Source: a virus
Virus record (IMG/VR): IMGVR_UViG_3300027754_000343
Coordinates: 1-27,940 of that record
DNA: 27,940 nucleotides
Direction: 5' to 3' (one strand)
In this document: piece after piece, positions 1 to 27,940 of the stretch
Position numbering within the stretch: position 1 is the stretch's first letter
How the letters are laid out: each line of letters begins with the position of its first letter
Notes under the pieces: model-generated
Told to the model about the DNA's origin: nothing
The model's input: the letters and a program-made list of their open reading frames with translations, nothing else
Databases searched by the model: none
Made by a program: the position numbers and the translations under genes

Positions 1-5
1 GTCAT

Positions 6-29
6 GAAGGGCACCCCTTCTGTTTTTTT
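6..29 (+). terminator. Rho-independent terminator upstream of terminase genes
   Basis: Bases 6-11 (GAAGGG) pair perfectly with 15-20 (CCCTTC) around a CAC triloop. Two bases later comes a run of seven T (23-29). This stem plus U-tract is the classic intrinsic-terminator layout. It probably ends the transcription unit that enters from before the window, so the terminase unit would need its own promoter. Confidence 0.7.
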
Positions 30-57
30 GTGAAATCGGCAAAAAGTTCCCTATTAA
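28..57 (+). promoter_or_regulatory. Candidate promoter for the packaging genes
   Basis: TTGTGA (28-33) and TATTAA (52-57) are separated by 18 bases and resemble sigma-70 -35 and -10 boxes. They sit directly after a terminator and 15 bases before the small terminase ATG. The match is imperfect and the host sigma preference is unknown, so this rests mainly on position. Confidence 0.25.
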
Positions 58-72
58 TAGAAGATCTTACCT

Positions 73-528
73 ATGGCTCGGCAAAAATTACCTAGCAAAA
101 AAGAACTCACACTTGGGGAGGTGGCAGAAAAATATCAGGTAAGCGACGCCGCCACTTTTGCTTGGAAAAAGCAGATGCGAGCGGCAGGGCTTCCGTGGAC
201 ATGGGAAGGCATCGAAAAGTTTAAGGACATCAAGCGTGCGCAGCCGGTGGGGGAACTGGCCGACATCAAAAAGCAGAAGCTCCAGAAAGAGGTGGAGCGA
301 TTAGACATCAAGATCCAGCGAGAACGCGCGGAACTGGTACTGGCCGCCGAGGTGCAGGAGGCATTCACGCGCATTCTTTCCATCTGGTGCAGCGAGATAG
401 ACGCACTGGTGAATGACCTCCCGGGGCAGATTGGCGGTTTATCTGAAACCGATATGCTGCCAAAGCTCAAAAGCCGAGGCGAGATGCTTAAGCGCAACGC
501 AGGCCAAGCCATTTCCATGCTGCCATGA
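73..528 (+). CDS. Terminase small subunit (Nu1-like)
   Basis: This 151-aa protein sits immediately before a GpA-type large terminase and overlaps it by ATGA. It has the layout of a small terminase: an N-terminal helix-turn-helix-like segment (residues about 13-45, LTLGEVAEKYQVS then a second helix) that would bind the packaging site. A strongly charged helical segment follows (about 60-100, KKQKLQKEVERLDIK), typical of the oligomerisation coil. The C-terminal part probably contacts the large subunit. Small terminases recognise phage DNA and regulate cutting and translocation by the large subunit. The start is the first ATG after the terminator; no clear Shine-Dalgarno is present. The assignment rests on domain layout and synteny, not a signature motif. 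Confidence 0.75.
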   Translation: MARQKLPSKKELTLGEVAEKYQVSDAATFAWKKQMRAAGLPWTWEGIEKFKDIKRAQPVGELADIKKQKLQKEVERLDIKIQRERAELVLAAEVQEAFTRILSIWCSEIDALVNDLPGQIGGLSETDMLPKLKSRGEMLKRNAGQAISMLP

Positions 529-2333
529 CGCCCGACTGTATTAAGGCCGGTGCTGCTGCCGGGATTCAGTTGGCATTTGATGGTGATCCTCTGGACTGGC
601 TCGAGCGGCATGTCAGATTCCCACACTCGAGCCGCTCAACACATTTTGACCGGCAGGTTGCTCCATGGTGGAACGCCGTCATCAACGATTTTGCAGACCC
701 GACGTGCCGCCAGACTTTCGTCCAGGCATGTACCGGCGCAGGCAAATCAACCGCACTGGAGGCGTTGACCTGCTGGGCAGTGGCGCAACAGCCAGGGCCC
801 ATGCTTAGTATTACACAGACCGACGCCACTTCCGCGGAGTGGATGGCGACAAGGCTTATGCCGGTGCTCAACGCCTGCGAACCGCTCAAGGGGCTGATGC
901 CACGCAACCGGCACCACACTAAAAAGGATGGCATCTACTTTGCCCACATGGCACTCATGCTCGGGGGCGCTAACAGCAGCAATGCGCAGGAAAAAAGCGT
1001 GCAGACACTGTTTCTCGACGAATGCTGGCAATACTCAGACTTGATCGGGCAGTTTAAAAAGCGAATGCACGACCGCTGGAACCGGTATTGCCTGCTAGTC
1101 AGCCAGTCCTACGAGGAGCCGCACGCATTAACAGAGGAGTGGCGATCCGGCGAGGAATTCCAGTGGTGCCATCAGTGTCCTGGGTGCGAGCAATGGGTAA
1201 AGCCTGACTGGATAAACATCAAATACGACGAGGCCAAAAACGAAAAGGGCGAATGGAGTTGGGGCGAGCTTGTCAAAAGCGTCCGTCATGAGTGCCCGCA
1301 CTGCCAACATCAGACGCCCGACACCGTGGCAGCCAGGCGAACGTTGACGCAGCGCAGTCAGTGGATCTCTGAAGGTAATGACCACGTGGAGGGCCACCGC
1401 AGCCGGAGAGTCTCAGCGCAGTCTGTCTGGTGGATCCGGTGGGCAGATTTGGTAATCCAGTGGGTACAGGCTAACGACGCCAAACACCTTGGAGTGTACC
1501 AGGGCATCAAAGATTTCAGGATGCAACGGTTGGCGCAGCCTTGGGCACTTGAAGCAGAAATGCCAGCGCTCGAACTTGAGGCGTCAGAGTATTTCGTCAA
1601 TGAGTGGCAGGATGGACGGCCACTAGAGGACGAGGCGGCCAGAGTAATGGCAATTGATGTCCAGCAGGATCACTACTGGGTGGTAGTCCGATGCTGGCTT
1701 AAAAATGGGTACAGCAAACTACTCTGGGCGGGCAAGGTATTGACGTTGGACCAACTTCGCGAAATTCAGACGCGCCTAAAGATCCCCGACAAGCGCACTA
1801 TGATGGACGCAGGCAACAGCTTTCATGGAAAAGTCTACGATCAATGCGCAAAATACGGATGGACCGCATTAATCGGACGAGCGGAAGACTACTTTACGGT
1901 CCGAGGCACCGATAACAAGCCGGTGAAACGCTACTACTCCGCACCGGACCACGTTGTTGCGCCGACAGTGAGACTGGCACCGACAGCACAGTTTCCGCAG
2001 GGCCGCCGAGCACAGGTGCTGTTCTTTCACTGGGCATCGGATCCCATCAAAGACATCCTCGCCAATCTGCGCAACACTGGCTCCCCGGTGTGGGAGTTCC
2101 CGCAGGACGCCCCGCCGGAATATGTGCGCCACATGAATTCCGAGCGCAAACGCGCCACCGTGGACAAACGGACTAAGCGCACCAGGCTGCGGTGGACGTT
2201 CACCGGCAGGCCAAACCATCTGTGGGATTGCGAGGCAATGCAGGTGCTGACGGCGCAGATATTGGGGATCCTGCCGGACATGGCACAGGAGGCACCGCAG
2301 GAAACAGTTGACGAGACGCCGGTGGAGGCGTAG
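525..2333 (+). CDS. Terminase large subunit, lambda GpA family (ATPase-nuclease)
   Basis: This 602-aa DNA packaging motor cuts concatemers and pumps DNA into the prohead through the portal. A Walker A-like loop ACTGAGKST lies at residues 68-76 and a Walker B LFLDE at 162-166 (D165/E166). A zinc-ribbon-like Cys cluster follows: C215, C218, C221 and C257, C260. The C-terminal RNase H-fold nuclease has acidic residues in the expected order: D378 (AIDVQQ), D428 (MMDAGNS) and D568 (LWDCEAM). Length fits GpA-type terminases (about 600-640 aa), a family often associated with cos packaging. It starts inside the small-subunit stop codon (ATGA), implying translational coupling. No cos site was recognised in the flanking bases. 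Confidence 0.95.
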   Translation: MTPDCIKAGAAAGIQLAFDGDPLDWLERHVRFPHSSRSTHFDRQVAPWWNAVINDFADPTCRQTFVQACTGAGKSTALEALTCWAVAQQPGPMLSITQTDATSAEWMATRLMPVLNACEPLKGLMPRNRHHTKKDGIYFAHMALMLGGANSSNAQEKSVQTLFLDECWQYSDLIGQFKKRMHDRWNRYCLLVSQSYEEPHALTEEWRSGEEFQWCHQCPGCEQWVKPDWINIKYDEAKNEKGEWSWGELVKSVRHECPHCQHQTPDTVAARRTLTQRSQWISEGNDHVEGHRSRRVSAQSVWWIRWADLVIQWVQANDAKHLGVYQGIKDFRMQRLAQPWALEAEMPALELEASEYFVNEWQDGRPLEDEAARVMAIDVQQDHYWVVVRCWLKNGYSKLLWAGKVLTLDQLREIQTRLKIPDKRTMMDAGNSFHGKVYDQCAKYGWTALIGRAEDYFTVRGTDNKPVKRYYSAPDHVVAPTVRLAPTAQFPQGRRAQVLFFHWASDPIKDILANLRNTGSPVWEFPQDAPPEYVRHMNSERKRATVDKRTKRTRLRWTFTGRPNHLWDCEAMQVLTAQILGILPDMAQEAPQETVDETPVEA

Positions 2334-2377
2334 GTTGCCCACGAAGGTCTTCTAGTTCTTCACCGAACCCTCTAAGG

Positions 2378-2396
2378 AGCGCTCTCTGCGCTTTTT
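2378..2396 (+). terminator. Weak terminator-like hairpin after large terminase
   Basis: AGCGC (2378-2382) pairs with GCGCT (2388-2392) around a TCTCT loop and runs into a short T tract. The stem is only 5 bp, so efficiency would be low. It lies in the 130-base gap between the large terminase and the gpW-like gene. Confidence 0.3.
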
Positions 2397-2402
2397 AGGG
2401 CC

Positions 2403-2446
2403 GCGCCGCTTCTGGTAATCATCCGCCAGATGCGGCGCTTTACTTT
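2403..2446 (+). terminator. Two-tier hairpin between terminase and gpW-like gene
   Basis: GCGCCGC (2403-2409) pairs with GCGGCGC (2432-2438). After a T-T mismatch, TCTGG (2411-2415) pairs with CCAGA (2426-2430) around a 10-base loop. A T-rich but interrupted tail (2439-2446) follows. This is one of the strongest hairpins in the window and the best candidate in the gap. It could be a partial terminator, a processing site, or a structure that tunes expression of the head genes. Confidence 0.5.
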
Positions 2447-2463
2447 ACAGAGAGACCCTTAGT

Positions 2464-2730
2464 ATGGTCCCGAATTACAAGACACTGCTTCGCGTATTTT
2501 TGACGCGCGACATTGCAGAGTTGGAAATGATCCGAGATTCTAAATTTGACATGACACTCTCTGGGAGGTCTAACTTAGTGTCCTCCAGCATTGACGGGGC
2601 CGCATTCCAATTTGTTGTTGGCGGCACTCTGACCCCCATTGACGTGGTGATGCTCGCGCAGACCGCCATTGACTATAAACGCGCAGGCATCAATGCGCCA
2701 CAACGCGCCACCCAGGCATTTTTTCTATGA
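2464..2730 (+). CDS. gpW-like head-tail joining protein
   Basis: This 88-aa protein is encoded exactly where lambda gpW lies, between the large terminase and the portal. gpW-family proteins (about 68 aa in lambda) add to the filled head and form the binding site for the next connector protein. The sequence fits a helix, beta-hairpin, helix plan: residues 20-50 contain the possible hairpin (SIDGAAFQFVV) and 56-75 an amphipathic helix (TPIDVVMLAQTAIDYKRAG). It ends with an ATGA overlap onto the portal gene. The bases around the start (TTAGTATGGTCCC) recur exactly at the start of the gene at 13249, supporting this ATG. The identity comes from synteny, size and predicted fold. Confidence 0.6.
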   Translation: MVPNYKTLLRVFLTRDIAELEMIRDSKFDMTLSGRSNLVSSSIDGAAFQFVVGGTLTPIDVVMLAQTAIDYKRAGINAPQRATQAFFL

Positions 2731-4247
2731 GTCTGCTCGATAGAGTTAAGCGGCTTTTTAGTTCCGATAGAACTCCAAAAGTGCAAGGCACTTACGACGG
2801 TTACCGTCGTCAACGTCTCATAGAGGGCGGCGTTTATGCGCAGCCTTTCTGGCAAAACCACACGCTGAGCATTTCCAAAGAACTGAATGTTTCTGAGTGG
2901 AGAACTCTGAACAGCGCAGCCCGGAAGCTTTACTGGAACACCGGCGTAGTCAATGCCGCCATTGACCAAAAGTCTATGCTCTCGGTGGGCGCCGCAATGC
3001 GTCCAGTGTTCATGGGCGGCAAGGGCAATGAGGCCGCAAGGGCATGGGGCAAAGAGGCAGAGGCAATGCTTTTAGACTGGTTCCAGATCTGCTACGTTGA
3101 CGGCAAAAATTGGTGGGAGGGGCTGAGACTCGAGAGCACAGCCATCGACCGCGAAGGCGACATGCTCACCGTTTTGACGACGGCGGCCAGTGGCTATCCG
3201 CAACTACAGCAGGTGCCATGGCACCAGGTGGGCAGCCGCGAGGAGACAGAGTACGTCCGCGAGGGCCGGTACAAAGGCACGCGCATTTACAATGGAGTCA
3301 TTCTCAACGGAGCCAACCGTGCAGTGGCTTACAGAGTGCTCGGGGCCGCTGCAGATGGCTCAGAAGACAAAGACATCCCGGCGCAGAGCGCAATGCTTAC
3401 CATGGATCCCCGCGAAGTGGACCAGATCCGAGGCATCTCCGCGTTTGCACCAGCAATCCGCGATCTTCTGGCGTTCAAGGATCTGGGTGATGACATCCAA
3501 GCCGCTTCAAGGATGGCGGCCAAGATTGGGCTTTTGGTGACTAACCAAGAGGGGCTAGCACAGCCTAACGACGCGCTTTATGCGCTATCAGATACTGTCC
3601 CGCAAAACTGCCCGCCCGGACTGCGCATCACTCCCATGCAGGGGGGGCGTATTGAATACATGCAGGCAGGTGCAGGTGAAAGCATCACGCAGTTGGAGGC
3701 ATCAATTCCGACAGAGGCGCAGGACCGCCTGCAAGAGCGCTTAATCCGCAACGCTCTTTTGGCCGCGCAGTGGCCGCCAGAGTTTGGATGGGACATGTCT
3801 AAACTCGGGGGCGCATCTGCACGCATCATTCTGGAGCAGGTCAACCGCGTGACTTCAGAACGCCATGCCTATCTTTCAGGATTTTGTAAACGCCGGTGCG
3901 CGTATGCCGTCGCCAAGTTTATTGAGCTGGGAATGCTGCGGCCATACCCAGGACCAGACGCCGCCCGAGGTGGTGCCTATCAATTTAGATTTACGGAGAC
4001 TCCGCGACTCACTGCGGACAGCGGCTACGCAAACCGCGACGCAATCGAAGCCTATCGCGCCGGTATGCGTAGCATGACAGACATTCTGGCGAGTGGATCC
4101 AAAACACTGGAAGAGCATTTGGACGAGGTGGAAAACGAAGAACTGGAGATCCAAAAGCGCGCCAAGCGCTCTGGACTCACTCGAGACGTTTTTGGGATTC
4201 TGACTCCCAACGGAAACCCGCAACTTACCACTCCCAATGAAATTTAA
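2727..4247 (+). CDS. Portal protein (lambda gpB / phage_portal_2 family)
   Basis: This 506-aa protein would form the dodecameric ring at the special head vertex through which the terminase threads DNA. Its place between the gpW-like gene and the S49 protease, its length, and the N-terminal segment are as in lambda-type portals. That segment (about residues 45-110) runs NSAARKLYWNTGVVNAAID, followed by SVGAAMRPVF. A long helical C-terminus is rich in R/E and includes LEEHLDEVENEELEIQ near 455-470. The start overlaps the previous stop (ATGA) and the end overlaps the protease gene by 11 bases, so the three genes are probably co-translated. Confidence 0.9.
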   Translation: MSLLDRVKRLFSSDRTPKVQGTYDGYRRQRLIEGGVYAQPFWQNHTLSISKELNVSEWRTLNSAARKLYWNTGVVNAAIDQKSMLSVGAAMRPVFMGGKGNEAARAWGKEAEAMLLDWFQICYVDGKNWWEGLRLESTAIDREGDMLTVLTTAASGYPQLQQVPWHQVGSREETEYVREGRYKGTRIYNGVILNGANRAVAYRVLGAAADGSEDKDIPAQSAMLTMDPREVDQIRGISAFAPAIRDLLAFKDLGDDIQAASRMAAKIGLLVTNQEGLAQPNDALYALSDTVPQNCPPGLRITPMQGGRIEYMQAGAGESITQLEASIPTEAQDRLQERLIRNALLAAQWPPEFGWDMSKLGGASARIILEQVNRVTSERHAYLSGFCKRRCAYAVAKFIELGMLRPYPGPDAARGGAYQFRFTETPRLTADSGYANRDAIEAYRAGMRSMTDILASGSKTLEEHLDEVENEELEIQKRAKRSGLTRDVFGILTPNGNPQLTTPNEI

Positions 4248-5055
4248 ACGCATCCTCGAGGCCGTCTACGCGAAGCCCTGGAACATCACGCCGGGAGGCT
4301 ACGACGCCGTCAAACGCCTTGTCGATAACCGACTCAACGGCAACGGCGGGATGGAAGACATGATGGAGATGACCTCTGGCCGTGAGGAGATGGAGATCGA
4401 CGGCCAAGGGATTGCACACATTGACGTTTGCGGCACGCTGGTGCGTTACGCAACACCGCTTGAGGCCTGCTGTGGTGCATACTCTTACGAATGGCTGGAG
4501 GAAGACATTGAGTCTGCCATCGAAGCTGGATGCCGGGGCGTGATGATCGAGTTCGACAGTCCCGGCGGATCCTGTGAAGGCAATGCCGAGTGTGCCGACA
4601 TTGTCCAGGACTTGGCAAAGAGCGTGCCGGTGATGGCTTACTCAGATTCTCAGTGTTGCTCGGCAGCTTACAATCTGGCGTCTTCGTGCTCGATGATTTA
4701 TGGCTCCATCGGATCTGTTTGGGGCTCAATTTCCACAATCATTCCTTGGGTCGACGAGTCCGCTATGTGGACCGCTGAGGGCATGAAGTGGGATCCAGTC
4801 ACCAACGCCGAGGGGATCCTTAAAGGCGCAGGCATGGGACCATCGCTGACCCCGGCACAGCGTGCTAGTCTCCAGCAGATCGTCCAGGACAGCTTTGAGC
4901 TTTTTAAGGCTAACGTGACGCGCAACCGAGCAGTGCCGGATGAAGCCATGACTGGAGCCGCTTACGTTGCGCCGCGCGCCATCGGCTACAAATTAATTGA
5001 TAAAATAGCAACGGAAAAGATTGCATATGAAAAGCTGGTGAGTATGCTGCGCTAG
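4237..5055 (+). CDS. Prohead maturation protease, S49 (SppA/lambda gpC-like)
   Basis: This 272-aa serine protease of the ClpP/crotonase fold would process head proteins during maturation. The S49 hallmarks are in order. FDSPGG (106-111) forms the oxyanion-region loop. The nucleophile is Ser142 in CCSAAYNLASS (140-150). A candidate general-base Lys196 (ILKGAG) lies 54 residues later, matching the roughly 50-residue Ser-Lys spacing known for SppA. The segment GSIGSVWGSIS (156-166) is the usual strand after the nucleophile. Unlike lambda gpC, no scaffold domain is fused: the protein ends soon after the protease fold, and a separate coiled-coil gene follows. The start overlaps the portal gene by 11 bases and shows no Shine-Dalgarno. 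Confidence 0.9.
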   Translation: MKFKRILEAVYAKPWNITPGGYDAVKRLVDNRLNGNGGMEDMMEMTSGREEMEIDGQGIAHIDVCGTLVRYATPLEACCGAYSYEWLEEDIESAIEAGCRGVMIEFDSPGGSCEGNAECADIVQDLAKSVPVMAYSDSQCCSAAYNLASSCSMIYGSIGSVWGSISTIIPWVDESAMWTAEGMKWDPVTNAEGILKGAGMGPSLTPAQRASLQQIVQDSFELFKANVTRNRAVPDEAMTGAAYVAPRAIGYKLIDKIATEKIAYEKLVSMLR

Positions 5056-5081
5056 TCTGTTGTTCATTCGTGCTTGTTTCG

Positions 5082-5113
5082 CGCCCGGTGGGTATCCCCT
5101 GCCGGGCGTTTTT
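5082..5113 (+). terminator. Intrinsic terminator after the protease gene
   Basis: CGCCCGG (5082-5088) pairs with CCGGGCG (5102-5108), with an inner GGG/CCC stack (5090-5092 with 5096-5098). TTTTT (5109-5113) follows immediately. The hairpin sits only 27 bases after the protease stop and 21 bases before the next ATG. Downstream head genes therefore must rely on readthrough, antitermination or a promoter I cannot see. Confidence 0.75.
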
Positions 5114-5134
5114 CTTTACGCGGTGGACATAGGT

Positions 5135-5536
5135 ATGGATCTACCATCCAACCTACACGATGCGCTGACAGCGCTTCAGGCCGCCCGCGCAGACGTGGCA
5201 GCTCTGGAATCCTTAACCGCTGAACACGCACTCGTCGTGGAGGCACTCTCTGCACAAAAGGCAAAAGTCTCTGAACTTTGCGAGGCCATCACAAAGGCCG
5301 ACGCAGACCGTTTGGCACTCGCACAGGAACTGGACGCACTCAGGGCAACGCAGACAGACGCAGCCGCAAAGGCTAACGTCATCGTTGCATCTTTGGGCGT
5401 GGAGCCGGTGGCGATCCAGTCTGAGCAGGCAACCGTTGTAAAATCTTCAACGGAACTTTGGGCTGAGTTCCATAGCCTTTCATTTCAAGACCGTCCTGCT
5501 TTTTACCAAAAGCACAAAGCAACTCTAAACAAATAA
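5135..5536 (+). CDS. Coiled-coil protein, candidate head scaffold
   Basis: This 133-aa protein has a long Ala/Leu/Glu-rich helical segment (residues about 5-85, with repeated ALxxLxAARAD-like heptads) strongly predicting a coiled coil. A short compact C-terminus follows (ELWAEFHSLSFQDRPAFYQK, about 108-127). Its position between the protease and the major capsid gene is where a scaffolding protein (lambda Nu3 type) or decoration protein lies. The helical make-up favours a scaffold, which would guide capsid assembly and be cleaved by the S49 protease. The start at 5135 was chosen because the longer open frame from 5060 would run through the terminator hairpin and begins with TTG. The function is inferred. 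Confidence 0.6.
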   Translation: MDLPSNLHDALTALQAARADVAALESLTAEHALVVEALSAQKAKVSELCEAITKADADRLALAQELDALRATQTDAAAKANVIVASLGVEPVAIQSEQATVVKSSTELWAEFHSLSFQDRPAFYQKHKATLNK

Positions 5537-5562
5537 CCAACCTCTAAAGAAAGAACCTATTT

Positions 5563-6441
5563 ATGTCCAACACGATAAGCGGTGTAAACCTCAACGCGGT
5601 TGCAATGGAATCGTTGCCTGCGCTTCAAAATATCTTCGCTCCATTGGCGGCCATCAGCACAAATTTCTCTTCTGACATTTCTGCTTCTGGCGCTTCTGTT
5701 ACGACTCGTTATCCTGTCAAACCAACTGCGGTTGACCTCTCTAATGGGTATGGACCGCAAGGAGTTGAGACTGTGGCAAAGACCATTACGCTCACGAGCT
5801 TCCAAGGGTTCCCTTATGGGTTCAACGATTTGGAGCGTTCCAAGTCTGCCATCGACCTGAACCAGCTTTTCGTTGAGCCCGCTTTGCAGGCCACCGGCGC
5901 AAAAGTGTTTGGTGATCTGTGGAATCTCGTGACGTCCAGCAACTTCAACAGCGTCGGCATCAACGCTGGAAACTTTGATCGCAATGATCTTGCCGACCTG
6001 CGCGCACAGCTCAATCTTGCTGGCGCTCCTCAGCAAGGCCGTGCGGTGGTGCTAAATCCAACGTATTTCGCCAGTTTGGTAAAGTCGTTGAACAGCGCTG
6101 AATTCCCTGGCTTCATCCGTGAAAAAACGGAAGGCTTCATTCCCCGCGTTGCCGGGTTTGACGTGTACGAGTCTGACCTTGCAGACGCCAACGGCCAAGG
6201 CTTGGGTGGGTTTGCTTTCCACAAATCCGCGTTGCTGATGGCAGCCCGCCGCGTTGACGCTTCTGGAGCCGCTGAAACTGGCACCGAAGTGGCTGACGTT
6301 GTTATCCCTGGACTCAATCTTCCGGTCCAATATCGGAGGTGGTATTCCAACGAATATGGGAGCCTCAATTATGTTTTTGGTGTATTATATGGAGTGCTCG
6401 CGGGGCGCACCGAAATGGGCATCCGTATTGTCGCTGAGTAA
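5563..6441 (+). CDS. Major capsid protein (HK97-fold)
   Basis: This 292-aa protein has the position, size and composition of a major capsid protein: rich in Ala/Asn/Ser/Val, no membrane segments, and codon use biased as in a highly expressed gene. The frame ends just before a terminator hairpin. The segment LAGAPQQGRAVVLNPTYFAS (about 152-171) resembles the A-domain spine region, 'R.vvlnp..~a.L', of HK97-like coats. The ending RTEMGIRIVAE is like other coat C-termini. There is no long N-terminal coiled coil, in keeping with a separate scaffold gene. The leader is A-rich (AAAGAAAGAACC) rather than a Shine-Dalgarno. Confidence 0.85.
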   Translation: MSNTISGVNLNAVAMESLPALQNIFAPLAAISTNFSSDISASGASVTTRYPVKPTAVDLSNGYGPQGVETVAKTITLTSFQGFPYGFNDLERSKSAIDLNQLFVEPALQATGAKVFGDLWNLVTSSNFNSVGINAGNFDRNDLADLRAQLNLAGAPQQGRAVVLNPTYFASLVKSLNSAEFPGFIREKTEGFIPRVAGFDVYESDLADANGQGLGGFAFHKSALLMAARRVDASGAAETGTEVADVVIPGLNLPVQYRRWYSNEYGSLNYVFGVLYGVLAGRTEMGIRIVAE

Positions 6442-6453
6442 TTAATCGCAATC

Positions 6454-6487
6454 GGAGCGGGTGGCTGCAATGGCTGCCCGCTCCTTT
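6454..6487 (+). terminator. Terminator-like hairpin after the capsid gene
   Basis: GGAGCGGG (6454-6461) pairs perfectly over 8 bp with CCCGCTCC (6477-6484), followed by TTT (6485-6487). The T tract is short, so partial termination or mRNA stabilisation of the capsid message is likely. It starts 12 bases after the capsid stop. Confidence 0.6.
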
Positions 6488-6500
6488 GCACATCTATTAT

Positions 6501-6728
6501 ATGCCAAAACCGCTTACAGTAATCATTCAGAATCAGGCAATTGTCGCTACGTTTACGGACTACGACATGGCAGTAAAAGAGTTCCGCGCAATGTCGCCGG
6601 ACTCTGGCGAACTTAGCCTGCACATCCTCAACCGCCCGGATCGCCAAAAGGGCAAGCCGCTTGTTGTCAAAGACGTGCAACCAGCACCGCAACCGGCACC
6701 GAAACGCAACCGTGAACGGCTAATTTAA
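6501..6728 (+). CDS. Small protein in the gpFI position
   Basis: This 75-aa protein has a predicted beta-rich N-terminal half (VIIQNQAIVATFTDY) and a Pro/Ala-rich basic tail (about 58-75, PAPQPAPKRNRERLI). It lies between the capsid gene and the gpFII-like gene, the position of lambda gpFI, which helps packaging. No sequence signature confirms that role. ATG 6501 was chosen over an in-frame TTG at 6486 because the TTG lies within the terminator hairpin tail. The TAA overlaps the next ATG by one base (TAATG). Confidence 0.55.
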   Translation: MPKPLTVIIQNQAIVATFTDYDMAVKEFRAMSPDSGELSLHILNRPDRQKGKPLVVKDVQPAPQPAPKRNRERLI

Positions 6729-7030
6729 TGTCTGACTGGCGCGACATAACCAACGCAGCAATGGGTGACGCTCTCGGCTACATGCAGGCCGACAGCGTAA
6801 CTTATGAGGGCGTGACTGTCGATTGCGTGGCAAACGAGAAGACATCGGACCTTTTGGCTATGGGTGGCTACGAACAGCACTTTGCAGGCTTTGTCCGAGT
6901 ACGTAGAGAAGGCTTTCCCGAGCCGGTAAAAGGCGTGCGCATTACCGTCAATGGCACCGAGCGGCGCATCACGTCGTGGGATGAGGATCCGATCTCTTGG
7001 AAGATTTACTTGGAGGACATCTCAAGATGA
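6728..7030 (+). CDS. gpFII-like head-tail joining protein
   Basis: This 100-aa protein matches the size and position of lambda gpFII (117 aa), the connector added to filled heads to accept tails. The C-terminal half is beta-rich: GVRITVNGTERRITSWDEDP, then WKIYLEDI. Such 'v.v.g...I.~...D.~~w...L~' patterns are common in gpFII-type head-tail joining proteins. It is translationally coupled on both sides (TAATG upstream, ATGA downstream). The assignment is by synteny plus this weak pattern. Confidence 0.6.
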   Translation: MSDWRDITNAAMGDALGYMQADSVTYEGVTVDCVANEKTSDLLAMGGYEQHFAGFVRVRREGFPEPVKGVRITVNGTERRITSWDEDPISWKIYLEDISR

Positions 7031-7407
7031 TTGACGGCATCTTGGCGCAGTCCATCGCAACCGCTATTAGTAGCGCATTTCCTAACGTGTACATTGGGAC
7101 ACCGCAGGACAATGACAGCATCGCGATGCCTGCGATTTTAATGCAATTGCGGTCTGATTTTGTAGTGGGATCAACACTTGAGCGCGGCACGCTTACACTC
7201 AATGTTTGCTCTCAAGCTGACGACACGACGCCAGCAGAACATGCTCAATTTTGCTTAGGTGTCGCCACCTTTATGAGGACGCTTTCCATCACGTCTGACG
7301 TTGTGCAGTTGGATGGGCTGGTGACGGCCAGCGCTGACGAGCAGCACGCCGAGCGCCACTGGCAAACGCCTCTCGTTTACACAATTGGATTCTCACCAAA
7401 ATCTTAA
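7027..7407 (+). CDS. Tail terminator / tail-completion candidate
   Basis: This 126-aa protein begins in an ATGA overlap with the gpFII-like gene. The arrangement resembles tail-terminator proteins (lambda gpU, about 131 aa): an N-terminal helix (IDGILAQSIATAISSAFP), a beta core (PAILMQLRSDFVVG ... GTLTLNVCSQ), a helix (TPAEHAQFCLGVATFMRTL) and a final strand (TPLVYTIGFSPKS). Tail terminators cap the growing tube and bind the head connector. It comes directly before the tail-tube candidates, as in many siphophages. ATG 7027 was chosen rather than an in-frame upstream start at 6997 lying inside the previous gene. Confidence 0.5.
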   Translation: MIDGILAQSIATAISSAFPNVYIGTPQDNDSIAMPAILMQLRSDFVVGSTLERGTLTLNVCSQADDTTPAEHAQFCLGVATFMRTLSITSDVVQLDGLVTASADEQHAERHWQTPLVYTIGFSPKS

Positions 7408-7413
7408 AATATT

Positions 7414-7710
7414 ATGCCAACATTTGGAGCAGCAACTTTGGGAGGCACAGCGCCCTCGGGATATCTTCAAGAATCCTCAAAAGAGGTCACAGTGGAACTT
7501 GCAACTATTCGCGGCGCAACTGGCCCAATTGCAGAGGCTTCCGTTAAACCGCGATCAATCACAACGACAATCTGCAAATCCAAAGGAGACGCCACGCTTG
7601 TTGCTGTTCATGGCATTGGAGCTTTCACTAGCGCTGTCACATCCGCAAAGGTTTCTCAAACTAACGACGACTATTCCACATCTGAGGCAACACTAACCAC
7701 ATACGCCTAA
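7414..7710 (+). CDS. Tail-tube-like protein, copy A of a tandem pair
   Basis: This 98-aa Thr/Ala/Ser-rich, beta-type protein is in the major tail protein position. It aligns end to end with the next gene. Both share M-x-TFG at the start, an ES..E..~E stretch near residue 20, a KGD motif near the middle (residue about 56), a GxGA..T..~~SxK stretch, NDD near residue 84, and a TYA or TAYA ending. Tail tubes are built of small beta-barrel proteins, and this length is short for the family (typically 130-250 aa). The tube assignment is inference; the paralogy is seen directly. No Shine-Dalgarno is present (AAAATATT before ATG). Confidence 0.5.
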   Translation: MPTFGAATLGGTAPSGYLQESSKEVTVELATIRGATGPIAEASVKPRSITTTICKSKGDATLVAVHGIGAFTSAVTSAKVSQTNDDYSTSEATLTTYA

Positions 7711-7712
7711 TT

Positions 7713-8015
7713 ATGAGCACATTTGGAGTCACTTTTATTTCTGGTGGCGGGTACGTTGAATCTGTTGATGTGGAAAAAAAGGCTGAGACTAAACAGCTTT
7801 TGACATCAGACGGCCATCATGGCCAGGCGTATTCTTTCGACACCATTTTTACGTTTAGCGCTCGAGGGAAGGGAGACAACCCCTACACGGCAGGCGCTGG
7901 TGATGCGGGTCTACCCGTAACTGGTGCCTCGTTTATTACGTCCTCAAAGACGACTACAAAAAACGACGACTGGCAGGGATGGGAAATCTCTGGAACAGCT
8001 TACGCGCACGCCTAA
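7713..8015 (+). CDS. Tail-tube-like protein, copy B of a tandem pair
   Basis: This 100-aa protein is the paralogue of the gene just upstream and is separated from it by two bases (TAA TT ATG). It has the same start (MSTFG), the KGD motif (about residue 53), SSK/NDD in the C-terminal third and a TAYA ending. Distinctive features are a Gly-rich loop after the start (ISGGGYVES) and DGHHGQAYSFDTIFTFSARG. One copy may form the tube and the other a cap, initiator or alternating ring, or this could be a recent functional split. The function is inferred from position and fold-like composition. Confidence 0.5.
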   Translation: MSTFGVTFISGGGYVESVDVEKKAETKQLLTSDGHHGQAYSFDTIFTFSARGKGDNPYTAGAGDAGLPVTGASFITSSKTTTKNDDWQGWEISGTAYAHA

Positions 8016-8040
8016 CCGGCGCACCAAATTCTTCTAATAT

Positions 8041-8469
8041 ATGGACCAAGGAAAAGCATACACATGGCTCGTAGATGACAAAGATCCCGCTAAAAGCGGA
8101 AACACGGATCTCGTCATGGCATGGCACACAATGGGCGGCAAACTCGCCCCAAGACCTTTTGAAAAGGTTGAGGAAGATGGCAAACCGCGCATAACTTGGG
8201 TTGTTGAAGCATCGACGCCAGCCGACATAAACGGTGACAGCGTTAAATTTGAGGAGTTCAAAAAGCGCTGGGAGGATCTTGAGTGGTGCAAAGCTAACGA
8301 TTGGCACCCAATTGCCATCATGCGCGCGTTCCGAGACAACTGTCGAGACGGCAAACGGTGGGCGCGGGAGCAGGCTACCGGGATCTGTAAAACCAAAGGC
8401 AACTCTCGAATCGTTGTTTATCCGCACTCGCCTACGTGGCTTAAGGAAGAATTTGCCCGCTTTATATGA
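8041..8469 (+). CDS. Uncharacterised tail-region protein
   Basis: I do not recognise this 142-aa protein. It is soluble and charged, with many Trp residues and a helical middle (FEEFKKRWEDLEWCKANDW, about 69-87). A basic segment follows (MRAFRDNCRDGKRWAREQATG), then TKGNSRIVVYPHSPTWLKEEFARF. It lies between the tail-tube pair and the tail chaperone and overlaps the chaperone gene by ATGA. A tail-assembly or tube-associated role is plausible from context only. The leader is TAATATATG without a Shine-Dalgarno. Confidence 0.45.
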   Translation: MDQGKAYTWLVDDKDPAKSGNTDLVMAWHTMGGKLAPRPFEKVEEDGKPRITWVVEASTPADINGDSVKFEEFKKRWEDLEWCKANDWHPIAIMRAFRDNCRDGKRWAREQATGICKTKGNSRIVVYPHSPTWLKEEFARFI

Positions 8470-8810
8470 ACCCATTCTTACTTGCCAGTGAAAAAGTGGG
8501 CGGCATTAAAGTAAGGCCGTTTAGCATCACCACTCAGCTTGCTATTGACGCGCTTTCTGAGTGCAAATTCAACCGCGCAGAGCAGGCCGCATCTTTGCTA
8601 TGGATGCAGATGCGGCCACCGGCAGAAGTTAAACAGGCCATCACTGACGGCACGATTGAAGCTCTGGTGAGAGAGATGGCCGAGCAGATGCCACTGGCCT
8701 ATTTAAAGCCAATCGAAGACTGGGCCGAGCGGCAAAACCAGATGATCATTGAAGGCCGCGTAGATATTATTCCGCGCGACTCCTCGGGAGGGTCCGAGCC
8801 GGGAAACTAG
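8466..8810 (+). CDS. Tail assembly chaperone, unshifted form (gpG-like)
   Basis: This 114-aa protein is the product of normal termination at TAG 8808-8810. It is mainly helical (FSITTQLAIDALSECKFNRAEQAASLLWMQM, in separate helices). It precedes the tape-measure region, where siphophages encode a tail chaperone that coats and folds the tape measure. The last two sense codons and the preceding base form the slippery heptamer GGGAAAC, so a fraction of ribosomes should make the longer fusion described separately. It begins in an ATGA overlap with the previous gene. Confidence 0.75.
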   Translation: MNPFLLASEKVGGIKVRPFSITTQLAIDALSECKFNRAEQAASLLWMQMRPPAEVKQAITDGTIEALVREMAEQMPLAYLKPIEDWAERQNQMIIEGRVDIIPRDSSGGSEPGN

Positions 8811-9049
8811 ATGGGCCGGAGTGGTGCGAAAGTTTCGTAATCACCCTGGCCCGAGAGACTGGATGGACTGAGGAATTTTTGATGCAAGCCCCACTAGCCA
8901 AACTGATGCGGTATTACCACGCGGCGTTGTGGGTCAACGGCGCGTGGACTCGCAAGGCCGCGTCTAAAGACAAGGTGGCAAACGTGGAAGAGATGCTAGC
9001 AAACTTCAAACCAAGCTTTGAGGAGGAAGACGATGGCGAAGTTTATTAG
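8466..9049 (+). CDS. Tail assembly chaperone, -1 frameshift fusion (gpGT-like)
   Basis: The -1 frame is open without interruption from the slippery site to TAG 9047-9049, adding 80 residues for a total of 194. The added part reads LDGPEWCESFVITLA, then RETGWTEEFLMQAPLAKLM, then RYYHAALWVNGAWTRKA. It is a helical domain typical of the downstream segment of siphophage tail chaperones. It has no sensible start of its own, so it is only reachable by slippage. As in lambda gpG/gpGT, the two forms would be made in a fixed ratio, with the fusion recruiting tail-tube subunits to the tape measure. The coordinates span the join; base 8807 is read twice. Confidence 0.85.
8801..8852 (+). promoter_or_regulatory. 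Programmed -1 ribosomal frameshift signal
   Basis: The slippery heptamer G GGA AAC occupies 8801-8807 in the zero frame (X XXY YYZ), directly before a TAG. After a 5-base spacer (8808-8812) comes a three-tier stem-loop. GGGCC (8813-8817) pairs with GGCCC (8848-8852). GGTG (8823-8826) pairs with CACC (8842-8845). CGAA (8827-8830) pairs with TTCG (8834-8837) around an AGT loop. Lambda uses the close relative GGGAAAG at the same place in its tail operon. Slippery site, spacer and structure are all seen directly; efficiency is unknown. Confidence 0.85.
9021..9026 (+). promoter_or_regulatory. Strong Shine-Dalgarno AGGAGG
   Basis: AGGAGG lies 6 bases before ATG 9033 and decides that start over an upstream in-frame TTG at 9018. 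It lies inside the end of the frameshifted chaperone frame. It is one of only two perfect Shine-Dalgarno sequences noticed in the late genes, so this start probably needs no translational coupling. Confidence 0.75.
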
Positions 9050-9803
9050 CACCAACATCCAAGGTTTGGAGACTTTTGCAGATTACCTGAATGCGATCTA
9101 TCTGACCGGCAAACGCTCGATGAAAGAACAGGCATACACACATTTTGGGGGCGTGGTGCGGAATATGTACGCCATCACCTTCCCCATGGGCGGCAAAAAC
9201 CGAAGTGGATCTTTTAAGTTCAACAAAAATGGCGAACGCACCGGATCTGTTGATTTTGCTGGTGGCAAAAAAGCCGGACAAATTGTCATCGCTCGAGATG
9301 TCAACAATGCTTTTATGACGCCAAAAGAAGCCGCGGTCATGCTTTCTGGCGAGCGCATGAGGGCATTTCAAGAGGTTTTTAAAAAGTACCGCAACGAATC
9401 ACCAGAAGCCGCTTTCGTTTGGTATCTTGGAACGCGCAATAAGTTTAAGCATCCAAAGCCAGTCAGAAGGCCAGTGACGGGCCGAAATAAGGCTTTCGTT
9501 TACAAAAAGCTTACAGAGAGACAGGGGACAGTAGCAGCGGGGTGGAACAAGGCAGGCGCATATTTTGGCATCACCGTACCATCTTGGATTTCAAAATGGG
9601 GATCCGCTAACAGCAGTTTGACAGTGCAGGAAAGTGAAAACACTTACAAATTTGTTGCAGTCTGCAGCACGTCGCATCCAAACGCGGCAGAGCTACAAGC
9701 AGACGCTGACAAGGCCATGAACATGCAAAAAGGCAACATGAAGCGCATTCTGTTGAACCTTTTAAAGCAACAAAATAAACGCGGAGGATTTGTCTCAAAA
9801 TGA
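9033..9803 (+). CDS. Uncharacterised minor tail-type protein before the tape measure
   Basis: This 256-aa protein is basic, with no membrane segment, and lies between the tail chaperone and the tape measure. An N-terminal helical region (LETFADYLNAIYLTGKRSMK, then QAYTHFGGVVRNMYAITFP) resembles the 'YL..~kR...Ea.n~~a~~~~~~a~~~tP' pattern of some minor tail/completion proteins. The C-terminus is a Lys-rich helix (MNMQKGNMKRILLNLLKQQ). The ATG follows a perfect AGGAGG, unusual for this genome. It ends in an ATGA overlap with the tape measure. A minor-tail function is inferred; I do not recognise the family with confidence. Confidence 0.5.
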   Translation: MAKFISTNIQGLETFADYLNAIYLTGKRSMKEQAYTHFGGVVRNMYAITFPMGGKNRSGSFKFNKNGERTGSVDFAGGKKAGQIVIARDVNNAFMTPKEAAVMLSGERMRAFQEVFKKYRNESPEAAFVWYLGTRNKFKHPKPVRRPVTGRNKAFVYKKLTERQGTVAAGWNKAGAYFGITVPSWISKWGSANSSLTVQESENTYKFVAVCSTSHPNAAELQADADKAMNMQKGNMKRILLNLLKQQNKRGGFVSK

Positions 9804-11167
9804 GCGACGTAACATTATCTCTGGGCGTCGATGCCTCCCAAATGGAGTCAGGCCTTGGAAGGGCCAAAAGCGCGCTAAAGGGACTGGAATCGCAGGCCAA
9901 TCAAAAGGGCATCTTTGAACGTATTAACAACGACGTCAAAAATCTTGGCGGCACATTTTCAACGCTCAAAGATCAGTTAGCTGGTGGCAACATTGTGGGT
10001 GCACTAGCTACAGTCTCAAGGGCCGGAGTCGGGATGGGATCGTTAGCGCCGCTTTTAGGAGGCGTGGCAATAGCCATGGCTGGGGTAGCAGTGGTGGCTA
10101 GAGGCATGTGGACGGCGATGTCCAGGGCTAAGGAGATGCGCAACACCGCAGAGCAGTCCGGGCTGTTGGTAACAGAGTTGATGCCACTTCAAAAAATCTT
10201 TGGTCAAGTGGGGCTTGAGGCAGAGCAAATCCCGGTGGTGATGACTCAATTGCGTGCATCGCTTGAGACTCTTGGGGATCCAGCATCTAAGGCATCCAAG
10301 GCCTTTGAAAAGATCGGACTTAATGCCGAGTCATTTAAGGGCAAGTCGTACTACGAAGCATTAAAGCTGATTGGCGGTGCTCTTGGCAGCGCTAAAGATA
10401 AAACCGACGCTCTAAACGCCGCAACAGAGGCCTTTGGTGCGAAAAAAGGCGTAAAGGTAGGGCAAGCATTAGCGGGGGCTGATTTTGGCAAAATGGAGGC
10501 ATCTACGCCTGAATCTGCTAAAATCATTCAAGAGCAGGGTGAGATGTTTCAAAAATTTCAGATTGCCATTCAGAATCTCAAACCATCTTTGGATGGTTTA
10601 TTTTTGGGAATGGCATCTGAAATAATCCCGGCGCTGATGGATGCCGCTGCAAAAATTGAAAAGTTAGACTTGGTTGGCATGGGTAAAAGCTTTGGAAAAA
10701 GCATTTCTGAGGGACTGACAAAAGCGCTTGAGCTCAAAGAACGATTGGCATTTGTAATGGCAACACCTGCAGAACGGAAAGAAATGCAGGCTCAAAAGCT
10801 TAAAGAATACGAGGAAGAACGAAAAAGACAGCTTATTCCAGGTTATGCAGAAGCGCAAAAAGCTGCTGAACCTCAGCTTCACAATTATCCGATGCCGTCG
10901 GAAGGACCACAGGCGGCCAGAGGCGCAACTGTCAGCACTGGCGAAGCTAAAGCCCTTAAAATTGAACGTCCTGAATCCTTGATGTCTAGCATTGCCAAAA
11001 TGGGCGGCGGTGCATCGGGCATGGGCGTAGAGAGTCTTAATGTGCAACGCGAGCAGCTTAGTGTGATGCAGCAGATGCTGGCAGCTCTTAGGGCATCAAC
11101 AAACACTCAAGGGAGAGCGTCAATGATAGACATTTACGGAAACTCTGACATTGCCGTCACCGCTTAA
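9800..11167 (+). CDS. Tape measure protein (short)
   Basis: This 455-aa protein begins with a typical tape-measure N-terminus, VTLSLGVDASQMESGLGRAK, where a beta strand leads into helices. It continues with long Ala/Lys-rich helices. A hydrophobic segment (residues about 78-102, GMGSLAPLLGGVAIAMAGVA) may help DNA entry at the membrane. The later part is charged and helical (EMQAQKLKEYEEERKRQL, about 328-345). Tape measures set tail length at roughly 0.15 nm per residue, so this short one suggests a tail near 65-70 nm. It directly follows the chaperone module that would escort it. Confidence 0.8.
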   Translation: MSDVTLSLGVDASQMESGLGRAKSALKGLESQANQKGIFERINNDVKNLGGTFSTLKDQLAGGNIVGALATVSRAGVGMGSLAPLLGGVAIAMAGVAVVARGMWTAMSRAKEMRNTAEQSGLLVTELMPLQKIFGQVGLEAEQIPVVMTQLRASLETLGDPASKASKAFEKIGLNAESFKGKSYYEALKLIGGALGSAKDKTDALNAATEAFGAKKGVKVGQALAGADFGKMEASTPESAKIIQEQGEMFQKFQIAIQNLKPSLDGLFLGMASEIIPALMDAAAKIEKLDLVGMGKSFGKSISEGLTKALELKERLAFVMATPAERKEMQAQKLKEYEEERKRQLIPGYAEAQKAAEPQLHNYPMPSEGPQAARGATVSTGEAKALKIERPESLMSSIAKMGGGASGMGVESLNVQREQLSVMQQMLAALRASTNTQGRASMIDIYGNSDIAVTA

Positions 11168-11170
11168 TTT

Positions 11171-11842
11171 ATGGACGCCATTCAAACCAAGATTGAAGAG
11201 TCAAGGGACATTCAAAAGATTCTGTTGCAGACAATTACGCAGCAGAGTATTGCTGATATTGAGCCAAACGAAAATGCTCGAAGCTATCGAAAAGAGCAGG
11301 TAGACGGCGTCTACACAATGGTTGAAGAGTTTTTGCTCGACCAGGGTGCGCCGCAATATTCCGTGGATGGCTCGGTGAGCAGTGAGCCGCTCGAAAGTCA
11401 CAAGCTTTTTAAAGATGTGGGAGCCGCTACAAAAGCAAACTGGGCAACATGGAAACGCAATCCAAGCGCGGACTCACTAGCAAAAGCCAACTCTGCGTCT
11501 GTTGGACCATTTTGGACTCCGCAAACGGATGGCATTTTGGATGAGTATTTTGCAATCTTTTGGGTGCTTTATTCGGCAGGGATTGAAAGTTACTACGCAC
11601 CCCGAATCACGATACGCATGACCCTTTTGATGGGCGATCCTCCTAACATGACAAGTCTTGGCACCATTGATACAAATGGATGGCCGGGAGCTGGCCTTTC
11701 TTTGCCGCCGGGAATGAACTTCATTCTTTCGAGCTGCCATGCACAGCAAGAGGGGGATCAGTGGCGGACGACTTATGAATATTTAGGCAGCAACCCAGCC
11801 TCTGGTGAAGGCTGGAATGGGCCAATTTACGCAGGAGGCTAA
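11171..11842 (+). CDS. Tail-tip protein, distal tail position
   Basis: I do not recognise this 223-aa protein. It follows the tape measure by three bases (TAA TTT ATG). The N-terminal third is helical and acidic (IQTKIEESRDIQKILLQTI) and the C-terminal two thirds look beta-rich (TIRMTLLMGDPPNMTSLGTI, then SSCHAQQEGDQWRTTYEYLG). A distal-tail or tail-tip role is expected from its place between the tape measure and the fibre genes, but no motif proves it. Its last codons overlap the AGGAGG that serves the next gene. Confidence 0.5.
   Translation: MDAIQTKIEESRDIQKILLQTITQQSIADIEPNENARSYRKEQVDGVYTMVEEFLLDQGAPQYSVDGSVSSEPLESHKLFKDVGAATKANWATWKRNPSADSLAKANSASVGPFWTPQTDGILDEYFAIFWVLYSAGIESYYAPRITIRMTLLMGDPPNMTSLGTIDTNGWPGAGLSLPPGMNFILSSCHAQQEGDQWRTTYEYLGSNPASGEGWNGPIYAGG
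11833..11838 (+). promoter_or_regulatory. Strong Shine-Dalgarno AGGAGG
   Basis: AGGAGG lies 5 bases before ATG 11844 and overlaps the last codons of the previous gene. It picks this ATG over the upstream in-frame start at 11805. Together with the site at 9021-9026 it shows that the phage can use Shine-Dalgarno initiation although most of its genes do not. Confidence 0.7.
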
Positions 11843-11843
11843 A

Positions 11844-12500
11844 ATGTTTTTGCGCTATTTCCAACGCGGCGAACCTATCAGCGCGGATAAACTCAATGAC
11901 ATTGTCAATGCTGTCAGGGCCAATGAAGTTACCCCAGGAGATGGCTATACTGTTTCAAAAACTCCCGTTGGCACTTCGTTAAACATTGCTTCCGGAAGTA
12001 GCGGAGGAGGGAGCGGAGGTGGAAATGCGATATCAATTCAAGGACGGCTTGTTCTTAATATTCCACCACTGCCAAAAATGTCTTTGCTTTGGAATAAAGC
12101 ACAAGATGCTTGGGAGCCTGGATATGCGGCGGATTGTGCGTTTCGCGTTACAAATGCCAGCATTACTGGGGTCTCACAGGTGGAAGTAGAACACCACACC
12201 GTTAACACACCCTCCGCGAGATGGCCAGTTGGCATGGGTCCGGGACAAGGTCCGTTTTATATTCCTATCACGGAAAACGTATACATATATGTGCGAATTG
12301 CGTTTGTGGCAAACGACGTAATTGTATCCAACGCTGCAGATGCAGTCACGGTAGTTAGCAGGGCGGATTTGACGCCTAACACGGTGAACGAGGAGTATAT
12401 ATTACTGGCAGTTGTGACGTATTTGGATGGTGTGATCACTGCGATCACAAACAATTGTGCAAGCGCAACTGCCAACCCATGCACCCTTCGTTGGTCGTAA
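11844..12500 (+). CDS. Tail-tip/baseplate protein with Gly-Ser linker
   Basis: This 218-aa protein starts with a short helical segment (RYFQRGEPISADKLNDIVNA, residues 4-23) similar to the N-terminal anchors of phage tail-tip proteins. A strand region follows, then a flexible Gly/Ser linker (GSSGGGSGGG, about 51-60). The rest is a beta-rich domain (VEVEHHTVNTP, VYIYVRIAFVANDVIVSNA, EEYILLAVVTYLDGVITAIT). The layout, anchor then linker then globular beta domain, suits a structural protein displayed at the tail tip. No catalytic motif is seen. Start chosen from the AGGAGG 5 bases upstream. Confidence 0.5.
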   Translation: MFLRYFQRGEPISADKLNDIVNAVRANEVTPGDGYTVSKTPVGTSLNIASGSSGGGSGGGNAISIQGRLVLNIPPLPKMSLLWNKAQDAWEPGYAADCAFRVTNASITGVSQVEVEHHTVNTPSARWPVGMGPGQGPFYIPITENVYIYVRIAFVANDVIVSNAADAVTVVSRADLTPNTVNEEYILLAVVTYLDGVITAITNNCASATANPCTLRWS

Positions 12501-12507
12501 TTAAGCC

Positions 12508-13026
12508 ATGAATTGCAAGGAGTTTGAGCATTCGTTGACTGACAGGGTAAACTTCAAAGTTCACATTTCGTTTTACAATTTTCCCGACTACGCTGGGGAC
12601 ATAATTTTAAAAACACCAAATAGGACCAGACGTGTAAAAACCTGCACTGCTACTGCTGGCCCACGGTTTTCAAATGCCTTTTGCGGCAGATGGGAATTGT
12701 GGTTTGGATATTATCCAACCACATTTTTGGACACTTCTGGAGTAACTCCAACTTTGGATGCGGATCAGATTGAATGGCCTGCGCAGCAAAATTTTAAACC
12801 GTGGGATGAAACTGATCCATTTTACACGCGAGCATTGGAAGTATGGGATGCCACGCCGATTGCAAACAAGGTGTTCAGCTTTTTTATCAACTTACCAGAA
12901 TATGCCACGGTTTTCATCGTCGAATTTGAACAAGCACGCGACGGGGCAACTGGAACCATCACTGTGGTGGGCATTGATCCTCCGGTAAACGTGGGTGACG
13001 CAGTGTTAACCATCGAGAAAAAATGA
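12508..13026 (+). CDS. Uncharacterised tail-tip protein
   Basis: This 172-aa beta-rich protein has many aromatic residues (FKVHISFYNFPDYAGDIIL, RWELWFGYYPTTF, VFSFFINLPEYATVFIVEF). I do not recognise the family. The pattern of alternating hydrophobic strands and a short Lys-rich end (VLTIEKK) suggests a jelly-roll or barrel structural protein. It lies among tail-tip genes and ends in an ATGA overlap with a small Cys-rich gene. Function unknown. Confidence 0.45.
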   Translation: MNCKEFEHSLTDRVNFKVHISFYNFPDYAGDIILKTPNRTRRVKTCTATAGPRFSNAFCGRWELWFGYYPTTFLDTSGVTPTLDADQIEWPAQQNFKPWDETDPFYTRALEVWDATPIANKVFSFFINLPEYATVFIVEFEQARDGATGTITVVGIDPPVNVGDAVLTIEKK

Positions 13027-13247
13027 GCATACCGCCATGGCTGCTAAACAAGCGGCACAAGACTTGCCAAAACTGCGAGATCGTCAAAACATGTTGCGAC
13101 AAAGAAACCTTGCTCAATGCGGTGCCATTTTGTAGTCTAGGAAAACTCCACAGCGCGGATGACGAAATCCGCTGGCGGCAGGCATGGCCGGAGGGCGTGG
13201 ATGCGGTAAGCGGCTGTTGCGACTCTGCTTTACATGGACCCCATTAG
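13023..13247 (+). CDS. Small Cys-rich protein, probably metal-binding
   Basis: This 74-aa protein has seven cysteines: C15 and C18 (CQNC), C24-C25, C37, C65-C66. The CxxC plus a later CC pair could coordinate zinc or an Fe-S cluster, or form disulphides. It is nested in the tail-tip cluster, coupled upstream by ATGA, and stops one base before the preferred start of the next gene. No known family was recognised. A chaperone or structural role for the fibre region is possible but not shown. Confidence 0.5.
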   Translation: MSIPPWLLNKRHKTCQNCEIVKTCCDKETLLNAVPFCSLGKLHSADDEIRWRQAWPEGVDAVSGCCDSALHGPH

Positions 13248-13248
13248 T

Positions 13249-13569
13249 ATGGTCCCTGCTTCGTTTTCCAACACAATCACCCGAGGAGGGGACTGGACAT
13301 GGGGCTTTCAGATTCGCGAGCAAGGGCCATGCAGCGCTCTGGCAGACCTGACCCTTTGGACGTTTACAAGCACCCTCACGACCGCTGCAGGCGCGGCATT
13401 GACAACTCCAAGCTTTTTGCTACACACGCCAGAGTGCCCAGTCTTTAGCTTGACGCACACACAGACAGCAGCACTGGCGCGGCAGACTGGTGCCATTTTA
13501 ACCATTCACGCCGTCCGCCCGGATGGCTTTGACTTTGTCTTGGCGCGCGGGCGCGTAACCATCAATTGA
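13249..13569 (+). CDS. Pre-fibre tail protein, beta-rich
   Basis: This protein has 106 aa from ATG 13249 (111 aa if ATG 13234 is used). It carries an N-terminal ITRGGDWTWGFQIREQG segment followed by strands (LTLWTFTSTLTTAAG, AILTIHAVRPDGFDFVLARG). The pattern 'G.~~~w.~.i..~g....dlt~w~' is common in small proteins encoded just before phage fibres, which attach them to the tail tip. The later ATG was preferred for two reasons. It fits the genome's stop-T-ATG junction style (TAG T ATG), and its 13-base context TTAGTATGGTCCC is identical to that of the gpW-like gene. Function inferred. Confidence 0.5.
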   Translation: MVPASFSNTITRGGDWTWGFQIREQGPCSALADLTLWTFTSTLTTAAGAALTTPSFLLHTPECPVFSLTHTQTAALARQTGAILTIHAVRPDGFDFVLARGRVTIN

Positions 13570-13570
13570 T

Positions 13571-15967
13571 ATGAGTTGTGACTCCAACTGCGGGACTTTG
13601 GTAATTGAGCTTTTGACCGGCGTGCCGGGGATCCCCGGACAATCTACAATGCCTGGACCGCAAGGGCCGCAAGGCGATCAAGGGCCAATTGGGCCACAGG
13701 GACCGCAAGGCATTCAGGGGCCGACTGGCAACACCGGCGCGCAAGGCGTTAAGGGCGACACTGGCGAGCAGGGCATTCAGGGAATCCAGGGCATTCAGGG
13801 GGTCAAAGGCGATACCGGCGCGACTGGATCCAAGGGAGATCAAGGCATCCAAGGTATCAAGGGCGACACCGGCAGTCAGGGCGCAAAGGGCGACACGGGA
13901 GCCAAAGGCGACACTGGTGCTCAGGGTATCCGAGGCATTCAAGGAGAGCAGGGAATTCAAGGCATCCAAGGCCTTAAAGGCGATACTGGGGCCAAGGGAG
14001 ATACCGGAGCGCAAGGGATCCAAGGGATCCAAGGGGAACAGGGTATTCAAGGCATTAAAGGCGACACAGGATCGCAGGGGCCAAAGGGCGATACTGGCGC
14101 AACTGGTGACAAATATGCTGCTGCCTCGAGCACCACTTTAACTTTGGCAATAGGCGCAAAAACATTGACTCTAGCGCCTCTCGGGCTGGCCTATACGCTG
14201 TCACAGCCGGTGATTATTGCAGCCACGGGGGGCACAATGACAGGCACCGTCACTAGCTATTCCCCGACGACTGGGGTAATGGTGGCGCAGATCACCAGTT
14301 TCACAGGCAGCGGATCCGCGAGTGATTGGACGGTTAATCTGTCTGGAGTCGCTGGCGTACAGGGGCCACAGGGGCCACAGGGTGAGCAAGGGCTAAAAGG
14401 CGATACCGGCGCGACTGGCGCGCAAGGCGTTAAAGGCGATACAGGAGCACAGGGAGCCAAAGGTGATAAAGGCGATACCGGCGACCAGGGAATTCAAGGA
14501 ATTCAAGGCATTCAAGGCGTCAAAGGGGATACGGGCGCACAAGGCGCAAAAGGAGACACTGGCAACACTGGCGCAACCGGGCAGGGACTTACAAACAAAG
14601 GCGCGTGGAACTCCGTAGACACTTTTGCTGCCTACGACATTGTGACCTTTGGCGGCAGCTCTTATGTAGCGTTGCAGGCAGTGCCCGCAAACACTCCCAC
14701 ATCAAACACTAGTTACTGGCAGTTGATGGCATCAAAGGGTGACACCGGTGCACAAGGAGTCAAAGGTGATACCGGATCCACTGGGGCCAAAGGGGACCAA
14801 GGAATTCAGGGCATCCAGGGCGAGCAAGGAAACCAAGGCATCCAAGGCATTCAAGGGATTCAGGGCGTCAAAGGCGACCAAGGCAACGTGGGACCGCAAG
14901 GCCCAGAGGGCACCGTCACCACCGTGGCAGGCAGCAGCGTAAGCGCATTCACTGGGGACGGGTCTGCAACGGTATTTGCTACGCTCGACGGCTACAACGG
15001 CACGGACGCAGGCGGGTACCTTGTCAGCGTTGGCGGCATTGACCAGCGCCCGACTACCGACTGGACAATCTCGAGCGCCAACAGCGGCACAATCACGTTT
15101 GCCAGCGCACCACCTAATGGCGCGCCGATTGTCGTTCGCGCGTTTGTGGGCACCGGCACAACCAACGGAAACGCGACGTTGTTACAAGGCCGCGCATTGG
15201 CGGATACTGCGCCGACAAATGGGCAAGCAGTGGTCTGGGATTCGGCAAACTCAACGTGGAAACCCGGCACCGTCTCTGGCGGCGGGAGCGACATTGGAGG
15301 CCGTGCGTGGGACTCTGCTGCGACATATTCCGAGGGAGATTTGGTGGCAACGTCTCAGCGGGAGGCATGGATCTGCATCCAAAATGACAACACAAACCAC
15401 GACCCAACCGAGGCCGAAAGCACATGGTGGGCACCACTGCCCGCTGATGCTGTAAGTTTGCAACTGAGGCCGGTAGCAACAACTGCACCAACAAATGGAC
15501 AAGGATTGGTGTGGGACTCGACAGCAGCAACTTGGGGGCCAAAAAATGTACTACTTAACATAGCCACAGGGTACAGAGCTCTTGCAGTTGGATCTGCAAC
15601 TACAAGCATTGATTCAGTTTTGCTCGGGTACTTAAATAGTTGTGAAAACAGTGGTGTTTCGATTGGAATAGCCACAACAGCATCTGAATATGCGGTTGCA
15701 ATTGGAAATCATTCATCTGCCGGAATTGGTTCTGTTGCAATTAATAGTCCATATGTTAGCGGAGGAAATTCGCTAGGAATTTTAACAGGCACAACAAACG
15801 TTGGTAATCAAGAAATCAGAATTGGAACTCCAAATATCCATTTTGACGTTTTCTTGGGCGCCTATGACATAAAGTCGATGAGTGCAAACCTTGGAAACGC
15901 CATAAACAAAATCAACGAAATCATCACTTGGGCTAACTCCACCGGCGCTAGTATTGCTCCTCTCTAA
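13571..15967 (+). CDS. Collagen-like tail fibre with binding modules
   Basis: This 798-aa fibre has three Gly-X-Y collagen-like blocks at about residues 17-181, 260-338 and 387-448. The repeats are of the [19 protein letters not shown] type, and such blocks form trimeric shafts. Between blocks 2 and 3 lies a 46-residue module like a carbohydrate-binding domain ([20 protein letters not shown], about 345-364). A second similar module is near 577-623 ([13 protein letters not shown] ... [11 protein letters not shown]). Two WDS..~TW.P motifs lie near 554 and 640. Residues about 662-736 carry YadA-head-like repeats ([33 protein letters not shown]). The end is a coiled coil. The protein likely attaches the virion to surface glycans. 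Its 3' part (from about 15545) is clearly more AT-rich, suggesting module exchange. Confidence 0.85.
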
Positions 15968-15971
15968 TTTT

Positions 15972-18611
15972 ATGCCACTCAACAAACCCACAGGCGACAT
16001 GCTTAACGCAGCGGGATCCGCAACCCCGCAGGGACTCGGCACCGCAGCCGCAGGCACGTCCGTAGCCTACTCTCGCGAGGATCACGTGCACGCTTTACCA
16101 ACGCTGTCTGGAGACGTGACAAACACGGGCACAGCGGTGACGGTTGCTAAGATCCAAGGCTCGCCAGTGTCTGCCAGTGCGCCAGGCAGTGGACAGGTGC
16201 TGACGTGGGACGGTACGCAGTGGGCACCAGCGCAGGGCACTGGTGGCGGTGGTGGCGGTGGCGCTAATGGCCTTACCTATTATCTCAACCAAGCCACAGC
16301 AGCAGACGCGCCAACAACGGGCATCACCGGCACGCCGCACCAGCTCGGGCGCAGTGGCGAGTCCGCGCAGACTACGCTAACAAGCGGCAGCCTCACGCAA
16401 AATGTTTGGACGTTGCTTGCTGGATTTGTCAGCGAATCAACGCCGATTGATCCCGACGTAACGCTGATCCCAGCAGGACTGTGGGATTTTAACGTGTGGG
16501 CATTTGGAGATGCGAACACGAACGCAGGCACCAGCATCCGGTGCCGCGTCTATAAATACAATGGCACAACGCTGACAGAGATTGCTTCGCCATCGAGCGA
16601 TCAGGTCATCAACGGCACCTCTGCGCAGTACTCGCTTTCGGTTTTAATTCCGCAAACCACGCTCCAATTAACCGACCGCATCTATGTCGCGATCGAGGCG
16701 CGCGCAACAGGCAGCAACCATAACGTCACGCTGCAGTTTGGCGACTCTACCCCGTCGCACGTTCATACGTCTTTGCCGCTGGTGGGCGGCACAGGCCTTT
16801 GGAAAAGTATTGCTGGAGTGTTACAATCACCGGCGTCGTTGCTTGTTAACGCAGACGTGGATGCTGCCGCGGGGATAGCATGGAGCAAAATTGCGGCCAT
16901 GGCGGGTACTGATTACCAGGCTCCAATTGGCACAATCTCTGGCATCGTCAAGGGCAATGGTGCTAACGCACTCACGGCAGCAGTAGCGGCGGACGTTGCC
17001 ACTCTGCTGGGCAGCCAGACAGCGGCGACTGTATATGCGGCACCTGCGGGTGCGGCAGGCACGGCCCAATTTAGAGCGTTGACGACAACCGATATCCCTG
17101 GGCTTGATGCGGAAAAGATCATTAGCGGCATTTTGCCAACAGCGCGCGGCGGGACTGGGACAACTGCCGGTATCACCGCCATTAATACCACGCAGATTGC
17201 ATCTCTGACGACTGCGCAGACGGCCAATTTGATCCCGCAGTTGACGACCTCCGGGTTGTTGTCGCTAACGCAGATGCCAACCATACCCGTGGCCAATGGC
17301 GGAACAGGAGCAACTAATGCCTCAAATGCAAAAGTTAATCTTGAAGTGCCACTAAAAGGGTATTGCAAATACGCAACCACTACAGCTCTTCCGACTAATA
17401 CAGCTCCAACAGCGCTAACTTTGACGGCAACTGCAAATGGAGCGCTTTCTGTTGACGGTGTTGCTGTTTCCGTTGGAGACCGCATTCTTGTAAAAGATGA
17501 AGCCGGTCAGCAAAACAACGGAATTTATGATGTAACAGTTGCAGGCAGCGGAAGCGCAGCATGGTCTTTAACTCGTTCGACTGATTTTAATCAAGGTTTT
17601 GAAGTTAATGTTGGAGACATTGTTCCAATTTTACTGGGATCAACTCTTGCAAATACTTTTTGGATTCAAAAAAGTGATGTTTCAACAATTGGAACAGATG
17701 TAATTACGTTTGTTAGTTCCGCGCTTGGGGGAATTCTTCCAGTAACCAAAGGCGGTACAGGAGCAACAGACGCAGCAACAGCACGCGCAAATCTAGGCAT
17801 CACTGGGGGCACGCCTACAGACGTGCAGGTGTTTTATGCTCCTGGTGGAACTTGGACAAAGCTTGCTGGGGCTAAAAGCGTTCAAATCACGCTTGTTGCT
17901 GGCGGGGGTGGTGGAGGCTCAGGCCGAGCGTCTGCACCTGGCACAGCAGCGGGCGGTGGTGGTGGCGGTGCTGGCGGGGGCAGGAGTTTTATCACCATTG
18001 AGGCGGCTTTGCTTGGAGCCACTGAACCCGTAACTGTTGGCAGCGGCGGCGCGGGTGGAGCTGCACAAACTGTTGGAAATAATGGAGCAGCTGGAGGAAT
18101 CGGAGGAGCAAGCTCATTTGGCCTTTGGTTGTCTGCTAGTCCAACTATTGCTGCTGGAGGAGGCACATCAGGTGGTGGAGGTGCTGCTGGCTCTGCTGGT
18201 ACTCGAGCTTTAAATTTTGGCTCAAGCGGAGGAGCGGGGTCTGGAACATTTGTTGTTGGCAGTGGAGGCGTAAACAGTGTTGCAGCAAGTGGTGGAGGTG
18301 CTGGGGGCGGTGTTACTACCGGAGGCGCAACTTCATCGGGGGGCACTGGGGGATTTAGCTATCAGTACAACGGCATTGCCGTTACCGCCGCACAACCTGG
18401 AGCCAATGGCCCCTCAGTTCCGACGGGATCACCATATGGTAGCGGAGGAGGAGGAGGGGGAACTTCAAGCGTGACAGCAAACGCAATGGCTGGAGGTAAT
18501 GGCGGCAATTATGGTGGCGGCGGCGGTGGAGGCGGGGCGTCGCAAGGATTCAGCTCTGGCGCAGGCGGCAATGGAGCAAACGGCATTGTTATTGTCACAA
18601 CTTACTTCTAA
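15972..18611 (+). CDS. Glycine-rich tail fibre / receptor-binding protein
   Basis: This 879-aa fibre starts with an anchor (MPLNKPTGDMLNAAGSATPQ), then a Gly linker near residue 90 and a beta domain to about 270. Three GGTG fibre repeats (ARGGTGTT, ANGGTGATNAS, TKGGTGATDAATARANLG) lie at about 393, 443 and 594. Between them is a conserved fibre domain, GDRILVKDEAGQQNNGIYDV (502-521). The C-terminal tip (about 640-877) is almost a polyglycine lattice ending GANGIVIVTTYF, as in glycine-rich tip domains that display receptor loops. ATG 15972 was preferred over TTG 15954 because it follows the previous stop as TAATTTTATG. The frame continues open past its TAA (see extension). AT-rich bases 17330-17740 suggest a swapped module. 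Confidence 0.8.
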   Translation: MPLNKPTGDMLNAAGSATPQGLGTAAAGTSVAYSREDHVHALPTLSGDVTNTGTAVTVAKIQGSPVSASAPGSGQVLTWDGTQWAPAQGTGGGGGGGANGLTYYLNQATAADAPTTGITGTPHQLGRSGESAQTTLTSGSLTQNVWTLLAGFVSESTPIDPDVTLIPAGLWDFNVWAFGDANTNAGTSIRCRVYKYNGTTLTEIASPSSDQVINGTSAQYSLSVLIPQTTLQLTDRIYVAIEARATGSNHNVTLQFGDSTPSHVHTSLPLVGGTGLWKSIAGVLQSPASLLVNADVDAAAGIAWSKIAAMAGTDYQAPIGTISGIVKGNGANALTAAVAADVATLLGSQTAATVYAAPAGAAGTAQFRALTTTDIPGLDAEKIISGILPTARGGTGTTAGITAINTTQIASLTTAQTANLIPQLTTSGLLSLTQMPTIPVANGGTGATNASNAKVNLEVPLKGYCKYATTTALPTNTAPTALTLTATANGALSVDGVAVSVGDRILVKDEAGQQNNGIYDVTVAGSGSAAWSLTRSTDFNQGFEVNVGDIVPILLGSTLANTFWIQKSDVSTIGTDVITFVSSALGGILPVTKGGTGATDAATARANLGITGGTPTDVQVFYAPGGTWTKLAGAKSVQITLVAGGGGGGSGRASAPGTAAGGGGGGAGGGRSFITIEAALLGATEPVTVGSGGAGGAAQTVGNNGAAGGIGGASSFGLWLSASPTIAAGGGTSGGGGAAGSAGTRALNFGSSGGAGSGTFVVGSGGVNSVAASGGGAGGGVTTGGATSSGGTGGFSYQYNGIAVTAAQPGANGPSVPTGSPYGSGGGGGGTSSVTANAMAGGNGGNYGGGGGGGGASQGFSSGAGGNGANGIVIVTTYF

Positions 18612-18755
18612 TCAATCGCCTGGGATGGTGTTGCTCCGTGGACTCCTCCAGAAAATTGTTACGTGCAACCTGTTACAAATTCACACGCTGGCATTGGTTG
18701 GACTTTTATAAACGGCGAATGGATCGCCCCAATACCTCAACCGGAAAACTTATGA
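18612..18755 (+). other. In-frame 47-codon extension of the fibre beyond TAA
   Basis: Directly after the fibre's TAA (18609-18611) the same frame runs open for 47 codons to TGA 18753-18755. It reads like a real phage fibre terminal domain: AWDGVAPWTPPENCYVQPV, then GIGWTFINGEWIAPIPQPENL. Many fibres end with such a 'y.pP.n~~~~~v~....~G~GW.~~nG~w~~P' segment. Its TGA overlaps the next gene's ATG as ATGA, the coupling style used throughout this genome. No ATG lies in frame. It is either a decaying end of the fibre cut off by a recent stop, a readthrough extension, or a small ORF with a non-ATG start. Confidence 0.55.
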
Positions 18756-18943
18756 AATACCTATTTGATCGACTTTCTGAACCTTCCACCTGGCGAGGCA
18801 TCATCTCCATGCTAACCGCATTGGGCGTTAAACTTCGCCCGGATCTAGCTGAGGCCATCATCAGCGGCGGGCTGTCTGCCATGGGGCTTATCAACGTCAT
18901 CCGCAAAGAAAAAGATGCTACTGGCACTCCTCCAAGCGCTTAA
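18752..18943 (+). CDS. Small holin-like / lysis-region protein
   Basis: This 63-aa protein opens the lysis cluster. It has an N-terminal amphipathic segment (RLSEPSTWRGIISMLTALGV, residues 7-26) and a hydrophobic helix (EAIISGGLSAMGLINVI, about 34-50) followed by a charged tail (RKEKDATG). The 'EPSTWRGI...LGV.L.P...~aI...gl~a~GLi.V~~~E' layout matches small holin-like proteins encoded before spanins in many phages. The start ATG lies in an ATGA overlap with the fibre extension, and the end overlaps the next gene by 29 bases. Holin activity is inferred. Confidence 0.55.
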   Translation: MKYLFDRLSEPSTWRGIISMLTALGVKLRPDLAEAIISGGLSAMGLINVIRKEKDATGTPPSA

Positions 18944-19172
18944 GTATTGGCTCGAGATCCAAGCAACTCGGGCAAAGTGGCAGTTGGAACGCGATATTGA
19001 AACTTATGTGGCGACCATTGAAAAAGACATTCTGGCGTCTCGCGCTTGTGGCGATGATGCCCGCGCTGATCGCCTCGTGCAGCACCTCGCGAGGAGTAGC
19101 GCCATCACGTTGCCTGCCGCAGCCGGAGGGGATCCTGCGCCTAGCAGCGGGACAAACGTACCAAGCCGCTGA
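18915..19172 (+). CDS. Candidate i-spanin (Rz-like)
   Basis: This 85-aa protein has a short hydrophobic N-terminus (LLALLQALKYWLEI, residues 2-15) that could anchor it in the inner membrane. A long charged helix follows (ATRAKWQLERDIETYVATIE, then KDILASRACGDDARADRLVQHLARSS), the usual coiled-coil periplasmic part of an Rz-type inner spanin. A candidate lipoprotein gene lies nested out of frame within it, the hallmark arrangement of Rz/Rz1 pairs, which fuse inner and outer membranes at lysis. The membrane segment is short, so the assignment leans on the context. Confidence 0.55.
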   Translation: MLLALLQALKYWLEIQATRAKWQLERDIETYVATIEKDILASRACGDDARADRLVQHLARSSAITLPAAAGGDPAPSSGTNVPSR

Positions 19173-19266
19173 CGGCGAAACGTGGTACTCTGCGCAAAGG
19201 TACCAAGCGCTCGAGCTGCAATTGATTGACGCACTGGGGGCGCTTAAGCAGTCGCAAAACCGATAA
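19006..19266 (+). CDS. Candidate o-spanin lipoprotein (Rz1-like), out of frame with Rz
   Basis: This 86-aa protein has a type II signal peptide. Basic residues (RPLKK) precede a hydrophobic stretch (FWRLALVAMMPALIASC), with a lipobox IASC ending at Cys25. The mature protein would be anchored in the outer membrane. It ends with a helical segment (YQALELQLIDALGALKQSQ) suited to binding an inner-membrane spanin. It starts inside the Rz-like gene in another frame and ends 94 bases past it. It is not as proline-rich as lambda Rz1. ATG 19006 was preferred over in-frame TTG 18997. The lipobox is seen directly; the spanin role is inferred. Confidence 0.6.
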   Translation: MWRPLKKTFWRLALVAMMPALIASCSTSRGVAPSRCLPQPEGILRLAAGQTYQAADGETWYSAQRYQALELQLIDALGALKQSQNR

Positions 19267-19277
19267 ATTTTACAACC

Positions 19278-19469
19278 ATGATGCGCGAGTTTCTTCAACA
19301 CTTGGACGGCAAAGCCGATGACATTGTCAAAGTCAATGCTGTTGGCGCTGTGGCTTTTGTCATTAGTTGGAGTGATTTTGACCATTATTTGCGAACCGCA
19401 GGACTGATCCTCGCGCTCGCGTATACCTCGTGCAAAATCTACCAAGCTGTCCAAGAAATCCGCAAATGA
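19278..19469 (+). CDS. Putative holin, two membrane segments
   Basis: This 63-aa protein has a charged N-terminus and a hydrophobic segment at about 20-31 (NAVGAVAFVISW). A short charged loop (SDFDHYLRT) follows, then a second segment at about 41-56 (AGLILALAYTSCKIYQ) and a basic end (EIRK). Size, two membrane spans and position directly before the endolysin (ATGA overlap) fit a class II holin, which permeabilises the inner membrane to release the lysin. Two adjacent ATG codons (19278, 19281) could encode two forms. No family motif was recognised. Confidence 0.6.
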   Translation: MMREFLQHLDGKADDIVKVNAVGAVAFVISWSDFDHYLRTAGLILALAYTSCKIYQAVQEIRK

Positions 19470-20086
19470 ACCTGTCCGCTCTTGGCATCAAAAGCATCAT
19501 TAGTTGGGAGTGCGGTGGCGAGGCCGAGTACAACAACGCACCGGAGTGGCCCGGAGAGTCTAGCGGCGTTACGATCGGTATCGGCTATGACCTAGGCATG
19601 ACGCCCGCCAATGAGATTGTCCAGGCGTGGGGGCCTTATGTCTCGAGCGACGATCTCAAGGTATTAGTTGGGCTATCCGGCAAGACAGGACATCGAGCGC
19701 AGGAGCTCCTGCCGCACGTCCGGCACCTGCGATTCTCGTGGGAGACGGCGTCTATGGTGTTTCGCGAGTCGACATTGCCGACACATTTCGTGCGGACGCT
19801 GCGGATCTATCCACAAACCGTTAACCTGCACGGCCACTGCGCTGCGGCACTTGTCAGCCTGGTGTTTAACCGTGGCCCAGCGCTAACCGGCGACCGGCGT
19901 ACCGAGATGGCAGACATTCAAGAGCTGCTTAAAGCCAACAATCTCAGCGCCATCCCCGAACGCCTTGAAGCCATGCAACGCCTCTGGCCAAACACTGGAG
20001 GACTGCGGCGGCGGCGGCGTGAGGAGGCGGATCTCTTTAGACTCGGACTTGCTTATGACACGCAAACCACAAGAGACGCAGTTTGA
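19466..20086 (+). CDS. Endolysin, GH24/pesticin-like muramidase
   Basis: This 206-aa lysozyme-like protein starts with the catalytic region: Glu15 in IISWECGGEAEYN, then PEWPGESSGVTIGIGYDLG (residues 26-44). Thr36 lies in TIGIGYD, the equivalent of the GH24 E...TIGxG core. Further family marks are a conserved helix and turn, ALVSLVFNRGPALTGDRRTEM (about 133-153), where FNRG is characteristic. It lacks a signal peptide, so it should need the neighbouring holin for export. It would cut the glycan strands of peptidoglycan at lysis. ATG 19466 overlaps the holin stop (ATGA), and an upstream in-frame TTG was rejected. Confidence 0.8.
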   Translation: MNLSALGIKSIISWECGGEAEYNNAPEWPGESSGVTIGIGYDLGMTPANEIVQAWGPYVSSDDLKVLVGLSGKTGHRAQELLPHVRHLRFSWETASMVFRESTLPTHFVRTLRIYPQTVNLHGHCAAALVSLVFNRGPALTGDRRTEMADIQELLKANNLSAIPERLEAMQRLWPNTGGLRRRRREEADLFRLGLAYDTQTTRDAV

Positions 20087-20237
20087 AAATCGGATGAAGC
20101 GGGCATCAGCATTTTGCGAAGTGCTTGTGGTGTCACTGCTTATACAAGCAATTCTCAATCTAATTTTTGAAAAACTAGGCGTCCAGTTGCGACTGGCAGT
20201 TTACGAGACCGCATTAATTTGGATGTTTTGCAAATAA
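20055..20237 (+). CDS. Small single-span membrane protein, lysis-associated
   Basis: This 60-aa protein has a basic N-terminus and a clear hydrophobic segment (residues 20-38, FCEVLVVSLLIQAILNLIF). A second, weaker hydrophobic stretch lies at the end (YETALIWMFCK). It overlaps the last 32 bases of the endolysin gene in another frame. Antiholin, pinholin or second-holin roles are possible from the context; none is shown. ATG 20094 is a possible internal start giving a shorter form. Confidence 0.5.
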   Translation: MTRKPQETQFENRMKRASAFCEVLVVSLLIQAILNLIFEKLGVQLRLAVYETALIWMFCK

Positions 20238-20240
20238 CCC

Positions 20241-20987
20241 ATGGCAAACGTCACTCGACGCTGGAAACGATTAATGGCTGTTGGGTGCACACATGGGCAT
20301 CTCGCGGATCAGGCGTTGCTCAAGCAGGTTTTAGCGTTTGAGGAACGGTGGAATCCGCACACCAGGATCCATTTAGGAGACGCCATTGACCTTGCCTGTT
20401 TACGCACCGGCGCAATAGGCACACCGGATGACGCGGCAGACCCGGAAGGGGATTTGGCAGATGGCCTAGCGTTTATCTCGAGGTTTCGCCCGCAGGTTTA
20501 TTTGCTGGGCAACCACGAAGCCAGATTGACGTCGCTCATGGAAAGCCCCAGGGCGATTGTATCGGCTTTGGCTTGTCGTATTTACCAACAGATTTTGGAT
20601 CGTGCAAAAGAGATCAAGTGTGAGGTGGTGGACTACAATTTTCAACACGGCTGGAGACAGTTTGGAGACTGTTTGTTTGGGCATGGCTACATGATAAATG
20701 AGGCCGCCGTACGCGATCACGCGGAAGCCGTTTGCGGCGGGACTGCTAGCAAGGTGGTGATTGCACACCTGCATAGGGTTACACAGGCAGAGGGACGCAA
20801 CAGAGCGCACCCAACAGGCTATTGCGTAGGGTGGCTGGGAGATCCGGCGCAGGCTGTATACGCTGCGAACCGGCGCGCCACAACTAGTTGGTCAAGAGGA
20901 TTTGCTTTTGGAGAGTATTGTGATAATGAGACAGTGATATGGCTCGCAAAAGAGACAAAGCACCAGACATTCAAACTCCCATTGTAG
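20241..20987 (+). CDS. Calcineurin-like metallophosphoesterase with Cys at motif I
   Basis: This 248-aa protein has the metallophosphoesterase motifs in order: motif I AVGCTHGHL (C16, H18), motif II HLGDAID (D47, D50), motif III LGNHE (N91-H92-E93), HG at 147-148 (FGHGY) and a final VIAHLHR (H176, H178). Motif I normally has Asp-x-His; here Asp is replaced by Cys16, which would change one metal ligand. The rest of the site looks intact. Phage enzymes of this fold include protein/nucleotide phosphatases and exonucleases, so the substrate cannot be told. It lies between the lysis and replication genes, and its end overlaps the next gene by 49 bases. Confidence 0.8.
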   Translation: MANVTRRWKRLMAVGCTHGHLADQALLKQVLAFEERWNPHTRIHLGDAIDLACLRTGAIGTPDDAADPEGDLADGLAFISRFRPQVYLLGNHEARLTSLMESPRAIVSALACRIYQQILDRAKEIKCEVVDYNFQHGWRQFGDCLFGHGYMINEAAVRDHAEAVCGGTASKVVIAHLHRVTQAEGRNRAHPTGYCVGWLGDPAQAVYAANRRATTSWSRGFAFGEYCDNETVIWLAKETKHQTFKLPL

Positions 20988-21190
20988 GTTGGCTAGAGCA
21001 ACTTGCGGACGAAATCAACGTGCCATTTGCTCCCGCAGGATGGTACACGCTGGCAGAAATTGCCAATAAACTGAATCGCAACAGACAATTTGTGGAGCGG
21101 CTTCTGGAGTCGAAAAAAGCTGAAAAGCAGTACTTTATGACGCGCAGATCTGATGGCAACAGGATGCGTATGATCCATTACAAGCTCTGA
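20939..21190 (+). CDS. Small HTH DNA-binding protein
   Basis: This 83-aa basic protein has a central helix-turn-helix: GWYTLAEIANKLNRNRQFVE (residues about 34-53), where TLAEIANKLN is the support helix and NRQFVERLL the recognition helix. A wing-like basic end follows (RRSDGNRMRMIHYKL). It could be a regulator of the early region. It starts inside the phosphoesterase gene and has no Shine-Dalgarno. Confidence 0.55.
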   Translation: MARKRDKAPDIQTPIVGWLEQLADEINVPFAPAGWYTLAEIANKLNRNRQFVERLLESKKAEKQYFMTRRSDGNRMRMIHYKL

Positions 21191-21192
21191 AA

Positions 21193-21318
21193 ATGGATTT
21201 TAAGCAGTATTTGGCAGAGATTGGACGTCGCGGTGGCGCGTCAAAATCGCAAAAAAAGGCAGACGCAGCGCGCGCTAATGCAAAAAAGCCGCGTCCTAAC
21301 GCACGCAAACGCAAGTAG
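21193..21318 (+). CDS. Very small basic protein (41 aa)
   Basis: The ORF encodes MDFKQYLAEIGRRGGASKSQ followed by a Lys/Arg/Ala-rich tail ending RPNARKRK. Tiny proteins with an 'IGRkGG.~.s..K~~AaraNakK' pattern are common in phages and mobile elements; their role is unknown, and the charge suggests nucleic-acid binding. ATG lies two bases after the preceding stop. Confidence 0.5.
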   Translation: MDFKQYLAEIGRRGGASKSQKKADAARANAKKPRPNARKRK

Positions 21319-21353
21319 TTGCAGCGTGGTGCAAAAATATTTGCAAAAAGGTA

Positions 21354-21381
21354 TTGCCTAGCGAACCCGCTTGGCTAATAG
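21354..21381 (+). promoter_or_regulatory. Candidate promoter ahead of the small early genes
   Basis: TTGCCT (21354-21359) and TAATAG (21376-21381) are spaced by 16 bases in the 118-base gap 21319-21436. The gap also begins with an AT-rich repeat-like stretch (TTGCAGCG, then TTGCAAAAAGG). The match to a -35/-10 pair is weak; the argument is mainly that the gap is one of the few places where a promoter could sit. Confidence 0.2.
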
Positions 21382-21419
21382 TAGGCGCCGTCAAAGGGAA
21401 CTAACCCACGACAGAAACC

Positions 21420-21446
21420 ACAAACAACACGACACAATGACAACCT
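21420..21446 (+). repeat. 27-nt direct repeat, copy 1 (leader and start of small gene)
   Basis: These 27 bases recur exactly at 21669-21695. They are A/C-rich (ACAAACAACACGACAC) and cover the leader, the ATG and the first codons (M-T-T) of the gene at 21437. The leader has no Shine-Dalgarno. Confidence 0.9.
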
Positions 21447-21604
21447 TCACTTGTTCTTACTGCTGCCGCTACTCACCCTCATCTTGCAATGGAAAATTCA
21501 CAGTGAGTGCTACATCACTCGATGAAGCAAAAAAACTGGCTCGCCAACATTTAATGGATAATGGAGGCATTGAAGGAATTAGTTATTTAGTTTCAAAAAT
21601 TTAA
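21437..21604 (+). CDS. Small Cys-rich protein of the duplicated-leader pair
   Basis: This 55-aa protein starts MTTFTCSYCCRYSPSSCNG (C6, C9, C10, C17), a possible small zinc site. An FTVSATSLDEAKKLARQHL helix region follows. The pattern 'f.v~A~sl~eAk~lA~~~l' resembles small phage proteins of unknown role. The ATG lies inside a 27-base repeat shared with the next gene's start, so the longer upstream frame from 21371 was rejected. Function unknown. Confidence 0.5.
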   Translation: MTTFTCSYCCRYSPSSCNGKFTVSATSLDEAKKLARQHLMDNGGIEGISYLVSKI

Positions 21605-21611
21605 GGCCGAA

Positions 21612-21661
21612 ACGCCCTGCGGGGCGTCTGTCCGTAACTCGGACACTGACGAGGCCGTCAG
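21612..21661 (+). ncRNA. Three tandem perfect hairpins (structured RNA element)
   Basis: In 50 bases there are three hairpins: ACGCCC (21612-21617)/GGGCGT (21622-21627) with a TGCG loop; GTCCG (21630-21634)/CGGAC (21640-21644); and CTGAC (21646-21650)/GTCAG (21657-21661). Flanking AATTTAA and TTTAAA could close the set into a cloverleaf-like fold. No U-tract follows, so it is not a simple terminator. It lies between two small genes with the same leader, and may be a regulatory or protein-binding RNA. Confidence 0.5.
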
Positions 21662-21668
21662 AATTTAA

Positions 21669-21695
21669 ACAAACAACACGACACAATGACAACCT
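21669..21695 (+). repeat. 27-nt direct repeat, copy 2 (leader and start of small gene)
   Basis: Exact second copy of 21420-21446, covering the leader and start codon of the gene at 21686. The proteins diverge after the shared M-T-T, so the duplication is of the initiation region rather than a whole gene. Confidence 0.9.
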
Positions 21696-21877
21696 ACGAA
21701 ATCCACGCACGACTCCCACTTACAAACGCCGCGCGCAATGCTGGTGCAACAGGGCGCACACATTGGTGGGTACTGGCTGAGGTGCTACAAGCCAAATCTG
21801 CCAAGGCAGCATGCGCGGCTCACCGCAAGACTGGCCGTTTTGCGTACGTCGACAAACTCAAAGCCATTGCCCGCTAA
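21686..21877 (+). CDS. Small unknown protein of the duplicated-leader pair
   Basis: This 63-aa basic protein has an alternating pattern (YEIHARLPLTNAARNAGATG) then a helix (VLAEVLQAKSAKAACAAHRK). It is unlike the neighbour that shares its leader. The ATG is fixed by the 27-base repeat. Function unknown. The stop is one base before the next ATG. Confidence 0.5.
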   Translation: MTTYEIHARLPLTNAARNAGATGRTHWWVLAEVLQAKSAKAACAAHRKTGRFAYVDKLKAIAR

Positions 21878-21878
21878 C

Positions 21879-22148
21879 ATGTCTACATCACACTACGCAT
21901 CAAGGCCCGCGCAAAACGACGTGGGATCCGACACCATCCGCATCAACCACCGTGTGGCGACAAACACACGCCGCCGCACGAGGGCAACGCAGCTTGCCTG
22001 GCTGGCTGTTGGAGTTGCGCTTTTAATCACAGATGGCACAGCAATTTTTCATTTTGCCGACTCGCCAGTCGAATCAGTGATTTTAGCACTGCTTACCATG
22101 CCCACTGGCATCTTGGTAATCTTAGTAGCTTTGGAGGTTCGGAAATAA
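21879..22148 (+). CDS. Small two-span membrane protein
   Basis: This 89-aa protein has a basic N-terminus (NTRRRTRATQ). Hydrophobic segments lie at about 39-59 (LAWLAVGVALLITDGTAIFHF in part) and 65-86 (ESVILALLTMPTGILVILVA), ending EVRK. It would sit in the inner membrane. Location among early genes, away from the lysis genes, makes an exclusion or host-takeover role possible, but nothing shows this. The TAA overlaps the next ATG (TAATG). Confidence 0.5.
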   Translation: MSTSHYASRPAQNDVGSDTIRINHRVATNTRRRTRATQLAWLAVGVALLITDGTAIFHFADSPVESVILALLTMPTGILVILVALEVRK

Positions 22149-22318
22149 TGGGATCTCGAGTTCAAGGAGCCAGCGGATGCGCCACTAATCGAATTTATCA
22201 CGGTACTCGCATCAAAAACCGTTATCGCACGAAAGCCGAAAAATTGGCAGAAGCAAACGCCCGCGCACAAAAGCAAAGGGGATTAATTGCACGCTGCAGA
22301 GGGGATGTCCAGAAATGA
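22148..22318 (+). CDS. Small basic protein (56 aa)
   Basis: The protein begins MGSRVQGASGCATNRIYHG and continues with a Lys/Arg/Ala-rich helix (TKAEKLAEANARAQKQRG), ending RCRGDVQK. It is coupled on both sides (TAATG and ATGA), which supports it being translated. The high charge suggests nucleic-acid binding. Not recognised. Confidence 0.5.
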   Translation: MGSRVQGASGCATNRIYHGTRIKNRYRTKAEKLAEANARAQKQRGLIARCRGDVQK

Positions 22319-22560
22319 TGCCCACTCCAATACAGGCGCAGACGCTCTGGCTCCATACCGAGGGCTACAGCGCCGCACAGATTGCGGCATCCACGGGCAG
22401 GACACCGGCATCAGTTACGCAGGCTCTGACAGAGGCGCGCAGGGCGGCGACAGCGGTGGGACTGCGGATGGTGGTAATACGGCCAAAAGTAACGGAGGAA
22501 ACGGCGTCTGGGCTGTCCGTTGCACGTTGCCTGGCCAAGGAAGCGGGGCTGCTGCCATGA
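22315..22560 (+). CDS. Small HTH protein
   Basis: This 82-codon-range ORF (81 aa) has a helix-turn-helix of the sigma-70 region 4/transposase type: EGYSAAQIAASTGRTPASVT (about 16-35), then ALTEARRAATA. Such proteins bind DNA as regulators. It has two adjacent ATG codons (22315, 22318) and overlaps both neighbours by ATGA. A longer out-of-frame ORF from 22287 covers the same bases but is Gly-rich and nondescript there, so it was rejected for this stretch. Confidence 0.5.
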   Translation: MMPTPIQAQTLWLHTEGYSAAQIAASTGRTPASVTQALTEARRAATAVGLRMVVIRPKVTEETASGLSVARCLAKEAGLLP

Positions 22561-23156
22561 GACTTCCTGCACAAAAACGACTGGAGCTTCAAGCTGCTTA
22601 CCCGTCCCAGGCCGAGGGCGGTTTTGCTGGCGACCTCCACAAAAGTTTGCGGCAGGCGCTGATACGATGGGAGCAAAAGCGCGGCATCGGCGGTCATTTC
22701 AAGTATGGCACCACTGGAAGCGCTGGAGCATTTCGCAAGGAAAAAACCGGCGCGACTCGAGATGAGATCTCGTGGAACAAAGCGCCAGAAGTAAAACGTG
22801 AGCCAAAAAAGCGCGAGATCCTTACCGAGGAGCAGAGACTCGCAAAGGTGGCGTACAATCGCCAGAGGCGGCAGTCAGAGACGGCAGAGGAGCGCGAGGC
22901 ACGGCTGGAGGCCCGTCGCGCCTGGTATCTTGCCAAGCAGGGCGGCATGTTGCAAAAACGTTTTACAAGGTCGCCAGAGGAGCGCAAGGCCGCAGTAAAA
23001 GCGGCAAAACAACGCTACATTGAGCGGCAAAAGGCCGGGCTAGTGGCAAAAACAATCAGGAAACCAAGCACATCAACGGCAGTACAGTTAGCGCGAAAAG
23101 CAGAGAGAGGCAGAATATATTATGCCAGAAAAAAACAAACTCAGATGGGTAAGTGA
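22557..23156 (+). CDS. Highly charged unknown protein, coiled-coil rich
   Basis: This 199-aa, strongly basic protein starts MRLPAQKRLELQAAYPSQAE in an ATGA overlap. It contains two related helical stretches: LTEEQRLAKVAYNRQRRQSE (about 103-122) and SPEERKAAVKAAKQRYIERQ (about 155-174). Both carry '(t/s).EeR...v~~~~~r~~~~~', suggesting an internal repeat. The end is ARKKQTQMGK. I do not recognise the family. Its position between an HTH gene and an exonuclease suggests DNA or RNA binding. It overlaps the exonuclease start by 35 bases. Confidence 0.5.
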   Translation: MRLPAQKRLELQAAYPSQAEGGFAGDLHKSLRQALIRWEQKRGIGGHFKYGTTGSAGAFRKEKTGATRDEISWNKAPEVKREPKKREILTEEQRLAKVAYNRQRRQSETAEEREARLEARRAWYLAKQGGMLQKRFTRSPEERKAAVKAAKQRYIERQKAGLVAKTIRKPSTSTAVQLARKAERGRIYYARKKQTQMGK

Positions 23157-24255
23157 TTTGAATCGTTTTAAGTTTCAAAAAGACAATCCAGATTATATTC
23201 CTCAGCCTAAAACCGAGTTAGAAAAACAAGAACGTCAAGAAAAAGCATTAAGAGGAAGTCGCATTCATGCATATTTTCAAATCCTCTGGCGTAAACATTA
23301 CGAAATGAATACTGAAACAAGCAACAACATCAGACCATCAGCGCTTCCTAAGCTGGCCCTATGCGGTCAGTTTGAGAGTGCACCAGGTACATCCGACGCA
23401 GCGGCGCGAGGCAGCCGCATTGACGCACTATTCCGGGGCATGTGGGAGACTGGCGAGATCCCCAAAGGTGCAGATGAGGAGGAGGTTGGCGTTGCCTATT
23501 GGGCCGTCAATCAACTAGCTAGGCTGGGCACCAATGGCACGATTACCTGCGAAAAGACCTGCAAAGTCTTTGTGCCGATCCTTCAAAAAATTGGAACCAT
23601 GGACGCGGTGAACCTTGGTGGTCAATGGCTGGCAGACCTCAAGACTGGCCAGATGCACGACTACAAAGCGCAGATGGCAGCCTATGCGCTAGGGTGCATG
23701 GAGCTCACAAAAACAATCGAGTGGAGCACGTACTTAATCTTTGCCGATCAAAAAGAGATTGTTAGGCACTTTTTCTTCAAGGCAGACGCGGCAAAGATTG
23801 TTGGGGACATTATCAACAACGTGGGCACGGATCCAAGGCCGAATGATTATTGCCAGTGGTGTGCAAAATCGCTCACCTGTGCGCCGCGGCTCGAGTCTCA
23901 GCGCCTGGCACTGGCAACCACAGAGGCGCCATCATTTTCGACGGTGCTGGCAGATCCAGACTTGCTGGGAGAGTTTTTGAACCGTGCGAAAGTATTTGAC
24001 GACTTTCGCGAAGCCGCAAAAGACCGCGCTCGGGAGCTCCTCGAGGCAGGCGTGAGAGTACCAGGATGGAGGCTGCAAAAGCCAAGGGTAACGGAGTTAC
24101 TGGACGCGGCAGCGCAGTTAAGCAGCGGGATCCCGTTTGAAAAACTCATCATAGCGCACGGTCCCATCTCTGCCAAAAAGGCACGCGAACTAGGCACCAT
24201 TGACGAGTCATTGGTGGTGCGCAAAGAGTCACGTCCTATTCTTGCACAGCTATGA
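23122..24255 (+). CDS. RecB/Cas4-type PD-(D/E)XK exonuclease with Fe-S cysteines
   Basis: This 377-aa protein shows a RecB-family nuclease core: GTMD (D161), LADLKTG (D172, K174 of the DxK motif) and QMAAYALG (Q184, Y188). Cys81 upstream plus a C244-x2-C247-x5-C253 cluster matches the four-Cys Fe-S signature of AddB/Cas4-type nucleases. It probably resects DNA ends for phage recombination, beside a RuvC-like resolvase and an SSB. The N-terminal 61 residues are AT-rich in their DNA and carry an RGSRIHAYF motif that echoes RGSRIDALF at 96-104, so this could be an added segment. If translation began at ATG 23305, the protein would have 316 aa and a family-like start. ATG 23122 was kept because TATATTATG matches other starts here. 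Confidence 0.75.
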   Translation: MPEKNKLRWVSDLNRFKFQKDNPDYIPQPKTELEKQERQEKALRGSRIHAYFQILWRKHYEMNTETSNNIRPSALPKLALCGQFESAPGTSDAAARGSRIDALFRGMWETGEIPKGADEEEVGVAYWAVNQLARLGTNGTITCEKTCKVFVPILQKIGTMDAVNLGGQWLADLKTGQMHDYKAQMAAYALGCMELTKTIEWSTYLIFADQKEIVRHFFFKADAAKIVGDIINNVGTDPRPNDYCQWCAKSLTCAPRLESQRLALATTEAPSFSTVLADPDLLGEFLNRAKVFDDFREAAKDRARELLEAGVRVPGWRLQKPRVTELLDAAAQLSSGIPFEKLIIAHGPISAKKARELGTIDESLVVRKESRPILAQL

Positions 24256-24695
24256 GCGAGCCCTTTGCGATTGATCCCGGTGCCGGTGGAGGCATCGCCT
24301 ATAAGTGGGACGGCTGGACAAAAGCCGACGTGATGCCGGAGACTGTAATGGACTTGGCAGACAAGCTGCGGGAGCTCAAATGCGCTGGATTTAACACCTG
24401 CTATCTTGAGGAGATTCCGAAATACGCTGGGAAAAATGCATCTGCAATGATGAAGCTTTCCACGCGGTATGGGGAGTGCCGGGGCATCTTGGCAGCACTA
24501 GGGATCCGAGTCTACGAACTTAGGCCACAGGACTGGCAAAAGGCTCTTGGGCTCGGAAACCGCAGCGGCTATGGCACACGGTGGAAAGCGCACCTGAAAG
24601 AGCGCTCACAAGCATTATTTCCGCATCTCAAGGTAACACTTAAGATCGCAGATGCACTGTTGATCTTGGAAGCCGGTAACAAACTGCACAAATGA
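24252..24695 (+). CDS. RuvC-like Holliday junction resolvase
   Basis: This 147-aa RNase H-fold nuclease has the acidic residues in RuvC order: D8 in FAIDPGAGGGIAY, E53/E54 in YLEEIP, and D134 in KIADALLILEAG. It is shorter than E. coli RuvC (173 aa), as is usual for phage versions. It would resolve four-way or branched DNA during recombination or before packaging. It is coupled by ATGA to the exonuclease upstream and to the next gene downstream. Confidence 0.8.
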   Translation: MSEPFAIDPGAGGGIAYKWDGWTKADVMPETVMDLADKLRELKCAGFNTCYLEEIPKYAGKNASAMMKLSTRYGECRGILAALGIRVYELRPQDWQKALGLGNRSGYGTRWKAHLKERSQALFPHLKVTLKIADALLILEAGNKLHK

Positions 24696-24928
24696 ACCTG
24701 CACCAGCATTTTGCAGAGGCGCGCAAGGTGGCAACCAGACGTTTCTGGAGTGAGTTTGCCAAGATGAATTACGACAGGGATCAATTGTTTGAAGCCCCTG
24801 AAAATATCAAAGAAATGTGTTTTGATGCTGCAGAAAATGCGGCATGGGCACATTTACACAAGGCTGGCGCGATGAAATTGCCAGAGTGGACTTTCCGAGT
24901 GGAAGCAAGGGATGGCAACCCTTTTTAA
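24692..24928 (+). CDS. Uncharacterised small protein in the recombination operon
   Basis: This 78-aa protein is helical (HFAEARKVATRRFWSEFAKM, then APENIKEMCFDAAENAAWAH) with a short end (PEWTFRVEARDGNPF). It overlaps the RuvC-like gene by ATGA and precedes the SSB-like gene. I do not recognise it. A helper for one of the neighbouring DNA enzymes is possible from context. Confidence 0.45.
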   Translation: MNLHQHFAEARKVATRRFWSEFAKMNYDRDQLFEAPENIKEMCFDAAENAAWAHLHKAGAMKLPEWTFRVEARDGNPF

Positions 24929-24964
24929 AAATGCCAAAACACAACAACTAAAAACGCAAAAACC

Positions 24965-25489
24965 ATGGCAGTATTAACGCAAAACACATCAGCCTCAAAC
25001 TCTCGGATTTTGTCCGAGGCAACAGTTCCAAAAGGTAGCTACGCAGCTATCTGCTTAGACGTGGAGGACAACTTTGGAGTGGAGCGCTTCAAGTATGGAT
25101 CCGAAACCGAAAAAGAGAAGATTGATACAACCACGTTTTATTTTGGCATCAAAAAAGGGCCAGAGTGTTACGTCATACGCTCCAAACCGTTTAAACTGAG
25201 CCTGCACGAAAAAAGCGCATTGTTCCAATTTTTGAAGCAGTGGGCTAACGAAACGCCAAAACCTGGCTTTGACACCGTGTCTATGCAAGGGCAACCGGCG
25301 CAGATCACGGTTGAGCACAGCATGAGCGCCAAGGGCCGCATCTACGCTAATATCTCGAGCATTTCGCCAATCATGGAGGGGCTCGAGAAGCTGGTCCCAA
25401 AGGCGGCGGAGTTTGCCAAACTCCTGAAGCCACAGGAGGTTAAAGCACACAAGGAAGAGGATGAAGACGCTGACGAGATTCCGTTTTAG
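24965..25489 (+). CDS. Single-stranded DNA-binding protein (SSB-like)
   Basis: This 174-aa protein has a beta-rich body (GSYAAICLDVEDNFG, TTTFYFGIKKGPECYVIRS, QPAQITVEHSMSAKGRIYA) of OB-fold type. The acidic C-terminal tail EEDEDADEIPF mimics the DDDIPF tip with which bacterial SSBs recruit partner enzymes. It lies next to the exonuclease and resolvase genes. It is preceded by an A/C-rich leader without a Shine-Dalgarno. The acidic tail and context are the main evidence; the fold is inferred. Confidence 0.7.
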   Translation: MAVLTQNTSASNSRILSEATVPKGSYAAICLDVEDNFGVERFKYGSETEKEKIDTTTFYFGIKKGPECYVIRSKPFKLSLHEKSALFQFLKQWANETPKPGFDTVSMQGQPAQITVEHSMSAKGRIYANISSISPIMEGLEKLVPKAAEFAKLLKPQEVKAHKEEDEDADEIPF

Positions 25490-25612
25490 TGGTTAACGCG
25501 ACCCGCAAGGGAGCGCACCGAAACCACTGGTGATTGGCAGGCATCAATGAGCGGCTGATCCCCGCACTGCCACGAGGGGCGCGACTCGTCAACGCGCACA
25601 ATTTTAAATGAC
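25490..25612 (+). other. Structured intergenic spacer between SSB and HNH genes
   Basis: This 123-base gap has a nested hairpin: GGCAG (25536-25540) with CTGCC (25567-25571), and inside it GCGG (25551-25554) with CCGC (25562-25565). No clear promoter or U-tract was found. The gap begins right after the SSB stop and ends at the HNH start, so it may have arrived with the HNH gene or be its regulatory leader. Confidence 0.35.
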
Positions 25613-26317
25613 ATGAGCAATAAGTTAACAAAGACACAGGAAGTTTTAGCGTGGGGTTTTGCTGAAAAAATCAACACCGCAATTTTAGCAAATGAGGCAA
25701 TTGGCGGAATGCCTTGGTGGTATTACCAAGAGAAACTTTTTTCAGATAAACGTGATTGGTTTGATGTAAATTCAAAATTTGTGCGATGGCTTGAAGAAAA
25801 AGGTTATGTAATGCCAAGGTATCAGCATCCAATCACTCGTTTTTTTGATCCTACAAAATTCACAAAGAGCGGAACTCAAAGGCTGAAAAGCATTGTCCAG
25901 TGGTGTGATTCAAACTCGAAAGCCGTCGAATCACAGAGAAAGCGCTTAGGCGCAACAATCGCCGCAGGACACAAGCGCAGAACTAACGAGCGTCGTAAAG
26001 GTGATTTAAATTTCAAGATGCGTGGCATTTTGAGGAGCCGCATTTATGGAGCATTAAAAGGACACCTTAAATCTTCAAAAACAGAAACTTTGCTTGGGTG
26101 CACGATTAGCGAATTTCGCCAATACATTGAAAGCAAGTTTATACCGGGTATGAGGTGGGACAACCATGGGGAATGGCATGTGGACCACATTCGGCCATGT
26201 TGTTCATTTGATCTCTCTGATCCAAAACAACAGCGTGAATGTTTTCACTTTTTAAATCTCCAGCCGCTTTGGGCCATGGAGAATTTTAAGAAAAACGGTA
26301 AGTGGCAGCCAAAATGA
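25613..26317 (+). CDS. HNH endonuclease (homing-type)
   Basis: This 234-aa protein has a C-terminal HNH motif: EWHVDHIRP (H189, D191, H192), then LNLQPLWAMENFKKN (N215, N224). A basic region precedes it (KRRTNERRKGDLNFKMRGIL, about 121-140). The N-terminal half carries LFSDKRDWFDVNSKFVRWLE, probably DNA recognition. The DNA is visibly more AT-rich than its neighbours, and the gene sits alone between SSB and primase genes, typical of free-standing homing endonucleases that spread between phages. HNH enzymes of other roles (packaging nickase) are less likely this far from the terminase. Confidence 0.75.
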   Translation: MSNKLTKTQEVLAWGFAEKINTAILANEAIGGMPWWYYQEKLFSDKRDWFDVNSKFVRWLEEKGYVMPRYQHPITRFFDPTKFTKSGTQRLKSIVQWCDSNSKAVESQRKRLGATIAAGHKRRTNERRKGDLNFKMRGILRSRIYGALKGHLKSSKTETLLGCTISEFRQYIESKFIPGMRWDNHGEWHVDHIRPCCSFDLSDPKQQRECFHFLNLQPLWAMENFKKNGKWQPK

Positions 26318-26321
26318 CAAA

Positions 26322-26474
26322 ATGAACAAACACGACACGACAGACCTTTGCGCTAAAATTGAGCGCATGAGAACGGTGGGCATCACTACAAAAACGGCAG
26401 AGAACACCGAGATTGCCATCGTCTTGGCAGCGCTTGCGCTATTTGGCGGCACACTGGAGGCCGTTAATGAATGA
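26322..26474 (+). CDS. Small unknown protein before the primase gene
   Basis: This 50-aa protein starts MNKHDTTDLCAKIERMRTVG and ends with a helical stretch (TEIAIVLAALALFGGTLEAV) that is moderately hydrophobic. Its leader resembles the A/C-rich leaders at 21420 and 24930. It overlaps the primase gene by 8 bases. Function unknown. Confidence 0.45.
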   Translation: MNKHDTTDLCAKIERMRTVGITTKTAENTEIAIVLAALALFGGTLEAVNE

Positions 26475-27940
26475 GGCCCAAATCACCGAGGCGATTGCTC
26501 GGGTGATGTTCCCGGCGGCAGAGTGGCAGTCGCCAAGTCTGGCTTGGGTGCAATGTCCAGGCATTGACCTGCACAGCACAAGCAATGGGAAAAAGGACTG
26601 CAGGTTGACAATCAATGACGAGTTGCCGCCAACTCTGTTTTGCTGCCATGAATCTTGCAAATCACAGATTGCAAGCTGGAACCACAGGTTGCGCTCAGAA
26701 ATTGGCAAAATGAAGAAAACAGCGGGCAACGTGTTGAGAGCGGGCAAAATCACTGTTAATCCGGCTATTTCTGCGGAAAAACTGCAGAAAACAGCGCCAA
26801 AGGCCTTAAAAGCGCTGGAACCGCTGCCACTGCCAGCGATGATCCCTGACGGCCAACGGATCCACATCGAGACCTGTTTTGCGCCAGATGAGTTGGTTGC
26901 AGTGGTCTACGGCAAAGGACCGGACGGCAAGCCAAAGGACAAAGGCGTGACTCGGGAGCCCATGCCGCTATGCGACACGCACGAGCTTGGCACCTACATC
27001 CGCGTAAACCCTATGCGCAGCGGCGGCAGTGCAGACGCCGACGTGACAGCATGGCGGCACTGTCTCCTCGAGGGTGACAAAGCGCCGATGGAACTGCAGT
27101 GGGCTGCCATTGTGGCAAGCAACCTGCCAGTCAGCGTGGCAGTCTCTAGCGGAGGCCGATCAATCCATGCCTGGGTGAGAGTGGACGCAGCAACCCCGGA
27201 GGAGTTCCGGCAACGCGCAAAGCAGGCGGCGGATGCAATGGAAGAGTTCGAGGGCATTGTGCTGGACCGCTCGTGCCTTAACAGCTCGAGGCTAGCACGC
27301 CTGGCAGGCCGACAGCGTGGCGACAAGTGGCAGGATCTCTTGGCTGTGCGCATCGGTGCCACGTGCTGGGATGATTGGGTTGCTAGTCGCAAAGAGCCAG
27401 AGGTGCCCGAGGTTGATGCCGTGGCGGAGGTGCCAGCGGTGGAGCCGACTCCTGCGGTGGAGTTTTATTACCGAAAAGCCAAAAAGGATTTTATCATGGT
27501 GCGAGGCCGCACGATCACACCTTTGTCAGAGTCAGGGCTCAAGATGGCGCTCAGGCAGGAGGGCATTGTGGCAGATAAAGACCAGACCGAGTTTGAGGTT
27601 TATCGAGTCATGACCGGCAGCGCCATTGACTATGACGGCTCAATGCCTGGCTATCCGTTGGGGCTCCATGAAGAAGGTGGGCGGCGCTATTACTGCGACT
27701 CTGGCCCGACTTGGTTTGATGGTGCGTTGGTATCACATGATACCGGCACCGGCTGGGAAACGATCCACAAATTGACGACACGGCTTTTTGCGCCACCCAT
27801 TGCCGGTGAGGATCCCGGGGAGTCGCGGGCGTGGTGGCATTGGATCTGGGCGCTTAAGATGAGCAGAGAGGCACTGAGACTGGCAACCCAACCGCTCGAG
27901 GATGGACGGCGCAGGCAGGTGCGGCCAGGGCAGGCAATGG
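26467..27940 (+). CDS. Archaeo-eukaryotic-type primase (Prim-Pol), 3' partial
   Basis: The frame is open from ATG 26467 to the window end (491 codons, no stop). A zinc ribbon lies at the N-terminus: C30 and H36 (CPGIDLH), C59 and C64 (FCCHESC). A primase-like core follows: LLEGDKAPMELQWAAIVASN, then SSGGRSIHAWVRVDAAT, where SGGRSIHAWV is the 'SGG.S.HAWV' motif of AEP-type phage/plasmid primases. RSCLNSSRLARLAGRQRG follows, the usual segment after it. A helicase-like C-terminal domain probably follows beyond the window. It would start replication. The start overlaps the small gene upstream by 8 bases. Confidence 0.8.
   Translation, partial: MNEAQITEAIARVMFPAAEWQSPSLAWVQCPGIDLHSTSNGKKDCRLTINDELPPTLFCCHESCKSQIASWNHRLRSEIGKMKKTAGNVLRAGKITVNPAISAEKLQKTAPKALKALEPLPLPAMIPDGQRIHIETCFAPDELVAVVYGKGPDGKPKDKGVTREPMPLCDTHELGTYIRVNPMRSGGSADADVTAWRHCLLEGDKAPMELQWAAIVASNLPVSVAVSSGGRSIHAWVRVDAATPEEFRQRAKQAADAMEEFEGIVLDRSCLNSSRLARLAGRQRGDKWQDLLAVRIGATCWDDWVASRKEPEVPEVDAVAEVPAVEPTPAVEFYYRKAKKDFIMVRGRTITPLSESGLKMALRQEGIVADKDQTEFEVYRVMTGSAIDYDGSMPGYPLGLHEEGGRRYYCDSGPTWFDGALVSHDTGTGWETIHKLTTRLFAPPIAGEDPGESRAWWHWIWALKMSREALRLATQPLEDGRRRQVRPGQAM

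Follow-up and report, generated by a model that had tools for sequence, protein, structure and literature searches.

Introduction

Ribosomal slips of this kind are well known in phage lambda and many other phages. In lambda, gpG and gpGT share one start, a -1 slip close to the end of G yields the second product, and the second slippery codon is AAG. The two products are made at about 30:1, with G binding the tape measure and T binding the tail subunit (PMC5009743). The gp18/gp19 pair of Burkholderia phage KL1 carries GGGAAAC before the stop and lies one gene before the tape measure (PMC3483164), while the g-t genes of the haloarchaeal viruses HCTV-1 and HCTV-2 have G_GGA_AAC and A_AAA_AAC sites (PMC5009743). 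Here, we analyzed a 27,940-nt viral DNA (the window; IMG/VR record IMGVR_UViG_3300027754_000343, positions 1 to 27,940), for which a sequence-only reading had proposed a hidden tail-chaperone fusion with lambda gpG/gpGT as precedent, an interpretation that the analysis supported. Judged from sequence, the locus very probably encodes a programmed -1 ribosomal frameshift in a tail-assembly-chaperone gene pair. It is best read as a new and divergent addition to the class of frameshifted tail assembly chaperones.

Results

A slippery heptamer ends the G-like gene and is kept in register

The G-like gene (8466–8810, plus strand, as are all features of the locus) has a 0-frame product of 114 amino acids, ends at the TAG 8808–8810, and is kept in relatives. 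Its last codons read CCG GGA AAC TAG, which places the heptamer G_GGA_AAC (8801–8807) in the slippery register directly 5' of the stop, exactly as first read. As in the gpG/gpGT class, an in-register X_XXY_YYZ sequence is thus found close to the 3' end of the upstream ORF. The window contains 20 in-register heptamers in 7274 codons (about 1 per 360 codons), so that a single-genome case would be suggestive at most, and the significance of GGGAAAC comes from its conservation in relatives rather than from its rarity. Two more in-register heptamers, AAAAAAG at 7775 and AAAAAAC at 7958, are located in a short gene two genes upstream (7713–8015) and may be due to chance. An A7C run was also observed at 23129–23136, where the ORFs 22287–23156 and 23122–24255 overlap.

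Searches with the fusion, using the patterns NLDGPEW and W[VAS]NGAWT, identified 38 related IMG/VR contigs, which together with Akkermansia phage Moulinsart make 39 relatives. The slip site lies outside the second pattern, and the first places no constraint on the last base of AAC/AAT. The contig fusions form 13 clusters at 60% identity. In all 38 contigs, a single alignment column holds an in-register GGGAAAC, AAAAAAC, or CCCAAAC, and Moulinsart has AAAAAAC TAG there with T in the -1 frame, giving XXXAAAC at one position in 39/39 relatives. The heptamer is kept in register although the encoded residue and the position of the 0-frame stop change. This stop follows at once in many relatives and after as many as 11 codons in others, indicating that conservation of the heptamer does not depend on the stop. 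Just 5' of the heptamer, nearly all sequences have a Pro codon, and the third base at this codon, a synonymous position, always equals X and tracks the heptamer (CCG GGA, CCA AAA, CCC CCA). For the residues encoded, codon usage in these genes gives a heptamer a chance of 0.02 to 0.10 per lineage. The second slippery codon is always AAC, never AAG or AAA (40/40 sequences). The refuting condition set by the first reading, loss of the -1 frame among relatives, did not occur: an open -1 frame is retained in register, together with the slippery site, in 39/39.

Among phage records, searches at the DNA and protein levels matched nothing to G and only Moulinsart to T, and genome scans yielded no prophage relative; the single match from these scans, in Loktanella, was rejected as an unrelated protein sharing the string WSNGAWT. 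No such heptamer was seen in the inspected corresponding region of Verrucomicrobia phage P8625, the closest phage in terminase and portal.

A conserved stem-loop follows the slippery site

Downstream of the heptamer, a 5-nt spacer containing the 0-frame TAG (8808–8812) is followed by a stem-loop of 17 bp in three tiers (8813–8852), a candidate stimulator supported by folding, covariation, and a synonymous-codon control. Folding reproduced the previously proposed spacer and three-tier stem-loop at the exact coordinates. The 40-nt hairpin has an energy of -24.7 kcal/mol (z of -3.2 versus dinucleotide shuffles), and 0/200 shuffles were as stable. In a 121-nt context, the same hairpin persists with an ordinary total energy (z of -0.96). 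A downstream stimulatory RNA structure, which is common but not universal in the class, is thereby present.

The stem alignment is gap-free and comprises 34 distinct sequences. In the core stem (columns 14–25 with 40–51), 82% of cells are paired versus 27–45% when one side is slid. The covariation score of the core stem exceeds those of all 500 shuffles, with examples such as G-C to C-G at columns 14/51 and A-U to U-A at columns 25/40; since the sequences are related, shuffle counts are not probabilities, and the argument for the structure is carried by the synonymous-codon test together with the number of diverged clusters. In this test (300 randomizations per sequence, with the T-frame protein kept), the native fold was more stable than the randomized ones (p < 0.05) in 38/40 sequences, with a mean z of -3.6. 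The third codon of T is GGG, CGG, GCG, AAG, or AGG in 39/39 contigs, the residue varying while the third-position G is constant, and this G pairs in the stem. RNAalifold over the whole family gave no single consensus structure because the upper stem differs between clades.

The SD-like element GGGAGGG (8786–8792) is located 8 nt 5' of the heptamer, forms a duplex of -10.8 kcal/mol with the anti-SD, and is a candidate extra stimulator of the dnaX type. It is found in the clade of the window and is not kept across the family, and it may possibly add to frameshift stimulation in this clade only.

The -1 frame encodes a T-like domain under coding selection

Slippage would join the T-like domain (8807–9049) to G. 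The -1 frame then begins L-D-G-P-E-W and encodes LDGPEWCESFVITLARETGW... over 80 residues before TAG 9047–9049, making a G-T fusion of 194 amino acids. T ends inside the next gene, which starts at ATG 9033; the earlier claim of 80 open codons ending within that gene was therefore accurate. The invariant T residues begin directly after the slip (L1 and P4). In pairwise comparisons of the T frame, dN is far below dS, a pattern indicating that this frame is under purifying selection; the -1 ORF is accordingly both conserved and under coding selection. Over the stem-loop codons, dS is lower than further downstream in 8/8 computable pairs, and 4 more pairs are saturated downstream.

Gene order and predicted structure point to probable tail assembly chaperones

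Upstream of G lie genes for the terminase (GpA_ATPase), a portal (lambda-family Phage_portal_2), a Peptidase S49 protease, and the major head protein. The terminase, portal, and protease families show that the description of the sequence as otherwise unlike lambda was too strong. Downstream, a gene of 256 amino acids (9033–9803), overlapping the end of T by 17 nt, separates T from a probable tape-measure protein of 455 amino acids (9800–11167). The module order, namely head genes, G/T, one gene, and the probable tape measure, fits the gpG/gpGT position between head or tail-shaft genes and the tape measure, the tape-measure assignment being a weak match (phrog_9483, tail length tape measure, E of 2e-05). 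The flanking gene order is kept in the contigs wherever the sequence extends. A collagen-repeat tail fibre of 798 amino acids is also encoded at 13571–15967.

Pfam and PHROG scans with G and T of all members returned chance-level hits and no family match, for chaperones or otherwise. G is predicted with good confidence to be helix-rich (pLDDT of 82, pTM of 0.71), and its size is typical. Comparison with PDB chains ranked 2ob9, the HK97 tail assembly chaperone, second (Z of 3.6, 78 residues, rmsd of 4.8), a weak match outranked by a designed retroaldolase. The predicted resemblance of G to the HK97 tail chaperone fold is suggestive and falls short of proof. No profile match was found between G and HK97. 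The T model is a small helical domain (pTM of 0.47) whose structure searches returned nothing useful, and hhalign of T against HK97 T gave a short, weak alignment (E of 0.051). The tail-chaperone claim thus stands on position, the lambda-like module order, and the weak HK97 fold match rather than on sequence homology. A real -1 frameshift fusion whose products serve another tail or virion role would agree with the lack of sequence homology to named chaperones and with the weakness of the tape-measure match. We consider this role unlikely, as the locus lies one gene before the probable tape measure, as in HK97 and KL1 (PMC3483164), and G is a helix-rich protein of typical size with a weak fold match to 2ob9.

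The closest isolate in terminase and portal is Verrucomicrobia phage P8625, and the closest isolate match of T is Akkermansia phage Moulinsart. A host in the Verrucomicrobiota is the likeliest inference, at low identities of 23–30%.

Internal initiation and other readings of the T frame

T could instead be a separate gene translated by internal initiation, with the heptamer being incidental. An ATG at 8882 inside the -1 frame does have the SD-like GAGG 8 nt upstream, so the statement that T lacks a start of its own needs a small correction, and in Moulinsart T is annotated as an independent CDS with a separate start. Most relatives lack the start seen in the window and carry L, T, K, or R around this position. 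Initiation at 8882 would also lose the first 25 residues of T, the best conserved in the clade, and would leave the 39/39 heptamers and the stem-loop unexplained. Internal initiation is therefore very improbable compared with a frameshift fusion. The Moulinsart record (ON453896.1, 10632–11332) lists two hypothetical proteins in place of the fusion, T having its own start; such a fusion is overlooked or divided by automated gene callers.

Stop readthrough is excluded because T lies in the -1 frame, and the predominance of GGGAAAC and CCCAAAC sites makes transcriptional slippage unlikely. A sequencing error or decayed gene, conceivable for a single metagenomic contig, is refuted by comparison and has a negligible probability, because 38 other contigs and a complete phage genome show this frame relation and the T frame is under purifying selection.

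Discussion

By programmed frameshifting, most ribosomes would translate G (114 amino acids) and stop at TAG 8808, while a minority would pause at the stem-loop 8813–8852. On these ribosomes, both tRNAs would slip from GGA AAC to GGG AAA, and translation would continue in the -1 frame to give the 194-amino-acid G-T fusion. By analogy with lambda, many copies of G may coat the tape-measure protein and a few copies of G-T may recruit major tail subunits. We infer slippage itself, its efficiency, and the chaperone role; the observations beneath them are the site, its register and conservation, the covariation, the selection on the -1 frame, and the gene context.

The unusual detail of the family is its exclusive use of AAC as the second slippery codon. 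Tentatively, a whole phage family, probably infecting Verrucomicrobiota, may use only X_XXA_AAC sites, which would imply that the host tRNA-Asn slips efficiently on AAC, a reading that we regard as possible though doubtful. If true, tRNA-Asn of these hosts would differ in this respect from that of E. coli (PMC5009743). The family-wide choice of AAC, not AAG, offers a hint on tRNA slippage outside the E. coli model. With this locus, the frameshifted tail chaperones gain an unannotated family that is deeply diverged and for which comparison gives strong proof of the recoding signal.

Comparison with known systems

Like lambda gpG/gpGT, the locus has a short G and a T fusion upstream of the tape measure (PMC5009743), and its module contains terminase, portal, and protease families of the lambda type. 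It differs from lambda in the AAC codon, in the gene between T and the tape measure, and in having no protein similarity detectable in Pfam/PHROG scans. In HK97, a -1 frameshift is likewise annotated with a single gene intervening before the tape measure, and the predicted G fold weakly matches the HK97 chaperone (2OB9), but the HK97 heptamer is GGGAAAA. The complete genome of Moulinsart (ON453896) has AAAAAAC-TAG and, in the -1 frame, a T domain with 30% identity to that of the window, located 5' of an annotated tape measure, whereas its hairpin is placed differently and more genes precede the tape measure. HCTV-1 and HCTV-2 belong to the same AAC class, although their hosts are archaeal. KL1 shares the identical heptamer directly before the stop, the -1 shift, and a single gene separating T from the tape measure, while its G has no detectable sequence relation, its T is longer and dissimilar, and its downstream structure is weaker. 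As the KL1 GGGAAAC and the haloarchaeal AAC sites have already been described, the mechanism is known, and the present locus represents a new, divergent member.

Follow-up and report, generated by a model that had tools for sequence, protein, structure and literature searches.

Organization of the Tail Fibre Region

The window analysed here, which corresponds to a whole metagenome-derived virus record of 27,940 bases, carries a glycine-rich tail fibre gene followed by a short segment that stays open in the frame of the fibre and, overlapping the end of this segment, by a further small gene (Table 1). The fibre gene likely starts at the ATG at 15972, with an additional in-frame TTG at 15954, and its product matches Gly_rich_2 of Pfam with 28.8 bits, above the cut-off of 24.3, and a PHROG of minor tail proteins at 6.7e-07. 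Directly 5' of this gene lies a second, collagen-like fibre gene (13571-15967; Pfam Collagen, 1e-46).

Past the fibre TAA, the same frame continues for 47 sense codons (18612-18752; SIAWDGVAPWTPPENC...GIGWTFINGEWIAPIPQPENL) and is closed by a TGA at 18753-18755. Both this open stretch and its ATGA overlap with the next gene had been described in the initial annotation, and their coordinates are confirmed. The 47 codons are made up of a TCA spacer and of 46 codons retained from a small gene, the first of which is ATC (18615); the residues read in the fibre frame around the joint include SIAWDGV, and GIGWTFINGEWIAP is a peptide of the remnant. The product of the next gene matches phrog_8494, of unknown function, at 0.0022, and its size and position, rather than a family match, suggest a holin-like protein. 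Further downstream, two overlapping ORFs in different frames (18915-19172 and 19006-19266), the second of which contains a lipobox-like LIASC, form what we take to be an embedded Rz/Rz1 spanin pair.

Table 1. Features at and behind the end of the glycine-rich fibre gene (positions in the window)
Feature	Position	Strand	Basis and remarks
Glycine-rich tail fibre gene	15972..18611	+	Sequence; ends ...GIVIVTTYF, TAA 18609-18611
TCA spacer	18612..18614	+	From the fibre stop to the site of the small-gene ATG in L008, L016 and L018 (TAATCAATG)
Putative 5'-truncated small-gene remnant, Tfa N-terminal-like	18615..18755	+	Codons 17-62 of the L008 gene and TGA
Next gene, small putative holin-like protein	18752..18943	+	ATG 18752-18754 overlaps the remnant TGA as ATGA

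A Separate Small Gene in a Close Relative

Relatives in IMG/VR were collected by means of the next gene, which gave eight loci, and the sequence upstream was read in all eight. The segment is present in only one of them, L008. Between this locus and the window, identity is 90% for the next gene and, in DNA, 86.8% over 18621-19264 and 87.7% over 19278-21021; judged from this similarity, L008 is closely related to the window in the lysis block. In L008 the fibre ends with ...ITTYF and TAA, and, after a TCA, an ATG opens a separate gene of 62 codons (MNYAVIN start), which terminates in the same ATGA overlap. The retained part of this gene is 68% identical to the 47 residues of the window. In comparison with L008, the window lacks 48 nt, namely the ATG and the 15 codons after it, and the remainder has the same length codon for codon. 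The L008 sequence common to both sides of the gap is AT only, so that a deletion of microhomology scale is possible.

In the other seven loci the sequence upstream of the next gene is different. In particular, in L007 and L009, whose next genes are 90-95% identical to that of the window, different fibre ends run straight into the next gene, which indicates that the presence of the small gene varies with the type of fibre. Furthermore, pS against L008 amounts to 0.54 in the remnant and to 0.25 in the next gene, and DNA identity to L008 is 12-20 of 24 within the remnant and 18-24 of 24 downstream of it. As L008 is thus more distant from the window in the remnant than in the next gene, the small gene appears to diverge together with the fibre and not with the lysis block.

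Distribution of the Small Gene

A search with the L008 protein returned six loci and an alignment search built on the intact N-terminus returned 24; after removal of four re-fetched duplicates, 26 loci were examined jointly. The ATG is at the expected site in 25 of them, and in the remaining one (L052) it occurs one codon earlier. The fibres of these loci end mostly with TTYF or TAYF and a stop codon (TAA or TAG), located 1-3 nt before the ATG. Because the fibres of relatives stop at the same place, the TAA of the window is, on this comparison, best regarded as the natural, ancestral end of the fibre and not as a new nonsense mutation.

Both searches could favour intact copies, as all or part of the sequence on which each is based falls in the stretch absent from the window. 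As a control for this bias, a profile restricted to the retained part (A3), with the window included, was used and identified 64 loci in IMG/VR. An own in-frame ATG is found 12-25 codons before the match in 62 of these loci, corresponding to 49 distinct proteins, and the other two (L080 and L084) are cut by the contig end. In 56 of the 62 ATG-bearing loci the stop of a gene of 100 aa or more lies at most 60 nt from the ATG, the spacing ranging from an overlap of 4 nt to a gap of 9 nt in 55 cases and being 37 nt in one; no such gene precedes the ATG in the remaining six, L067 (cut), L096, L099, L100, L104 and L116. The small gene and the upstream gene differ in frame in 47 of the 56 loci and share it in nine, and in none of the 56 does the upstream gene run into the segment without a stop. 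Contig-end cuts aside, no other truncated copy occurs among the 64 loci. In most relatives the length of the small gene is about 55-68 codons.

The initial annotation had read the segment as a tail of the fibre, unless relatives proved to carry it as a separate gene with its own ATG; this is precisely what is found in L008 and in 62 of the 64 loci, and the segment belongs, hence, to a separate downstream gene. The related suggestion that the message was once translated as far as 18755 is instead borne out, the segment being real coding sequence of a conserved small family. The third proposal, in which an unusual start serves a separate ORF, comes close: a separate gene is indeed present, but its start is missing, 48 nt having been lost in comparison with L008.

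In the collection of cultured phages the remnant matches 23 records (E up to 10), and in the five that were opened the match falls within a separate gene, behind a tail-region or fibre gene, that starts at or near the previous stop. Among the genes matched by tblastn are gp23 of the Arthrobacter phages Argan and Truckee and gp35 of Arthrobacter phage Qui, which are likewise small and begin where the previous gene stops; they are about 101-111 codons long and share with the remnant an identity of only 36-47%. The intact-family profile identified in genome_contigs a single locus, an intact separate gene in a proteobacterial MAG, which says little about the host.

Relationship to Tail Fibre Assembly Chaperones

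Six short intact relatives (L008, L015, L016, L017, L019 and L053) match phrog_14370, a family of 63 positions and unknown function, at 1e-08 to 3e-10 (L008, 7.3e-10; L015, 3e-10; L053, 3.1e-10), and L048 matches it more weakly (4.7e-05). The intact relatives cover this family from position 4, i.e., nearly end to end, whereas the window copy, without its first 16 codons, aligns alone to positions 19-61 of 63 with an E of 0.067; an alignment that begins only at position 19 is expected if those codons are gone. Longer relatives have the same N-terminus followed by Caudo_TAP (L049, 7.9e-22; L050, 5.9e-08; L051, 2.4e-21), phrog_14370 being listed for L049 and L051 and absent for L050. The tail fiber assembly protein of Escherichia phage Goslar is built in the same order, with phrog_14370 (7.4e-10) and then Caudo_TAP (2.8e-20). 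In a Pfam scan the remnant has no match, and the short relatives scanned lack the C-terminal Caudo_TAP part.

The small genes have in common with Tfa proteins (PF02413 Caudo_TAP; Mu gpU, PDB 5yvq; Goslar) the position right behind the fibre and the N-terminal domain; unlike them, the short relatives lack a detectable helical domain of Caudo_TAP at the C-terminus, and in the window copy the start codon is missing. When a family profile that included the longer proteins was used to search the PDB, the sole sequence retrieved was the Mu chaperone U (5yvq_B, 4.4e-10), in an alignment over positions 28-130 that covers largely the C-terminal part lacking in the short proteins.

In an AlphaFold model of the complete L008 product (mean pLDDT 90.1, pTM 0.73), strands are placed at residues 2-7 and 12-18. 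Foldseek found no match to this model in the PDB at E <= 0.001 (7ypx_a was at E 2.3) and three matches in a viral library, including one from Arthrobacter phage Qui. A second-look aligner applied to 63 chains gave a Z of at least 2 for only two, 7ypx_a, from a Pam3 fibre entry (Z 6.3, 59 aligned residues, rmsd 3.1, 12% identity), and 5yvq_B of Mu (Z 3.3, 49 aligned, rmsd 2.5). Both belong to solved structures of fibre chaperones, but, as a Z below 8 may stem from a common arrangement, these matches are supporting evidence and not proof. From its length, 7ypx chain a is presumably gp25 of cyanophage Pam3, whose N-terminal beta-sandwich binds a fibre with a glycine-rich domain (PMC9608196); the match to the L008 model is modest, and gp25 also has a helical trimerising domain.

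Taken at the level of sequence, the small-gene family resembles the N-terminal, fibre-binding domain of Tfa chaperones and probably acts as a chaperone or helper in the folding of the fibre. Thus, a widespread and mostly unannotated family of about 60 residues, found behind glycine-rich fibres, looks like a stand-alone Tfa N-terminal domain.

State of the Remnant

The remnant lies directly downstream of the fibre gene, as is typical of the family, and, in all 12 columns within it whose conservation reaches 85% or more across 33 intact short relatives, retains the family residue. Its pN/pS values against L008, L017 and L054 are 0.37, 0.28 and 0.27, respectively, and those among the same three relatives are 0.39, 0.29 and 0.32 (42 codons in each comparison). 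No decay is seen in the stops (none in 47 codons), in the conserved columns or in pN/pS, pointing either to a recent loss or to a short product still in use. The openness of the 47 codons is more than chance, because their translation can be aligned from end to end with a small, conserved phage family and keeps its conserved columns.

In contrast to its relatives, the window copy lacks a start codon of its own at or just after the fibre stop. In its frame there is no ATG, the ATC at 18615 stands first, the GTG at 18663 is the only canonical start, and ATT, ATA and further ATC codons occur late. In addition, the N-terminal beta-hairpin predicted in the L008 model (residues 1-18) would be incomplete, as the missing residues 1-16 comprise one strand and most of the next.

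Origin of the Remnant and Alternative Explanations

These observations are best explained, with a probability that we place at about 0.9, if 18615-18755 is a separate, chaperone-like gene that was recently truncated at its 5' end and that is in the frame of the fibre by chance. In this scheme, a separate small gene of the kind found directly behind glycine-rich and other tail fibres would have lost its first 48 nt, including the start codon, either by a small deletion or by an exchange of the fibre module that left a ragged joint, and its 3' three quarters would be left in the window. The remnant mimics a tail of the fibre past its stop because the number of missing nucleotides is divisible by three and because the small gene, with the ancestral TAA TCA ATG spacing, was already in the fibre frame. 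The loss is probably recent and the remnant is probably either untranslated or translated only poorly; a truncation of this type is an ordinary kind of gene loss.

A variant with the same origin differs only as to expression: ribosomes could re-initiate after the fibre TAA at the ATC at 18615 and produce a protein of 46 residues. In L008, L016 and L018 the ATG is 3 nt past the fibre stop, so that translation of the small gene probably began by coupled re-initiation, and the ATC is now at that very place; the absence of decay also fits a product still in use. However, bacterial initiation at ATC is very poor, the sole canonical start remaining in frame, the GTG, comes late in the remnant, and most of the hairpin in the L008 model is removed. 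We therefore consider continued synthesis of the truncated product unlikely, and it is very unlikely that re-initiation at AUC supplies a low amount of a chaperone fragment devoid of the hairpin. If it did, loss of the start region would act as a dial that lowers the supply of chaperone and alters how the fibre tip is finished.

It is also quite unlikely that the missing 48 nt are an error of assembly or consensus and that the phage carries an intact small gene. The record is metagenome-derived, and a near-identical contig (L020/G001, IMGVR_UViG_3300027736_000272), 94-99% identical over long aligned stretches, ends at 17915 of the window, inside the glycine-rich fibre domain and before the junction, in a region that may be hard to assemble. 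The junction is found in no second contig, which would also fit a minority variant: exact strings of the window, taken from the junction and from within the remnant, had no matches in collections that may omit records very near the window, and a relaxed junction pattern over viral_contigs gave six stretches, all six of them chance matches with no homology on either side. Against an error, the joint is clean, with only the AT mentioned above common to its two sides in L008, and assemblers seldom drop 48 unique nucleotides. As to an intact second copy in the window, none was revealed by a phrog_14370 search, which also missed the remnant itself, and the remnant used as query against its own record matched only itself.

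The initial annotation had also raised variation of the fibre tip controlled by the stop codon, in which readthrough of the TAA would add an alternative tip of 47 residues to some fibres. The frame is indeed open and continuous with that of the fibre, but in relatives the small gene has its own ATG and, in the 47 loci out of 56 in which it is out of frame with the preceding gene, such a fusion could not be produced; moreover, TTYF followed by a stop is the common fibre ending, and a run-in without a stop is not seen among the 56 loci. Readthrough was thus rejected as highly improbable. The portions of the literature on stop codon readthrough and phage tail fibers that were consulted, including PMC7918605, contain nothing that bears directly on this case, and the "readthrough" referred to in the consulted part of PMC3091744 is the E/E' frameshift of P2. 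Finally, a recent nonsense mutation in a longer fibre, also proposed at the outset, would account for a frame open past the stop, but it was rejected as extremely improbable, given that the fibre stop, TAA or TAG, has the same location in relatives (mostly after TTYF or TAYF) and that the segment is there a separate gene.

An open frame behind the stop codon of a phage fibre, therefore, need not be a hidden fibre tip; in the truncated-gene reading preferred here, it would be the leftover of the partner gene of the fibre.

Other Arrangements of the Family

Some of the loci retrieved show further arrangements of these small genes. In L096, at about 1238-1420, two Tfa-N-like small genes are in tandem, the upstream ORF (MRYAIVDDLTKVV...GSFIPPPEDA) ending 11 nt before the matched gene. 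In L093, L095, L096, L099 and L100, near 1432-1614, the small genes have a longer N-terminal part with a repeated motif (GYYVDPAYYVEP or GYYIDPAYYVEP), which suggests an internal duplication.
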